NCBI RefSeq assembly: GCF_003123745.1
Contig: NZ_QETB01000008.1
Coordinates: 1-64,000 of the forward strand
From: Ancrocorticia populi
GTDB taxonomy: Bacteria > Actinomycetota > Actinomycetes > Actinomycetales > Actinomycetaceae
DNA: 64,000 nt
Direction: 5' to 3'
The notes under the pieces are model-generated. The model did no database searches. It worked only from the letters and a program-made list of their open reading frames with translations, and was not told the DNA's origin. The first letter of the stretch is position 1; each line of letters opens with the position of its first letter. Below are positions 1 through 64,000 of this stretch, piece after piece. Position numbers and translations under genes: made by a program.

Positions 1-473
1 ATCAATCGACTCTGGTGGCAACACCCCCCGGATCATTGAATAGACAGGGGTAGAACACCATGCCAGAGCGACTGACCGACAAGCCCAATCAACACTCGTC
101 AAAAGGACCTGTCAACAAGGTAACGGGGAATTCTCCGCTAGTCGTTAGCGAGTAACTCCAACTCACGCCCTAAACCAAGCGTTTGGCGCCCATTTGTCGT
201 TTTGGGTTGCGCTTGCCGCTATGGGTTGCCGTTAGCGCTGTGGGTTGCCAATATACTGGCAACCCACAGCGCTAACCTACCCCCAACTGTCTGATATGCC
301 TCGCGAGGCGCCAATTGGGGAGCTTCAAGGCCTCCCGCTACCAAAGCGGGAGTGTGTGTAGGGGCTGTTTTCTATGCCTAGGCAGAGTACGGCGTTCGCA
401 GGTGGAGGCGTGTGGGTTTTGTGTTTGTGAGAGGTTTGCCAAAAAGCGGGCGGCTGAGGTTGGGCAATATGAG
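1..473. other. Non-coding region left of tRNA-Arg
   Basis: No convincing gene is visible in this 473-base stretch. It holds the 19-bp repeat and palindrome cluster at 203-276, and a smaller perfect hairpin at 332-352 with 8-bp arms and a 5-nt loop. Neither is followed by a clear T-run. The hairpin at 332-352 could end minus-strand transcription coming from the tRNA gene, but this is only inferred. Confidence 0.6.
203..276. repeat. Three 19-bp direct repeats ending in a perfect palindrome
   Basis: The octamer TGGGTTGC starts at 203, 222 and 241, exactly 19 bp apart, and recurs inverted at 259-266. The last units form a perfect 20-bp inverted repeat (231-250 and 257-276) around a 6-nt loop. 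There is no T-run on either side, so a simple intrinsic terminator is unlikely. A protein-binding site, an element end or iteron-like repeats are possible, but nothing in the sequence decides between them. Confidence 0.75.
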
Positions 474-546
474 TACCCCGAACAGGATTCGAACCTGCGA
501 CCTTCTGCTCCGGAGGCAGACGCTCTATCCACTGAGCTATCGGGGC
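474..546 (-). tRNA. tRNA-Arg (anticodon CCG)
   Basis: The minus strand folds into a 73-nt cloverleaf. The acceptor stem pairs 540-546 with 475-481 (first pair G-U), the discriminator base is A, the anticodon CCG is at 511-513, and the T-loop is TTCGAAT. No CCA is encoded. A TAGTAT -10-like hexamer lies at 557-562 on the minus strand, about 10 nt upstream of the mature 5' end. The tRNA reads CGG codons and sits divergently beside argS, whose product would charge it. Confidence 0.95.
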
Positions 547-645
547 GTACCGCAACATACTAGCAGCTTGGCGGGCCTCGCTTGCGCGTGAACGGCGTCC
601 GTGCGTGGTGAGATAGGCGACGAATGTGAGCAGTGATGAGCGCAA

Positions 646-675
646 TTCGGTGGGGAGGGCTAGAACACGTAGAAT
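646..675 (+). promoter_or_regulatory. Putative argS promoter, leaderless
   Basis: A TAGAAT hexamer at 670-675 ends 7 nt before the GTG at 683, with a weak -35 candidate (TTCGGT) at 646-651, 18 bp upstream. No Shine-Dalgarno sequence precedes 683, so transcription probably starts at the start codon. Inferred from sequence only. Confidence 0.45.
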
Positions 676-682
676 CTGCTGC

Positions 683-2359
683 GTGACTCCTGAAGAACTT
701 GGTAAGGCAATTGCTGCGGCGCTGAAGGCCGCGGTTGATGACGGAACATTCTCCATCGAGGGTGAGCTGCCCGAGGTGCGCGTTGAGCGCCCGCGATCGC
801 GCGAACATGGCGATTGGGCAACGAACGTTGCTATGCAGCTGGCGAAGCGCGCGGGGATGAAGCCGCGGGACTTTGCGGATCTGCTGGCAGTCCGTCTCCG
901 CGAGATCAGCGGCGTGGACTCCGTGGAGGTAGCTGGGCCCGGCTTCCTCAACATCCGCCTATCTGCCGGCGCCGCGGGTGAGCTCGCGCGGACGATCCTT
1001 ACCAAGGGTGCCGATTATGGCCGCTCCGATTCAGCCGCGGGGCACACCGTGAACCTAGAGTACGTGTCCGCAAATCCCACCGGCCCGATCCATATAGGTG
1101 GTGCCCGATGGGCTGCCGTGGGTGATTCGCTAGCTCGGATTCTCGCGTTCTCCGGCTCGGACGTTGTACGCGAGTACTACTTCAACGATCACGGCAATCA
1201 GATTGATCACTTCTCCGCCTCACTGTTGGCCCGCGCGCACGGCCGCCCCGTCCCGGACGATGGTTACGGCGGTCAGTACATTGAGGACATTGCCAACACT
1301 GTGATTGTGCAAGCGATCGAGGCTGGAGATCCTGACCCCCGCTCGTTGCCAGACGATGAGGCTCAGGAAGTGTTCCGCGCTCGCGGTGTTGACCTCATGT
1401 TCGGCGAGATTCAAGATTCGCTGCACGAGTTCCGCTCGGATTTCGACGTGTATTTCCACGAACAGTCGTTGCACGAATCGGGCGCGGTGGACCGCGCGAT
1501 TGAGCGCCTGCGCGAGCAGGGTGCCCTTGTGGAGAAGGACGATGCCCTATGGCTGCGTTCTACTGATTACGGGGACGATAAGGACCGCGTGATCATCAAG
1601 TCCAACGGCGAGAAGGCGTACTTCGCGGCTGATATCGCCTACTACCTCGATAAACGTGAGCGTGGGGCGGACCAGTGCGTATACATGCTGGGCGCCGATC
1701 ATCACGGCTATATCGGGCGTATGTACGCCATGGCGCGAGCCTTTGGCGATGAATCTGGCACGGGCAAGAACATGGAGATTTTGATTGGGCAGCTGGTCAA
1801 TCTAGTCCGTGGCGGAGCGGCCGTGCGGATGTCTAAGCGCGCTGGCACGGTGGTCACGATGGAGGACCTCGTGGATGCAGTGGGCGTGGATGCGGCACGC
1901 TATTCGCTGGTACGCGCCTCTGTGGATACAACGCTGGAGCTCGATCTAGATCTCGTTGCCTCACATTCGAACGAGAACCCGGTCTACTACGTACAGTACG
2001 CTCACGCCCGCACCTGCGCGGTGTCCCGCAACGCGACCGAACACAAGGTGGCGCGCGAGGACGGCTTTAAGCCCGAGCTGCTTGAAGCCGCCGATTCCGA
2101 GCTGCTCGGAAGCCTCGCGCGCTTCCCGGATATTGCCGCTCAGTCAGCCACCTTGCGCGAGCCCCACCGCGTGGCGCGCTATCTCGAGGAACTAGCAGGC
2201 TCGTACCACACCTGGTATGCAAAGGCCCGTGTCACTCCTCGTGCTGATGAGGAAGTTACTGATCTTCACCGGACCCGCCTCTGGCTCAACGACGCTACCC
2301 GCCAAGTATTGGTCAACGGACTGGGCTTGTTGGGAGTCTCGGCACCGGAGAGAATGTAG
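683..2359 (+). CDS. argS: Arginyl-tRNA synthetase
   Basis: Class I synthetase that attaches arginine to tRNA-Arg in the cytoplasm. The 558-residue product has the ArgS N-terminal domain, the HIGH-type motif HIGG at about residues 137-140 after ANPTGP, and the second signature MSKR at 383-386 followed by [10 protein letters not shown]; a DALR-type anticodon-binding domain fills the C terminus. The reading frame is open further upstream to 626, but the GTG at 683 ([10 protein letters not shown]) matches the usual actinobacterial N terminus and lies just behind a -10 element. It is followed after 27 nt by lysA, an order common in actinobacteria, so the two are probably co-transcribed. Confidence 0.95.
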
Positions 2360-2386
2360 TGAGTGTTCGCCACTGAAAGGAAACCG

Positions 2387-3763
2387 ATGACATCGCCGCT
2401 GGAACACCTTGCTGCCCCCGAACCAGATGGTTCGCCCTCGGGTATTTGGCCCATGAACGTGGACCGGGTGGGAGGCGAGCTGACAATCGGTGGAGTTTCA
2501 GCTTCCGATCTGGTGGCTCAGTTCGGTTCGCCCCTGTATGTCATTGACGAAGGGGACATGCGGGCCCGCGCCCATGCGTGGAAGTCCGCGATTGATGAGA
2601 GCTTCGCCGATCTAGCCGGGGGAGATGTTTTCTATGCCGGTAAGGCGTTCCTGAGCGTTGCGGCGGCCCGCTGGATGGCCGAGGAAGGCCTGAGCATAGA
2701 CACGTGTTCGGAGGGTGAGCTTCGCACGGCGATCGCGGCCGGCGTTCCCGGATCGAAGATTGGCCTGCATGGCAATAACAAATCCCGGGCTGAAATCGAG
2801 TTGGCGCTTCAGGCGGGGGTGGCGCACGTCGTCGTCGACTCTCTAGCAGAACTCGCCCTCGTAGAACAGGTAGCGGGCCAACGTGGCCAAACTGCACCCA
2901 TAGTCTTGCGGGTAACAACTGGGGTACACGCGGGCGGCCACGAATATATCTCGACGGCGCACGAGGATCAGAAGTTCGGACTATCCATCTCAACTGGGGC
3001 CGCCTTGCGTGCGGTGGAGGAAACCCTCGCCGCTTCGCACCTGGAGCTGGTGGGGCTACATTCCCACATCGGCTCGCAGATTCTTGCAGTGGAGGCTTTC
3101 CAAGCGGCGGCCAACGCCATTCTGGCCCTCCGTGCTGAAATCTCCGCCCTCCACGGAGTCACGGTGCCAGAAATCGATTTTGGCGGCGGATACGCGATTC
3201 GCTACACGGTAATCGACGACGTCCCGCCTGCACCGCTCACCTACACGGCCGCACTTGCCGGCGCGGTGACGGCTCACGTTGTCGAATCCGGGCTTGCCGC
3301 CCCGCGGGTTTCCATCGAGCCGGGCCGCTCCATCGTTGGCCCCGCAGGCATCACCCTGTACACAGTTGGCACGATCAAGAATGTTGAGCTGGAGGAAGGC
3401 TCGCGCCGCTACGTATCTGTTGACGGCGGCATGAGCGATAATATCCGGCCAGCGCTTTACGAGGCCGATTACACGGCGGCGCTTGCCAGCCGCGAGCCCT
3501 TTGACGAGCAGGTTCGTTCACGCGTGGTAGGAAAGCACTGCGAGAGCGGAGATATCCTAGTTAAGGACGTTGCACTCAGCGCCAGCCTTGGTCCGGGCGA
3601 TCTGCTGGCAGTGCCAGCCACGGGCGCTTACGGGCGCTCCATGGCCTCAAACTACAACATGCTGCCGCGCCCGGGCGTCGTGGCTGTCAGCGACGGCAGC
3701 GTCAAGCAGCTCATCCGGCGGGAGACCGTTGAGGATCTGCTCACCTTTGATGAGGATGCTTAG
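2387..3763 (+). CDS. lysA: Diaminopimelate decarboxylase
   Basis: PLP enzyme that decarboxylates meso-diaminopimelate to lysine, the last step of lysine synthesis; it also sets the balance between lysine and peptidoglycan precursor. The 458-residue protein has the fold-III alanine-racemase barrel with the Schiff-base lysine in FYAGKAF (about Lys86), a HSHIGSQ motif, the EPGRSIVG stretch and the CESGD active-site segment near the C terminus. The ATG at 2387 has the purine-rich GAAAGGAAA just upstream; an in-frame GTG at 2363 is less likely. It follows argS closely and is convergent with aroD. Confidence 0.95.
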   Translation: MTSPLEHLAAPEPDGSPSGIWPMNVDRVGGELTIGGVSASDLVAQFGSPLYVIDEGDMRARAHAWKSAIDESFADLAGGDVFYAGKAFLSVAAARWMAEEGLSIDTCSEGELRTAIAAGVPGSKIGLHGNNKSRAEIELALQAGVAHVVVDSLAELALVEQVAGQRGQTAPIVLRVTTGVHAGGHEYISTAHEDQKFGLSISTGAALRAVEETLAASHLELVGLHSHIGSQILAVEAFQAAANAILALRAEISALHGVTVPEIDFGGGYAIRYTVIDDVPPAPLTYTAALAGAVTAHVVESGLAAPRVSIEPGRSIVGPAGITLYTVGTIKNVELEEGSRRYVSVDGGMSDNIRPALYEADYTAALASREPFDEQVRSRVVGKHCESGDILVKDVALSASLGPGDLLAVPATGAYGRSMASNYNMLPRPGVVAVSDGSVKQLIRRETVEDLLTFDEDA

Positions 3764-3789
3764 GCTGTTGGACGCTTAGGCTCTCGGAC

Positions 3790-4626
3790 TCAGGCCTCCT
3801 CTGCCCACTTCTCAATTGTGGTCAGAATCGGCTTGAGAACGGATGCCGGAACCTGACCTGGGGCGGAAGCATCCCCAACGGTCGCGAACGTGGCGGATGA
3901 TCCGAACAGGCTGCCGGCCACACGTGAGATGGTTCCCGTGGGGCCCATGGCCGCGGTGATGATCGGGATGTTGAGCTTTTGGCTAGCCTGCCAGGTTGCC
4001 TGCATGAGGGCCAGAGTATCGCCCGCGTCCTTTGGCATGCACACGAACTTGGCGATATCTGCGCCGGAATCCTCCATTGCCGTGAGCGTATCCACGATCG
4101 ATTGGGTGCTGGGCGTTGCCTTGAAATCGTGCACGGAGGCCACGACGCTGCTTCCGGCCGAATGCGCGGCATGCAGAATCGTCGCTATGACTTCGCGGCC
4201 GCGGGAAAGCTCTACGTCAATACCCGCCACGGATCCGGAGTTGGCAAGAGTGGTGAGCAGACGAATGTACTGGCCGGTGGCTAGATCCTTCTCCCCGCCT
4301 TCGGGCGTGGTGCGGAAGGTCGCAAGGATGGGCAGCGGCGTTCGGGAGCGGAGGATCGCGGCAGCATGCGTGATTGCACTGGGATCTAGCGCATGCTCAT
4401 AGCAATCAATGCGCCACTCCACGATGTCCGAAATAAAGGTGGGTTTGGAACCCTCAAGTCCGTTTGTGTCATATGCGAGCTCACGCCCCTTGTAGTCTTC
4501 GAGCTTTTGGCCGCCCAGCTCAAGGGCCTGCCTCTCCAGTTCCTCAAGAGTCCTTGGCGTAATCGGGGTGATGATTTTAGGGCAATCTTTACCCAAGATG
4601 ACACCGTCAAGATTTGCAAATGCCAT
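3790..4626 (-). CDS. aroD: 3-Dehydroquinate dehydratase, type I
   Basis: Shikimate-pathway enzyme that dehydrates 3-dehydroquinate to 3-dehydroshikimate through a Schiff base. The 278-residue protein shows the type I signatures in order: EWRID (70-74), FRTTPEGGE (104-112), the catalytic His in SVHDF (about 166), the Schiff-base Lys in IAKFV (about 193), an SR pair (234-235) and SAPGQ (254-258). The ATG has a GAGAGG ribosome site 6-7 nt upstream. The gene points against its neighbours and interrupts the lysA-hom order. Many actinobacteria use the unrelated type II enzyme, so this class is noteworthy. Confidence 0.93.
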   Translation of the reverse strand: MAFANLDGVILGKDCPKIITPITPRTLEELERQALELGGQKLEDYKGRELAYDTNGLEGSKPTFISDIVEWRIDCYEHALDPSAITHAAAILRSRTPLPILATFRTTPEGGEKDLATGQYIRLLTTLANSGSVAGIDVELSRGREVIATILHAAHSAGSSVVASVHDFKATPSTQSIVDTLTAMEDSGADIAKFVCMPKDAGDTLALMQATWQASQKLNIPIITAAMGPTGTISRVAGSLFGSSATFATVGDASAPGQVPASVLKPILTTIEKWAEEA

Positions 4627-4780
4627 GGTCAGCCTCTCCTCTTCGAATCGCTGCGTCTACGCCTTCAACTTATAACATTGGCCACATTTATAGGACATGC
4701 TTTGGTCCCGAATACACCGTATTGGACAAAGTGAACCTCTGCCGTTTTTGTGGTGGACATCCTCCCAGTTTTCCGGCTTC

Positions 4781-4796
4781 CCCCAGTACGCTGGGG
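4781..4796 (+). promoter_or_regulatory. UNCG-type hairpin in hom leader
   Basis: Six-base-pair stem CCCCAG/CTGGGG closed by the loop TACG, which fits the very stable UNCG tetraloop class. It ends about 8 nt before the AAAGGAG ribosome-binding site of hom. It could affect mRNA stability or translation; no leader peptide or T-run was seen, so classical attenuation is not supported. Confidence 0.5.
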
Positions 4797-4815
4797 ACAT
4801 CTGAAAGGAGAATCC

Positions 4816-6123
4816 GTGGAAGATGTGAGAGTTGCCCTTCTTGGATGTGGCACTGTAGGTAGTCAGGTAGCTCGCCTGCTCGATGAACAAGCGGCGGATC
4901 TGACGGCCCGCGCCGGTGCGTGGCTGCACTTGGAGGGTATCGCTGTACGTGATATCAACGCGCCCCGAGACCAAGCGGTTGACCGAACGTTGCTCACCAC
5001 GGATGCCTCCAGCCTGATTGATGGCGCTGATATCGTGATCGAGTTGATGGGCGGAATCGAGCCCGCTCGATCCTATATCTTGGAAGCCTTCGAACATGGG
5101 GCGTCCGTTGTTACGGGCAACAAGGCCCTGTTGGCTGCTCACGGCCCCGAGCTTTACGAGGCTGCCGCCCGGGCGGACGTGGATCTGTATTACGAGGCCG
5201 CCGTGGCAGGTGCCGTACCCGTTGTATACGGCCTACGCGAATCGCTGGCTGGGGACCGCATCACCGCGGTGCTCGGGATCGTGAATGGCACCACGAACTA
5301 TATTCTTGATGAGATGACCACCAAGGGCCTCGAATTTGATGATGTCCTAGCCGAGGCCCAACGGCTCGGGTACGCGGAGGCGGATCCTACTGCGGACGTG
5401 GACGGTCTGGATGCCGCGGCTAAGTGCGCGATTCTGGCCTCACTCGCCTTCCATTCACGCGTGGCGATGGACGAGGTTCACGTGGAAGGCATCCGTTCCA
5501 TCACGTCCTCTGATATTGCGGCGGCAACGCGGGCGGGATACGTCATTAAACTCATCGCCTCTGCCAAGCGCCGCGAGAACGGTATTGAGGCCACGGTTGG
5601 GCCCACCCTTATCCCAAATTCACATCCGTTGGCTGGAGTACATGGGCCCTTCAATGCGGTGGTGATTGAGGCCGAGGCCGCCGATCGCCTCATGTTCTAC
5701 GGACGCGGCGCTGGCGGTGCCCCCACTGCCTCCGCCGTCCTGTCGGATGTGGTGGCCGCGGCTAGCCATATCGTGGAAGGCGGCCACGCCCCGCGCGAGC
5801 TCATTTACGCGGACCTGCCCGTCCTTTCCCTAGAGGAGAGCGTCGCGCGCTATCAGGTTGAAGTGGCAGTTGACGATACTGTGGGAGTCCTCACCGAGGT
5901 TAGCGGTATCTTCGCCCAGCACGGCGTTTCGATCAGCGCGGTGGCTCAGGACCACGAAAAGATCATCAAGGGTGAAGATGGTCTGCCCGGGCAGGCAGTA
6001 TGCCACCTGACGGTCACTACCCATGCAGCGTCCCACGAGGCGCTTGAAGCAACTATCGCCCAGCTTGAGGATTCGGATGCTGTGGCCGGTATTAATCGCG
6101 TTATCCGAGTAGAGGAGGCCTGA
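4816..6123 (+). CDS. hom: Homoserine dehydrogenase
   Basis: NAD(P)H-dependent reduction of aspartate semialdehyde to homoserine, the branch point to threonine and methionine. The 435-residue protein begins with a Rossmann motif GCGTVGS (10-16), continues with the catalytic domain ([13 protein letters not shown], then [17 protein letters not shown]) and ends in an ACT domain (roughly residues 350-435) that in this family binds threonine for feedback control. The GTG at 4816 has GAAAGGAG 6 nt upstream; an in-frame upstream extension to 4750 lacks such a site. Its stop overlaps the thrC start by one base, showing a coupled hom-thrC-thrB operon. Confidence 0.95.
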
Positions 6124-7223
6124 TGGCTCATCAGTGGCAGGGCGTAATTTCCGAGTACCGCGAACGGCTCCCGTTCGCTGAGTCTGATCCGATCGTCTCG
6201 CTGGGTGAGGGAGGAACACCGCTGGTTCATGCTCGCGCGCTGGACGAGCGTACGGGCGCCCGCGTGTACGTCAAGGTCGAGGGAATGAATCCCACGGGTT
6301 CCTTCAAGGATCGCGGCATGACAACCGCGATCTCGAAGGTGTTGCAGTCCGATACGCAGGTGGTTGCCTGCGCTTCCACGGGCAACACCTCCGCATCGGC
6401 CGCCGCATACGCGGTGGCGGCGGGCCTGAAGAGCGCCGTGATCCTACCCGCAGGCAAGATCGCCGCAGGCAAGCTGGCTCAGGCAATCGTGCACGGCGCC
6501 CATTTGGTGGCCGTAGACGGAAACTTCGATGATTGCCTCAACATCACCCGTGCCCTGACCGAACGCTATCCCGTAGCGCTCGTGAATTCGGTGAATCCCT
6601 ACCGGCTCCAGGGGCAGAAGACCGCCGCTTTTGAAATCGTTGACTATCTGGGAGACGCCCCCGATATTCACGTGTTGCCCGTGGGTAATGCCGGCAATAT
6701 CTCCGCCTATTGGATGGGGTACAACGAATATGCCGGGCGCCCCACGATTGCGTCCCTCGATGAGTCTGCGGCCCATATGCCGCCGATTTCCACGAAGGTG
6801 CCCCAGATGTGGGGTGTTCAGGCATGGGGGGCCGCGCCGCTAGTTCTGGGCCATCCGGTTGAGAAGCCGGAGACCGTGGCAACGGCCATCCGCATCGGAA
6901 ATCCCGCCTCCTGGAAGTTTGCCGAAGCTGCCCGCGATGATTCCCACGGCTGGATCGATCGCGTGACGGACGATCAGATTCTCAACGCACAGGCGATCTT
7001 AGCCGCGGAGGTCGGGGTGTTCATCGAGCCCGGTTCCGCCGCCTCGATTGCCGGCCTCCTTAAGGCTGCCGAAGCCGGGAAGGTGCCTGAAGGCGCCACG
7101 ATTGTCTGTACCGTAACGGGTAATGGTCTGAAGGACACGGCCACGGCTTTGGGTGGGCGCGAGCTCGATTTCGATCCGATCGCACCTACTCCTGAAGCTG
7201 CCGCCGCCGCACTGGGGTTCTAA
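6123..7223 (+). CDS. thrC: Threonine synthase
   Basis: PLP enzyme converting O-phosphohomoserine to threonine. The 366-residue protein has the PLP lysine in [11 protein letters not shown] (about Lys62), the [13 protein letters not shown] phosphate/substrate loop and the glycine-rich PVGNAGNI segment that binds PLP phosphate. It is the compact threonine synthase form found in actinobacteria. Start and stop each overlap the neighbouring genes by one base (TGATG and TAATG junctions), so translation is probably coupled within hom-thrC-thrB. Confidence 0.95.
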
Positions 7224-8122
7224 TGCGTGAGACCGCGCGCGCACGCGTTCCCGCTACCTCCGGGAACCTCGGCCCTGGGTTTGATTGCATGGGTATGGCC
7301 CACGATCTGTGGGACGAGGTTTCGGTACGTGCCTTTTTTAACGACGACGACGAAGCACCGCCCTCCGCCCACATCAACATCACGGGCGAAGGGGCAGATT
7401 ACCTTCCTCGCGATAACTCGCACCTTGTGGTGCGGGCGTTGCGGCGCGGGCTTGATCAAGTGGGTGCCCCACAACCGAGCCTAGAGCTGACGTGCGTCAA
7501 CGGTATTCGCCAAGGGCGGGGTCTCGGATCGTCGGCCTCGGCCATTGTGGCGGGACTCTTGCTAGCACGAGGCTTGGTCGAGGATCCGCAGACTCTGAGT
7601 GATCAGGTGATTCTTGAGCTAGCCACACAGTTCGAAGGTCATCCCGATAATGCCGCCCCCGCCATCTTTGGTGGAGCAGTTGTGGGATGGGTTGATGAGA
7701 GCGGTGCCCACGCTGTTCCGATTCGGGTGCGCGAGGATCTGCGGACAACCCTCTTGATTCCCGAATCTGAACTTCTGACGGAAACAGCTCGTTCAGTGCT
7801 GCCCGAAAAGGTCCCACATAAGGACGCTGCGTTTAATGCGTCGCGAACAGCTCTCTTGGTTTTGGCGTTAGAACACGATCCCTCTGTGCTGTTTGAAGCA
7901 ACCGAGGAGCGGCTGCATCAGCAGTATCGAGCATCGGCCATGCAGCCGTCTGCGGACGCCCTTGCTGCGTTGCGAGAACGCCGAATTCCCGCGGTCATCT
8001 CGGGCGCCGGCCCCTCGATCTTGGTGTTGGGTGAACTGCCCGAAGAGGTGAAGGAAGAGATGGAGAGGACTGGGTTCAGTGCTGTTGGTGGCTTCCCGGC
8101 GCGAGGCGCTTATCTAGTTTGA
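7223..8122 (+). CDS. thrB: Homoserine kinase
   Basis: GHMP kinase that phosphorylates homoserine for ThrC. The 299-residue protein carries the N-terminal ATSGNLGPGFD motif, the ATP-binding GRGLGSSASA loop (about 98-107), and the C-terminal GHMP glycine motif AVISGAGPSILVL. It starts at an ATG overlapping the thrC stop. It is the last gene of the threonine operon; the next gene begins about 90 nt later after a hairpin. Confidence 0.94.
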   Translation: MRETARARVPATSGNLGPGFDCMGMAHDLWDEVSVRAFFNDDDEAPPSAHINITGEGADYLPRDNSHLVVRALRRGLDQVGAPQPSLELTCVNGIRQGRGLGSSASAIVAGLLLARGLVEDPQTLSDQVILELATQFEGHPDNAAPAIFGGAVVGWVDESGAHAVPIRVREDLRTTLLIPESELLTETARSVLPEKVPHKDAAFNASRTALLVLALEHDPSVLFEATEERLHQQYRASAMQPSADALAALRERRIPAVISGAGPSILVLGELPEEVKEEMERTGFSAVGGFPARGAYLV

Positions 8123-8174
8123 AATTGCTGGGTGTCCCTAAAGTCCTAACCCTGGGTCGTGTCCACAACTAGGA

Positions 8175-8197
8175 TCGGCAATAGCAAGAATTGCCGA
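8175..8197 (+). promoter_or_regulatory. Perfect inverted repeat before radical SAM gene
   Basis: TCGGCAAT (8175-8182) and ATTGCCGA (8190-8197) form a perfect 8-bp stem with a 7-nt loop. The right arm ends inside the weak ribosome site GAGAGG (8196-8201). A TAGGAT hexamer at 8170-8175 abuts the left arm, so the repeat could be an operator at the transcription start or an RNA hairpin that limits translation. Confidence 0.5.
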
Positions 8198-8212
8198 GAG
8201 GACAGGCCACCT

Positions 8213-9343
8213 GTGCACACGAATAATCCACTCCCTATTGGTTCGGTTCGTCCGTCGAATTATGCCTATGATCGTGCGCCCATGATTGTGTATTGGGAGC
8301 TCACGTTGGCCTGTGATCTGGTGTGCCGTCATTGCCGGGCAAAGGCGATGCGCCGGGCCCTGCCAGGAGAGCTTTCCACCGACGAATGTAAGGCAGTTCT
8401 TGACAGCATTCTCGATTTTGGCGATCCGCTCCCACACCTGATCCTTACGGGCGGCGATCCTCTCCGGCGGGACGACCTAGAGGAGATAATGAGTGCTGCC
8501 CGCGAGCGTGGCATCGGGGTATCCCTCTCGCCTTCGGCCACTCCGCTTCTCACCCGCGAGCGCATGGCCACGCTGAAGGACGCTGGAATGCAGGCGATGT
8601 CGCTCAGTTTGGACGGTGCTACCGCCGCCACGCATGATGGCATCCGGCGTGTAGAGGGGACGTTCGATCACACGGTTGAGGCGATGGAATGGGCCCATGA
8701 GCTAGACATTCCGCTTCAGGTCAACACATTGGTGGCTGAACAGACTATCGGTGACCTTGAGGGGATCCGCGAGCTGATGGAACAGCACGACATCATGCGA
8801 TGGACTCTGTTCTTCTTGATTCGGACGGGGCGCGGCCTGATGCTTTCGGAGATCGAACCGGCGGAGGCGGAGAAGGTACTTAGGTGGGCCGACCAGCTTA
8901 ATGAGATTGAGCCTTTCGAGGTTCGCACCACCGAGGCTTTGCATTTTCGGCGTGTGGCCGCCCAGCGGATGATGGCGGAAGGCATGACGCCGGAGCAGGT
9001 TCGGGCAACGAAACTTGGGCGTTCTTTTGGTGTGCGCGATGGCAACGGAATCGTGTTTGTGAATAACCAAGGCAACGTCACTCCCTCGGGCTTCCTGCCA
9101 AAGATTCTTGGCAACGTCAAAGAGCGTTCGATCGTAGACATGTATCGGAACGATCCGCTTATGCACTCCCTACGCACGCCCGAGAGCTTCGGTGGAAAGT
9201 GCGGCGTGTGCGAGTTCAATAATTGGTGTGGCGGTGGGCGCTCGCGTGCCTACGCCGTGAGCGGAGATCCACTAGCCGCCGATCCGATGTGTCTTTATGT
9301 GCCGGCCCAGTTGCGGCAGCCGCAACCCGTTTCGGGCGTGTAG
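8213..9343 (+). CDS. Radical SAM/SPASM protein, TIGR04053-like
   Basis: Iron-sulfur radical SAM enzyme of unknown substrate. With the GTG at 8213 the protein has 376 residues. The radical SAM cysteines are in CDLVCRHC (Cys34, 38, 41), followed by the LTGGDPLRR motif; the C terminus has a SPASM/twitch-type cluster region with cysteines in KCGVCEFNNWCGG and a last one in DPMCLY. The overall pattern, including VYWELTLACD, GKCG-CEF and SRAYAV-GDPLA, fits the family I know as TIGR04053. An in-frame GTG at 8159 is an alternative start. Similar folds act in haem or peptide modification, but no precursor peptide is visible nearby. Confidence 0.8.
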   Translation: MHTNNPLPIGSVRPSNYAYDRAPMIVYWELTLACDLVCRHCRAKAMRRALPGELSTDECKAVLDSILDFGDPLPHLILTGGDPLRRDDLEEIMSAARERGIGVSLSPSATPLLTRERMATLKDAGMQAMSLSLDGATAATHDGIRRVEGTFDHTVEAMEWAHELDIPLQVNTLVAEQTIGDLEGIRELMEQHDIMRWTLFFLIRTGRGLMLSEIEPAEAEKVLRWADQLNEIEPFEVRTTEALHFRRVAAQRMMAEGMTPEQVRATKLGRSFGVRDGNGIVFVNNQGNVTPSGFLPKILGNVKERSIVDMYRNDPLMHSLRTPESFGGKCGVCEFNNWCGGGRSRAYAVSGDPLAADPMCLYVPAQLRQPQPVSGV

Positions 9344-9588
9344 GCGCAGAGCGGCGTTTCCTAGTTCACTTTGCGGAAATAGTGCATCCTGTGGGTGAAG
9401 CCTGCTAAAGTAACCACGTACCGACAGATATACATATATGTTCGGTAAGGCATCAAAGATCTCTCGGATGAGTCATTCCGTGAAATCATTTCGCGCAATT
9501 AGTCAAGATGCCATCCTCTAAGTACTCAGCCGAAGCCATTTCGGCTACAGCAAAGCGAATGTAACAGGCTTTGCAAGGAAGGAAACTC
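9344..9588 (+). promoter_or_regulatory. Long rho leader region with hairpins
   Basis: The 245-base gap before rho has no gene. It contains a 7-bp hairpin at 9528-9546 (AGCCGAA/TTCGGCT), the self-complementary ACATATATGT near 9432, and a possible -10 (TAAAGT) at 9406-9411. A long structured leader would fit autogenous control of rho by termination, known in other bacteria; here it is an inference. Confidence 0.4.
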
Positions 9589-11490
9589 GTGAGCGAAACT
9601 CGCACGAGCGGCGCAATCTCAACGATGCGTCTCCCCGAACTAAAGGATCTCGCAAGGTCTTTGGGCATCGACGTGCAACCAAAGGCGCGTAAGGCAGATC
9701 TGGTCGAGGCCATCCGCACGGTGCAAGGCCCGGCCAAGCGTGGGCGCCCGCCGAAAGCGGGACGAACTACGCCGGAGGACACGTCCGCCCAGCCGCAGCA
9801 GGGCAAGGATGCGAAGCAGAACACGGCCTCGGCGAAGCCTGCAGAGCAGGAAAAGTCCAAGGCACCCGAAAAGACTGAAGAGCCCTTTAAGTTGGATTTG
9901 CCCGCGAAGAAGGAAGAACCCGCCAAGCAGGAAGCGCCGGCCAAGAAGCCTGAGTCTACTGATGACATCGTGCTGCCCGATCACTCCGGGCAAGGTAATA
10001 AGCACGAGAATCAGCGCAACCGCCGCGATCGGCGCAACCGCCAGGGTATGTCAGACGAAGATCGTCGTGCAGCCCTAGACGCCATTGGCGAAGCCGCCGA
10101 ACGTAAGGCGAGCGATTCCGGCGAAGAAGACAACACAAATCGGCGTAACCGCCGCAACCGCCGCGATCGAAACCGCGGGCGCGATAATCAGCGCAACGAT
10201 AATCAACGTAACGACCGGGATAACCAGCGTAACGATAACCATCGCAACGACAATCAGCAGAACGATCGTCAGCAGAACGATCGTCAGGATAACCGTCGCG
10301 ATTCGGGCGATGAAGAGGTCTTGATTCCCGTCGCTGGAATTCTGGACATGGAAGGCAATCACGCCTTCCTGCGTACTGGCGGCTACTTGCCGGGTAACAA
10401 CGATGCTTCGGTGTCTCCTCAAATTGTTCGCCAGTTTGGTCTGCGCCGCGGCGATGCGTTGGTGGGTGCTGTCCGCCAACGAAGCGAGCGTGAAAACCAG
10501 AATCAGAATCGCGGGCGCAATCAGCACCGCAAGTATTCGCCGAAGCTCAATCCGTTGGTTCAGGTGGATTCGATCAATTCGCTCGATCCTGAAGAGTCCC
10601 GGCAGCGTGCGGAGTTCAATAAGCTGACGCCTCTCTACCCGCAGGAAATGCTGCGGATGGAAACAACGTCTAAGGCTCTGACGGCACGCGCAATCGATCT
10701 TGTTGCCCCCGTTGGCAAGGGCCAGCGCGGACTCATCGTTTCTCCGCCCAAGGCCGGCAAGACGATGGTCATGCAGCAGATTGCTAAGGCGATTGCCACA
10801 AACAATCCGAATGTCCACCTGATGGTGGTGCTGGTGGATGAGCGCCCCGAAGAGGTTACGGACATGAAGCGTCTGGTCAAGGGCGAGGTTATTGCCTCCA
10901 CCTTCGATCGGCCGGCCTCCGATCATACGATCGTTGCTGAGCTTGCGATTGAACGCGCAAAGCGCTTGGTGGAGTTGGGTCAGGATGTTGTGGTTCTGCT
11001 CGATTCGATCACCCGCTTGTCGCGTGCCTACAACTTGGCTGCACCGGCATCCGGCCGAATTCTGTCTGGTGGCGTGGACGCGGGTGCGCTGTATCCGCCC
11101 AAGAAGTTCTTTGGAGCCGCGCGCAACATCGAAGATGGCGGATCCCTGACCATCATCGCCTCCGCGCTTGTGGAGACAGGTTCGAAGATGGACGAAGTGA
11201 TCTTCGAGGAGTTCAAGGGTACGGGCAACATGGAGCTGCGCCTGTCCCGCCAGCTTGCTGACCGCCGAATCTACCCGGCAATCGATGTCAACGCTTCGGG
11301 TACCCGCCGCGAGGAGTTGCTCTTCACGGCCGAGGAACTGAAGGTGATCTGGCACCTGCGCCGTGCCCTAGGTACGCTGGATGTGAACGATGCCTCCGAC
11401 TTCCTTTTGGGCAGGATGCGCAAGACGGAAAACAATGCGGAATTCTTGGTGTCCATCATGCGTTCAATGCAAGGTGGGGCGAAGAAGTAA
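9589..11490 (+). CDS. rho: Transcription termination factor Rho
   Basis: Hexameric RNA-dependent ATPase that terminates transcription. The 633-residue protein has a SAP-like N-terminal segment (residues 10-45), a long charged low-complexity insert with repeated RND/QRND units at about 195-240, a cold-shock RNA-binding domain (near residues 245-285), Walker A SPPKAGKT (385-392) and Walker B with Asp472 in [10 protein letters not shown]. The insert is typical of actinobacterial Rho. The GTG at 9589 follows AAGGAAGGA closely and is preferred over upstream in-frame codons. A long antisense frame across it is only a codon-bias shadow. Confidence 0.96.
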
Positions 11491-11498
11491 CCTCACGG

Positions 11499-11523
11499 GT
11501 AGCTCCGCCAAAGGTGGAGTTAC
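11499..11523 (+). terminator. Hairpin after rho
   Basis: An 11-bp stem (with two G-T pairs) around an AAA loop starts 9 nt after the rho stop. No T-run follows, so it may act as an mRNA end-stabilising structure or a weak terminator rather than a classical intrinsic terminator. Confidence 0.45.
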
Positions 11524-11649
11524 TCACCCGGCCCGGTCCGCTCTGGTAACTGAGCGGTTGGGCGTGTCATAATATTTCGTCGGCTTTCGGTTCACCGATC
11601 TGCACAAGCAGGTTGGACCCGGGGCGCAAAACGATCCAAGGAGAATACT

Positions 11650-11862
11650 ATGAAGCAGGGAATTCACCCTGATTACCACACCATCGCAGTGACCTGCACC
11701 TGCGGGAACGAGTTCGAGACGGGTTCGACCTTCGCAGGCGATCACCTTCGTGTTGATGTGTGCAATGCTTGCCATCCGTTCTACACCGGTAAGCAGAAGA
11801 TCCTCGATACCGGCGGCCGCGTGGCTCGCTTCGAGGCTCGCTACGGCAAGCGCAAGAAGTAG
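11650..11862 (+). CDS. rpmE: Ribosomal protein L31, zinc-binding form
   Basis: Small 70-residue protein of the large ribosomal subunit. Four cysteines at 16, 18, 38 and 41 mark the zinc-containing (C+) version of L31, which in other bacteria is replaced by a C- paralogue in zinc shortage. The ATG has AAGGAGA 6 nt upstream. A CATAAT -10-like hexamer at 11568-11573 suggests its own promoter after rho. Confidence 0.96.
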
Positions 11863-11874
11863 TCTTTGAACATC

Positions 11875-11906
11875 AGATGCCGGCACAGCTTGCTGTGCCG
11901 GCATCT
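11875..11906 (+). terminator. Strong hairpin after rpmE
   Basis: Perfect 14-bp stem with a 4-nt loop (CTTG), starting 12 nt after the rpmE stop. The following bases are only weakly T-rich. It probably ends or stabilises the rpmE transcript before prfA. Confidence 0.6.
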
Positions 11907-11946
11907 GTCATGATTATGGGTATTGCCAGCTTGAATCGAGGAAACC

Positions 11947-13047
11947 GTGGATAAGAAGGTCGAGCTTGCCGAGCAGATGCTTGCCGAATACGAGCAAGTT
12001 GAAGCGAAGATGTCTAGTCCGGAGGTGCTGAAATCTCCGGCAAAGATGAAAGCCGTGGGACGGCGCTACGCCGAGCTGGGACGCATCGTGCGTGTGTACC
12101 GCGACTACAAGAGTGCTGGCGCTGATCTAGAAGAGGCAAAGGAGATCGTGGCGGCGGGCGGCGAGGATGCCGAACTGTTCAAGCCAGAGCTTCCCGGCTT
12201 GCGTAAGAGCTTTGAGACCCTAGAAGAAGAACTTCACGACGTTTTGATTCCCCGAGATCCAGACGATGCGCGTGATGCCATCGTGGAGGTCAAAGCCGGG
12301 GCCGGCGGCGAAGAATCCGCCCTGTTCGCCTCCGATCTGGTGCGGATGTACCAACGGTACGCAGAAACGATGGGCTGGTCCGTTGAAGTTCTCTCGGCAA
12401 CCACCACCGATATGGGTGGGTACAAGGAATTCCAGATGGCCGTGCGTTCCAAGGGCAACTTGGCCGATCCCGCCGACGGGGTGTGGGCCCATCTCAAGTA
12501 CGAGGGCGGCGTGCACCGCGTCCAGCGAGTGCCAGTCACCGAATCTCAGGGTCGCGTCCACACGTCGGCTGCCGGCGTCCTAGTGTTCGCCGAAGTAGAC
12601 GATCCGGGTGAGGTAGAGATTCATGATGCCGATTTGCGCATCGACGTTTATCGCTCCTCCGGGCCTGGTGGCCAGTCCGTGAACACCACGGACTCTGCCG
12701 TTCGCATCACCCACCTGCCCACCGGTGTGGTGGTTTCTATGCAGGACGAAAAATCACAAATCCAAAACCGCGAGGCAGCGATGCGAGTGCTGCGCTCGCG
12801 ACTTCGCCAGATGCAATTGGACCAGCAAGCCGAAGAAAACGCTGCGCTGCGCCGCTCGCAAGTGCGCACAGTCGATAGGTCTGAGAGAATCCGTACCTAT
12901 AACTTCCCCGAGAACCGCGTCTCTGATCACCGCACGGGATACAAGGCCTATAACCTCGATCATGTACTCTCCGGAGATTTGGGGCCGCTCGTAGACTCGG
13001 CGCGCAACATGGACGAGGCTGAGCGGATGGCAAACGCGGAGGAATAA
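11947..13047 (+). CDS. prfA: Peptide chain release factor 1
   Basis: Recognises UAA and UAG stop codons and triggers peptide release. The 366-residue protein has the RF1-type anticodon tripeptide PVT (about 196-198, a P-x-T motif) in [10 protein letters not shown], and the catalytic GGQ at 241-243. The GTG start follows GAGGAAA. The stop overlaps the prmC start by one base, and PrmC methylates the GGQ glutamine of release factors, so the pair is functionally coupled. Confidence 0.96.
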
Positions 13048-13898
13048 TGCTGTGGAACGATCTGGTGATTCAGGCCACCGGCTGGCTCGCAGCCAAGGGG
13101 CTAGAGTCACCAGCAGCCGATGCGCGTGAGATTGCTGAGGTGGCGGCGGGATCATCCCTTCATAAGGCGTCAGATCCCACAACGCAGCAACGCGACCGCT
13201 TTGCCGAAATGGTGGTTCAGCGCGGTGAAAGGGTGCCCCTCCAACACGTAACGGGGCAGATGTACTTCCGCTACCTGGAACTTGCCTCGCGCCCCGGATG
13301 CTTCATTGTGCGGCCCGAGACGGAATTGGTGGCAGGTGACGCCATCGATGAGGCAGCGGCGATGGTGGAGGCGGCGGGCCCCGATGAGATTATCCGCGTT
13401 GCAGATCTATGCACGGGAAGTGGCAATATCGCACTTGCAGTAGCTACGGAGGTCCCAGAAGCATACGTGATGGGTGTGGAGCTATCCGAGGAAGCCCTCG
13501 TTACGGCCCGTGAGAACAACGCACGGTATGGCAACCCCGTGGCCCTCATCCATGGGGATGCGCGCACTGCATTGGAGGGGCTTGAGGGGGAAGTTTCCGT
13601 CGTCGTCTCAAATCCTCCCTACGTGCCTCCCACCGTAGAACTCAGCCCCGAAGTGGAAGCCGACCCGCCGATGGCGTTATGGGGCGGCGGACCGGACGGG
13701 GAGGACTTCCCGAAGGCAATTATCGAGCGGGCGGCGCAGCTGCTGAAGCCCGGCGGTATCCTCGTGATGGAACACGCCGAGAACCAGGGGGAGGGCCTTC
13801 TGGACTACGCCCGCGCATCAGAATTCGAAGAAGCGCACACGGGCTGTGATTACACGGGCAGGCCGCGGTGGCTGTGGGCAAAGAAGGAAGCAGAATGA
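13047..13898 (+). CDS. prmC: Release factor glutamine methyltransferase
   Basis: SAM-dependent enzyme that N5-methylates the glutamine of the release factor GGQ motif. The 283-residue protein has a helical N-terminal domain, a SAM-binding DLCTGSGNIALA loop and the substrate-binding NPPY motif at 189-192. It overlaps prfA by one base upstream and the TsaC-like gene by four bases downstream, which indicates one operon. Confidence 0.94.
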   Translation: MLWNDLVIQATGWLAAKGLESPAADAREIAEVAAGSSLHKASDPTTQQRDRFAEMVVQRGERVPLQHVTGQMYFRYLELASRPGCFIVRPETELVAGDAIDEAAAMVEAAGPDEIIRVADLCTGSGNIALAVATEVPEAYVMGVELSEEALVTARENNARYGNPVALIHGDARTALEGLEGEVSVVVSNPPYVPPTVELSPEVEADPPMALWGGGPDGEDFPKAIIERAAQLLKPGGILVMEHAENQGEGLLDYARASEFEEAHTGCDYTGRPRWLWAKKEAE

Positions 13899-14521
13899 CG
13901 ATAGTGGACTGTTCAAACGATCTGGACGCGGCAATCGGCCAGGCCCGCCACGCCGTAGCGGACGGCGGACTCGTGGTCCTTCCAACAGACACGGTATACG
14001 GGGTGGGTGCCAACGCGTTCTCCCCGCGAGCCGTGGACAAGCTCCTGACCGCCAAGGGCCGCGGCCGCGACAAACCCTCTCCGGTGCTCGTGGCTTCCCC
14101 CGAGGATGCGGCGAAACTAACAACCAGTATCCCCGAGGCCGCCCGCGCCCTCATGGACGAATTCTGGCCGGGAGCTCTCACCATCATCCTGCCAGCCCGC
14201 CAGGAGATCGGATGGGACCTCGGCGAAACTGGGGGAACTGTTGCACTGCGCATGCCGGATAACCCGATAGCCCTCGCGCTCCTCCAGCAGGCCGGGCCGA
14301 TGGCCGTCTCCTCCGCAAACCTCACGGCTCAGCACCCGGCGGCAACGGCGCAGCAGGCGCGGGACCAGCTAGGCGACAAGGTGGCTGTTTATCTGGACGG
14401 TGGAAAATGCGGTGGGGGCGAACCTTCCACTATCGTGATCGTAGGCGAGAAGCTGGAGATCGTTCGCCACGGTGCCATCGCTGATTCAGATATCGCTCGG
14501 TTCGGCACACTCGCGGGCTAG
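13895..14521 (+). CDS. tsaC: L-threonylcarbamoyladenylate synthase, Sua5/YwlC/TsaC family
   Basis: Makes threonylcarbamoyl-AMP from threonine, bicarbonate and ATP for the t6A37 modification of ANN-decoding tRNAs. The 208-residue protein is a single YrdC-type domain: VVLPTDTVYGVGANAFS near residue 40, the KGRGRDKPSPVLV substrate loop, and SSANLTAQHPA. It lacks the extra C-terminal Sua5 domain. The ATG at 13895 overlaps the prmC stop (ATGA) behind AAGAAGGAAG; an earlier in-frame ATG at 13868 is less likely. Confidence 0.9.
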   Translation: MTIVDCSNDLDAAIGQARHAVADGGLVVLPTDTVYGVGANAFSPRAVDKLLTAKGRGRDKPSPVLVASPEDAAKLTTSIPEAARALMDEFWPGALTIILPARQEIGWDLGETGGTVALRMPDNPIALALLQQAGPMAVSSANLTAQHPAATAQQARDQLGDKVAVYLDGGKCGGGEPSTIVIVGEKLEIVRHGAIADSDIARFGTLAG

Positions 14522-14541
14522 AAGGCAGGCTAGAAGGGTTC

Positions 14542-15693
14542 ATGCGCGTATACCTGCTCATCATGGTGCTTGCCGCGGCCATCACATATCTGATGGTCCC
14601 GGTGGTCCGGCGCATCGCGCTGGCGGCTGGTGCCGTGACAGGGGTGCGCGCTCGCGACATTCACACGGTGCCTATCCCGCGGCTTGGCGGGATTGCGATG
14701 TACATCGGGTATGTGGTGACGCTACTAGTTGCTTCCCAGATCCCCTACCTACATTGGGTGTTCGCCTCCGGCTCCGGAGTATGGGGAGTACTGCTGGGCG
14801 CCGGAATCATGTGTGTTGTTGGGGCTATCGATGACATCTGGCAGCTGGACTGGTACGCGAAACTGGCCGGGCAGATCCTCGCTGCCGGAGTGATGGCTTG
14901 GCAGGGTGTCCAACTGGTTTCCGTCCCTTTCATGGGGCTGACCGTGGGCTCCTCCCGGCTGACGCTGTTCGCTACCGTTGTGATCGTTCTGATAGTTGCC
15001 AACGCTGTGAACTTCATGGATGGACTGGATGGGTTGGCGGCCGGAATCGTGGGGATCGCGGCCCTCGCCTTCTTTGGATACTCCTACTTCCTTGCCCGGG
15101 ATGCCAGCCCCGATAACTATGCGGCCGTCTCTTCGGTTGTAGTGGCCGCACTCGTGGGGATCTGTGTGGGATTTTTACCGCACAACTTCCACCCGGCAAG
15201 TATCTTCATGGGGGATTCCGGGGCGCTTATGCTTGGGATGGTGATCGCTGGCGCCGGTATCCTCGTGACTGGCCAGATCGATCCCGCCAACACATCCGTT
15301 GGCGATTCCCTACCGGCCTACATGCCTATTTTGGTGCCAGTTGCCGTTATTTTGCTTCCGATTATCGATTTTGTGTGGGCCGTTGTGCGCAGGCTTGCGC
15401 GAGGGCAGTCCCCATTTCACGCCGACGCCGGGCACCTGCACCACCGTCTTCTTCGCAGGGGCCACTCCCATCAGGGAGCTGTCCTCACACTTTATTTGTG
15501 GGCTGCCATTGCATCCTTTGCGTGCGTTGCGCTGGTGATTTTCCCAGCCAAGATCGTTATATCGATCTCCGCGGTTTGCATTGTATTGGCCATCGTGGTT
15601 TCGCACCGCGCGCTTGGGCGCCGGCGTCATAGTGTGGGTGCCCGCGATGACGATACGCACATTCCCGATGAAGACGTTGTGGGCGATGACTAA
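14542..15693 (+). CDS. wecA: Undecaprenyl-phosphate sugar-1-phosphate transferase (WecA/Rfe-like)
   Basis: Polytopic membrane enzyme of the MraY/WecA superfamily that moves a sugar phosphate, probably GlcNAc-1-phosphate, from UDP-sugar to undecaprenyl phosphate to start cell-wall glycan synthesis. The 383-residue protein has about ten membrane segments and the conserved loops: PRLGGIAMY, the GAIDD aspartates, NFMDGLDGLA, and the cytosolic HLHHRLLRRGHSH histidine loop. The position just before the atp operon matches rfe in mycobacteria. Substrate specificity is inferred; the true MraY of peptidoglycan synthesis normally lies in the dcw cluster. Confidence 0.85.
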   Translation: MRVYLLIMVLAAAITYLMVPVVRRIALAAGAVTGVRARDIHTVPIPRLGGIAMYIGYVVTLLVASQIPYLHWVFASGSGVWGVLLGAGIMCVVGAIDDIWQLDWYAKLAGQILAAGVMAWQGVQLVSVPFMGLTVGSSRLTLFATVVIVLIVANAVNFMDGLDGLAAGIVGIAALAFFGYSYFLARDASPDNYAAVSSVVVAALVGICVGFLPHNFHPASIFMGDSGALMLGMVIAGAGILVTGQIDPANTSVGDSLPAYMPILVPVAVILLPIIDFVWAVVRRLARGQSPFHADAGHLHHRLLRRGHSHQGAVLTLYLWAAIASFACVALVIFPAKIVISISAVCIVLAIVVSHRALGRRRHSVGARDDDTHIPDEDVVGDD

Positions 15694-16126
15694 GCGCCAT
15701 CACTGGCTGGGACGGCGCGAACCCGGGGAAACGCTAAGTATTGCCCAATTGTTCGGGCTGATCTTCGTGTGGTGTGGCGTGAGCGTTGGTGGCATCGGAG
15801 CTGCTGGTGCCTTGATTGCCTATGGTACCGGCAACCCCGATTGGGGGATCGCCGCGTTGATTAGTTCGGCGGCGGTGGTTGTCTCCTTCGGGCTGACTGC
15901 CCTCTTTGTCCGGTGGGGCACCTTGGGCGGGGTTGCGAGTGGCATACTCTACGGTCTTAAAGTGATCGTGACGGCGGTTGCCGTTGTTGCGTGCGGACGC
16001 TGGGCCGGTGCGGATGATATTGCCCTTGTGGTCACTCTCATAGTGGCCGAAATTATCGCCCTGTCCGCAATGGTCGTGGTGGTGCTGCGGGCCGAAGGTC
16101 CCGGTTTAGACGTGGATAAACCGTAG
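15686..16126 (+). CDS. Small membrane protein, AtpI-like
   Basis: Predicted protein of 146 residues with four hydrophobic segments (about residues 20-45, 52-77, 80-105 and 110-135). It overlaps the end of the wecA-like gene by 8 bases and lies directly upstream of atpB. Position and topology suggest the ATP synthase protein I/AtpI-like assembly factor often found here, but I see no decisive signature. The ATG at 15686 (MTKRHHWLG) is chosen because earlier in-frame codons would extend deep into the upstream gene. Confidence 0.65.
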   Translation: MTKRHHWLGRREPGETLSIAQLFGLIFVWCGVSVGGIGAAGALIAYGTGNPDWGIAALISSAAVVVSFGLTALFVRWGTLGGVASGILYGLKVIVTAVAVVACGRWAGADDIALVVTLIVAEIIALSAMVVVVLRAEGPGLDVDKP

Positions 16127-16148
16127 CGAGCGCACGAAAGAGCCAGAA

Positions 16149-16178
16149 TTGCTTGGGCGGGCTGGACGGAGCTAGGTT
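16149..16178 (+). promoter_or_regulatory. Possible atp operon promoter
   Basis: TTGCTT (16149-16154) and TAGGTT (16173-16178) are spaced by 18 bp in the 195-base gap before atpB, leaving a leader of roughly 135 nt. The match to the consensus is modest. Confidence 0.3.
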
Positions 16179-16320
16179 CTTCGGCGCTAACTTGGTTAGA
16201 GGCAGCCAGTTGAATACTCGTCTGGGTGCCGGTTCCCGTGCCCGTGGATTCATGGGTATCATGTACGGGTGTCTCGGGGAACGTAGCAGCTCCTCGTCCA
16301 CCTAACTTACGGAGGATGGT

Positions 16321-17139
16321 TTGTTGGTTTCTCTCGCCGCGGCCTCGGCAACCACTCTCGCCGATGGCGATAGCTCGTGGCATGTGCCGGGCCTTGAGGA
16401 GTTTTTCCCCGAGCCGTTCCTCTTTGAAGGGACTCCGTTTGAGATCAACCGGTTGATCCTTGTACGTCTGATCGCGGTTGTTTTGCTTGCGATCGTTTTT
16501 GGACTCTATGCCCGCCGGGCGAAGTTGGTGCCCGGGCGCGCTCAGGCTGTCGTGGAGTTTGGATTAGATTTCGTCCGCAAGCAGATCGGGCATGAGATCA
16601 TCGGCGAAGAAAAGTCAGATCGGTACATGCCACTTTTGGCGACGATCTTCTTCGGAACGCTGTTCATGAACCTCACCGGGGTGATCCCCGGCCTCCAGAT
16701 CGCGGCAACGTCCGTGATCGGTATGCCACTGGTTTACGCCGTTGTGGCGTACGTTGGCTTCATAGTGGCAGGTATCAAGGAACAGGGTGCCGGGCACTTC
16801 TTCAAGAATCAGCTCATGCCTCCGGGAATGCCGAAGGTCCTGTATCTGCTGATGACCCCGATTGAGTTCCTCTCCACCTTCATCATCCGGCCGCTCACGC
16901 TGACCATCCGTCTCTTGGCCAACATGGTTGCCGGGCACATGATTCTTGTCTTGTGCTTTGTGGGTACCAACTTCCTGTACACAGGCATGGGGGGAGCGGC
17001 CGGTATTGGCCTGGGTTCTCTCACGCTGGTAGCGGGAATCATATTTGTAGCGTTCGAGATATTCATTGGCGCTCTACAGGCATACATCTTCGCTCTCCTG
17101 AGCGCTGTCTACATTTCACTTTCTATCGAAGAACACTGA
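16321..17139 (+). CDS. atpB: ATP synthase Fo subunit a
   Basis: Membrane stator subunit that forms the proton half-channels against the c-ring. The 272-residue protein has five to six membrane segments and the essential arginine in TIRLLANMVAGH, preceded by MTPIEFLSTFIIRP. Two adjacent TTG codons (16321 and 16324) follow the strong GGAGGA site at 16311; the second has the better 7-nt spacing, so the true product may be one residue shorter. First gene of atpBEFHAGDC. Its 3' end lies in a 21-bp in-frame tandem duplication. Confidence 0.95.
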   Translation: MLVSLAAASATTLADGDSSWHVPGLEEFFPEPFLFEGTPFEINRLILVRLIAVVLLAIVFGLYARRAKLVPGRAQAVVEFGLDFVRKQIGHEIIGEEKSDRYMPLLATIFFGTLFMNLTGVIPGLQIAATSVIGMPLVYAVVAYVGFIVAGIKEQGAGHFFKNQLMPPGMPKVLYLLMTPIEFLSTFIIRPLTLTIRLLANMVAGHMILVLCFVGTNFLYTGMGGAAGIGLGSLTLVAGIIFVAFEIFIGALQAYIFALLSAVYISLSIEEH

Positions 17140-17162
17140 TCTTCAATCGAAGAACACTGATC
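17121..17162 (+). repeat. 21-bp tandem duplication over atpB stop
   Basis: Two 21-bp units (17121-17141 and 17142-17162) differ at only two positions and share a 17-bp identical core (17125-17141 and 17146-17162). Each unit codes for Ser-Ile-Glu-Glu-His and a stop in the atpB frame, so the second copy is an in-frame reserve tail behind the stop codon. Confidence 0.85.
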
Positions 17163-17171
17163 CGTCCTTAA

Positions 17172-17973
<802 letters not shown>

Positions 17974-17974
<1 letters not shown>

Positions 17975-18783
17975 TGCGTTCTAGCACCGAGGCCGCCTTT
18001 AGCCGGTTGGCAGACGTTTGGGACACCATCCTCGCTGAACGCGACGGTGGCGAACACGAGTGTGCGCGGGAGCTCTTTCGCGCGGCCCGCCTTGTAGAGG
18101 GAACGCCAACCCTTGGAAAAGCGTTGACGGACCCCGCGCGCGCTAGCGCGGATAGGTCGCGCCTGGTGCTCGATGTATTTGGGGATTCGGTTTCGGGGCC
18201 AGTGTCCGATCTGCTCTCTGGAATCGCACGTGAGCGGTGGGGGAGTCCCGCAGAGCTTGTTGATGTGATAAATCGCTTGGGCGTTCAGTCTGTTCTTTCT
18301 GGTGCGGGGCGCGCAGGCATTCTCAAGCAGGTGGAAGAAGAGTTGTATCACGCGAGGCGATTGCTGCGTGATGAGCGTGATTTGCGCGTGGCTCTTGGGG
18401 ATAGGTCCCGTACGGCGGACGAGCGCGCGGCGTTAACCCGGAGTATCTTCACGGGTATGGGGGGCGACGCTCAGCTCTTGCTCGTGCACGCAGTACGGAT
18501 GGCCCCCGAGCGGGCAATCACCCAGACGCTCGCGGCAATGACCCAGGCGGCGGCAGAGCGGAGCCATCGCCTGCTTGCATCGGTGACCGTGGCTGTTCCA
18601 CTCACCAGAGCTCAAGAGGAAAGGCTTACCCGCCTTCTCAGCGAGCGTTACCAGGGCCCTGTCAACGTGCACGTGTACGTTGATACACGGGTTGTTGGAG
18701 GCATGCGGATCCGAGTTGGTGACGAAGTGATGGACGGGACCCTCGCCCATCGTGTTGCCAAGTTACGCGAAGAAATCAAGTAG
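17974..18783 (+). CDS. atpH: ATP synthase F1 subunit delta
   Basis: Connects the peripheral stalk to the top of F1. The 269-residue protein has the OSCP/delta signature region near its C terminus (VTVAVPLTRAQEERL, then VDTRVVGGMRIRVGDEVMDGT). At 269 residues it is longer than the roughly 180-residue E. coli delta, with an N-terminal extension common in actinobacteria. Start and atpF stop overlap by one base. Confidence 0.94.
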
Positions 18784-18852
18784 TGAGCGATAGCGTCCGG
18801 TCCATAGCCGGTATTGAGATACGGCAAGAGCCGTCGAACGAAGGAATGAGGA

Positions 18853-20478
18853 ATGGCTGAACTGACAATCCGGCCCGATGAGATCAGGGCTGCCCTTGAC
18901 AGTTTCGTGGGCTCGTACAAGCCGAGCGAGACGGCCAGCGAGGAGGTTGGTCACGTAACAGTGACCGCCGATGGTATCGCTCGCGTCGAGGGCCTTCGGG
19001 GCACGATGGCGAATGAGCTTTTGAAGTTTAGCGACGGAACGCTCGGCTTGGCTATGAATCTCGAGGAACGCGACATTGGTGTTGTTGTTCTTGGAGACTT
19101 CTCCAACATCGAAGAGGGCCAGGACGTCCGGCGCACTGGAGAAGTACTCTCTGTGCCCGTGGGCGATGGCTACCTTGGGCGTACCGTTGACCCTCTGGGT
19201 CATCCGATTGACGGCTTGGGAGAAATCACTGATCTTGAGGGACGCCGGGCGCTTGAGCTTCAGGCTCCGGGTGTTATGGCCCGCAAGAGCGTGAGCGAGC
19301 CACTGCAGACGGGGCTCAAGGCGATTGACGCCATGATTCCGATCGGGCGTGGCCAGCGCCAGCTCATCATTGGTGATCGTCAGACGGGTAAGACCGCGTT
19401 GGCGATCGATACGATCCTCAATCAGAAGGACAACTGGGACACCGGAGATCCGGACCAGCAGGTGCGGTGCATCTACGTGGCTATTGGGCAGAAGGGATCA
19501 ACGATCGCTTCCGTGCGCTCCACACTGGAGCGCTTCGGCGCCATGGAGTACACGACTATCGTCGCTTCCCCCGCCTCAGATCCGGCAGGCTACAAGTACC
19601 TCGCTCCTTACACCGGTTCGGCCATTGGTCAGCACTGGATGTACGGCGGCAAGCACGTTCTGATCGTGTTTGACGATCTTTCCAAGCAGGCCGAGGCCTA
19701 CCGAGCAGTTTCCCTGCTCCTGCGGCGGCCACCGGGCCGTGAGGCATATCCAGGAGACGTCTTCTACTTGCACTCCCGCCTCCTCGAGCGTTGTGCCAAG
19801 CTGTCCGATGAGCTAGGCGGCGGTTCGATGACGGGCCTACCCCTCATTGAGACGAAAGCAAATGACGTTTCGGCTTACATTCCCACGAACGTCATCTCTA
19901 TTACAGACGGCCAGATCTTCCTGCAGTCCGATCTCTTCAACTCGAATCAGCGTCCGGCCGTCGATGTGGGTATTTCCGTATCGCGGGTAGGCGGTGATGC
20001 CCAGATCAAGGCCATGAAGAAGGTTGCTGGAACGCTCAAGATCACGCTGGCTCAATATCGTGCGCAGGCTGCGTTCGCAATGTTCGCGTCCGATCTTGAC
20101 GCCACTACGCGCCAGCAGTTGACTCGTGGTGAGAGGTTGATGGAGCTTCTGAAGCAGCCGCAGTACACGCCCTATAAGGCTGAGCAGCAGGTTGTTTCTA
20201 TGTGGACTGGAACCGCCGGTTACCTTGACGAGATCCCGGTAGAGATGGTCCATTCCTTCGAATCCGGCTTGCTGGATTACGTTGCACATAACTCGGATGT
20301 TTTGTCCACGATCGCAGATACGGGACAGCTGTCAAGCGAAACCGAGGATAAGCTGCGAGAGGCTGTGGAGGCATATCAGCACGGGTTCCTCGCGTCCGAG
20401 GGACTGCTTCAGGATTCTGAGGCCGAGGTGGAAACGGAACAGGCCAAGGAACAAATCGTACGCGGTAAGCGGGGCTAA
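18853..20478 (+). CDS. atpA: ATP synthase F1 subunit alpha
   Basis: Non-catalytic nucleotide-binding subunit of the F1 head. The 541-residue protein has the N-terminal beta-barrel, the Walker A loop GDRQTGKT (174-181), the Arg-finger region and the family signature [18 protein letters not shown] purine-rich GAACGAAGGAATGAGG precedes the ATG. Very similar in layout to other actinobacterial AtpA, with an acidic C-terminal tail. Confidence 0.97.
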
Positions 20479-20480
20479 GC

Positions 20481-22902
<2,422 letters not shown>

Positions 22903-22903
<1 letters not shown>

Positions 22904-23160
22904 TGCTTCTGGAGATTGTTTCACCGGCTGGTGTGGTGTGGACCGGGCAGGCCGAACAGATTCGCATCCCCTCCGTTGGTGGCGAGATGGGCATCTTGGC
23001 CGGGCACACCCCACTCATGGCGGGGCTTGAGCAAGGATCCGTGATTGTTGATACGCCGGAGGGGACGAAACTCGGTTTCAGCGTCTCCGAAGGCCTTGTC
23101 ACTGTGGATTCTGATCACATCTATGTGGTTGTACAGTCGGCGGAGAAGCAGGAAGCCTAA
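22903..23160 (+). CDS. atpC: ATP synthase F1 subunit epsilon, short form
   Basis: Rotor subunit bound to gamma at the foot of F1. Only 85 residues are encoded: the N-terminal beta-sandwich (LLEIVSPAGVVW, then GGEMGILAGHTPLMAGL, ending at VVQSAEKQEA). The C-terminal two-helix domain, which in E. coli and Bacillus gives ATP-dependent inhibition of hydrolysis, is absent. The reading frame ends cleanly, so this looks like a natural short form rather than a frameshift. An upstream in-frame start at 22873 would only extend into atpD. Confidence 0.92.
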
Positions 23161-23177
23161 TGACAGGAGATGCGGCC

Positions 23178-23585
23178 ATGAACGAACTACTCTTCTGGAT
23201 AGTGTGCGTTCTGGCCGTTCTTTTCGTTCTGGCCGCCCTGTGGCTCTTGCTGCGCTTTGTGCTGCTGCTGCGGGCTGGTGGCGCCGTCCAGTGCTCATTA
23301 CGTAATCCTCACGCGAAGTGGCGTACGGGCGTCTTGATCCTCGGGCAGGATTCGCTTAGCTGGTACCGGGCTAGGTCAATCTCTCCCGTTGCTCGGCGCG
23401 TGATTACACGAGAGAACTTCGTTCTTGTCTCTCACCGGCCCTCGAAGGAGGACCCGGAAACCATGATCATTGAAGTTCTAGATGGCGATTTTCCGCTCGT
23501 GGCAGCGATGAGTGCCAACTCATTTGCCGGGTTGGTTTCGTGGATCGATTCAGCTCCTCCCGGTGTACAGAGGACGGGGCTCTAA
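23178..23585 (+). CDS. DUF2550 membrane protein
   Basis: Conserved actinobacterial protein of unknown role, found behind atpC in many genomes. The 135-residue product has one N-terminal membrane helix (about residues 3-30) and a small soluble domain with the SWYR-RSISPV-RRVITR pattern typical of DUF2550. The ATG at 23178 has AGGAGA 7 nt upstream; an ATG at 23160 overlapping the atpC stop is the alternative start (141 residues). Confidence 0.85.
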   Translation: MNELLFWIVCVLAVLFVLAALWLLLRFVLLLRAGGAVQCSLRNPHAKWRTGVLILGQDSLSWYRARSISPVARRVITRENFVLVSHRPSKEDPETMIIEVLDGDFPLVAAMSANSFAGLVSWIDSAPPGVQRTGL

Positions 23586-23606
23586 GAGCTGGTAAGGTGT
23601 GCTGCT

Positions 23607-24299
23607 GTGCGCACAGTATATGCAACGTGTTCGGTCGAATACTCTGGGCGGCTTGACGCTCACCTCGAGATGGCCAATCGCCTCCTCATGGTCAAGGCCG
23701 ACGGCTCGGTACTAGTCCATTCTGATGGGGGCTCCTACAAGCCACTTAATTGGATGAGCCCGCCCGCCACCATGAAGGTCCGCGAGCCCGATATCGAAGA
23801 AGCTGAGGCCGGCGTTACGGAAGTCTGGGAGGTAGCGCATAAGAAGACCAGCGACCTCCTAGTGATACGCCTATTCGAGATCATTGCTGATGTTGCTCAC
23901 GATCTTGGTGAGGAGCCAGGCCTCGTCAAAGATGGCGTGGAAGCCCACCTTCAGGCCCTTCTGGCTGAGCAAGTAGACCGCCTTGGCGGGGGTTCGCTGG
24001 TCCGGCGCGAATACCCCACACCTATCGGGCCCGTGGACCTCATGATCCGCGACGGCGAGGGAACGTACGTGGCGGTTGAGGTTAAGCGCCGCGGGGAGAT
24101 CGACGGCGTAGAACAGTTAACCCGCTACCTAGAGCTTCTGGGAAGGGATCCTCTCCTGCAACCGTTGCGCGGTATCTTTGCCGCCCAAATCATTAAGCCG
24201 CAGGCCCGCGTGCTTGCCGAGGATCGTGGCATTGAGTGTGTGATACTGGACTACGACGAAATGCGCGGGATCGATCATCCGGAGGACCGTCTATTCTAG
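23607..24299 (+). CDS. nucS: Mismatch-specific endonuclease NucS/EndoMS
   Basis: Cuts both DNA strands at mismatches and replaces MutS/MutL repair in most actinobacteria. The 230-residue protein has the N-terminal DNA-binding/dimerisation domain and a C-terminal RecB-like nuclease domain with VDLMI (catalytic Asp), then [20 protein letters not shown]. It ends in EDRLF, resembling the C-terminal beta-clamp-binding motif described for this family. The GTG at 23607 follows a TAAGGT hexamer (23593-23598) by 8 nt with no Shine-Dalgarno sequence, so the transcript may be leaderless. Confidence 0.93.
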
Positions 24300-24354
24300 G
24301 CGTGCGCTCGTAGGTGAGGCTCCGTTGGCGTTATTCGACTCAAAGGAGATGCTC

Positions 24355-25518
24355 GTGGAAGTGCTACGCGGACGTGCGGTAGTTGGTTCACAGGTATGGG
24401 ACGACGCCGTTGTTGCTTGGGAATCCGAGCACTTAACCTATGTAGGCCCGCCGCGCCCCGGTGATCCAGATATCCGGCAGGCAGGATACATCCTTCCGGG
24501 GCTCATTGATCTGCACTGTCACGGCGGTGGAGGAGAGTCCTTTCCCGATGCCACCATGCGCGATGAGGTTGCAGCTGCGGCCATGTACCATCGCCAGAAC
24601 GGCACAACCGTATTGAGTGCAGCAACCTCAACTATGGAGTTCGGGAGGATGGAGTTTGTTCTCGGGCTTCTGGCGCAGGCGTGCGAGGAGGATCTGATTG
24701 AGGGGATCGAGATCGAGGGCCCGTTCCTCTCGCGCGAACGCTGCGGATCCCAAAACGCGAACTATCTCTTGGCCCCTGACCCGGCGTGTGCAGAGCTGCT
24801 TTTGGATGCAGCGGGTGGGTATGCGTGGGCAATGGCCGTGGCCCCCGAGTTGGAGGGTGCGGCAGACCTTGTTGAGTGTCTAGCCCGAAGGGGCGTGCTT
24901 CCTGCATGGGCCCACACGAATGCAGATTCCACAATCGCGCGTCGAATGAATGATCTGGCCTGCACGCTCCTTGCGGATCATGGAAAAGCGCCATTGGATT
25001 ACCCCGTTGTTGATCACCTCTTCAACGCGATGAGGGAGATGAACCATCGCGCACCCGGTCCCGTCATGGAATACATGGCAGCGGCCCGCCTGAATCGCGC
25101 TACGGTGGAGATCATCGCCGATGGCGTGCACGTCTCCAATGAATTGGTGCGCGATGTGGTGGAGATTCTTGGTCCCGATTCCATCGCGCTCGTCACTGAT
25201 GCGATGGCCGCGGCCGGCATGCCTGATGGCACCTACGAGCTGGGCGGCTTGCTGGTACATGTGACGAACGGCGTTGCTCGGTTGCGCGGGGGAAACCTCG
25301 CCGGCGGAACGCGGTTCCTGATGGACATTGTGCGCAACGTGGTGGCCTATGGAGTGGACCTAGCCACCGCCGTTGAAATGGCAACTCGTACTCCGGCGCG
25401 CGTGCTTGGCAGAACGGACGTTGGTGAGCTGCGGGAGGGCATGCGTGCGGACGTGCTCCTGGTTTCGCCAGAGCTTGAGGTGGAGCGGGTGTACCGCCGG
25501 GGTCGGATCGTGGCCTGA
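24355..25518 (+). CDS. nagA: N-acetylglucosamine-6-phosphate deacetylase
   Basis: Removes acetate from GlcNAc-6-phosphate in amino-sugar use and cell-wall recycling. The 387-residue amidohydrolase has DLHCHGGGG (His54, His56), the metal-binding Glu in EIEGPFLS (about 121), His187 in AHTNADS, His221 in VDHLFNAM and the catalytic Asp in VTDAMAAAG (about 282). The GTG at 24355 has AAAGGAG 6 nt upstream; an upstream TTG at 24325 lacks one. No nagB is present next to it. Confidence 0.92.
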   Translation: MEVLRGRAVVGSQVWDDAVVAWESEHLTYVGPPRPGDPDIRQAGYILPGLIDLHCHGGGGESFPDATMRDEVAAAAMYHRQNGTTVLSAATSTMEFGRMEFVLGLLAQACEEDLIEGIEIEGPFLSRERCGSQNANYLLAPDPACAELLLDAAGGYAWAMAVAPELEGAADLVECLARRGVLPAWAHTNADSTIARRMNDLACTLLADHGKAPLDYPVVDHLFNAMREMNHRAPGPVMEYMAAARLNRATVEIIADGVHVSNELVRDVVEILGPDSIALVTDAMAAAGMPDGTYELGGLLVHVTNGVARLRGGNLAGGTRFLMDIVRNVVAYGVDLATAVEMATRTPARVLGRTDVGELREGMRADVLLVSPELEVERVYRRGRIVA

Positions 25519-25519
25519 G

Positions 25520-25535
25520 GCTCTCGGGTGAGAGC
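25520..25535 (+). terminator. Small hairpin after nagA
   Basis: GCTCTC/GAGAGC stem of 6 bp with a 4-nt loop directly after the nagA stop, followed by AATCTT. A weak terminator at best. Confidence 0.3.
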
Positions 25536-25579
25536 AATCTTCCACTCATGTGGTGGCGATGCTGAGCTAGCCTAGATGG

Positions 25580-25864
25580 GTGCGCCGTTCCAAGAAGTAC
25601 TCCCGTCCCGTCCGCCCTCTCAATGAGAACGCGGCATTAGGAGGAGTCCACTTCGAAGAAGGTAGCGGCGGTACCCAATACAAGGTGCACCACATTCAAT
25701 CCGGCAAGAAGGAATATGTGTGCCCTGGTTGCGGCGGGATCGTCGCGATCGGAGAGTCACACGAGGTGGCTTGGACCGAGGACACCATTTGGGGCGCCCA
25801 GTACGGCCAAGAGTCCCGGCGGCATTGGCATACTTCCTGTTGGAAGCATCGCGGCCGCCGGTGA
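25580..25864 (+). CDS. Small zinc-finger-like conserved protein
   Basis: Protein of 94 residues with a basic N terminus and a C-terminal Cys/His cluster: CPGCGGIV, then SHEVAW, then RRHWHTSCW. I recall similar short actinobacterial proteins mis-labelled ATP/GTP-binding protein, and there is no nucleotide-binding motif here. The spacing of two Cys, two or three His and a last Cys suggests a zinc site reminiscent of HNH or zinc-ribbon modules. Function unknown. The GTG start lies 6 nt behind a TAGCCT -10-like hexamer, so it may be leaderless. Convergent with the next gene, 7 nt apart. Confidence 0.75.
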   Translation: MRRSKKYSRPVRPLNENAALGGVHFEEGSGGTQYKVHHIQSGKKEYVCPGCGGIVAIGESHEVAWTEDTIWGAQYGQESRRHWHTSCWKHRGRR

Positions 25865-25871
25865 CCGTCAG

Positions 25872-27140
25872 CTAGTCCTGAGTGGGTTCTTCGGGAGCGC
25901 CCTCCGTACCGAAAGTGGCTTCCTCAGTGTTGTCGTCAGCGGGAACTCCGTTTTCGTCGGCGTCAGGCTGGTCGGTGCCAGCCTCGCTGGGTGCTTCCTC
26001 GGCATCGGCAGCCCCGACGATCGAGGAGAGCGTCAGGCCAGAATCGCTTCCCGAGAGAAGCGAACGCATGTCTTCAACGTAGGACGAGAGAGCGGCCCTC
26101 TGCTGCTCTAGGTGCGCAAGGTGCTCATCAGCTTCCGTTGTGCGTTCCTGAGCCTCAGCCTGGGCTTCAGTGCGGAGCCGGCGTGCATCCTCACGCGCTA
26201 GGGACAAGACGCGTTCGGCCTCGTCGCGAGCGGTGTTGAGCTGCTCTGCAGCGTCCTCTTGCGAGGATGCCGTCAGGGCCTCGGCCCGCTCAATCGCTTC
26301 GGCTAGGCGCTGTTCTGCGGCGTCTGCACGCTGGTCAGCATCGGCAATCATCTCATCGATCTTGCGGCGTGCCTCCTGATCCGAGGCGCTGAGTTCTTCT
26401 GCGGACTGCTTGCGCTTGGTGGAGATCTCACGATCGGCTTCGGCGCGAAGTGATGCCACTTCCTCATTCGCCTCGGACTTTATTTGCTGAACCTCGCGTT
26501 CGGCTTCGGCGCGGAGCCGAGCCACTTCTTCCTCGGCTTGGGTCCGTAGCTCCGCGATCTCTGCATCGGCTTTGGCCCGTAGTTCCTGAGATTCATTGGC
26601 GGCTTGTGAACGCAGCGATGATGCCTCGGACTTAGCCTCCATCAGGATCCTCTCTGCCTTTCGGGTGGCCGTTGCAACAGTTTCGTCCGCCGAAATCTGG
26701 GAGTTCTTGGTGAGGCTCGCAGCATCGGCCTCGGTGCTGGTGCGTAGCTTTTCAGTAACGCTATACGCGTTGGCAAGGGTGTCCTGAGCTTCGGCCTCGG
26801 CGGACTTGGTGAGCTCATCGGCACTGCGCTGGGCGCGGGTAATGATCGCCTTCGCGTCACCGTTTGCGCGGCTCATCACCTCGAGAGCTTGTTGCTCCGT
26901 TGAGCGCAGGAGGCGCTCAACGCGAGAACCGAGTGTGGCGTAGGACGGGCGGTCCTGTTCACGCAGGTGATCCTGTGCCTCGGCTAATTCACCTGAGAGC
27001 CGAAGAATCCGCGAGTCTAGCTCAGCAACTTGAGAGCGGGTTTCCTCCAAAGCACTTTCAAGTGAATAGACGCGCTGATCAACCTGAGCGCGATCGTATC
27101 CGCGGCGAACTAGCGGGAACTGAGGATTTTCATCCACCAT
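25872..27140 (-). CDS. Scy/FilP-like coiled-coil protein with DivIVA-type N terminus
   Basis: Protein of 422 residues. The first 60 residues contain FPLVRRGYDRAQVDQRVYSLE, similar to the N-terminal segment of DivIVA-like actinobacterial proteins. Residues from about 80 to 365 are almost entirely Ala/Glu/Arg-rich heptads that should form a long coiled coil; the last 55 residues are acidic and disordered (DADENGVPADDNTEE). In Streptomyces, Scy and FilP of this kind form filaments that organise polar growth with DivIVA, and I recall them not far from nucS there too. A role in cell shape or polarity is inferred. AAAGG precedes the ATG. Confidence 0.8.
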   Translation of the reverse strand: MVDENPQFPLVRRGYDRAQVDQRVYSLESALEETRSQVAELDSRILRLSGELAEAQDHLREQDRPSYATLGSRVERLLRSTEQQALEVMSRANGDAKAIITRAQRSADELTKSAEAEAQDTLANAYSVTEKLRTSTEADAASLTKNSQISADETVATATRKAERILMEAKSEASSLRSQAANESQELRAKADAEIAELRTQAEEEVARLRAEAEREVQQIKSEANEEVASLRAEADREISTKRKQSAEELSASDQEARRKIDEMIADADQRADAAEQRLAEAIERAEALTASSQEDAAEQLNTARDEAERVLSLAREDARRLRTEAQAEAQERTTEADEHLAHLEQQRAALSSYVEDMRSLLSGSDSGLTLSSIVGAADAEEAPSEAGTDQPDADENGVPADDNTEEATFGTEGAPEEPTQD

Positions 27141-27325
27141 GATGAGCCTTTCTCAGGGTGTTCGGGGCCGAACCCTTGTCCTGACCAGAATAGTAAAGTG
27201 AGAGCATCTTCCACATCTACCGTGACTGAGCTAACCGCGAAAACACAGCTATACACGGTATCGTTATGAAACCGTTATCTGGTTAAGTATATGAGCTCAG
27301 TCCGAGTACGTGATAGTAGAAGTTT

Positions 27326-27357
27326 AGAGCCAAGTAAGGCTCTCGGGCTAATGAGAG
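27326..27357 (+). promoter_or_regulatory. Two mutually exclusive hairpins before membrane protein gene
   Basis: Hairpin A pairs 27326-27331 with 27338-27343 (6 bp, 6-nt loop). Hairpin B pairs 27340-27344 with 27353-27357 (5 bp, 8-nt loop) and would mask the GAGAGGGA ribosome site. The two share bases 27340-27343, so they cannot form together. This could be a simple translational switch or coincidence. Confidence 0.35.
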
Positions 27358-27361
27358 GGAA

Positions 27362-28630
27362 ATGATGCGACGAATCGTCAGCGCCGCGCTGGCCACGTTT
27401 GGAATCATCGCCATGATTATTGGCGTTGGGTTCCTAACGTTCTGGGCACCCGATGGCAGCGTTCGGGCAACGGCGGAGGCACCGAACTCCACCTTCATCA
27501 AGACGGATCCGGGCGTTATTGATCTGGTTGGTGAGGATGTCTCAATTGCCCTTGAGGCCCCCGATGATTCAGAGGTTATCGTGGCCTTTGGTGCCGCCGA
27601 TGACATTGATGCTTGGGCCGAGGGAACTGACGTTTCCACTGTCAGTGGCTTAGCCGATTGGGAAACCCTGAAGGTTGCCGGCCCAGATTCAGCGGCTACA
27701 CCCGAAGCCACGCCCGCGCCTTCTGGTACGCCCACAGATGAAGACGCGGATCAAAATGCAGACGAACCTGAGTTCGCGGACGTTGATCCGGAGCTCTTGG
27801 CTACTTCGGACATGTGGCTCCAGGTGGAGCAGGGAGAGAAGAAGGTTGATCTCTCCTACCGCGTTGCCGATGCTGGTGCGATCTCGCTGCTGGCAACCAC
27901 AACGAGTGGAGAGGCCCCAACCCTTACACTTACCTGGAACCGCGAGGTCGGCAACGATCTAGCGGTGCCGCTCATTGCGGTTGGTGCTCTTGTAACCCTC
28001 ATTGGCATCCTGCTCTATGCTCTAGACGTTCAGGAGGCCCGCCGCCGCAGGCAACGCCGGGCCGCTCGGGAAGCGAAGTTCGCTGCCCGCGCCTCCCGTT
28101 CTTCTGCATCAACGAGCGTTCTGACAGCCGTAGAGGTTGACGAACTCTTGGCACAAAACGATGAGCTCGCGGGCGAGTCCCGCGACGTCCAAAGCGAGAA
28201 GACGGCCCGTGGGTTCGGTGCCGGAATCCTTCCCGTTAGCGAGCGTGCCGAAGAGTTCCGTAACCGTGAGCTGTCCGATGATGATCGGATCGTCCTGCCA
28301 GCTGAAGAAGACGAACTCGCGGAGGATACCGGTGAGGTAAGCCCTGGCGAGGGATCTGGCGAGTCAGCGGGGAGTGCCGACCGGCCCACGGAAGCGGCCG
28401 ATGAAGAGTCCGAGGCCGTTGGGGAAGCAGAGAACTCCGACGAAGCTATCGAGAATGCTGAGGATGCGTCCGAGGAAGCAGATGAGGCGGCTGAGATGCC
28501 TGCCGAGGAATTTGGTGAAACAGAAGAAACTGCCGAACCGGTTGAATACTCAGATGATGACCAAGTTTCTGAGGACGGCGAAACAACAGACGGAACCGAA
28601 ACGGACAGTGAGGAGAATAAGAATGCGTAA
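27362..28630 (+). CDS. Membrane protein with long acidic cytoplasmic tail
   Basis: Unrecognised protein of 422 residues. It has an N-terminal membrane helix (about residues 5-28), an extracytoplasmic domain to about residue 198, a second membrane helix (about 199-220) and a basic stretch (ARRRRQRRAAREAKF) marking the cytoplasmic side. The final 150 residues are very acidic and low in complexity. The basic patch after helix two fits the positive-inside rule. It overlaps the following lipoprotein gene by 8 bases, so the two products probably work together at the cell surface. Confidence 0.7.
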   Translation: MMRRIVSAALATFGIIAMIIGVGFLTFWAPDGSVRATAEAPNSTFIKTDPGVIDLVGEDVSIALEAPDDSEVIVAFGAADDIDAWAEGTDVSTVSGLADWETLKVAGPDSAATPEATPAPSGTPTDEDADQNADEPEFADVDPELLATSDMWLQVEQGEKKVDLSYRVADAGAISLLATTTSGEAPTLTLTWNREVGNDLAVPLIAVGALVTLIGILLYALDVQEARRRRQRRAAREAKFAARASRSSASTSVLTAVEVDELLAQNDELAGESRDVQSEKTARGFGAGILPVSERAEEFRNRELSDDDRIVLPAEEDELAEDTGEVSPGEGSGESAGSADRPTEAADEESEAVGEAENSDEAIENAEDASEEADEAAEMPAEEFGETEETAEPVEYSDDDQVSEDGETTDGTETDSEENKNA

Positions 28631-29633
28631 GTATGGTGGATTTGCCCTTCTTGCGGCAGCCTCTCTGGCCCTGTCTGGGTGCGCATCAGACGAGGCTTTG
28701 CCACAGCCGTCAGCGGCACCTGAAGCCGCACGTGCTGCCGTATCTACCGAATCATTTGAGGATATTCAAGAGGAGATCTTCGCGTCAGTCGCGGATGCTG
28801 ATGCAGAGCTGGATGCGGATCTGCTTACGGACCGCGCGACCGGACCTTTTGCGACGATCCGAAAGGGCGAGTACAAGCTCAAGAATGTCCTTGCGGACAG
28901 CTATGGCTTGGAGAAGCTCTCAGCGTCACCGATTCAAACGGCTGTTTCCTCTGCTCAGAATTACCCGCATTCCGCGATCTCTGTGATGGAGGCCCCCAAG
29001 GGCTCCAATCTCCAGACGATCTCCGTTTTCCAGCAGCCTACTGCACGGGAGAATTGGAAGCTCTGGGGCGTACTGGACATTCTTCCAGGGGCCACATTCC
29101 CCGCGCTGTCACTCGAGGAAAGTAGCGCTAGCACGATCGCTCAGGATGAGGCTGATGGCCTTGTTGCTAGCCCATCGGGTGCTCTGGCCGGGTACGCGAA
29201 GGCCGCCCAAAGCGGTAAGAACCCGGACAACATGAAGTTCACCGACGATAAGTTGCGTGACACTTTGGCGAAGGGCAAAGAGAGCAACGCTGAAGCCATT
29301 GGGGATGCCGGAACGGTAGATATGGGCTTCAAGGTAGCCGATGTTGACCCGGTGTCCTTCGCAACGGATGATGGCGGTGCCCTCGTGGTGGGCCGATTGA
29401 ACTTCACCACCAAGATCGAGGTTACTGAGGAGAATGCGACAGTCACCCTGGGTTCAACCATCGGGGCGCTTGCTAGCGGCGAAGCCGATGGCGAAATCGA
29501 GGTGAGCGGGACCCTGACAGCGAACTACACTGTCATGGTGGCAATCCATATACCGGCGGATGGCGCCGAGGATGAGGCCATAACTACCATTGGCGCCAGC
29601 GACCCGGTACTCATCAAGGTGAAGAACGGATAG
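28623..29633 (+). CDS. Lipoprotein of unknown function
   Basis: Protein of 336 residues with a typical lipoprotein signal: a short basic start (MRK), a hydrophobic stretch and the lipobox LSGC with the lipidated Cys at residue 20. The mature part is acidic without a recognised domain. GAGGAGAA ends about 4 nt before the ATG at 28623, and the gene overlaps the preceding membrane-protein gene by 8 bases in another frame. Its start is 4 nt-scale coupled to that gene, while the next gene begins 5 nt after its stop, so three genes likely form one operon. Confidence 0.75.
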   Translation: MRKYGGFALLAAASLALSGCASDEALPQPSAAPEAARAAVSTESFEDIQEEIFASVADADAELDADLLTDRATGPFATIRKGEYKLKNVLADSYGLEKLSASPIQTAVSSAQNYPHSAISVMEAPKGSNLQTISVFQQPTARENWKLWGVLDILPGATFPALSLEESSASTIAQDEADGLVASPSGALAGYAKAAQSGKNPDNMKFTDDKLRDTLAKGKESNAEAIGDAGTVDMGFKVADVDPVSFATDDGGALVVGRLNFTTKIEVTEENATVTLGSTIGALASGEADGEIEVSGTLTANYTVMVAIHIPADGAEDEAITTIGASDPVLIKVKNG

Positions 29634-29637
29634 TTTA

Positions 29638-30561
29638 ATGACTCAGCCTCTGGCAAGCTCAATGTACGGAGCGGTAGACCTTTCGGGACTAGCACAGAGC
29701 GCCTCGCCCGCCCAAGCGGGGCCGGATGGCACGGTTCCCGGGCCGTATGTTCTGGACGTGAATCAGGATAATCTGCGCGGCGTACTGGAGACGTCAGGGC
29801 AACTGCCCGTTGTGCTTTCCTTCTACGCGGAGCAGTCAGAGGCATCCGTCAAACTCACTTCTCAGCTCGAGGCGCTGGCCGGGGAAGCCCGCGGCCATTT
29901 CCAGCTCGGCAAGGTTGATGTGGGTGCCAGCCCGGAGGTTGCTCAGGCATTCGGCCTGCAGGGAGTCCCGGCGGCTGTGGCGCTCATTCAAGGACAGCCC
30001 GTCCCGCTCTTCCAAGGTTCACCCGATGATAGCGAGATTGCGCCGCTCATCAATCGAGTACTCGAAACGGCCGCCCAGTATGGGATGACTGCGGTACTCA
30101 GCGGTGATGAAGAGCCAGAGGAGCCTGCGGCTCCAGCACGGCCGCCGCATCAGGCTGCGGGTTTCGACGCCGTAGACGCGGGCGATCTAGAGACGGCGAA
30201 GGCCGAATTTACTCAGGCGCTCAAGGATAATCCGGGCGATGAGGAATCTCAGAAGATGCTGGCGCAGGTAGAGCTGGTGGAGCGCGTGCGCGAAGTGACC
30301 GATCCTGTGGCACTCATGCAGCAGGCGCAAGCCGCCGGCCTTGACGATGTCCCCACCCAGCTTTCGGCCGCGGATGTTGAATGCTATAACCGTAGGCCCG
30401 AGGCCGCGTTTCAGAGGCTCATCGATGTTATCTCGGTGACCTCAGGTCAGGATCGCGAGACGGCACGCAAGCGCCTTCTGGAGCTCTTCGAGATTGTCGG
30501 CTCGGATAATCCTGCGGTTGGTCAGGCGCGCAAGGCGCTCGCGATGGCGCTCTTTTCCTAA
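29638..30561 (+). CDS. Thioredoxin-fold/TPR protein, CnoX (YbbN)-like
   Basis: Protein of 307 residues. Residues about 40-150 form a thioredoxin fold (VVLSFYAEQSEASVKL, then the cis-Pro segment LQGVPAAVAL), but the redox CxxC is replaced by EQSE, so it cannot act as a thiol-disulfide reductase. The C-terminal half has TPR-like helices (FDAVDAGDLETAKAEFTQAL). This layout matches actinobacterial homologues of the chaperedoxin CnoX, which hold client proteins under stress. The ATG follows the lipoprotein stop by 4 nt. Confidence 0.82.
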   Translation: MTQPLASSMYGAVDLSGLAQSASPAQAGPDGTVPGPYVLDVNQDNLRGVLETSGQLPVVLSFYAEQSEASVKLTSQLEALAGEARGHFQLGKVDVGASPEVAQAFGLQGVPAAVALIQGQPVPLFQGSPDDSEIAPLINRVLETAAQYGMTAVLSGDEEPEEPAAPARPPHQAAGFDAVDAGDLETAKAEFTQALKDNPGDEESQKMLAQVELVERVREVTDPVALMQQAQAAGLDDVPTQLSAADVECYNRRPEAAFQRLIDVISVTSGQDRETARKRLLELFEIVGSDNPAVGQARKALAMALFS

Positions 30562-30576
30562 CACTGATCTTGATGC

Positions 30577-30622
30577 AAGGGCCTCCCGGCTAGGGGTTTA
30601 CTACCCCGGCTCGGAGGCCCTT
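30577..30622 (+). terminator. Terminator hairpin after CnoX-like gene
   Basis: A 10-bp perfect outer stem (30577-30586 with 30613-30622) encloses a second stem (GGGGT 30593-30597 with ACCCC 30603-30607). It lies 15 nt after the stop codon; the following bases are only mildly T-rich. A good candidate for the end of the 27362-30561 operon. Confidence 0.65.
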
Positions 30623-30721
30623 TACTTCACCTGGAGGCCAATTACTCAGCACGGGAAAGTTGCACGCGTGCCCCGAGTTTTCGAGTGGTAACCGGCGGTT
30701 ACTTCGCGCATGACCCCGCAG

Positions 30722-31732
30722 CTACTTGGGGCAGGGCCCGGTCGATTTACGAACGATCAGTTCGGACTGGAAGGTGAGAGAGCGGGGAGATGTCCCGCTC
30801 CCATCGATCAGGCCGGAGATGGTGGAGAGCGCGGCCTCGCACATGGAGCGTACCGGCTGACGGAAGGTAGTTAGTGGTGGATTGGTGAATGCCATGAGCG
30901 GGGAATCGTCGTACCCGATGATCGAAATGTCCTCGGGTACGGACAACCCAGACGATTCGAAGTAGCGAATCGCGCCGAGCGCCATGATGTCGCTGCCACA
31001 AAGGATTGCCGTACAACCCATGTCGATGAGCTGGGCGGCGGCCGATTGGCCGCCCTCAACGGTGTAAAGCGTGTTGACGATGGGTGCGGGCTCACCCGGG
31101 TACAGGTTCTCCATGGCTTCGCTGAACCCGAGAGTCTTTTGCTGGGAGGGAATGAAGCGGTCAGGCCCCATAGCCAAGCCGACGTGGGTGTGGCCGAGCG
31201 ATCCCAAGTGGCGCACTCCCTGGGCGATTGCCGCCGCATCATTCGGAGAGAAATCGGGAGCGGCAACATCGGGGCGGTTCCCGTTGAGGGTCACATACGG
31301 TATCCCGAGCTCCTCCAAGCGCTGGTAGCGATCTGCCGAGGCTTGGGTATCGGCGTGAAGACCGGACACAAAGATGATTCCGGCGGCATGCTGATCCACA
31401 AGCATCTGCACGTAGGAATCCTCGGTGATACCACCCGCCGTTTGCGTGCACAGCAGGGGAGTGTAGCCGGCGCCTGCCATCGTGGATTCGAGGTTCTGGG
31501 CGAAGATCGGGAAAATGGGGTTCGTCAGTTCTGGAACGATCATGCCGATAAGCCTGCTGGGACGCTGACGGAGGCGTTCTGGACGCTCATAGCCAAGCAA
31601 GTCCAACGCTGTCAGAACGGCCTTGCGAGTGGAAGGCGCAACAGTGTCCTTCCCGTTGAGCACGCGTGAGACCGTTGCCGTGGAGACACCAGCCTGCTGC
31701 GCCAAATCGGCGAGACGGATTCGATTCGTCAT
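30722..31732 (-). CDS. LacI-family transcriptional regulator (MalR-like)
   Basis: DNA-binding repressor of 336 residues. The N terminus is the LacI helix-turn-helix (IRLADLAQQAGVSTATVSRVLNG), then the hinge, and a periplasmic-binding-protein-like sugar domain (ILCGSDIMALGA, then ISIIGYDD). It is divergent from malEFG across a 362-base gap with repeated CTTGCA motifs, so it most likely represses the maltose/maltodextrin importer and perhaps itself. The inducer cannot be read from sequence; maltose or a maltodextrin is inferred from context. Confidence 0.88.
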   Translation of the reverse strand: MTNRIRLADLAQQAGVSTATVSRVLNGKDTVAPSTRKAVLTALDLLGYERPERLRQRPSRLIGMIVPELTNPIFPIFAQNLESTMAGAGYTPLLCTQTAGGITEDSYVQMLVDQHAAGIIFVSGLHADTQASADRYQRLEELGIPYVTLNGNRPDVAAPDFSPNDAAAIAQGVRHLGSLGHTHVGLAMGPDRFIPSQQKTLGFSEAMENLYPGEPAPIVNTLYTVEGGQSAAAQLIDMGCTAILCGSDIMALGAIRYFESSGLSVPEDISIIGYDDSPLMAFTNPPLTTFRQPVRSMCEAALSTISGLIDGSGTSPRSLTFQSELIVRKSTGPCPK

Positions 31733-32094
31733 TGTTCCAACTCTTTGTCTCGATCAGTAAATGAGTAACCCACAATATATCGGGGCCGACTGGACGGCCC
31801 CTTGAAGCTAAGATATTGCACGGAACGGCTCCACAACAGCTGTGAGGCACCCCGTTGCTGCAAGAGTTTACATTAGTACAATACCTAGCGCCACTGCAGC
31901 GCCCGTCAATATTAGCTGATTTGCTAGAGCATCACGCCAAGTTCTCAATCTTGCCGCCACCTGTAGCTCACAGCACAATCTTGCAACTTCTTGCAAACTG
32001 TGATGTAACCAGCTAGTCTTACAGCAGGTTGCCGGTGCGTGGGAGCACATGCAAGCTACAACCATAATTAAACCTTTATTCTCAGGAGAAATAT
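31733..32094. promoter_or_regulatory. Divergent control region lacI/malE with CTTGCA repeats
   Basis: No gene lies in this 362-base gap. CTTGCAA occurs twice on the plus strand (31980-31986 and 31990-31996), exactly 10 bp apart; CTTGCAG occurs on the minus strand at 31858-31864 and CTTGCA at 32050-32055. The second plus-strand copy contains TTGCAA (31991-31996), which with TAGTCT at 32014-32019 (17-bp spacing) makes a plausible malE promoter, so a repressor bound there would block the -35 region. Similar CTTGCAG-type repeats are, as I recall, targets of Streptomyces MalR. Confidence 0.6.
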
Positions 32095-33345
32095 ATGCGA
32101 CGGGGCATTGCGCTCGCGGCCGTGGCAAGCATGGCCTTCACGCTGGCCGCTTGCGGTGGCAACGATGATTCAGGATCTACAGATTCAGCTACCGAGGGCG
32201 TTTCAGCCGCGCCCGCAGGGGATGGCAACCTCACCGTCTGGACGGATAGTAACCGCGAGCCAGCGCTGAAGGAAGCCGCCGCTGCCTATGAGGAAGAGAC
32301 CGGCAACAAGGTAGAGCTGGTTGTTAAGGACTTTGACGGGATTCGCGCAGATTTCCTCTCGCAGGTCTCTAACGGAGAGGGCCCGGACATTACGGTGGGT
32401 GCTCACGACTGGCTCGGCGAATTCGCAGCCAACGGTGTGGTTTCCCCGATCGAGCTGGGTGATGGCGCAGCTGACTTCGCAGAAGTTTCCATCTCCGCCT
32501 TTACTTACGACGGTCAGGTTTACGGTCTGCCCTACGCCATTGAGAACACGGCCATTATCCGCAATACGGCTCTGGCCGATTCCACGCCGGAATCCTTCGA
32601 TGACATGATCGCTATGGGTGAGGAAGCTGGAACGGACTACTCATTCCTAGTCCAGACCGGCGCTGAGGGCGATCCCTATACGTTCTACCCATTCCAGACC
32701 TCGTTCGGAGCTCCCGTATTTGAGCAGAATAGCGATGGCTCCTACACATCCGATCTTGCCCTCGGCGGTGAGAACGGTCAGGCCTACGCGCAGTGGCTGG
32801 CAGAGCAGGGCCAGGCTGGCGTTTTGGACACCGCGATTGATTACGATATTGCCGTGGATGCATTCAAGAACGGAGAGTCTCCCTACATTCTCGGTGGGCC
32901 GTGGATGATCGCAGACTTCGAGGATGCCGGAATTGACGTTGCAGTGGACCCGATCCCATCCGCTGGTGGGGAGACCGCGGTTCCATTCTCCGGTGTGCAG
33001 GGCTTCTACATGTCCTCCGCCTCGGATAACCAGCTCCTGGCATCCCAGTTCCTCATTGATTACGTGGGAACCAAGGACGTCCAGTTCTCCATCTACGAGA
33101 CGGGTAACCGCCTCCCGGCTCTGACGGCCGCGGCTGAGGAGGCTTCGCAGGACGATGCAACCGCTGGCTTCGCCGAAGTTGCTGAAGTCGCGCAGCCGAT
33201 GCCGTCCACCCCCGAGATGGGTGAGGTTTGGGCCTTCTGGGGTGTGACCGAAGCGCAGATCATCTCCGGTGATGCCTCTGACCCTGTTGCTGCGTGGGAC
33301 AAGATGGTTGACGATATTCAGGCTGCAATCGACGCCTCGAACTAA
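32095..33345 (+). CDS. malE: Maltose/maltodextrin ABC transporter, substrate-binding lipoprotein
   Basis: Extracellular receptor of the sugar importer, anchored to the membrane by lipid. The 416-residue protein has a lipoprotein signal with lipobox LAAC (Cys20), then the binding-protein fold: LTVWTDSNREPALKEAAAAYEEETG, GPDITVGAHDWLGEFA, and aromatic residues later that usually stack on sugar rings. The ATG follows AGGAGAA. It is the first gene of malEFG and is separated from malF by a strong hairpin. Confidence 0.9.
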   Translation: MRRGIALAAVASMAFTLAACGGNDDSGSTDSATEGVSAAPAGDGNLTVWTDSNREPALKEAAAAYEEETGNKVELVVKDFDGIRADFLSQVSNGEGPDITVGAHDWLGEFAANGVVSPIELGDGAADFAEVSISAFTYDGQVYGLPYAIENTAIIRNTALADSTPESFDDMIAMGEEAGTDYSFLVQTGAEGDPYTFYPFQTSFGAPVFEQNSDGSYTSDLALGGENGQAYAQWLAEQGQAGVLDTAIDYDIAVDAFKNGESPYILGGPWMIADFEDAGIDVAVDPIPSAGGETAVPFSGVQGFYMSSASDNQLLASQFLIDYVGTKDVQFSIYETGNRLPALTAAAEEASQDDATAGFAEVAEVAQPMPSTPEMGEVWAFWGVTEAQIISGDASDPVAAWDKMVDDIQAAIDASN

Positions 33346-33367
33346 CGCAAGTAGGTGAAGTGACACT

Positions 33368-33397
33368 GGGCGTGTGACGGGGGACCGTCACACGCCC
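33368..33397 (+). promoter_or_regulatory. Intercistronic hairpin between malE and malF
   Basis: Perfect 12-bp stem (33368-33379 with 33386-33397) around a 6-nt loop, located between the malE stop and the malF ribosome site CGGAGG. Such a structure can protect the malE mRNA 3' end or cause partial termination, giving more binding protein than permease. Confidence 0.65.
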
Positions 33398-33414
33398 ACC
33401 TGTTCGGAGGAAAT

Positions 33415-35025
33415 ATGGCAGGCAAGCACACAAGCGCTGAACCCAGCGCGAAAGCGCCACGCGTAGAACGCAAGGCCACTACGCCCCATGCACGGAGTTG
33501 GAGCGCCGGTTTCTTCGTCAAGCTGGTGCTCATGGCAGTTGTGAACGCACTGGGAATCTACGTTCTCATATCGGCGGCAACCGCTTCCCAGTGGGGAATC
33601 TTCGCTGCGATGCTCGCGCTGATTCTGGCAGCGGATTACGTGTACTTCTCCAAGCGCACGCTCGCCTTGAAGTACCTGATTCCCGGGCTTGCCTTCCTCC
33701 TAGTCTTCCAGATCTTCGTTATCGCCTACACCGGCTACGTGGCGTTCACGAACTACGGTGACCGCCACATGCTGACCAAGGAGGGAGCAACCGATGCACT
33801 CCTGCTGCGGTCAGTTGAACGCGTCCCTGATTCGCCGCAGTACCCTCTAGTTGTTGTTGAATCGGGCGATGATCTTGGGTTTGCCATCTTGGACAACGGC
33901 GTTATCCGCGCCGGCACAGAGACCCAGCCGCTTGAGGAGGTCGATGGCGTCGTCGTCGACAATAAAATAACGGAAGTCTCCGGCTACGACATTGTCAACC
34001 TCTCCGAACTCGGAACCCGTCAAAACGAGGTGACTGAACTCAGGGTGCCGCTCACGGACGATACGGAGGATGGTGCCATCGGAACTCAGACGGGCGGGAC
34101 GGGCTTCGTTTTCCAAACCACAATGCATTACGACGAAGATCTGGACGCGCTTGTCTCGGATAAGACGGGTAAGGTCTACGTTGCGAACGGGGATACAGGT
34201 TTTTTTGAGGCCGACGACGGCGAGACCCTGACAACGGGCTGGCGCGTCAACGTAGGCTTCGATAACTTCAGTAAGGCATTCGCAGATCAGCGCTATTCCC
34301 AGCCATTCGTCAAGGTGTTGCTGTGGACCTTCGCGTTCGCCTTCCTCTCTGTGGCCACTACCTTCTTGCTCGGAATGTTCCTCGCACTCATCATGAACGA
34401 CGAGCGCATGCGGGGGCGCAAGGTATACCGCACCTTCATGTTGCTGCCCTACGCCTTCCCAGCGTTCATGACGGCTTTCCTGTTCGCGGGCATGATGAAT
34501 CCAAAATACGGCTTCATCAATCAAGTCCTGTTGGGAGGGGCAAACGTTCCATGGCTGACCGATCCGTGGCTGGCCAAATTCTCTGTGATCTTCGTGAACC
34601 TGTGGATGGGCTTCCCCTACATGTTCCTCATCTGCACGGGTGCCCTTCAGTCAATCTCTTCCGATCTTAACGAGGCAGCGGAGATCGATGGTGCCAGCGG
34701 ATTTCAGGTATGGCGCTACATCACCATGCCGCAGTTGCTCACTCAGGTGACGCCGCTGCTCATCGCCTCTTTCGCCTTTAACTTCAACAACTTCAATCTC
34801 ATCTACATGTTGACTCGCGGTGGGCCACGGTTCTCGGACGCCTCCGTGCCCGTTGGTGACACGGACATCCTCATTTCGATGGTGTACCAAATCTCCGGGC
34901 TCTCCGGGCAGGCTGCGAAGAATTACGGACTGGCCTCGGCCATGTCCATCCTGATCTTCCTCATCGTAGGCGCGATTTCGATGTACAGCTTCAGAAAGTC
35001 CAAGGCTATGGAAGGAGCACAGTGA
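33415..35025 (+). CDS. malF: Maltose/maltodextrin ABC transporter permease MalF
   Basis: Membrane subunit of the importer, 536 residues. It has the MalF layout: N-terminal membrane segments (about residues 40-115), a large extracytoplasmic insert (about 120-280, corresponding to the MalF P2 loop) and a C-terminal permease domain with the EAA loop EAAEIDGASGFQVW that docks the ATPase. The ATG at 33415 has CGGAGG 4-5 nt upstream. Its stop overlaps the malG start by one base. Confidence 0.9.
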   Translation: MAGKHTSAEPSAKAPRVERKATTPHARSWSAGFFVKLVLMAVVNALGIYVLISAATASQWGIFAAMLALILAADYVYFSKRTLALKYLIPGLAFLLVFQIFVIAYTGYVAFTNYGDRHMLTKEGATDALLLRSVERVPDSPQYPLVVVESGDDLGFAILDNGVIRAGTETQPLEEVDGVVVDNKITEVSGYDIVNLSELGTRQNEVTELRVPLTDDTEDGAIGTQTGGTGFVFQTTMHYDEDLDALVSDKTGKVYVANGDTGFFEADDGETLTTGWRVNVGFDNFSKAFADQRYSQPFVKVLLWTFAFAFLSVATTFLLGMFLALIMNDERMRGRKVYRTFMLLPYAFPAFMTAFLFAGMMNPKYGFINQVLLGGANVPWLTDPWLAKFSVIFVNLWMGFPYMFLICTGALQSISSDLNEAAEIDGASGFQVWRYITMPQLLTQVTPLLIASFAFNFNNFNLIYMLTRGGPRFSDASVPVGDTDILISMVYQISGLSGQAAKNYGLASAMSILIFLIVGAISMYSFRKSKAMEGAQ

Positions 35026-35942
35026 TGAGCGTTATTGAGCAGACTCCCCACGTTGAGGTTCCCCAAGCAGACGCGCGTGCGAACAAGATGCCCTTCGGAC
35101 GCTGGTTCAAAGAGATCGGGTTCCGGCACGTCATTGGCGTGATCGCCATCATCTATTCCGTGTTCCCGATCCTCTACGTTATCTCGGCTGCGCTCAACCC
35201 TTCGGTTGGCACCACGCTGACAGCATCAAATTCGCTATTCTCAGAGATCTCGCTGGAGAATTTTGCTGAACTCGGGAATGAGACGCGGTTCTGGACGTGG
35301 TTCGGCAATAGCCTCCAGATTGGCATCATTACCTCGATCGGGACGGTCCTCATGGGCGCGGCTGCGGCCTACGCCTTCTCTCGTTTCCGCTTCAGCGGCC
35401 GCCGGGGCGGGCTGATGGCACTTATGGTGGTCCAGATGTTCCCGCAGCTTCTTGCCTTCGTTGCAATCTTCCTGCTGCTACTGGCACTGGGTGACGTTGT
35501 GCCAGCGCTCGGGCTGAACTCTAAGCTGGGCCTTATCTGCGTGTATCTGGGAGGTGCGCTGGGCGCCAACACCTTCCTCATGTATGGCACCTTCAACTCC
35601 ATCCCGTTGGAGCTGGACGAGGCTGCCAAGATCGATGGAGCCTCCCACACTCAGATCTACTGGACCATCGTTCTTCCGCTAGTGACACCAATTCTGGCCG
35701 TTGTGGGCCTGCTCAGTTTCATCTCCGCGTTCAACGATTTCGTGTTGGCCAACACTGTACTGACCGGCTCTGAGAACTGGACCATGGCCATCGGCATGAA
35801 CAGCTGGGTCGGTGGCATGGATAAGCACTGGGACTGGTTCACCGCCGGCGCCATCATTGCCGCTCTTCCGATCTTGCTGCTCTTCCTGTTCCTGCAGAAG
35901 TACATCGTGGCGGGGCTGACGGGTGGTTCCGTCAAGGGCTGA
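35025..35942 (+). CDS. malG: Maltose/maltodextrin ABC transporter permease MalG
   Basis: Second permease subunit, 305 residues, six membrane segments and the EAA-type loop DEAAKIDGASHTQIYW. The ATG at 35025 is 7 nt behind GGAAGGAG; a GTG at 35022 is the alternative. No malK ATPase gene follows: the next gene is convergent, so the importer must use an ATPase encoded elsewhere, as known for MsiK in Streptomyces. Confidence 0.9.
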   Translation: MSVIEQTPHVEVPQADARANKMPFGRWFKEIGFRHVIGVIAIIYSVFPILYVISAALNPSVGTTLTASNSLFSEISLENFAELGNETRFWTWFGNSLQIGIITSIGTVLMGAAAAYAFSRFRFSGRRGGLMALMVVQMFPQLLAFVAIFLLLLALGDVVPALGLNSKLGLICVYLGGALGANTFLMYGTFNSIPLELDEAAKIDGASHTQIYWTIVLPLVTPILAVVGLLSFISAFNDFVLANTVLTGSENWTMAIGMNSWVGGMDKHWDWFTAGAIIAALPILLLFLFLQKYIVAGLTGGSVKG

Positions 35943-36004
35943 CGGGCGTTTCGTGATCGTTCCCCGGGTTCGCGTCAAGCCCCGGAAACGAAGTCCGGTT
36001 TGCG

Positions 36005-37210
36005 TCAAGACTCGGGGTTGGCCAGACTCTTGCGAGGCAGCACCCCAGCCACTGCAACAACCAGCAGCGAGAGCAGTGGCACGATGAGCAGGCCGTAGCG
36101 AATACCGACGGTATCGGCGATTGCCCCAACTATCGGTGGGGCGCATAGCGAGCCGAGTCTCAGCAACCAGGTCACGATCGTGAGCCCAGTTCCTGTCCTG
36201 AGGCCCGGGATGCGGTCGGCTTCTGCCATGGCCGCGGGGATGATTGTGGCTTGGCCAAGGCCGATTGATGCGAACCCAATAAGGGTGCCGGGAACCGTGG
36301 GGAAGGCGAGCGCAAGGCCCATTCCGAGCGCCGTGATGAGCGCGCCTGTGCGGGTAACTGCTCGAACGCCAAAGCGATCGCTTAAGCGATCACCAGTGGC
36401 TCGCCCGATGAATTGGGTGCCAACGAGGGCCGTGAATCCAAGCCCGGCAAGGCTGGCCGGAGCGTCGAGTTCGGTCTTCAGGTATAGGGCAGCCCATGAG
36501 CTCCCGGAGTCTTCTCCAACCGCTCCAGCGATCCCAATGATGACGAGGGCGCCGAGTATGAGCACGGTCTTGACGGAAACCTTTGAAGTTCCGAGTTCGG
36601 CCCTAGTTGCCTCTTGAAGGTCACGTTCAGCTTCCTTGGGGATGCAAAACCGATGGGCAATGAGGGCAACAACCGCCCAAGTGATTCCCGAGATCCCGAG
36701 GTGGATGTTGATGGGGAGATGGATTGAGATGGCCCCGGCAGCCATAAGGCCACCGCCTGCGGCGCCAATGGACCAGGTGGCGTGGAAGCTATTGAAAATG
36801 GAGCGAGGATAGCGCTTTTGGACGGTGAGCGCCTGCGCATTCTGGCTCACATCGGTGACGGCGTCCATGGCACCGCCAAACAGGAGGCATGCCACGAACA
36901 GCACGTAGGTTGGGGAAACGCCGGCCCCGATGGCGGCGAGTGCGGTGCCAACTGTGCCCAGCACGGCAAGCCTCGCCGATCCCATCCGCCTGATGAGAGT
37001 GGCAGCTGCCAGCCCGGAGAGGATAGCCCCAACAGGCCAAGCGGCCACCGCAAATCCATACATGGTGTTGTCGATCCCCAGCGCGGCCTTGATCTCCGGG
37101 TAACGGGGAACGAGGTTAGCAAAGATCGCGCCGTTGGCGAAGAAAAGCGCGGAAACGGCAACGCGCGCGCGGCGATCTGCCGCGGTCAAAGTGTTGACTG
37201 GGGACTGCAT
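36005..37210 (-). CDS. Major facilitator superfamily transporter
   Basis: Predicted secondary transporter of 401 residues with about twelve membrane segments and a central cytoplasmic loop near residues 185-210. It begins FANGAIFANLVPRYPEIKAAL, a pattern of MFS sugar or drug efflux proteins, but the substrate cannot be assigned. A second in-frame ATG at 37228 lies in the same palindrome, so the exact start is uncertain by six codons. It is divergent from a sugar acetyltransferase-TetR operon and shares its operator, so export of an acetylated or related sugar is possible. Confidence 0.85.
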   Translation of the reverse strand: MQSPVNTLTAADRRARVAVSALFFANGAIFANLVPRYPEIKAALGIDNTMYGFAVAAWPVGAILSGLAAATLIRRMGSARLAVLGTVGTALAAIGAGVSPTYVLFVACLLFGGAMDAVTDVSQNAQALTVQKRYPRSIFNSFHATWSIGAAGGGLMAAGAISIHLPINIHLGISGITWAVVALIAHRFCIPKEAERDLQEATRAELGTSKVSVKTVLILGALVIIGIAGAVGEDSGSSWAALYLKTELDAPASLAGLGFTALVGTQFIGRATGDRLSDRFGVRAVTRTGALITALGMGLALAFPTVPGTLIGFASIGLGQATIIPAAMAEADRIPGLRTGTGLTIVTWLLRLGSLCAPPIVGAIADTVGIRYGLLIVPLLSLLVVAVAGVLPRKSLANPES

Positions 37211-37231
37211 GTGTACAATCGTACACATGCA
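37206..37231. promoter_or_regulatory. Perfect palindromic operator with divergent start codons
   Basis: Two 11-bp perfect arms (37206-37216 and 37221-37231) flank AATC. On the plus strand it holds TACAAT (37214-37219) and the acetyltransferase ATG at 37227. On the minus strand it holds TACGAT (37218-37223) and the MFS ATG at 37210. Each -10-like hexamer lies 7 nt from its start codon, so both transcripts look leaderless. The size and symmetry fit a TetR dimer site, and a TetR gene is the second gene of the plus-strand operon. Confidence 0.75.
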
Positions 37232-37805
37232 TGACTTCTTTCAAGGTGACTCGCGGACAAATCGTGAGCGAATGCTCGCTGGAGACCTCTATATCGCAGA
37301 TGATCCCGACAATGCCAGACTCGCGGCCCGCGGCTTCAAACTAGCCGATACCTATTACAAGTTGGAGGTGGAGGGCGATCCAGCTGCGCGTGGAGTGTTG
37401 GAGGATCTGCTCGGATCTCTGGGTGAGGAAGCCTATATAAAGCCGCCGCTCGCCGTGGACTACGGCGAGAATATCCACCTCGGCGCGCGAGCTTTCATCA
37501 ACTACAACCTTGTGGCGCTGGACGTTGCCCGTATCGAGATCGGGGACGATTGCCAGATCGGCCCAAACGTTCAACTACTAACTCCTACTCATCCAGTTGA
37601 TCCTGAACCGCGCCGGGCTCACCTTGAAGCCGCTCAGCCCATCACCATCGGAGCGAACGTGTGGATTGGTGGCGGCGCGATTATTTGCCCGGGCGTGACG
37701 ATCGGAGACAATTCAGTGATCGGGGCCGGCTCCGTGGTGATTCGCGATATCCCGGCCAACAGCGTAGCTGTAGGGAACCCGGCGAGGGTTGTCAGGAGTA
37801 TCTGA
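37227..37805 (+). CDS. maa: Sugar O-acetyltransferase, maltose/galactoside type
   Basis: Transfers acetyl from acetyl-CoA to a sugar hydroxyl. With the ATG at 37227 the protein has 192 residues: the N-terminal family segment NRERMLAGDLYIADDP (12-27), then hexapeptide repeats forming a left-handed beta-helix, with the catalytic His in LTPTHPVDPEPR (about residue 122) and the CoA-binding GGGAIICPGVTIGDNSVIGA stretch. The ATG at 37209 in the same frame would add MCTIVH. Stop and tetR start overlap by one base, so regulator and enzyme are coupled. Confidence 0.88.
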   Translation: MHDFFQGDSRTNRERMLAGDLYIADDPDNARLAARGFKLADTYYKLEVEGDPAARGVLEDLLGSLGEEAYIKPPLAVDYGENIHLGARAFINYNLVALDVARIEIGDDCQIGPNVQLLTPTHPVDPEPRRAHLEAAQPITIGANVWIGGGAIICPGVTIGDNSVIGAGSVVIRDIPANSVAVGNPARVVRSI

Positions 37806-38386
37806 TGAGCGGCTCTGGCCGGACTGGAGCGGGAGATCGCACGCCCGCAAACCCCCGATATGATCCGCAGCGGGCCGAGAAGATCGTTATGGCTACGCTC
37901 GAAGTGATCGGGGACGTGGGTATTTCTGGTACATCTATGCGGAAGGTAGCAAAGCAGGCTGGCGTCCCCTTGGGATCCGTAACGTACCATTTTGGTACGC
38001 GTGAGGAACTGCTGCAAGAGGCTATGCGCCGGCATGCTGAAACGGTTGCACTCAAACTTGAGAAACGCATGAACCACGCCGATTGCACTGAGCGGGCACA
38101 AGATGCGGTTGTAGCGCTCATCATGGAGGATATGTTTGCGAGCCAGAGCGAGCTGATCCTTAACCAAGAGCTCTACACTTTAGCCGCCCGGCTCCCGGCC
38201 TTCCGGGCGATCACCAACGAATGGATGGCACGGTCCCGTGCCTGCCTCATGCGACACTTCGATGCCGATACCGCGCGCGGCCTAGACGCACTAATCGAGG
38301 GACTCACTCTCCACGGGGCGCTTGGAACAGAACAGCTGGACCCTGAGTTTGTGGCCCGGATGGTTCGCAGGGTCAGCCGTTCTTAG
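37805..38386 (+). CDS. TetR-family transcriptional regulator
   Basis: Protein of 193 residues with a TetR helix-turn-helix near residues 41-62 (SGTSMRKVAKQAGVPLGSVTYHF) and a helical ligand-binding domain. It is translated directly after the acetyltransferase and probably binds the palindrome at 37206-37231, repressing both divergent transcripts including its own. The effector is unknown; the context suggests a sugar derivative or a compound handled by the MFS protein. Confidence 0.88.
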   Translation: MSGSGRTGAGDRTPANPRYDPQRAEKIVMATLEVIGDVGISGTSMRKVAKQAGVPLGSVTYHFGTREELLQEAMRRHAETVALKLEKRMNHADCTERAQDAVVALIMEDMFASQSELILNQELYTLAARLPAFRAITNEWMARSRACLMRHFDADTARGLDALIEGLTLHGALGTEQLDPEFVARMVRRVSRS

Positions 38387-38447
38387 CCCACGGACTCCCT
38401 ACCCGCGTGCCATACGCCGCCCCCGCCCGCACACCGTACCCGCGTAC

Positions 38448-38491
38448 TTGAGGGGTTGCACCACCGTCTAAGCGGCGATGCAACCCCTCAA
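38448..38491. terminator. Bidirectional hairpin between tetR and glgB
   Basis: Perfect 13-bp stem (38448-38460 with 38479-38491) enclosing an 18-nt loop in the 121-base gap between two convergent genes. Neither flank has a strong T-run. Likely ends both transcripts. Confidence 0.6.
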
Positions 38492-38507
38492 TCCTTACAA
38501 CACTTGT

Positions 38508-40766
38508 TTAGTGGTCACTCAGCGGATCGTCAGCGGATACATCCTGTTCAGATACTCCATCTTCTACAAGATGCTTACCAACACGCTGCCCAGCGGGCTC
38601 TAGGAAGATCACGCCAAAGGGCGGGAGCTGCATGTTGAGCGAGTAGGGGCGCCCATTCCACGGGATGCGTTCGGCGGTCAGATCGCCGAAGTTCCCCACA
38701 CCGGATCCGCCAAAGGCTAGGTCATCGGTGTTAAGGATTTCCTTCCAGCGGCCTCCGCGCGGCAGCCCAACCCGGTAATCATTCTGTGGCACTCCGGAGA
38801 AGTTGCACGCCACGGCGATGACATCAGAACCGTCCCTGGCTTTGCGAAGGTAGGTGATGACGTTCCGATCGGAATCGGAGGCATCGATCCACTCGAAGCC
38901 GTCCCCTTGGAAATCATTGGACCACAGGGCCGGAGAGGACACATAGATCTCGTTGAGCCGCTTGATGAGGGAAAGAACTCCATCATGGGATGGATCCTCG
39001 GTGAGCCACCAATCGAGTCCCCGAGATTCGTTCCACTCCTGAATCTGTCCGAATTCTTGCCCCATGAAGAGAAGCTGCTTGCCCGGGTGGGACCATTGGT
39101 AGGCAAAGAGTTCGCGAATCCCGGCGAGCTTCTGCCAATCGTCTCCTGGCATCTTCGTGTAGAGGGAACCCTTCCCGTGCACAACTTCGTCATGGGAGAT
39201 GGGCAGCAGGAACTGCTCCGAGAACGCGTACACCAGAGAGAAGGTCAGTTCGCCGTGGTGCCACTTGCGGTTAATCGGCTTCTCTTCCACGTAGCGCAGA
39301 GTGTCATTCATCCACCCCATGTTCCACTTGAGGCCGAAGCCAAGCCCGCCGTCCTCGGTGAGGCCCGTCACTCCGGGCCATGAAGTGGACTCCTCGGCAA
39401 TCATCATGATGCCCGGAGCGGCACGGTAGGCAGTTGCCGTGGACTCTTGGAGGAACGAGATGGCTTCCAAGTTTTCGCGCCCGCCGTAGATGTTGGGCTG
39501 CCACTGCCCGTCTTCGCGAGAATAGTCAAGGTAGAGCATCGAGGCCACAGCATCCACGCGCATACCGTCGATGTGGAACTCGTTGAGCCAGTACAGCGCA
39601 TTGGCCACAAGGAAATTACGTACCTCGCGCCGTCCGAAGTTGAAGACGAGCGTGCCCCAATCAGGATGCTCACCGCGCAACGGGTTGGGATCCTCGTATA
39701 GTGGCGTTCCATCGAACCGGGCAAGTGCCCATTCGTCCTTGGGGAAGTGCGCGGGCACCCAATCCATGATCACGCCGATCCCGGCCTTATGAAGCTCATC
39801 TATCAGGTACTTGAGATCGTCGGGAGATCCGAAGCGGGCGGTGGGAGCATAGTAGCCTGTCACTTGGTATCCCCACGATGGGGTGAAGGGGTGCTCGGCC
39901 AGAGGCATGAACTCCACGTGCGTGAAACCGGCGTAGGTCAAATGGCCGATGAGCTGTTTGGCTATGGACCGGTAGTTCAGGCCGGGCCGCCAAGATCCGA
40001 GGTGCATTTCGTAAATTGATACGGGCCCATTGTGGGGATCGGTGACGGCGCGATCGGCCATCCACGTGGAATCGCCCCATTCGTAGTAGCTCTCCGCGAT
40101 GATGGAGGCCGTTGAGGGAGGTTCTTCGGAACGCCGAGCCATGGGATCGGCCTTCTGGTGCCAGGACAGATCGGTGTACTGGATCTCGTACTTGTAACGC
40201 GAACCCTCGGTAGCGCCGGGGATGAACAGCTCCCAAAGCCCAGAAGATCCCATGGTGCGCATCGCGTTGAGCGATCCGTCCCATCCGTTGAAATCTCCGA
40301 CCACCCGCACGGCCTTGGCGTTCGGTGCCCATACAACGAATCCGGTTCCGGTGACAGAACCGAGATCGCTCGGGTAGGTGAGAACGTGCGCCCCGAGCGC
40401 CTTCCACAGTTGCTCGTGGCGCCCCTCGCCAAATAGGTAGATATCTACTTCGCCGATCGTTGGCAGGAACCGATAGGGATCATCCCCCCGGTGCTCCACT
40501 CCGCCATAGACTGCGATGACGCGATAATCGGGAGTCTCGGTGCCCGGAAGGACTGCCCGCCAGATCCCGTTGAACTCGTGAACGGCTTCGGTGCGTCCCG
40601 ATTCAGTTTCGATGTACACGGAATCCGCGAGACGGCGGATAACTCGGATCGTCACGGTGGTCTCAGAAGCATGAGGGCCAAGAATATCGTGGGGGGCGTG
40701 GTACCAGCCGTTAGATACGGCGTTGAGGACGTCTTCATTGACGTTTACGTAATCCATAGCGTTCAT
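38508..40766 (-). CDS. glgB: 1,4-alpha-glucan branching enzyme
   Basis: GH13 enzyme that cuts alpha-1,4 chains and transfers the piece to make alpha-1,6 branches. Taking the ATG at 40766 (MNAMDYVNV) gives 752 residues with an N-terminal CBM48-like domain, the GH13 barrel with nucleophile Asp405 ([10 protein letters not shown]), acid Glu458 (MMIAEES) and Asp526 ([10 protein letters not shown]). These numbers equal the E. coli GlgB residues as I remember them, supporting this start over the upstream ATG at 40814. Last gene of the glgX-trpS-glgE-treS-mak-glgB run. Confidence 0.94.
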
Positions 40767-40860
40767 GCCCTTACTCTTCCATGTTGAAGTGGAGCGGTTA
40801 TCTAGTTTTGTCATGTGGAAAGCCCGGCCGGTGAGTGAACCGGATTCGAACTCCTAATGT

Positions 40861-42204
40861 CTAGGATACGTGACTTAGGATACGTTCTAAACCAGTTACG
40901 GGCACACTCAGCCAAGTTGGGCGTTCGGCAGCTTCGTAAGAGACCTCATAAAGAGCCTTGTCAATCACCAACGCGCGCAGAAGAGCTTCCTGATCCTCGG
41001 GGAGTGGGCCATAGCCTTCGCGGAAGGCTTCTCCGGCGGCTTTCGCCCACGCGTGCACTACTTCCGGGTTGCCTCCTGCCAGTTCGGCAGAACCCGCTGC
41101 GTAATCAAAGGATCTGAGCATGCCGGCTACGTCGCGCAGGGCTAGATCCACCCCGGTGCGCTCGTTGAGCGGCCGCAGCGGCTCCCCCTCAAAGTCAAGC
41201 GCAAACCACCCGCGCCCCGGAACCTCCACCACTTGGCCGAGGTGGTAATCCCCGTGAATCCGTTGAAGATCAGGCCAAGGCGATCCGGCCGCAGCCTCGT
41301 AGGCGGCATCGATCGCGCCCCTAAGAGATTCCAGACTGGGAACCAGCTGTATTGCCGCCGCAGCCCGCGTGTGCCACGAGGAAACGATCTCAGCGCGCCT
41401 GACATCTCCTGCAGCCACGGGAGGGAAGGCGTGTGCAAGCTCGGTGTGAATGCGCCTCGTCAGTTGGCCGAGGCCCCGGATGGAATCGGCTTTGTTACCA
41501 AGAGTTCCGTCCGAAACGGCCAAGCTTTCCGTCATCACCTGCCAGGCATCGTGGGCGCCTTCGAGGAATTCTTGAGCGACGACGACGTCTGCTCGCCTCC
41601 GCCCCGGTCCCTCACATACTTTGGGCGCGGCTTGGTCCCAACCCATCGTGACGGAACCGTATTGGCCCGGTACGGTCCCTGTTCCGTCGAGGGCCTGCTG
41701 AAGCTCCACATCGGGGTTATAGCCCGGGGCAAGCACCCGGAAAACCTTGAGAATCAACTTTTTCGAATCATCCAGTTCATAGATGATCGAGGTGTTTGAC
41801 TGCTCGGAGGTCAACTTGTGGGCTGACCGGATTGTAGGAGCGGTAAGGTGCAGTGACTTGCCTGTCAGCTTCCAATGTTCCTCGGGTCCAGGCGTTATCT
41901 CCGACGTGAGAAGGCTGAAGATCACCCGCTGGCCAAGCGGGTGATCGGCCGCATCAAAGATGTCATAACCGTCCACGTGCCCAACGGTGGGAGTACCAGC
42001 ATCCGCTGTTCCCTGCGTCAGCACCAGCGGCACGTTGTAATCGATTGAGCCATCGCGTACCACCATCCAGATGACGATGCCATCTTGATCGGAGTGCAGG
42101 GTGGTGTAGCCGCGCGCCGTTAGATCCGTGGATTCACCCAGATGCCATCGCACTGGCCCAATCCACTCCGTGATGGCAGATGTGATGTGCTGAGGGTGAA
42201 CCAT
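40861..42204 (-). CDS. mak: Maltokinase (Mak/Pep2)
   Basis: Phosphorylates maltose to alpha-maltose-1-phosphate with ATP, feeding GlgE. The 447-residue protein has an N-terminal cap domain and an aminoglycoside-phosphotransferase-like kinase domain with the catalytic loop RIHGDYHLGQ and the metal-binding ALDFEGEP. The ATG at 42204 has a strong AGGAGG site 6-7 nt upstream; a longer reading frame to 42300 lacks such a site. It lies 10 nt behind treS, and TreS and Mak form a complex in mycobacteria. Confidence 0.92.
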   Translation of the reverse strand: MVHPQHITSAITEWIGPVRWHLGESTDLTARGYTTLHSDQDGIVIWMVVRDGSIDYNVPLVLTQGTADAGTPTVGHVDGYDIFDAADHPLGQRVIFSLLTSEITPGPEEHWKLTGKSLHLTAPTIRSAHKLTSEQSNTSIIYELDDSKKLILKVFRVLAPGYNPDVELQQALDGTGTVPGQYGSVTMGWDQAAPKVCEGPGRRRADVVVAQEFLEGAHDAWQVMTESLAVSDGTLGNKADSIRGLGQLTRRIHTELAHAFPPVAAGDVRRAEIVSSWHTRAAAAIQLVPSLESLRGAIDAAYEAAAGSPWPDLQRIHGDYHLGQVVEVPGRGWFALDFEGEPLRPLNERTGVDLALRDVAGMLRSFDYAAGSAELAGGNPEVVHAWAKAAGEAFREGYGPLPEDQEALLRALVIDKALYEVSYEAAERPTWLSVPVTGLERILSHVS

Positions 42205-42214
42205 GCTGGACCTC

Positions 42215-44023
42215 CTAGATTGACGATTCTGGATGGCTCGGGCGGGACAGGGCGAGGAAGTCAATACCTGTATCCCCCGCATCCGCGGGTAGGCCCTCAA
42301 GCGGCGCGGTCTCGGATCCGGGAGGAGTGAGGGAGAGCCAGAGGAAATCGCGTGCTCCCAGCGTCACGGTGTAGTGTTCGCTGGCCCGCGGGAACCCGGC
42401 GCCTCCCAGAACGTCGGCAGCATGCCACCCGCTATAGGCGCCCAGCTTCACCGTTCCAGACCGCGGTGTGTTTGCCATGTTTATAATGCACACCATCGTT
42501 TCGGTGGCATTCGTTCTGGTGAACGCCAAGATGGCCTCATTATCCACTTCGAGCAACTTGAAATCGCCATCGCCCAGCACTGGGTGCTGCCGGCGAACAT
42601 CGAGGATGCCGTGAAGCCAGTGTAGAAGGGAGGACGGTTGGGCAAGCTGGGACTCCACGTTGACGGCTTGTGAGTTGAATACGAGTGAACTGATGACGGG
42701 AAGGTAGAGCTTTCCTGGATCGGCAGTGGAGAAGCCCGCGTTTCGGTCAGGGGTCCACTGCATCGGGGTCCGGACCCCGTCGCGGTCCGTCAGCCAAATG
42801 TTATCGCCCATGCCGATCTCGTCTCCGTAGTACAGGCATGGAGAACCAGGTAGGGAGAGCAAAAGGGCGTGAGCTAGCTCGATCTCCGATCGCGAGTTGC
42901 CAAGGAGCGAGGCAAGCCTACGCCGGATACCCACGTTGGCGCGCATCCTGGGATCTTCGGCATACCAGCCGTACATGCGGGCACGCTCCTCGGTTGTCAC
43001 CATCTCGAGCGTGAGCTCATCGTGGTTGCGTAGGAATGTGCCCCACTGGGTGCCGGCCGGAATGTTCGGGGTGGCCTCCAGAATGTCACGGATGGCGGTG
43101 GATCGCTGATCCCGCAGCCCGTAATAAATACGCGGCATTACCGGGAAATGGAAGCACATGTGGCATTCGGGTTCCTCCTCGGTCCCGTAGTATGCGACCA
43201 CGTCCTCAGGCCACTGATTGGCTTCGGCAAGGAGGATCGTTCCTGGGAATTCGGCGTCCAGAGTTGCCCTCATCTTGGCTAGGTACTCATGTGTTTTCGG
43301 GAGGTTTTCGCAGTTCGTCCCCTCCTCTTCGAAGAGGTAGGGTACGGCGTCCAGCCGGAAGCCATCAATGCCCCGCCGTGCCCAGAACCGCGCCACGTCC
43401 AAAATGGCCTCTTGAACCGCAGGGTTCTCGTAGTTCAGGTCAGGTTGATGAGAAAAGAAGCGGTGCCAGAAAAACTGCTTGCGGACTGGATCAAAAGTCC
43501 AGTTGCTTTCCTCGGTATCGATGAAGATGATGCGGGCGTCGCGATACTTAAGATCGTGATCCTCCCACACGTAGAAATCTCCGTAGGGGCCGGTTGGATT
43601 GGTTCGGGAGGCTTGGAACCACGGGTGCTGGTCCGAAGTGTGGTTCACTACCAGGTCGATGATGATGCGGATCCCGCGCTCGTGTGCCGCAGTGATGAGA
43701 TCCTCAAACTCTTCCAGTGATCCATACTCGGGATCGATCGCGGTGAAATCGGAGATGTCGTATCCGCCATCGCGCATCGGGGATGGGTAGAACGGTGGAA
43801 TCCAGAGACAATCTACCCCCAGCCACTGCAGATAATCGAGGTGGGCGATCAGTCCCTGAATGTCTCCCGTACCGCTGGCCTTGGTATCGCCAAAGGCGCG
43901 TAGGAGCACCTGATAAAACACTGCGTGCCGGAACCACTCCGGATCGGTGCTAATGCCCGGTCTGGTGGGATTCTCAGCGACAGCCGGATTCGACACTGCT
44001 GGATTGAGCCTCGTTTGATTCAC
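42215..44023 (-). CDS. treS: Trehalose synthase / maltose alpha-D-glucosyltransferase
   Basis: Interconverts trehalose and maltose. The 602-residue GH13 protein has the barrel signatures VVNHTSDQHPWF, the nucleophile in GFRLDAVPYL (Asp225), the acid in LLAEANQWPED (Glu267) and FLRNHDELTL (Asp335). There is no fused maltokinase domain; a separate mak gene follows 10 nt downstream. The length fits free-standing TreS. Confidence 0.93.
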   Translation of the reverse strand: MNQTRLNPAVSNPAVAENPTRPGISTDPEWFRHAVFYQVLLRAFGDTKASGTGDIQGLIAHLDYLQWLGVDCLWIPPFYPSPMRDGGYDISDFTAIDPEYGSLEEFEDLITAAHERGIRIIIDLVVNHTSDQHPWFQASRTNPTGPYGDFYVWEDHDLKYRDARIIFIDTEESNWTFDPVRKQFFWHRFFSHQPDLNYENPAVQEAILDVARFWARRGIDGFRLDAVPYLFEEEGTNCENLPKTHEYLAKMRATLDAEFPGTILLAEANQWPEDVVAYYGTEEEPECHMCFHFPVMPRIYYGLRDQRSTAIRDILEATPNIPAGTQWGTFLRNHDELTLEMVTTEERARMYGWYAEDPRMRANVGIRRRLASLLGNSRSEIELAHALLLSLPGSPCLYYGDEIGMGDNIWLTDRDGVRTPMQWTPDRNAGFSTADPGKLYLPVISSLVFNSQAVNVESQLAQPSSLLHWLHGILDVRRQHPVLGDGDFKLLEVDNEAILAFTRTNATETMVCIINMANTPRSGTVKLGAYSGWHAADVLGGAGFPRASEHYTVTLGARDFLWLSLTPPGSETAPLEGLPADAGDTGIDFLALSRPSHPESSI

Positions 44024-44092
44024 CTATAACATCCTGTCAGCCTCACGATGGACATAGTCTCCCGCGCTCCGCTCGCTCGCAGGGTACGCGTT

Positions 44093-46249
44093 CTATAGAA
44101 CCCTGACTGAAAGCACATGCGCAACCCGGGAATCCGGATCTAGCCGGACATAGGGGTGCTCATTCCACTCGAAGGATTCACCCGTTAATTCATCCGTCAC
44201 CTCAAGGAGCGCCTCACCCGCCCAGCCGGGGGTTACCCCAAAGGGGCTGAGATTAAGATCGATCACTGCGTCGTGGGCGCCGTGGGGATCAAGATTGATG
44301 ACGGTGATTATGGCGTCTGCCGCAAGCGCGCCTGGGGCGAGTGGGCCTGCATTGCCCCCCATTTCCTCTGGCCGGGCAAATCGAGTATAGGAGATGATCT
44401 GGTCCGATGACGTGGGGTTAATGCGGATCCCGCGCAAGCGGCCGAGGCTCGGATGATTGTGGCGAACTGAATTGAGCTGGGTGAGCAGATGCGGGATCCC
44501 GGTGTGTTCTGCTTGTTGCCAGTTACGAGGCTTAAACTCGTACTTCTCATTATTGATCTGTTCTTCGAAACCGGGCCGCGCAACGTCTTCCACAAGCTCA
44601 TAGCCAGAGTAGATCCCGTACGTTGGAGCGCCGGTTGCCGCGAGCACTGCGCGAAGCTTGAAGGCGGGGGCCCCGCCATTCTGCATGAACGGCGTCAAGA
44701 TATCGTGCGTGGTGGGCCAGAATGCTGGCCGGAGAAGGTGATCCGAATCGTGGGCAAGTTCCCACAAGTAATCTTCGATATCCTGCTTTTCGGTGCGCCA
44801 GGCAAAGTAGCAGTAGGACTGGTGGAAGCCCACGGCGCCAAGGCCCTGCAGCATTGGGGGCGCGGTGAACGCTTCAGCCAAAAAGATGATATCCGGGTGG
44901 TCCCGGCGGAACTGAGCCATCAACCTCTGCCAGAACTGAACGGGCTTCGTGTGCGGGTTGTCCACGCGGAAGATGGTCACGCCGTGATCAATCCACACTT
45001 GGAGCACCCGGACGATCTCCTGATATATCCCTTCCGGATCGTTATCGAAGTTCAGCGGATAGATATCCTGATATTTCTTGGGAGGATTCTCCGCATACGC
45101 AATGGTGCCATCCACTCGGGTGGTAAACCATTCGGGGTGCTCGGTGAGCCACGGATGGTCAGGCGAACATTGAAGCGCGAAATCAAGAGCTACCTCCATG
45201 CCGGAGGAGTGAGCCTTTTCCACGAAGCGATCGAAATCATCAAACGTTCCGAGCTCGGGATTGATGGCGTCATGGCCGCCATCGGCCGAGCCGATGGCAT
45301 AGGGCGAACCGGGATCACCCGGAAGGGCCTCCAACGTGTTGTTGCGCCCCTTCCTGTTCGTTGTTCCGATGGGGGAGACGGGTGTCAGATACACAACGTC
45401 GAATCCCATGCCAGCGATGCGATCTAGGTCCTGAGAGGCGGTCTCGAGCGTGCCAGAAATCCAGGTTCCATCGGCATCCTGATAGGAGCCGTGCGAGCGC
45501 GGGAACATTTCATACCATGAACCGGTAAGAGCACGGGAGCGATCAACCGCCACCGGGAAGGCCGAGGATTCTGTGATCATGTCGCGGATAGGCGCGTGTT
45601 CCAGCGCTGTACGGATGGTCGGGGCCGTTGCCGCCTCAAATCTAACGGTCGGCTCCAACCGGTCCATCTGGATCACTGCCAGAGCGTCCTCTAGAGCCGT
45701 CCGATCAGCTGCGAGTTCTTCGGCGGATACCGGCGCCAGTGAGGCCGAGACGGGAACCCCGCCCGATGCGAGCTTGCCCTGAGCCTTCCCGATCTTGTTC
45801 AGAGCCCGGTCAATCCACTCCTGTGCCTCCAAGAAGACCAGCTCAATGTCCGTGTTCGCCGTGATTCGAGCCGTGGCATTGTGCTCCCAAGTGGCGATGG
45901 GATCGGAGAAAGAGCGCACAAAGAAGCTCCATGCTCCGGGATACGTGGGCGTTAGCCATGCCTCGTAGACGCCAAGGCCTGGCCGGATGAGTTCCATCGG
46001 CGCGGCCTGAACCTCAGCCCCCGACGGATCCACCAAGACGGCCTCACACCCAAAGAGGTCGTGTCCCTCCCGGAACACGGTGGCTCGCACGGGGAAGGAT
46101 TCGAACTCGGTGCCTTTGGCTGCCCATGAGCCGTTTTCTACTGTGGGTTCAATATCCCGGATGGGGATTCGGCCCATTTCGGAGAACGGCGCGGGGGCAG
46201 GCGCTGGACGGCCAGTGGACAGGGGCTGGACATGCTCGTTAATGCTCAC
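44093..46249 (-). CDS. glgE: Alpha-1,4-glucan:maltose-1-phosphate maltosyltransferase
   Basis: Adds maltose from maltose-1-phosphate to alpha-1,4-glucan ends. The 718-residue GH13_3 protein shows the N-terminal beta domain (residues 30-135), a helical insert, then the barrel: YEMFPRS, DFALQCSPDHPWL, nucleophile Asp430 in IFRVDNPHTKP and acid Glu459 in FLAEAFTAP, spaced 29 residues as in known GlgE proteins. It starts with GTG at 46249 and is 57 nt behind trpS. Confidence 0.94.
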   Translation of the reverse strand: MSINEHVQPLSTGRPAPAPAPFSEMGRIPIRDIEPTVENGSWAAKGTEFESFPVRATVFREGHDLFGCEAVLVDPSGAEVQAAPMELIRPGLGVYEAWLTPTYPGAWSFFVRSFSDPIATWEHNATARITANTDIELVFLEAQEWIDRALNKIGKAQGKLASGGVPVSASLAPVSAEELAADRTALEDALAVIQMDRLEPTVRFEAATAPTIRTALEHAPIRDMITESSAFPVAVDRSRALTGSWYEMFPRSHGSYQDADGTWISGTLETASQDLDRIAGMGFDVVYLTPVSPIGTTNRKGRNNTLEALPGDPGSPYAIGSADGGHDAINPELGTFDDFDRFVEKAHSSGMEVALDFALQCSPDHPWLTEHPEWFTTRVDGTIAYAENPPKKYQDIYPLNFDNDPEGIYQEIVRVLQVWIDHGVTIFRVDNPHTKPVQFWQRLMAQFRRDHPDIIFLAEAFTAPPMLQGLGAVGFHQSYCYFAWRTEKQDIEDYLWELAHDSDHLLRPAFWPTTHDILTPFMQNGGAPAFKLRAVLAATGAPTYGIYSGYELVEDVARPGFEEQINNEKYEFKPRNWQQAEHTGIPHLLTQLNSVRHNHPSLGRLRGIRINPTSSDQIISYTRFARPEEMGGNAGPLAPGALAADAIITVINLDPHGAHDAVIDLNLSPFGVTPGWAGEALLEVTDELTGESFEWNEHPYVRLDPDSRVAHVLSVRVL

Positions 46250-46306
46250 GCGAACAGCCTATGTGGTTTAGAGCTCATCTGCAGCCGAATTCCGGCCGTA
46301 GCTAGA

Positions 46307-47413
46307 TCAATACACCATGTTCATCGCGGAGCGAACCTCCGCCAGAGTGGCATCGGCCTGTGCATTGGCGCGCGCGATGCCCTCGTGGAGAACCTCTACG
46401 ATATAGCCCGGGTTAGCCTCCAGTTCGGCCCGGCGTGCCCGGAAGGGAGCTAGATGCTCGTTGAGCGCCTCGGTCAGCATCTTCTTGAGCGTGCCGCCCC
46501 CGCCATCGCCGATTTCGTCCGCAATCTCTACCTGAGGCTGGCCCGTGCACAGGCTGATGAGCGTGAGTAGGTTGGCCACCTCGGGCCGGTTCACCGGATC
46601 GAAGCTGATGTGACGGTCTGAATCTGTCACGGCCTTCTTGATTAGCTTGGCCGTCTCATCGGCGCTCATACGTAGTTCGATGGTGTTGCCCTTGGACTTA
46701 CTCATCTTGGTGCCGTCTAGCCCCAGAACCATTTCTGCGTTGGAAAGCAGACCCTGCGGACGCGGGAACACGCGCTTATCGGAGCCCTTGGGCCGCCCGT
46801 AACGGGCATCGAAGCGATCGGTGATCACGCGCGCCTGCTCGAGGTGAGGGAGCTGATCCTTGCCCACCGGTACAAGGTTCGCCTTGCAGAACAGAATATC
46901 CGCAGCCTGATGGACTGGGTAGGTGAGCATGAGGCCGGACATTGGGCGTCCATCCGTGGCTTCAAGCTCAGACTTGACCGTGGGGTTGCGACGCAGCTCG
47001 GCGTCCGTCACTAGGGAAAGGAACGGAAGCATCAGCTGGTTGAGCGCGGGAACCTGGGAATGAGCAAAAATCGTTGAGCGTTTCGGATCGATTCCCAGAG
47101 CAAGGTAATCGGTCACGAGCGAGTACACGCGATCTTTGATCGGACCCACGCCGTCGCGGTCCGTGATCACCTGATAGTCCGCAACAAGTACCCACGTATC
47201 TACGCCGGCTTCCTGCAGGCGCAGCCGGTTTTGCAATGAGCCGAAGTAGTGGCCGATGTGCAGGTTGCCAGTGGGCCGATCGCCTGTAAGAACGCGGAAC
47301 TGTGTCGCATCTTCCTTAATCGCCTGCTCGATCTTCTCGCTGATCTTGCGGGAGTGAGCGAGGGAGGCTTGGCTGGTTGAGTTTTCGAGGGCGTCCCCGA
47401 TGTTCTGAGTCAT
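46307..47413 (-). CDS. trpS: Tryptophanyl-tRNA synthetase
   Basis: Class I synthetase charging tRNA-Trp. The 368-residue protein carries a 35-residue N-terminal extension, then GDRPTGNLHIGHYFG (HIGH motif), LADYQVITDR-type tryptophan pocket segments and the KMSKS motif in GTKMSKSKGN. The sequence belongs to the GDRPTG subgroup rather than the SGIQPTG subgroup. It is an odd guest inside a glycogen gene run; the gaps on both sides are about 60 nt in the same orientation. Confidence 0.94.
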   Translation of the reverse strand: MTQNIGDALENSTSQASLAHSRKISEKIEQAIKEDATQFRVLTGDRPTGNLHIGHYFGSLQNRLRLQEAGVDTWVLVADYQVITDRDGVGPIKDRVYSLVTDYLALGIDPKRSTIFAHSQVPALNQLMLPFLSLVTDAELRRNPTVKSELEATDGRPMSGLMLTYPVHQAADILFCKANLVPVGKDQLPHLEQARVITDRFDARYGRPKGSDKRVFPRPQGLLSNAEMVLGLDGTKMSKSKGNTIELRMSADETAKLIKKAVTDSDRHISFDPVNRPEVANLLTLISLCTGQPQVEIADEIGDGGGGTLKKMLTEALNEHLAPFRARRAELEANPGYIVEVLHEGIARANAQADATLAEVRSAMNMVY

Positions 47414-47478
47414 GATTTCCTTTACACGTGTGGATCTTGGACCGGTGGGCGTGGCGCCCTCAAGTGAGTAGTAGGCCC

Positions 47479-49713
47479 CTAGGGCCAGACGTGCTCTGGC
47501 TGGGAAAGATACAACTGGATGGACAGCGGCTCTAGGCTGGTCATCGCATTCGGGGCGTAAACCGGGTGGGTTGAACGCGGAGACGGCCAGCTAGAATCCC
47601 ACAGGAGCTCAAAGGAAGTCTCGCGCCCATTAGGAAGGCATACTTCGGTACGGTCAAGCGAGCCATTCACTACGATCAGTGCGTCTCCATCAACACCCCG
47701 GCCGCTGCGGAGCATCTGGACGATGCGCCTCTTGGAGTCAAACCACTTGTGCTCGGGCATGTTTGCGCCCTCGGCATCGAACCATTCCAGATCGCCCACG
47801 TTCTCTGCCGCGGCCAGTCCCTCCGTATAGAAATGATCGGGGCGCAGAACCTTGTGCTTGGATCGAATCTTCAGCAGGTAGGCCACCGTGTCATGCAGGT
47901 CCGTCTGCCACTGCTCAAGATCCCAGTTCACCCAAGAGATCTCATTGTCTTGGCAGTAGGAGTTGTTGTTGCCGTTCTGGGTGCGGCCGATCTCATCGCC
48001 CGCCGTAATCATTGGCGTTCCCGCGGACAGAATGAGGGTGCCCATGAGATTGCGCAGGGTTTGCTGACGCCGCTCGCGAACCGCGCGCGGGGCCTGAACC
48101 TCACCCTCCTCGTGTCCGTGATCCCATGACTTATTGTCATTGGTCCCGTCCCGATTGGATTCCAGATTGGCGTCGTTGCGTTTATTGTTGTAGGACACTA
48201 GGTCCCGCATCGTGAACCCGTCGTGGGCGGTGACGAAGTTGATTGACGACGACGGCCCGCGGCCACCCGGAATCCTGCCATGACTGAAGAGATCGGCGGA
48301 TCCTGAAAGCCGCGTTGCTAGATCGCGGATATCGCCGCCGGTTCCCCCTCCCATCAAGGAACGCGGCTGAGCAACCCAGAAGGCTCGAACCGTGTCGCGG
48401 AAGTGATCGTTCCAATCCGCCGTTGGGGAGATGAATCTGCCGGTCTGCCAGCCGTTGGGGCCCAGATCCCAGGGCTCGTTAATGAGCTTGACGTTACCTA
48501 GAACCGGATCGGTGGTCAGAGCCACAAAGAACGGATGATGAGTATCGAAGTGCTTGCCGTTGCGTCCAAGCGTGACCGAGAGGTCAAACCGGAAGCCGTC
48601 CACGCCCATCTTCTGCACCCAATAGCGCAGGGAATCAAGCGCGAGCCGCACAACCTTTTGCCGCCGGAAATCCAGCGAGTTGCCGCAGCCCGTGGTGTCG
48701 AAGAACTGTGAAGGATCGTCCTGTTCAAAGAGGTAATACGACCTTTGATCGAGCCCGCGCCAGGAGACCATCGGGCCATCCGCCCCGCCCTCACACGTGT
48801 GGTTGTAAACCACATCGAGAATGACTTCCAGACCCGCCTCATGGAGATTCTTCACCATGTCGCGGACCTCGTTCAAAACGGCCGCCGGGCTGGATTCTTG
48901 CGAGGCTTTCGTTGCGTAGCTCGGTTCGGGAGCAAAGAAGGAAAGGGTGTTGTACCCCCAATAATTGGAAAGCCCCTTAGCCTGAAGGAATGGTTCGGCC
49001 ATCGAGGCATGAATTGGCAGTAGCTCCACTGAAGTCACGCCAAGGTTCTTGAGGTAGGCCGCGGTAGCGGGATGCCCCATGCCCGCGTACGTTCCGCGCA
49101 GTTCCTCGGGTACGTCTGGCAGGAGCTTCGTCAGGCCCTTGAGATGAGCCTCATAAATCACGGTATCTTCCCACGCGACAAAGGGATGATCGGTGACGTC
49201 CGGAGCTTCGTCCAGCACCACGCCGCGTGCCATGGAGCCAGCAGAATCCCTCGCGTCAGGTTCTAGCGGAATCATCGTGGGGCTCAGGTCCTCGTCAACC
49301 TGATGACCGTAAAGCTCGGGGCCAAGAACGGGTGACTGAGTAATTGCTTGCGCGTATGGATCCAGCAGGAGCTTCGCCGGATTGTGCCGCAGCCCCAGCT
49401 CGGGTGCCCAGCGGCCATCCACACGGTAGCCATACTCTGTACCGGCCCGAACGCCCGGAATATGGGCACGCCAATATCCCAGCTTGCACGGGTTCATGGC
49501 ATAGCGCCGTTCGATGGTCGATCCGTCGTCGTCGTTCAAAAACAAACACAACGTAACCGCGGAAGCGTGCGGAGCCAACACCGAAAAATCGGCGCCACCA
49601 TCAGTGAGATGGGCTCCTAGACGCACAGGCGAATTTATGGGCATTGCGGCTGGTCCCGGTTCCTCGGCAACGTAGCGAGTTCCGGGTAGCACGTCCTGAT
49701 CCATATCTGTCAC
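47479..49713 (-). CDS. glgX: Glycogen debranching enzyme GlgX
   Basis: Isoamylase-type GH13_11 enzyme hydrolysing alpha-1,6 branches of glycogen or limit dextrin. The 744-residue protein has an N-terminal CBM48-like domain (about residues 28-130) and the barrel with VVYNHTCEGG, nucleophile Asp377 in GVDGFRFDLSV, acid Glu413 in INEPWDLG and TAHDGFTM. The GTG start is 6 nt behind a GATAAT hexamer (minus strand, 49720-49725), so the transcript may be leaderless; a second in-frame ATG at 49704 is possible. Confidence 0.93.
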   Translation of the reverse strand: MTDMDQDVLPGTRYVAEEPGPAAMPINSPVRLGAHLTDGGADFSVLAPHASAVTLCLFLNDDDGSTIERRYAMNPCKLGYWRAHIPGVRAGTEYGYRVDGRWAPELGLRHNPAKLLLDPYAQAITQSPVLGPELYGHQVDEDLSPTMIPLEPDARDSAGSMARGVVLDEAPDVTDHPFVAWEDTVIYEAHLKGLTKLLPDVPEELRGTYAGMGHPATAAYLKNLGVTSVELLPIHASMAEPFLQAKGLSNYWGYNTLSFFAPEPSYATKASQESSPAAVLNEVRDMVKNLHEAGLEVILDVVYNHTCEGGADGPMVSWRGLDQRSYYLFEQDDPSQFFDTTGCGNSLDFRRQKVVRLALDSLRYWVQKMGVDGFRFDLSVTLGRNGKHFDTHHPFFVALTTDPVLGNVKLINEPWDLGPNGWQTGRFISPTADWNDHFRDTVRAFWVAQPRSLMGGGTGGDIRDLATRLSGSADLFSHGRIPGGRGPSSSINFVTAHDGFTMRDLVSYNNKRNDANLESNRDGTNDNKSWDHGHEEGEVQAPRAVRERRQQTLRNLMGTLILSAGTPMITAGDEIGRTQNGNNNSYCQDNEISWVNWDLEQWQTDLHDTVAYLLKIRSKHKVLRPDHFYTEGLAAAENVGDLEWFDAEGANMPEHKWFDSKRRIVQMLRSGRGVDGDALIVVNGSLDRTEVCLPNGRETSFELLWDSSWPSPRSTHPVYAPNAMTSLEPLSIQLYLSQPEHVWP

Positions 49714-49837
49714 TCTGGCATTATCCCAGTTTGAGAGCGCGGTGGCACACGCAACGCCCTACGTAAGACGAGCACCACATTATGGCTAGCCGCACCGAGA
49801 GCTCAAGATGTGGTTACCCTATGACGAGGAGGGTGCC

Positions 49838-50764
49838 GTGTTCCATGACTTAAACCTCGCACGAGGAACGATTGACCGTGACGAGCTGACCAGAAATAAC
49901 CCATCAGCGCTGGCCAAAGCGCGAAATTCTCCCGATGCCCGATTCATTCTTGTGGCAGGGCAATCCGTGGCGATCGATCCGGAAGCTCCCGGGCGCATCT
50001 TGATTCTCACACGCGAGCAGGCCGCAGAATGGGGCAGCCGTAGTGCCGTCTATCTGGGTAAAGATTCGGGGCGCCACTACTTCGCCTGCGATGCTACGGG
50101 CTTGGTTACCGAGCAAGACGTCCAGGCTACCGATCATCCCACGATGCGTCCGATCCGATATTGGGCACACGAATGGGAAGATTTGGACACCACTCTGGCG
50201 GTCAGCGGCGTGGCAGTGGTTCAGTGGCGGCAAAAGGCAAAGTTCTGCCCGGACTGCGGGCAGCCCCTCGAAGTTTCTGGTAGTGGCTGGGAAATGGTCT
50301 GCCCCAATAACCACCTGCAGTTCCCACGTACGGACCCGGCCGTCATCATGGCCATTCATGATCCGCAGGACCGCCTTTTACTCGGGCGTAACTCCGCGTG
50401 GGGACCGGGCAAGTACTCCGTCCTAGCCGGATTCGTGGAGGCGGGGGAGACCCTCGAAGCGGCCGTGCGCCGCGAAGTATTCGAGGAAGCCCACCTCAAA
50501 GTAGGTGAACTGCGCTACTTCGGCTCCCAGCCGTGGCCGTTCCCACGCTCCCTCATGCTCGCCTTCGACGGCTGGACAGATGCCGAGGCCGGTGACATCG
50601 CCGTAGATGGCAAGGAGATGGCCGACGCCCGCTTCTTTACCCGCAACGAACTCAGCGATGCTCTACGCACTCAAGAGATCCAGCTGCCCAGCCCCACCTC
50701 TGTGGCGGCCAGCCTCATTCAGTCATGGCTGGGGGAGAGCTTTACCGATATCTTGGGGCGATAG
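49838..50764 (+). CDS. nudC: NAD(H) pyrophosphatase NudC
   Basis: Nudix hydrolase splitting NADH/NAD+ and, in other bacteria, removing NAD caps from RNA. The protein (308 residues from the GTG at 49838) has a zinc ribbon (CPDCG, then CPNNH; the Cys-x3-His second half is, as far as I recall, usual in actinobacteria), the Nudix box GFVEAGETLEAAVRREVFEEAH and the NudC-specific SQPWPFPRS. GTG 49838 is preceded by AGGAGGG and gives the family-like start FHDLNLARGTIDRDE; an in-frame ATG at 49808 is the alternative. Confidence 0.9.
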   Translation: MFHDLNLARGTIDRDELTRNNPSALAKARNSPDARFILVAGQSVAIDPEAPGRILILTREQAAEWGSRSAVYLGKDSGRHYFACDATGLVTEQDVQATDHPTMRPIRYWAHEWEDLDTTLAVSGVAVVQWRQKAKFCPDCGQPLEVSGSGWEMVCPNNHLQFPRTDPAVIMAIHDPQDRLLLGRNSAWGPGKYSVLAGFVEAGETLEAAVRREVFEEAHLKVGELRYFGSQPWPFPRSLMLAFDGWTDAEAGDIAVDGKEMADARFFTRNELSDALRTQEIQLPSPTSVAASLIQSWLGESFTDILGR

Positions 50765-50781
50765 GCGTAAGTTCCCGGCGC

Positions 50782-51030
50782 TCAGCCAAGCGCGGCCAGC
50801 TTTTCCTTGACCTGAGCTAGGCTCGGGTTGGTCAGGGCCGTTCCATCGGAGAACTCAAGGGTCGGAACCGTCTGGTTCCCGCCGTTGAAGCCCTCAACAC
50901 GGGTGGCTGCGGCCGGATCTTCCTCGATGTTCACCTCGGCGAAGTCCGTAATGCCCGACTTGTCCAACTGCCGTTTGAGGTTCTTGCAGTAAGAGCACCA
51001 TGTTGTGGAATACAGCGTGAAATCACTCAT
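50782..51030 (-). CDS. mrx1: Mycoredoxin (glutaredoxin-like, mycothiol-dependent)
   Basis: Small redox protein of 82 residues with the active site WCSYC (Cys12, Cys15) and the cis-Pro TVPTL. It fits mycoredoxin 1, which removes mycothiol from oxidised proteins. The active site is CSYC instead of the more common CGYC. Its presence implies a mycothiol-producing actinobacterium. It is convergent with nudC and divergent from uvrD2. Confidence 0.88.
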   Translation of the reverse strand: MSDFTLYSTTWCSYCKNLKRQLDKSGITDFAEVNIEEDPAAATRVEGFNGGNQTVPTLEFSDGTALTNPSLAQVKEKLAALG

Positions 51031-51161
51031 GGGGCCAGTCTAGGGCGGGCTGGGGCCATATAAACAGATCTCTATTCGATCAGTGAACGGCCCAGCCTAA
51101 TGGAGTTGGCTGGCGCTTTGGGGTGGTGGAGGGCCGTGGGAGACTTAAGGCAGGAGGTTCG

Positions 51162-53147
51162 ATGAAGGTAGAAGAATTGCTCGATCATCTAGATCCCGAG
51201 CAGCGTGAGGTGGCGAGGAGCTTGAACGGTCCGGTGTGCGTTCGGGCCGGAGCAGGCACTGGCAAGACCCGCGCGATTACCTACCGCATCGCTTACGGCG
51301 TGCATTCGGGGGCATTTGCTCCAGGTCATGTTCTTGCGGTTACCTTTACCTCGCGGGCAGCGGGGGAGCTGCGCTCGCGATTGCGGGATCTGGGGGTGAG
51401 CGGCGTGTCCGCTCAAACCTTCCATGCGGCGGCCCTGCGTCAGCTCTCCTTCTTCTGGGGGACCGCGGTGGGAGGGACCATCCCTCCCATTGCCGAGCAC
51501 AAGGTTGCCTTGGTTTCTCAGGCGGCAAGCGAGCTGGGCATGCCCGTTGATCGGGTCGCGGTTCGGGATCTGGCGGCGGAAATCGAGTGGGCGAAGGTTT
51601 CGCTGGTCTCACCTGACAACTACGTGGAACGTGCCGCAAGCGCTGGCCACGGTGAGATCGCAGGGCATTCTCCCCATGAGATCCCGGCTCTCCTAAGGCT
51701 GTATGAGGATGTCAAGACGGAACGCCACGTTATTGATTTCGAGGATGTTCTTCTTCTTCTCGTGGGAATTATGCTGGATCGCCCCGACGTGGCGCGCCAA
51801 ATCCGGGATCAGTACCGCCACTTCGTGGTGGACGAGTTCCAGGACGTTTCCCCGCTCCAGCACCGATTGCTCCAGTTGTGGTTGGGGGATCGCAAGGAAC
51901 TTTGCGTGGTGGGGGACGTCTCGCAGACGATTTACTCCTTCACGGGCGCACGCTCGCACTATCTGGCACGGTTCACCGAGGAGTTTCCCAAGGCCAGAGT
52001 AATCGAACTCAATCGGGACTACCGGTCCACTCCACAGATCGTTGAGGCCGCCAATCAGGTGATCGCTGCCGACCGTTCCGAGGGGGCGGTGAGCCTGTCC
52101 TCTCAGCTACCTTCCTCCGTTCCAGTGCAGTGGAAAGAGTACCCGGACGATGAAGGCGAGGCCTCCGGCATCGTCGGCGAGATCCTGACCCTCAAAGAAC
52201 AGGGCATCCCGCTTCAAGACATGGCGATTCTGTACCGCACCAACGCACAGTCTGCCCAGTTTGAGGCCGCTTTGGCTCAGGCGGGGGTTGGATACTCTGT
52301 GCGCGGCTCCGAACGCTTCTTCTCGCGGCGCGAGGTGCGCGAGGCGATGGTGGCAATGCGGGCGGCGGCCCGCTCGGGAGCCGAGGGCGATCTGCCCAAC
52401 GTTGTGCGCACCGTGCTGCGGCAGATGGGATGGCGTGATGAGGCGCCGGATCAAGCCGGTGCAGCCCGTGAGCGGTGGGACGCGCTCAACGCTCTGCTCT
52501 CACTCGCCAAGGAGATGCAGGCGAAGCGCGGGGCTGGAATCACCGAGTTCGTGCAGGAGCTCGAAGAGCGAGCACTCATGCAAAACGCTCCGGAGATGGA
52601 CGGCGTGACCCTCTCCTCCCTCCACGCAGCAAAGGGTTTGGAATGGGAAGCCGTGTTCTTGGCCGGGATGAGCGAGGGGCTCATGCCTATCTCGTTGGCC
52701 AAGGGTGAGGAAGGCACGGCTGAAGAGCGCCGGCTGCTTTACGTGGGGATTACCCGGGCGAAGCAGCACCTTCAGGTCTCCTATGCCAAGGGCAACGGCT
52801 CCCGCGCTAACCGCAAGGTGACACGGTTCTTGGACGGCATCTGGCCGGCACCGGAGAAGAAGGTATCACGCACTACGGACTACCGGCGCAGGAAGGCCCA
52901 AGCGCGTACCGACTTTACGAGGGACCACCCCGAAGATGTAGAACTACTGGAGCGCCTGGTCCAATGGCGCAGCGCCAAGGCAACCCAATTGGAGCGCCCG
53001 GCCTACACCGTTTTCCATGACACAACACTTAGGGCCATCGCGATTGCCAAGCCAGCCGGTATTCAGCAGCTCGGACGGATCAAGGGAATTGGCTCCACAA
53101 AACTCGAGGCATGGGGCGAGGAAGTTCTAGATATCGTCAACGGATAG
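51162..53147 (+). CDS. uvrD2: ATP-dependent DNA helicase UvrD2 with HRDC domain
   Basis: Superfamily 1A 3'-5' helicase of DNA repair. The 661-residue protein has Walker A AGAGTGKT (29-36), the Walker B-type VVDEFQD (Asp224-Glu225), the motif GDVSQTIYSFTGA, and the motif V/VI stretches LSSLHAAKGLEW and LLYVGITRAK. The last 80 residues form an HRDC domain (IQQLGRIKGIGSTKLEAWGEE). The tetracysteine zinc motif linking the two parts in mycobacterial UvrD2 is missing. The ATG has CAGGAGG 5-6 nt upstream. The 3' end overlaps the convergent gene by 21 bases. Confidence 0.92.
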   Translation: MKVEELLDHLDPEQREVARSLNGPVCVRAGAGTGKTRAITYRIAYGVHSGAFAPGHVLAVTFTSRAAGELRSRLRDLGVSGVSAQTFHAAALRQLSFFWGTAVGGTIPPIAEHKVALVSQAASELGMPVDRVAVRDLAAEIEWAKVSLVSPDNYVERAASAGHGEIAGHSPHEIPALLRLYEDVKTERHVIDFEDVLLLLVGIMLDRPDVARQIRDQYRHFVVDEFQDVSPLQHRLLQLWLGDRKELCVVGDVSQTIYSFTGARSHYLARFTEEFPKARVIELNRDYRSTPQIVEAANQVIAADRSEGAVSLSSQLPSSVPVQWKEYPDDEGEASGIVGEILTLKEQGIPLQDMAILYRTNAQSAQFEAALAQAGVGYSVRGSERFFSRREVREAMVAMRAAARSGAEGDLPNVVRTVLRQMGWRDEAPDQAGAARERWDALNALLSLAKEMQAKRGAGITEFVQELEERALMQNAPEMDGVTLSSLHAAKGLEWEAVFLAGMSEGLMPISLAKGEEGTAEERRLLYVGITRAKQHLQVSYAKGNGSRANRKVTRFLDGIWPAPEKKVSRTTDYRRRKAQARTDFTRDHPEDVELLERLVQWRSAKATQLERPAYTVFHDTTLRAIAIAKPAGIQQLGRIKGIGSTKLEAWGEEVLDIVNG

Positions 53148-54170
53148 CTCCGGGCCCTCAACCGCTCGAAGCTGAGACCGCTGGCCCGCAGCGGCGGGTA
53201 ACGCGCTCGTCAAGGCGTTCACCATGGCCGCGTAAGACGTACACCCGCAGCGCGGGTGAGGCGGGTGAGAAGCGAGGAACGGAAACGTGGGCAGCGGCGG
53301 CACCCTCCACTGGGAATCATGGAGGGGATTACCGTGACCATCGAGCAGGCTGAGTATCGTGCGGGCCGCGATGCTGGCCGAAAGATCGCGGGTATCGCTG
53401 CTCAGATGGGGAGGAGAACCGGCCCGCGCCTGCGCCGCCAGAAAGCCCCATGCATCGTCCTGCTCAAGGCGGCTCTCGTGGAGACAACTCGCGCACACCG
53501 ATCGGTGTGGTTCTACAAGTGGGCCCACACAGGTATCGATATCCTCCGTCCACGCCAGCAGGTGCGGGATGTCCTCTTCCATCCAACGTTCCGTGGCCGA
53601 GGCAAGGATGAGCCGTGAACCCGTCACCACCGCAACGTCTGGTGTGCCATCGCCTGTCACATCCACGTGGGGAGAGTACTGGCGTAGTAGCGTTGTCATT
53701 GCCCGCGTCCGTGACAAGCCATCCCATCGGGGCCACATCAGCGGGTGGTCCAGTCGCGAAACCGCAGCCCCGTCAGCGAAACTGAGATGCGAGATGCCGT
53801 TTTCTGCGAGCTTGAGCGCGATTGCGGTTCCGAGCGCGTCAAGATTATCGATGTGCACTCGCCACACGGTCCTGTCATTGGTGGCATTGTGCCGGGTAGG
53901 AGCCGGCGCATCGGTTCCTTCGAGAAGCCCGGCCCGGGCGAGCATTCCGAGAATCTCCGCCAACCGGGAAGAACTCATGCCGTACGCTTCGGCCACCGGG
54001 TGGAGCTCCGTGACGGTCCGCTCCTGAGTAAGGAGTGAGACGAATTCCTGCTCTTGGTGCGTCAGCCCCTCGATGATCGCGCCGACCCTTGGATCCAGGC
54101 CCACTTGGATCGTGTCGCGATCGCGCCAGTAGACGCCCAACTCCGGGATAATCCGCATCTGTTCCCCCAC
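53127..54170 (-). CDS. Orphan cyclodehydratase-like (ThiF/TOMM-type) protein
   Basis: Protein of 347 residues related to the E1/ThiF-like part of TOMM cyclodehydratases. The N terminus resembles a peptide-binding winged-helix domain (residues 1-90). The middle lacks a clear GxGxxG nucleotide motif. It has the family stretch VGPLVEPHRSVCASCLHESR, and a second Cys pair in PRCGCTSYA, which together could bind zinc. No precursor peptide, dehydrogenase or YcaO gene is nearby. I recall a similar gene next to uvrD2 in mycobacteria, so it is probably a conserved actinobacterial protein with its own role rather than a RiPP enzyme. GTG start assumed; ATG at 54158 possible. Confidence 0.65.
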   Translation of the reverse strand: MGEQMRIIPELGVYWRDRDTIQVGLDPRVGAIIEGLTHQEQEFVSLLTQERTVTELHPVAEAYGMSSSRLAEILGMLARAGLLEGTDAPAPTRHNATNDRTVWRVHIDNLDALGTAIALKLAENGISHLSFADGAAVSRLDHPLMWPRWDGLSRTRAMTTLLRQYSPHVDVTGDGTPDVAVVTGSRLILASATERWMEEDIPHLLAWTEDIDTCVGPLVEPHRSVCASCLHESRLEQDDAWGFLAAQARAGSPPHLSSDTRDLSASIAARTILSLLDGHGNPLHDSQWRVPPLPTFPFLASHPPHPRCGCTSYAAMVNALTSALPAAAGQRSQLRAVEGPELSVDDI

Positions 54171-54350
54171 ATCACGTCCTGATGATCTGAAGGCTAGACC
54201 GCTGGTGCTACCGCGAGGCAGTTTTCTCCCCAGCTGTGCATAGGTTCAGCGTCCGGCATCAATCTGTGATAGGCGCTCGCCATACAGGGCCATTCCCCAG
54301 TTTTGACGCAATCCCGGGAGCAGGTTGATCGGGGGTGGGTTGCTCGATAG

Positions 54351-55823
54351 CTATGAGTTGGCGGGCTGCTCGGGTGGGGTGTTGCCGTCGTCGCCCTTAT
54401 CCTCGGACGTACCGGTATCCCCAAACTCGCCCTTATCCTCGGACTCGGGGGACCCTTCGCCGAAGGCGGGCTCGTGCGGGGCCTCGGAATCGGTGCCGCC
54501 CAGGAGCTCCTCCAAGAAGGCGTCCAGTTCGGCCTCAACCTCACTCGGCTCGGACATTTCGAAAAAGGACTCAGGTTCTTCGAGATGGTCAGCAGTGGGC
54601 AGAAGATCTGGGTGAGACCACAGGTGATCCCGCTCCTCCATACCCAAACGGTCCAGCGCCATACGCCAGAACGCCGCCGCCTCACGAATCTTACGCGGCT
54701 TGAGGTCCAGCCCAACGAGTGATCCGAACACGAGATTTACCGGAGAATTCGTGGCGGAGCGACGTGAGAACATTTCGCCAAGCGGGACGGCATGGGGGAG
54801 TTGGGCCGCTACGGCTCGCGCGGAAACGGCGCTCACCCAGCCCTCAACAAGCGAGAGTATGTGTTCGAGGCGGGCCAGAGACGCTTCCTGTGAGGGTGTA
54901 TCGCTCGGAGTAAACAGGTTCCCGAGGTCCAGATTCTGCATGCTGTCCGGGGTGAAGTTCATCCCGCGCACTTGTTCCTCGATCGATTCCGTGTCGATCT
55001 CAATCTCTCTGGCGTAGGCCGCCACGGTGTCCAGTACCTGACGGCGCAACCACGGCACGCGGGAGTACAGCCGTGCCGCTGCCTGCTCGCGCACTGCAAC
55101 GAAAAGGAGAACCTCGTTCTCTTCCGCGTCAAGGTCGCGGCCGAATTCGGTCACATTCGAGGGCACGAGCGCAGCAGTTTCGCCTTCAACCAGGGGAAGT
55201 CCTGCATCCGACGTACCGAAGGCCTGAGACGCCAGCTCTGCCAGCCCGGACCCAAACTGCATCCCGAGGACCGAGGAAATCATGGACTCCATCATCTGAG
55301 AGGGGTCCCCGCCCATCAGGTTCTTTAGCTCGTCCGGGGCGTGCTCCATCTGCTCGCTCATCGTGGCGATGAATGCGCGCGAAATGTTCTCACCCACCGG
55401 CTCCACGAGGCGCCTAAAGGTGGGGAGCGTGTGTGCGAGCCAATCCAGCCGATTCCACGCCTGACTCGGGCCCCCGCACGGATCGATATCCGTTGCCGGG
55501 TCCAGCCACAGATTGGCAGTTTGAAGACTTGAGCGTGCCTGATCACCCTCGGTTGTGGAAAGTGAATCGTAGTGATCGCGTTGGATCGTTTCGCGAGCCA
55601 CCTGCTCTGCGATCTTCCAATTGACCGGCCCCTCGCCCGAGGAACCGAGCATTGCACGCACCTGAGAAACGACCTGATTGAAGTTGGCGGGGTCCATCAT
55701 CTGCTGCATCTGCTCACCCGGATCAATGCCCTGGCTCCGCATTTGCCCGATGATCTGTTCGGCGGCTTCGTCCCCCAAGACCGCCCGGAGCATCTTCTCC
55801 CACTGATCAGAGTTTTCGCTCAT
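54351..55823 (-). CDS. DUF2342 protein (zinc-metalloprotease-like fold)
   Basis: Actinobacterial protein of 490 residues of unknown function. It has the DUF2342 features: a long N-terminal helical region, VNWKIAEQVARE, then FVAVREQAAARLYSRVPWLR and HILSLVEGWVSAVSARA. Annotated family members are called zinc-dependent metalloproteases, but here the REQAAARLY helix has no histidine, so the usual HExxH site is absent. The last 60 residues are acidic. A strong AAGGAGG site precedes the ATG. It is divergent from the PDZ-Lon gene. Confidence 0.82.
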   Translation of the reverse strand: MSENSDQWEKMLRAVLGDEAAEQIIGQMRSQGIDPGEQMQQMMDPANFNQVVSQVRAMLGSSGEGPVNWKIAEQVARETIQRDHYDSLSTTEGDQARSSLQTANLWLDPATDIDPCGGPSQAWNRLDWLAHTLPTFRRLVEPVGENISRAFIATMSEQMEHAPDELKNLMGGDPSQMMESMISSVLGMQFGSGLAELASQAFGTSDAGLPLVEGETAALVPSNVTEFGRDLDAEENEVLLFVAVREQAAARLYSRVPWLRRQVLDTVAAYAREIEIDTESIEEQVRGMNFTPDSMQNLDLGNLFTPSDTPSQEASLARLEHILSLVEGWVSAVSARAVAAQLPHAVPLGEMFSRRSATNSPVNLVFGSLVGLDLKPRKIREAAAFWRMALDRLGMEERDHLWSHPDLLPTADHLEEPESFFEMSEPSEVEAELDAFLEELLGGTDSEAPHEPAFGEGSPESEDKGEFGDTGTSEDKGDDGNTPPEQPANS

Positions 55824-55952
55824 GACGCCTCCTTCATTCTCCAGCCTCTAGCCTACTGGTCACGGAGAACATCGTGCACCTGATACGCCGAGGGCGTGAC
55901 ATCCACTGAGAACGTCTGGTGAATTCACAGTTCGATGCGGCATGATGGCACC

Positions 55953-57056
55953 GTGCTCAAACAACGTCGCCTCTACATCTCCGGTGGAATCTTCGGACTC
56001 GCGGCCTGTGTCTCGCTCGTGTTGCCCGGATCTTTCATGATCGAGCAGGCCGGCCCAGCCCTTGACGTAACCGGGGATGTAGATGGCGTCCAGCTCCTCG
56101 ATATCTCCGGGACGGATACCTATTCTTCCGATACTCAGCTCTATATGACCACCGTGAGCGCTTTTGGAAATGCGGATTACGGGGTGTCCGGCGCGCAAGC
56201 GCTTCTTGCCCTCGGTTCGGCCGAGCAGCAGCTCATCCCCGTCCGCGCCATGTACGCCAAGGAAGAATCTGCCAGCGATGTGGACGAACGCAACGCCGCA
56301 ATGATGACAAGCTCGCAGGATTCAGGAACCGTTGCGGGGCTGGAGGCCGCGGGCATGGAGGTGCCGATGACTCTCGTGGTTGCCGGCACGGACGAAGCAT
56401 CGGGCGCCGCTGACAAGCTTGCCGAAAACGATGTCCTCACCAGTATCGAGGTTGACGGCACTACCACCGAGATCACCACATTTTCGGATCTTTCCGCGGT
56501 TCTCCGGGACGCCCCAGCGGGAACCGACGTGACCGTGGGGTTCACCCGGGACGGCACGGCCAAGGAGGCGACCTTCGCCACGCAGGCCTACGAAACGGAC
56601 AACACCGGCTGGGATCAGCCCGGCTCACGGCTGGGTGTTTACCTCACGCCGAGCGATCTGGAATTCCCCGTGGATGTCACTTACGGAGTTGAGAACATTG
56701 GGGGGCCATCGGCCGGTACGATGTTTGCGCTCGCGATCTACGATGATCTCACGGAGGGATCGCTGGGAGGCGACTCCAAGATCGCTGGCACCGGGACCAT
56801 GTCCTTCGCCGGTGAGGTCGGAGCCATCGGCGGCGTTCAGCACAAGATGGTGGGTGCCGCTTCCGAGGGCGCCGAATACTTCCTCTCTCCGGCTACGAAT
56901 TGTGCGGAAACCGTTGGCTACGAGCCCGCTGGCATGGAGGTCTTCTCGATCCGGACGCTTCAGGACGCGATCGATGCCACTGAAGCGATCGGCGCGGGGG
57001 ATACGAGTTCGTTGACCACCTGTGCGCAGGTCGCTGCCGATTCGCCAGAGAATTAA
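55953..57056 (+). CDS. Membrane-anchored PDZ/Lon-type serine protease
   Basis: Protein of 367 residues with one N-terminal membrane helix (about 8-30), a PDZ-like region (about 140-210) and a C-terminal Lon (S16) catalytic domain with the Ser253/Lys298 dyad in GGPSAGTMF and GGVQHKMVG. It lacks an ATPase domain, so it acts without ATP outside the membrane. GTG 55953 has a CATGAT hexamer (55941-55946) 6 nt upstream and no ribosome site, so a leaderless start is likely; an in-frame ATG at 55935 is the alternative. Confidence 0.86.
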   Translation: MLKQRRLYISGGIFGLAACVSLVLPGSFMIEQAGPALDVTGDVDGVQLLDISGTDTYSSDTQLYMTTVSAFGNADYGVSGAQALLALGSAEQQLIPVRAMYAKEESASDVDERNAAMMTSSQDSGTVAGLEAAGMEVPMTLVVAGTDEASGAADKLAENDVLTSIEVDGTTTEITTFSDLSAVLRDAPAGTDVTVGFTRDGTAKEATFATQAYETDNTGWDQPGSRLGVYLTPSDLEFPVDVTYGVENIGGPSAGTMFALAIYDDLTEGSLGGDSKIAGTGTMSFAGEVGAIGGVQHKMVGAASEGAEYFLSPATNCAETVGYEPAGMEVFSIRTLQDAIDATEAIGAGDTSSLTTCAQVAADSPEN

Positions 57057-57094
57057 CGCCGACGACGTTTCCTCCCGCACGCTCCAAGCGCGCT

Positions 57095-57149
57095 AAGCAC
57101 GTACTCCTGTACGTGCTTTCCCCGAGGATTGACGCAATCTCGGGTTTTT
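57095..57149 (+). terminator. Terminator pair after PDZ-Lon gene
   Basis: A 9-bp hairpin (57095-57103 with 57110-57118) is followed by a second hairpin (57121-57131 with 57135-57144, one bulge) ending in TTTTT at 57145-57149. The second is a classical intrinsic terminator. Confidence 0.8.
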
Positions 57150-57161
57150 CTCATTACCCGG

Positions 57162-57698
57162 TTACTCGAAGGTGTGGCGCAATGCCTCCACCAGCTCCGG
57201 CACCAAGTCCACTGACCCCAGCACCGAATCATCCGCATCAAACGATTTCATTCGCAACGCACACCACGATTCGCCACTGCGCATCACGCCAACTGCCATC
57301 CGGACGTCCTCGCGGCGCTCGTCGGTTGCCAAGAATTGTTCGGCTTCCGCCGGATCGGTCGGAATATCGGCCTCGGCCTCCGGCGGCAGCGTGATCCGCT
57401 CGCAAGTGACGGCAGCGCCGGCCACGCCCTCTGGCCATGCAAGCTGAGCGAGTAGTGACTCAACCGAATCGGCGGGTGGGAGTTCCTCCTGCTCAACGGA
57501 GAAGAGGGATTCTTCGCTTTCCGCCGCATTGAGCGAGACATCGGCGGGCAGCTCCTCGGAAAGCTCAGGATGATCGGCCAGCGCCTCGGCGCTCCGGATC
57601 AGAGCGAATACTCTGATCGGGCCATCCCAGCCATACCCGGCAACGTAATGCTCGATCTCTCGGACTGCTTCTTTGATGGATTCTTGGCGTGTAGTCAC
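57162..57698 (-). CDS. Conserved actinobacterial protein, PPA1309-like
   Basis: Protein of 178 residues, acidic, soluble, without a known fold motif. Features such as EIEHYVAGYGWDGPIRVFALIRSAEAL at the start and ESWCALRMKSFD near the end match a family usually called PPA1309-like and found beside the UPF0182 gene. Role unknown. GTG start; it is divergent from the UPF0182 gene and shares a 231-base control region with it. Confidence 0.72.
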   Translation of the reverse strand: MTTRQESIKEAVREIEHYVAGYGWDGPIRVFALIRSAEALADHPELSEELPADVSLNAAESEESLFSVEQEELPPADSVESLLAQLAWPEGVAGAAVTCERITLPPEAEADIPTDPAEAEQFLATDERREDVRMAVGVMRSGESWCALRMKSFDADDSVLGSVDLVPELVEALRHTFE

Positions 57699-57864
57699 CC
57701 AGCAATCTTCTCATGATTGCGTGAGGGTTGCGTGAGGAGATGGGTTTCGTCGTTGTCGGAAAAAATTGAGTACTTGCCCACTGTAACGGCGGTGTGGCGG
57801 CGAAAACTTTGGAACCGGCTCCTTACGTGGAGTATGGCTGCCTGTGAAATGGGCGCTGAGTCGG

Positions 57865-57878
57865 CTAGATTTATCTAG
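57865..57878. promoter_or_regulatory. Palindrome in UPF0182 promoter region
   Basis: CTAGAT/ATCTAG arms of 6 bp around TT. It overlaps TAGATT (57866-57871), a possible -10 for the UPF0182 gene. A related palindrome with the same GATTTATC centre lies at 62823-62838. Confidence 0.35.
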
Positions 57879-57929
57879 AGTGGCGCAGGTTTTGTGCCCA
57901 GTACGTAACGACACCAATGAGGTAACGGC

Positions 57930-60900
57930 TTGTCTACATCTACCGCGCCAGATCCGCGGCGTCCACAAAGGTCGGGCAATAGCTCGGGATTTGGAAACGT
58001 CTTCATCCCCACGCTTATCGTTCTGGCGGTTCTTCTGTTCGCCATCACTATCTTCGCCAACGTGTGGACGGAGGTGAAGTGGTTTGATCAGCTTGATGCT
58101 GTGCGCGTGTTCTGGACCCAATGGGGTTGGGCGATCGCGCTTGGCGTGCTCGGGACATTGCTGGTTGGTCTCGTGGTGTATCTCAACCTTCGGCTCGCGC
58201 TGCCGAAGGGCGATATCGAGGATAGTTCCAGCGGTACCGCGCGGTATCGCCAGCAAGTAGAACAGCACCGGTGGCTGGTGCGGCTGGTTGTCCCGCTGGT
58301 GGTTGGTCTTATCTTCGGTGCCCCGCTAGCAGGGGAGTGGCGTACGTACGTTATGTGGCTCTACCGCACCTCTTTCGGGGAGGTAGATCCTGAGTTCGGC
58401 CAGGATGTTTCGTTCTACGTGTTCTCGTTGCCGGTGCTGCAGTCCTTGCTTTCTCTGGCTACCACCCTCATTGTGTTGGCCCTCATCGCGGCTATCGCTA
58501 TGCACTACCTGTACGGAGGAATTAGTCAGGATAACGGAAAGCTAACTTTGACGCGGCGGGCGCGAATTCACTTTGGTGTGCTCGGCGCCTTGGCATCAGT
58601 AGTTGTTGCTGGTTTCTTCTGGTTGAGCCGATACAACATGCTGTTGGCGGATAATGACAAGTTCTCCGGTGCGTCGTTCACTGACATCAATGCCTCGCTG
58701 CCAGGCCGGACCGTACTGGCGATCGTTGCTCTGCTTGTTGGTATTCTCTTTGTCTTGGCTGCCGTCAAGGGGCTGTGGAAGCTTGCTGGCACGGGCATCG
58801 CCGTTGGGCTTGTGACGATGCTGGTTGTTTCATGGGCCTACCCGGCACTTGTTCAGAACTTCCAGGTGACGCCGAACGCGGTGGAGAAGGAATCGCCTTA
58901 CATCCAGCGCAATATCGATGCAACACTGGATGCCTATGGTCTGGACGATGTTGAGACCACCACATATTCGGCGCGTACCGACGCCGAGGCTGGGCAGCTT
59001 CAAGAGGACGCGCAGGCCACGGCTCAGATCCGTTTGCTCGATCCAACCATCGTTTCCCCAACCTTTAATCAGCTCCAGCAGAATCGCCAGTACTACCAGT
59101 TTGCTGATCAGCTGGCCGTTGATCGCTACAACATCGACGATTCTGAACGCGACACGGTGATTGCCGTGCGCGAGCTGAACCTCACCGGGCTGGACGATTC
59201 CCAGCGCACCTGGGTGAACGACCACACGGTGTACACACATGGATTCGGCGTTGCGGCCGCTTACGGCAACACGTCCACCACGCGTGGCGCTCCACAGTTC
59301 TTCCAGAAGGGCATTCCGTCCACCGGCGAACTGGGGAATTACGAGCCCCGTGTGTACTTCGGACAGAACGTCCCGGAGTACTCGATCGTTGGCGCTCCAG
59401 ACAATGTGGATCCGTGGGAGATTGACTACCCGGACGACGATGCTGAGAACGGCGTTGTGTATTCGACCTACTTGGGGGATGGTGGCCCCGCGATCTCCAA
59501 CATGTTCGAAAAGCTGATGTTCTCCATCAAATTCCGTTCTACGGACATGTTCTTCTCAGACCGTGTGACCAGCGAATCACAGATCCTGTACACGCGTGAT
59601 CCTCAGGAGCGCGTTTCTAAGGTAGCTCCATACCTGACCCTCGATTCGAAGGCATATCCGGCAGTTGTGGATATGGATAATAACGAGGAAACACCTAAGC
59701 GGCTCGTGTGGATCGTGGATGCGTACACTACCTCCAATAACTATCCGTATTCGGCTCGGGCTTCACTTGAGAGTGCCACATCCGATTCGATGACGAGCAG
59801 TTCGGATGCCTTCGGGCAGCCGGAAGAAGTCAACTACATCCGTAACTCCGTCAAGGCCGTTGTAGATGCCTATGACGGCAGCGTCACGCTATATCAGTGG
59901 GACGAGGAAGATCCCGTTCTCAAGGCATGGAGCAAGATCTTCCCAGATATGCTCACGCCGGTAGATGACATGACGGGCGATCTCATGTCCCACGTGCGTT
60001 ACCCCGAGGATATGTTCAAGGTGCAGCGCACCCTGATGACTCAGTACCACGTGACTGATGCTGCCTCGTTCTACTCTGGTGGCGATTTCTGGAACGTCCC
60101 GAACGAGCCGACCGAGGGCGATACTGCTAATCCGCAGCAGCAACCGCCGTACTACCTGACGCTACAGATGCCAGAACAAGACAGTGCCGAGTTCTCGCTT
60201 TCCACTGCCTTTATTCCGGGTGGTACAACGAAGCGCAACGTCATGACAGGATTCATGGCGGCAGATGCTAATGCAGGTAACGAGGCCGGGAAGGTGCGTG
60301 ATGGCTACGGCAAGCTGAGAGTGCTCGAGCTGCCTCGCGACCTCACGGTGCCGGGGCCCGGCCAGGCACAGAACAACTTCCTGACCGATTCCACCGTCTC
60401 GCGTGAACTGAACTTGTTGCGCCAAGGCGGAACGGACGTCCAGATGGGTAACCTGCTGACTTTGCCGGTTGGCGGTGGACTCCTATACGTCCAGCCCGTC
60501 TATGTGGCCGCATCTTCCGGTACCACATACCCGTTGCTGCAGTACGTTCTGACCTCCTTCGGTGACGGCAACCCGATCGGATTCGGAGCCACCCTCGAAG
60601 AGGCACTCGATCAGACCTTCGGCGGCGATTCCGGTGCCGAGGCGGGCGATGCCGGCGTATCCGGGCAGAAGGAAGACGTGACCGGCGGCGAGACTGAAGA
60701 GCCAGATGACGAGGCCACAGCAGAGCCAACCGAGGAGCCGACGGACGAATCGACCGAGGAGCCGGCAGATGATTCCACGTCCGGACCCGTTCTGGATGCC
60801 CAGCAGCAGCTTGATACCGCCCTTTCCAAGGCCGACCAGGCGATGCAGGATTCTAGCGACGCCATGGCGAACAACGATTGGGAAGCTTACGGCAAGGCTC

Positions 60901-60962
60901 AGGACGAGCTACAGGCTGCCATCGAGGATGCGATTGCGGCCAAGCAGGAGCTGGAAGGCTAG
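57930..60962 (+). CDS. UPF0182 family large membrane protein
   Basis: Integral membrane protein of 1010 residues, function unknown, conserved in actinobacteria and some other phyla. It has about seven N-terminal membrane segments (residues 25-320), a large extracytoplasmic domain (about 330-890; for example GAPDNVDPWEIDYPD and YVQPVYVAASSG) and a C-terminal acidic Thr/Glu/Pro-rich linker followed by a helical tail. The TTG start has TGAGG about 8 nt upstream. Confidence 0.9.
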   Translation: MSTSTAPDPRRPQRSGNSSGFGNVFIPTLIVLAVLLFAITIFANVWTEVKWFDQLDAVRVFWTQWGWAIALGVLGTLLVGLVVYLNLRLALPKGDIEDSSSGTARYRQQVEQHRWLVRLVVPLVVGLIFGAPLAGEWRTYVMWLYRTSFGEVDPEFGQDVSFYVFSLPVLQSLLSLATTLIVLALIAAIAMHYLYGGISQDNGKLTLTRRARIHFGVLGALASVVVAGFFWLSRYNMLLADNDKFSGASFTDINASLPGRTVLAIVALLVGILFVLAAVKGLWKLAGTGIAVGLVTMLVVSWAYPALVQNFQVTPNAVEKESPYIQRNIDATLDAYGLDDVETTTYSARTDAEAGQLQEDAQATAQIRLLDPTIVSPTFNQLQQNRQYYQFADQLAVDRYNIDDSERDTVIAVRELNLTGLDDSQRTWVNDHTVYTHGFGVAAAYGNTSTTRGAPQFFQKGIPSTGELGNYEPRVYFGQNVPEYSIVGAPDNVDPWEIDYPDDDAENGVVYSTYLGDGGPAISNMFEKLMFSIKFRSTDMFFSDRVTSESQILYTRDPQERVSKVAPYLTLDSKAYPAVVDMDNNEETPKRLVWIVDAYTTSNNYPYSARASLESATSDSMTSSSDAFGQPEEVNYIRNSVKAVVDAYDGSVTLYQWDEEDPVLKAWSKIFPDMLTPVDDMTGDLMSHVRYPEDMFKVQRTLMTQYHVTDAASFYSGGDFWNVPNEPTEGDTANPQQQPPYYLTLQMPEQDSAEFSLSTAFIPGGTTKRNVMTGFMAADANAGNEAGKVRDGYGKLRVLELPRDLTVPGPGQAQNNFLTDSTVSRELNLLRQGGTDVQMGNLLTLPVGGGLLYVQPVYVAASSGTTYPLLQYVLTSFGDGNPIGFGATLEEALDQTFGGDSGAEAGDAGVSGQKEDVTGGETEEPDDEATAEPTEEPTDESTEEPADDSTSGPVLDAQQQLDTALSKADQAMQDSSDAMANNDWEAYGKAQDELQAAIEDAIAAKQELEG

Positions 60963-61012
60963 TCGGGTTGGCTAGCTGACCTGGTTGATCTGGATGGTTC
61001 AGCTAGCCGACT
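60961..61012 (+). terminator. Imperfect long hairpin after UPF0182 gene
   Basis: AGTCGG and GGCTAGCTGA on the left pair with TCAGCTAGCC and CCGACT on the right, about 15 bp with small bulges, starting at the stop codon. It is followed by a second terminator. It may help termination or mRNA stability. Confidence 0.5.
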
Positions 61013-61023
61013 GATTGGATCTG

Positions 61024-61100
61024 GTGAGGGCCCCTTTACACCTTGACGGCCACGAGTAGAACTGTGGCGCTCAGGGTAGGGAGGGGCCCTCACTCTTTTT
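61024..61100 (+). terminator. Intrinsic terminator of UPF0182 operon
   Basis: Perfect 12-bp stem (61024-61035 with 61082-61093) with a 46-nt loop and the T-rich TCTTTTT right after it (61094-61100). Confidence 0.7.
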
Positions 61101-61219
61101 GCACCGCGCTGGCTTGGTGCCGGCTTCATGGCTACGGGTAGAGACGTGCGCTCGGGGATGACTTAAGGCGTTTCAGTTTGTTCCCGATTCTCATGTGAGA
61201 AGTGGCACGGGGCTGTGGG

Positions 61220-61248
61220 TTGCTGGGGAGCGGGGGCGTTTGTAGACT
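61220..61248 (+). promoter_or_regulatory. Promoter of initiator tRNA gene
   Basis: TTGCTG (61220-61225) and TAGACT (61243-61248) are spaced by 17 bp, ending 11 nt before the mature tRNA 5' end. Confidence 0.6.
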
Positions 61249-61259
61249 AGATGAGTCGC

Positions 61260-61333
61260 CGCGGGGTGGAGCAGTTCGGTAGCTCGCCGGGCTCATAACC
61301 CGGAGGTCGTTGGTTCAAATCCAGCCCCCGCCA
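61260..61333 (+). tRNA. Initiator tRNA-fMet (CAT)
   Basis: Cloverleaf of 74 nt with anticodon CAT at 61294-61296. Three consecutive G-C pairs in the anticodon stem (CCGGG/CCCGG) mark the initiator type. The first acceptor position is C opposite C (C1-C72), an unpaired end as required for formylation, although C1-A72 or C1-U72 is more usual. Discriminator A; CCA not encoded. Confidence 0.93.
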
Positions 61334-61340
61334 CTGATGA

Positions 61341-61374
61341 AGAAGGACCGGTGCCAGTTGGTGCCGGTCCTTCT
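61341..61374 (+). terminator. Hairpin after tRNA-fMet
   Basis: Perfect 11-bp stem (61341-61351 with 61364-61374), 8 nt after the tRNA. Its arms end 10 nt before the convergent YihY-like gene, so it may serve both. Confidence 0.6.
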
Positions 61375-61384
61375 GTATGTGCAG

Positions 61385-62677
61385 TTATTGTCCAACCGTA
61401 GGCAAGGTTTCTGAGGGCGTACCTGAGAGAGCGGCATCGCTGGCTTCTGCGCGCTCGCTGTGTAGCTCCGCGTTCAGGATTCCTCCCAACAGGACGGCGA
61501 TGCTGGCGAGCCAGAGCCACAGAACGGACACGAGAATGACACTCAGCATCTGCCCCGCAGCCGCAACAAGTGCCCCGCCGTTTGCGGCAGAATCAATGGC
61601 CGTAGGAGTGAACTCCTGCACGTAGAAAATGAACCCGGTGGAAACGAGCACCACTCCGAGGATACCGAAGACGGTTCCCGGTAGACAATGCTTCCACGTG
61701 GTTTTGACGTTCGGTCCGTAACGGTACAGCAGGGTGAGGAAGGAAGCGCCGATAAGAAAGACCAGTGGCCACTGTAAAATGCGCCATGTGGTCTCAAAGG
61801 CAGTGGTCAGTCCCAGCCATTCCACCAGCGCCTCAATCTGCAGAAGAGGGCCCACAACCAGCAAGAAGGCAATAACAACTACTGTGATTAGACCGGTGAT
61901 GGTGAAGCCGAATCCGAGGAGATACTGAACCACGATGTGATGCCGAGAGGTCACGCGATACGCATCGTCTAGGGCTCGCACCGCAGCCCGAAAGACTCGG
62001 CTTGCCAGATAGAGAGTGATGATTCCGGCGCCGATGGCGATTGATCCGCGGCCGTCAGTCAGAAGCCCATCTACCAATGGCGCCAGAATGTTGCTGGCAA
62101 CCTGTTGGGAGAAGACGGTGGTTAGTGCGTTGACGATGGAGGACCGGATCTGATCGATCTGCGCCGCGCCAACGATGTTCTGCAAGAAGCCGAGACTGGC
62201 TCCCAGCGCCGTGGTGATGGGGACGATCGAGATCAGGGCGTAGTAGCTCATCTCCGCAGCTAGGCCTGTTACTCGTACATCGCCGGCACGGAAGATTGTT
62301 CTGACTACAGCAGCCAGTACATTTGTTTGCCTCACATGCCACGGTGATGCATCAGCCCGAGCAGTAATGCGCTTGCGGATACTTGGACCCGTGGGTATTG
62401 GTGAGCGAATTTCTCTATGCTTAGCAACGGCTTTGACAATGAGCCCGGTGATCATGGTGAGCAAGGTACCGCCAGTAGCCGTGGCGATTCCTGCGATAAT
62501 CGTTTGCGCAGCACCGGTGTTCATCCCGCTGACGGCAACGATGGAGAGCGCTGCTGCTATCAATACGGTGAGCGTTGAGGCGGGTGGAGGTAAGGGCCCG
62601 ACAATGAGAGGCACACGCCGCACCGCCACGGCGCATACGATCACCACGGTGAGGGCGGTGGCAATTGTGACGAGCAT
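61385..62677 (-). CDS. YihY/BrkB-like membrane protein
   Basis: Integral membrane protein of 430 residues. The core (about 120-405) shows the YihY pattern: VTGLAAEMSYYALISIVP, then FRAAVRALDDAYRV, and LYRYGPNVKTTWKHCLPGT. An N-terminal extension with two or three more membrane segments precedes it. The family is often labelled RNase BN or virulence factor BrkB, names not well supported by function. A substrate cannot be assigned. Confidence 0.83.
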   Translation of the reverse strand: MLVTIATALTVVIVCAVAVRRVPLIVGPLPPPASTLTVLIAAALSIVAVSGMNTGAAQTIIAGIATATGGTLLTMITGLIVKAVAKHREIRSPIPTGPSIRKRITARADASPWHVRQTNVLAAVVRTIFRAGDVRVTGLAAEMSYYALISIVPITTALGASLGFLQNIVGAAQIDQIRSSIVNALTTVFSQQVASNILAPLVDGLLTDGRGSIAIGAGIITLYLASRVFRAAVRALDDAYRVTSRHHIVVQYLLGFGFTITGLITVVVIAFLLVVGPLLQIEALVEWLGLTTAFETTWRILQWPLVFLIGASFLTLLYRYGPNVKTTWKHCLPGTVFGILGVVLVSTGFIFYVQEFTPTAIDSAANGGALVAAAGQMLSVILVSVLWLWLASIAVLLGGILNAELHSERAEASDAALSGTPSETLPTVGQ

Positions 62678-62822
62678 GGCTCCACGCTACCGGTATAGGG
62701 CTCAATCTGAGGAATCGAGCCTTTGCTAGCCAGACTCAAACACAACGCGGCCTTCTCACACTTCTCGCGCCCAAGCGTCACAGCCGCGAACCGCGGCTGG
62801 ATCAAAGCTATAGGGAAGTGTC

Positions 62823-62838
62823 CAACGATTTATCGTTG
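62823..62838. promoter_or_regulatory. Palindrome between YihY-like and patatin genes
   Basis: CAACGAT/ATCGTTG arms of 7 bp around TT, in the 210-base divergent gap. It shares the GATTTATC centre with the palindrome at 57865-57878. Confidence 0.35.
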
Positions 62839-62851
62839 CTTGAGAGTTGGC

Positions 62852-62881
62852 GTGACGTTCTCAGATTAGATGGGATAGATT
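62852..62881 (+). promoter_or_regulatory. Leaderless promoter of patatin gene
   Basis: GTGACG (62852-62857) and TAGATT (62876-62881) are spaced by 18 bp. The ATG at 62888 is 6 nt after the hexamer and has no ribosome site. Confidence 0.45.
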
Positions 62882-62887
62882 CAATAG

Positions 62888-63757
62888 ATGAATGACTATA
62901 CTCCCACAACGGCTTTTGTATTTGGTGGGGGAGGTGTGCGGGGTGCAGTTGAAGTAGGGATGCTGAAAGCGCTGCTTGAACGGGGTGTATACCCTGACCT
63001 CGTGGTTGGCACATCGGTGGGAGCGATGAATGCGGCCGCACTGGCTCAGAACCCAACCCTTGAAGTGATCGATACACTCATCGAAGCATGGAGTTCCCCC
63101 GAGGCAGCGGCGATTTACGGAGAGGGCATCTTCAGTCAGGCGGGTCGCGCCCTACGGACTCACACCCATCTGAATTCGCCCGAGCCGATTCGCCAACTGG
63201 CAAAGAAGATCTTGAACGGGGACGTTTCATTCGAAGATTTAGCTGTCCCCCTTCAGGTGGTTGCTGCCAGCATCGAACGCGCGTCGGAGCACGTCTTCGC
63301 CTCTGGCCCAGTGATCCCGGCGCTGCTCGCGTCCACGGCGGTGCCCGGCCTCTTTCCTCCAGCTCAGGTGGGTGACGAACACTTTATAGACGGTGGCATG
63401 GTGAACTCGATTCCTCTTTCTCCCGCTATCAACGCTGGAGCGAAAGAAATCTATGTGATGCAGGTGGGCCGGATTGAGGAGCCACTCGATGTCCCACGAA
63501 CACCGGTAGATACGGCACGCGTGGCATTTGAAATATCGCGACGTCACCGATTCTTTGAAGATCTGGAAGATTGCCCGGAAGGTGTGGAGATTTTTGTGCT
63601 TCCGAGCGGTGGTCGTCTCAAGAAGGATGATGGCCCGATGGCGTACAAGGATGTGGCTCAGGCCCGGGCCCGGATCGATCGCGCCTACCGTGCCTCGGCT
63701 GTTTACCTTGCAGAACACAGTGAGCACTCTAGGCGGACTGCGGGGTATGACACGTGA
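62888..63757 (+). CDS. Patatin-like phospholipase
   Basis: Lipid acyl hydrolase of 289 residues. It has the oxyanion loop GGGGVRGA (13-20), nucleophile Ser43 in GTSVG, and catalytic Asp167 in DGGMVNSIP, the Ser-Asp dyad of the patatin family. No signal peptide, so it acts on membrane lipids from the cytoplasm. The stop overlaps the next gene start by four bases; that gene seems to be an acyltransferase, which suggests coupled phospholipid turnover. Confidence 0.88.
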   Translation: MNDYTPTTAFVFGGGGVRGAVEVGMLKALLERGVYPDLVVGTSVGAMNAAALAQNPTLEVIDTLIEAWSSPEAAAIYGEGIFSQAGRALRTHTHLNSPEPIRQLAKKILNGDVSFEDLAVPLQVVAASIERASEHVFASGPVIPALLASTAVPGLFPPAQVGDEHFIDGGMVNSIPLSPAINAGAKEIYVMQVGRIEEPLDVPRTPVDTARVAFEISRRHRFFEDLEDCPEGVEIFVLPSGGRLKKDDGPMAYKDVAQARARIDRAYRASAVYLAEHSEHSRRTAGYDT

Positions 63758-64000
63758 GGGTTCCCCCGTTATGGGTGCGTCGAGCACTGATCGCTCCGGG
63801 AATCGTGATCTTAGCTTTGCTTATGGTGGCGAGTATGCCCTTGTGGTTGCTTGTGGCACTTCTTCTCGCGTCGCTGGTTCCCGGCTTTATGCGAATCCCA
63901 CGCATCCTCTTTCTGGTCACTGTCTATCTTGTGTGGGATGCATGTGTGGTGGTCACGATGTTTGTCTTGTGGATCGCCTCTGGCTTCGGCTGGAAAATCG
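63754..64000 (+). CDS. Probable 1-acylglycerol-3-phosphate acyltransferase, 5' end
   Basis: Partial frame of 82 codons, cut by the window edge. GTG at 63754 overlaps the patatin stop. The visible part has a basic start (VRVPPLWVRRALIAPG) and two hydrophobic segments ending in LWIASGFGWKI, the N-terminal pattern I associate with actinobacterial acyltransferases next to patatin genes. The catalytic HxxxxD motif would lie outside the window, so the assignment is tentative. Confidence 0.55.
   Translation, partial: MRVPPLWVRRALIAPGIVILALLMVASMPLWLLVALLLASLVPGFMRIPRILFLVTVYLVWDACVVVTMFVLWIASGFGWKI

Follow-up and report, generated by a model that had tools for sequence, protein, structure and literature searches.

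The protease of this locus most closely resembles YlbL of Bacillus subtilis and SepM, PDZ-Lon (S16) proteases that share with it an N-terminal membrane segment, an extracytoplasmic position and a Ser-Lys Lon domain without AAA+. Passages of the YlbL study report that this enzyme clears the membrane-bound division inhibitor YneA, leading to recovery from the DNA-damage checkpoint, and that purified YlbL without its membrane segment had no activity; the authors mentioned an adaptor, none was found by Tn-seq, and recognition is described as unsolved (PMC6051672). The neighboring gene of the locus encodes a DUF2342 protein. In the available passages of another paper, metalloprotease function was judged "most likely conserved" in seven families including DUF2342, and the CLCA proteins are treated as zincins with a substituted HExxH (PMC3650047); a zincin fold and a lost catalytic site appear to be common to these and the DUF2342 protein described here. 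A Haloferax DUF2342 member is named in the supplement list of a further paper, as far as its accessible part goes (PMC6267482). No paper on the pairing of DUF2342 with the protease was found in the literature searched, which mostly did not reach subscription papers.

The window, meaning the whole stretch of DNA that was analyzed, comprises the initial 64 kb of a contig of 64.6 kb in a 2.65-Mb genome, for which the nearest named relatives suggest an Actinomycetaceae-like organism. Gene order from position 49808 was NudC (plus strand), UvrD2 (plus), cyclodehydratase-like (minus), DUF2342 (minus), PDZ-Lon-like (plus), PPA1309 (minus) and UPF0182 (plus), with the following features.

51123..53147, plus strand: UvrD2-type helicase with HRDC domain, class-level neighbor (Pfam)
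53127..54170, minus strand: orphan cyclodehydratase-like protein, class-level neighbor (TIGR03882, 24.6 bits, under the cut-off of 36.9)
54351..55823, minus strand: DUF2342 / Zincin_2 block copy (TIGR03624), 490 amino acids, predicted pseudo-zincin (profiles, 3cmn alignment, model)
54837..54845, minus strand: EGW codons, residues 327-329, at the third-ligand motif, EGH or EGY in intact copies (alignment)
55077..55091, minus strand: REQAA codons, residues 245-249, at the HExxH position (alignment)
55824..55934, no strand: divergent intergenic region of 111 bases, presumed to hold both promoters (ORF positions)
55935..57056, plus strand: membrane-anchored PDZ-Lon (YlbL/SepM-like) serine protease, 373 amino acids (profiles, alignment)
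56709..56711, plus strand: codon of catalytic Ser259, invariant in 25/25
56844..56846, plus strand: codon of catalytic Lys304, invariant in 25/25
57162..57698, minus strand: PPA1309-family protein between protease and UPF0182, class-level neighbor (profile)
57930..60962, plus strand: UPF0182 membrane protein, downstream of the protease (Pfam, model)

The DUF2342 block protein matched PF10103 at 360.2 bits (cut-off 25) and TIGR03624 at 315.1 bits (cut-off 136.05) in profile searches. Against the F420-associated family DUF2342_F420 (TIGR03883) it scored 120.6 bits, under the cut-off of 171.35, and an F420 link was ruled out on that score. Because its AlphaFold2 model (17 input sequences, mean pLDDT 80.6) superposed on 3cmn of Chloroflexus with a VIA-align Z of 27.3 (rmsd 2.9, 292 residues aligned; Foldseek E 3.6e-08), the fold of 3cmn is retained. 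HExxH is kept in 3cmn as HEMTH, whereas the aligned residues 245-249 of the window protein read REQAA. The original prediction that the histidine of HExxH is missing was therefore borne out, and the second His is absent as well. Only the Glu of the third-ligand motif is retained (EGW), and the zincin combination of HExxH with a third Glu was not found. Zincins require both His of HExxH; the block copy, in this class, is very probably not a zinc protease. A recent pseudogene was ruled out by the open reading frame and the strong conservation of block copies. Inspection by eye revealed no signal peptide in the protein, which is predicted to be cytosolic.

Block copies were compared in an alignment of 160 rows (the window, 80 class-level loci and 79 named loci) comprising 157 distinct sequences; three sequences appear twice because the named and unnamed sets have genomes in common. 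The class loci had been hand-picked for spread and size of contig on the basis of containing DUF2342, and the named loci were found via the protease as the best 80 among the matches listed. Position 245 was Arg in 154 of the distinct sequences, Gln in 2 and Ile in 1. Since the first His was present in 0/157, the hydrolase and metalloprotease labels carried by TIGR03624-type actinobacterial proteins are misleading for the block copy, and for one DUF2342 branch these copies contradict the metalloprotease reading in the passages available of PMC3650047. The second His was retained in 115 and Glu327, the third Glu, in 144 of the 157, as might be expected if block copies still bound metal and cleaved through non-canonical ligands (RExxH plus Glu). 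However, the first ligand is Arg in nearly all of them, the window protein and several close relatives have Ala in place of the second His, and zincins in general need both His, so that we consider such a site extremely improbable.

Glu246, the catalytic Glu of HExxH, was present in all 157 distinct block copies, and Trp329, Val330, Glu350, Arg354 and Arg380 were each present in 156, with one gap apiece. Arg245, Trp329, Val330 and Glu350 depart from the consensus of stand-alone copies. Given these fixed Arg, Glu and Trp positions, the pocket is not drifting; it looks rebuilt and held rather than decayed. The same positions, with the universal Glu246, would also suit a new enzyme with metal-free chemistry (Glu246 as base, with Arg245, Glu327 and Trp329), to which the protease would be linked by regulation or pathway and not as a partner. 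According to the accessible passages of a beta-lactone probe study, M. abscessus MAB_3501/Rv3195 was among the proteins detected, which could mean an active nucleophile (PMC12101465). However, no Ser, Thr or Cys was found at positions conserved in at least 95% of block copies, hence there is no evident nucleophile for the beta-lactone, and deep lineages lost the site variously, with even the Glu of HExxH gone in L146, L147 and L148. A new enzyme is unlikely on this evidence.

The window's genome also carries a second DUF2342 copy, on contig C4 at approximately 126400-127392 (L102:9395-10426), with HELTH and EGHAE intact. The original prediction mentioned neither this copy nor the missing second His nor the rebuilt-looking pocket. 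The copy is flanked by TilS on one side and an S13 D-Ala-D-Ala carboxypeptidase on the other, FtsH lies further out, and a second copy away from the block was present in many other genomes. HExxH was found in all 26 stand-alone copies sampled. Near these 26, for which some stretches were shortened, TilS was found 19 times, FtsH 15 times and S13 11 times, and S13, DUF2342 and TilS were together in 11/11 class-level stand-alone loci examined.

To the block copies of the class we added a deep set of 40 stretches from phylum members outside the class, plus an earlier set. Seven deep block copies of one family (L109, L134, L136-L139 and L143) retained HEVTH, whereas L144, which belongs to that family as well, has RELAL. 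The motif was HEVAH in L153 and HESAH in L140; further deep motifs were HEVVR, HQVAG, TEAAH, HATAH, HQAAH, SDTGR, HDTAR, HEAAR, QDVTR and QEIAM. A DUF2342 tree of 97 rows, picked after the site was known, was built by a quick method with the zinc-site columns excluded, and a row was counted as having a block gene nearby if the protease, UPF0182, MoaE, an MreB-like gene or an epimerase-like gene was present. L145 and L152 had no protease but reached a contig end; both were kept, L145 as a block row for its epimerase-like neighbor and L152 as a row without a block gene. Stand-alone copies formed one 26-row group, and the intact and lost states of the site needed at least 5 changes, all outside that group. 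Of the 70 rows with a nearby block gene, 59 had lost the site and 11 still had HExxH; of the 27 rows lacking such a gene, none had lost it. When the 59 lost rows were forced into one clade, the lnL was 184 lower (p-AU 9e-8), and a one-time loss was ruled out on this quick tree of rows picked after the site was known. By these alignments the zinc site has been lost more than once, and in differing ways, across lineages; we infer that the direction was loss from the common zincin motif and not gain. On the tree, block and stand-alone copies part in what is nearly a single split, which leaves few independent cases behind the association of the block with site loss; a sign test on independent pairs lacked power.

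The protease of the window matched Lon_C at 32.1 bits (Pfam cut-off 21.1), as a Lon-type S16 protease would. Its residues 87-325 aligned with the SepM-family model NF041438 at 87.1 bits, under the equivalog cut-off of 200, and we refer to it as YlbL-like without assigning it to SepM. Pfam gave no PDZ match in this protein at E<=0.001; the region between its membrane segment and Lon domain aligns with the SepM model. In contrast to SepM and YlbL, it is paired with DUF2342 and UPF0182, and most members have a Cys pair. Among 184 aligned rows including the window, Cys323 and Cys363 were both present in 164, neither was present in 20 (of which L146 ends at a contig edge), and neither ever occurred singly, any Cys in the tail being scored as the second Cys; this joint presence or absence fits a disulfide outside the cytoplasm. 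A hydrophobic segment at about residues 13-34 follows a basic N-terminus, as judged by eye. The Ser259-Lys304 dyad was found intact in the window, as originally claimed, and in 183 of the 184 rows, the remaining row ending at a contig edge. The claim that the protease lies on the outer membrane face held in part: it is predicted to be outward-facing, with no ATPase part, at the outer face of the cytoplasmic membrane, but this is not an outer membrane.

DUF2342 and the protease occurred together in 79 of the 80 class loci, the exception (L075) ending at a contig edge, and were divergent in 78 of the 79 that held both. They were likewise divergent in 79/79 named loci with both, from the best 80 among the protease matches listed (L240 ends at a contig edge), and in 23/23 deep loci with both at >=100 bits. 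L040, L074, L076, L090 and L193 count as divergent by domain positions, their stop-to-stop frames merely overlapping, and L239 was counted for its opposite strands and divergent order, with matched envelopes overlapping by approximately 280 bases. The class exception, L123, has the two genes in tandem with UvrD2 and the cyclodehydratase-like gene in between, and was the sole such locus examined. The 111-base intergenic region of the window held no match to the sigma-70 consensus.

Across 119 genomes of the phylum, a full-length protease was found in 62 and DUF2342 in 82; both were present in 60, the protease alone in 2, DUF2342 alone in 22 and neither in 35 (Fisher p 8e-13, inflated by kinship). 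All 10 class members in this sample had both. By the best protease match per genome, the two genes were no more than 10 kb apart in 44 of the 60 genomes with both, and divergent in 43 of the 44; in 16 the genes were more than 10 kb apart or on separate contigs. A single DUF2342 match was present in 20 of the 22 genomes with DUF2342 alone, and two matches in G327 and G365. The coupling of DUF2342 and the protease is well supported, and judging from gene order and co-occurrence the two very probably constitute a real conserved module.

UPF0182 was downstream of the protease on the same strand in 69/74 class loci, 14/14 deep loci and 77/78 named loci with all three genes, the named loci again being drawn from the best 80 among the protease matches listed; in the 14 deep loci the domain ends of protease and UPF0182 were 64-673 bases apart. 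The model of UPF0182 had a pLDDT of 82.8 and gave no Foldseek match at E<=0.001, and its best VIA hit (Z 8.9, 59 residues of C-terminal helices) was unusable. Near the 80 class loci, some with ends cut by contig or stretch, uvrD2 was found in 65, nudC in 45, PPA1309 in 59 and the cyclodehydratase-like gene in 74. In loci outside the class, MoaE, an epimerase-like gene labeled by eye and an MreB-like gene often occupy the space that separates DUF2342 from the protease (24, 26 and 18, respectively, of 102 loci with both genes). The conserved block of the original prediction is real for DUF2342, the protease and mostly UPF0182, for which the scattering in most actinobacteria that would have spoken against it was not seen. 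However, its core is smaller than claimed: the association with uvrD2, nudC, PPA1309 and the cyclodehydratase-like gene is seen at the level of the class, and MoaE, epimerase-like and MreB-like genes are found elsewhere. The proposed likeness to the surroundings of mycobacterial uvrD2 was confirmed in kind, L125 having UPF0182, protease, DUF2342, cyclodehydratase-like gene, UvrD2 and NudC, an order that we take to be that of M. tuberculosis Rv3193c-Rv3199c. Rv3194c is presumably the mycobacterial member of the window protease family. A citing paper describes Rv3194c as a serine protease tied to pathogenicity, in passages that make no mention of DUF2342.

The loci with an MreB-like gene between DUF2342 and PDZ-Lon were L109, L134, L136-L140, L143, L144, L146-L148, L153 and L157-L161, and many deep loci with this gene also carry MoaE or the epimerase-like gene. 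The cyclodehydratase-like gene was seen weakly near DUF2342 in some deep loci (L157-L160). PADLOC returned 0 matches for five block proteins, and an anti-phage defense system was ruled out on that result.

Ten genomes, chosen mostly for smallness, were searched for the same genes. In G287 (0.8 Mb), DUF2342 still diverged from an adjacent protease that lacks the PDZ stretch, and neither UPF0182 nor a second DUF2342 was found. Three genomes of 1.2-1.4 Mb (G025, G044 and G125) retained the trio, and their sole DUF2342 was the inactive copy. The pair was intact in G225, G247, G260 and G274, with UPF0182 far off or on a different contig, and G271 (1060 contigs) had the protease and UPF0182 with no DUF2342 match. 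Protease matches skipped the PDZ stretch (profile positions approximately 117-213) in 6 of the 10 genomes, namely the reduced or small genomes G287, G247, G274, G260, G025 and G044. In this small sample of ten, the pair and not the entire block resists loss most. Since the pairing is retained in some very small genomes, the dead enzyme probably aids or controls the live protease.

These retentions also bear on a different scenario, genomic hitchhiking, in which two housekeeping genes would have an ancient common divergent promoter and neighborhood and do no joint work. The co-travel of UvrD2, NudC and the cyclodehydratase-like gene is consistent with hitchhiking, as is the unspecific distance-tree correlation over 72 loci, in which the partial r was higher for DUF2342 and UvrD2 (0.51) than for DUF2342 and the protease (0.43). 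Because DUF2342 tracks UvrD2 more than the protease, this correlation was dropped as proof of interaction. However, the pair was intact despite inverted or shuffled flanks in L040, L041, L059, L064 and L065, in small genomes it survives loss or relocation of UPF0182 and loss of the second DUF2342, and the two genes co-occur across the phylum, although that test is inflated by near relatives. Hitchhiking is rather unlikely.

The reading that we prefer, in which our confidence is about evenly balanced, is that the block DUF2342 is a cytosolic pseudo-zincin that serves as a dedicated accessory or regulatory partner of an outward-facing, ATPase-less Lon-type protease. The pseudo-zincin and protease would act together, the protease trimming or degrading membrane-anchored envelope or division proteins, as YlbL does YneA in Bacillus subtilis. 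With its Arg-Glu-Trp pocket, the pseudo-zincin could bind a ligand in the cytosol, or the part of the protease, the substrate or UPF0182 that reaches into the cytosol, and this binding would gate substrate choice or activity of the protease; UPF0182 could be a client or a membrane scaffold. The functional parallels for the pair all come from homologues, and we place it in envelope or division proteolysis because of YlbL, the MreB-like neighbor in deep lineages, and the connection of Rv3193c to rv0954. In the passages available of that Tn-seq study, which used a mutant of rv0954, a gene of the division complex, 14 membrane-protein hits were underrepresented; Rv3193c (UPF0182, 7 predicted transmembrane helices) is one of them, and six of the 14 were counted as division proteins (PMC8093794). 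The cytosolic part of the protease is predicted to be approximately a dozen residues. Since the membrane is predicted to separate DUF2342 from the protease, it is not evident that the two could touch directly, and the mechanism is one that we infer. In favor of the preferred reading are the divergent pairing, its persistence where flanks are rearranged and in reduced genomes, the repeated loss of the zinc site and the newly fixed pocket positions. Also weighing against it are the separated tandem genes of L123, the 16 of 60 genomes with the genes far apart or on different contigs, the genes that often intervene beyond the class, the 11 block rows with HExxH, the small number of independent cases behind the association of block and site loss, the unspecific distance-tree correlation and the failure of Tn-seq to reveal an adaptor in the YlbL work. 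In a more speculative version, which we think improbable, the pseudo-zincin would sense a cytosolic cue via its rebuilt pocket and switch the Lon protease across the membrane through UPF0182 or the membrane segment of the substrate, tying envelope proteolysis to the cytosolic state in division, with dead proteases having been recruited independently more than once. The preferred reading would give a specific candidate partner to membrane Lon proteases, a class in which substrate selection is described as unsolved in the available text of PMC6051672. The gene pair is found in 79/80 class loci and is still together at 0.8 Mb.

Near the protease, window positions 62888-63757 hold a gene that we labeled patatin/RssA-like from its sequence, and ylbL of B. 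subtilis presumably adjoins a patatin-like gene, ylbK. A similar gene was present in 1/100 stretches, and the patatin gene was dropped as a recurrent partner. A PDZ gene-neighborhood study, in the passages available, places rsmD beside PDZ-Lon genes (PMC6411480). In one locus (L048:5448-8893), three PDZ-Lon-like genes in tandem adjoin one DUF2342.
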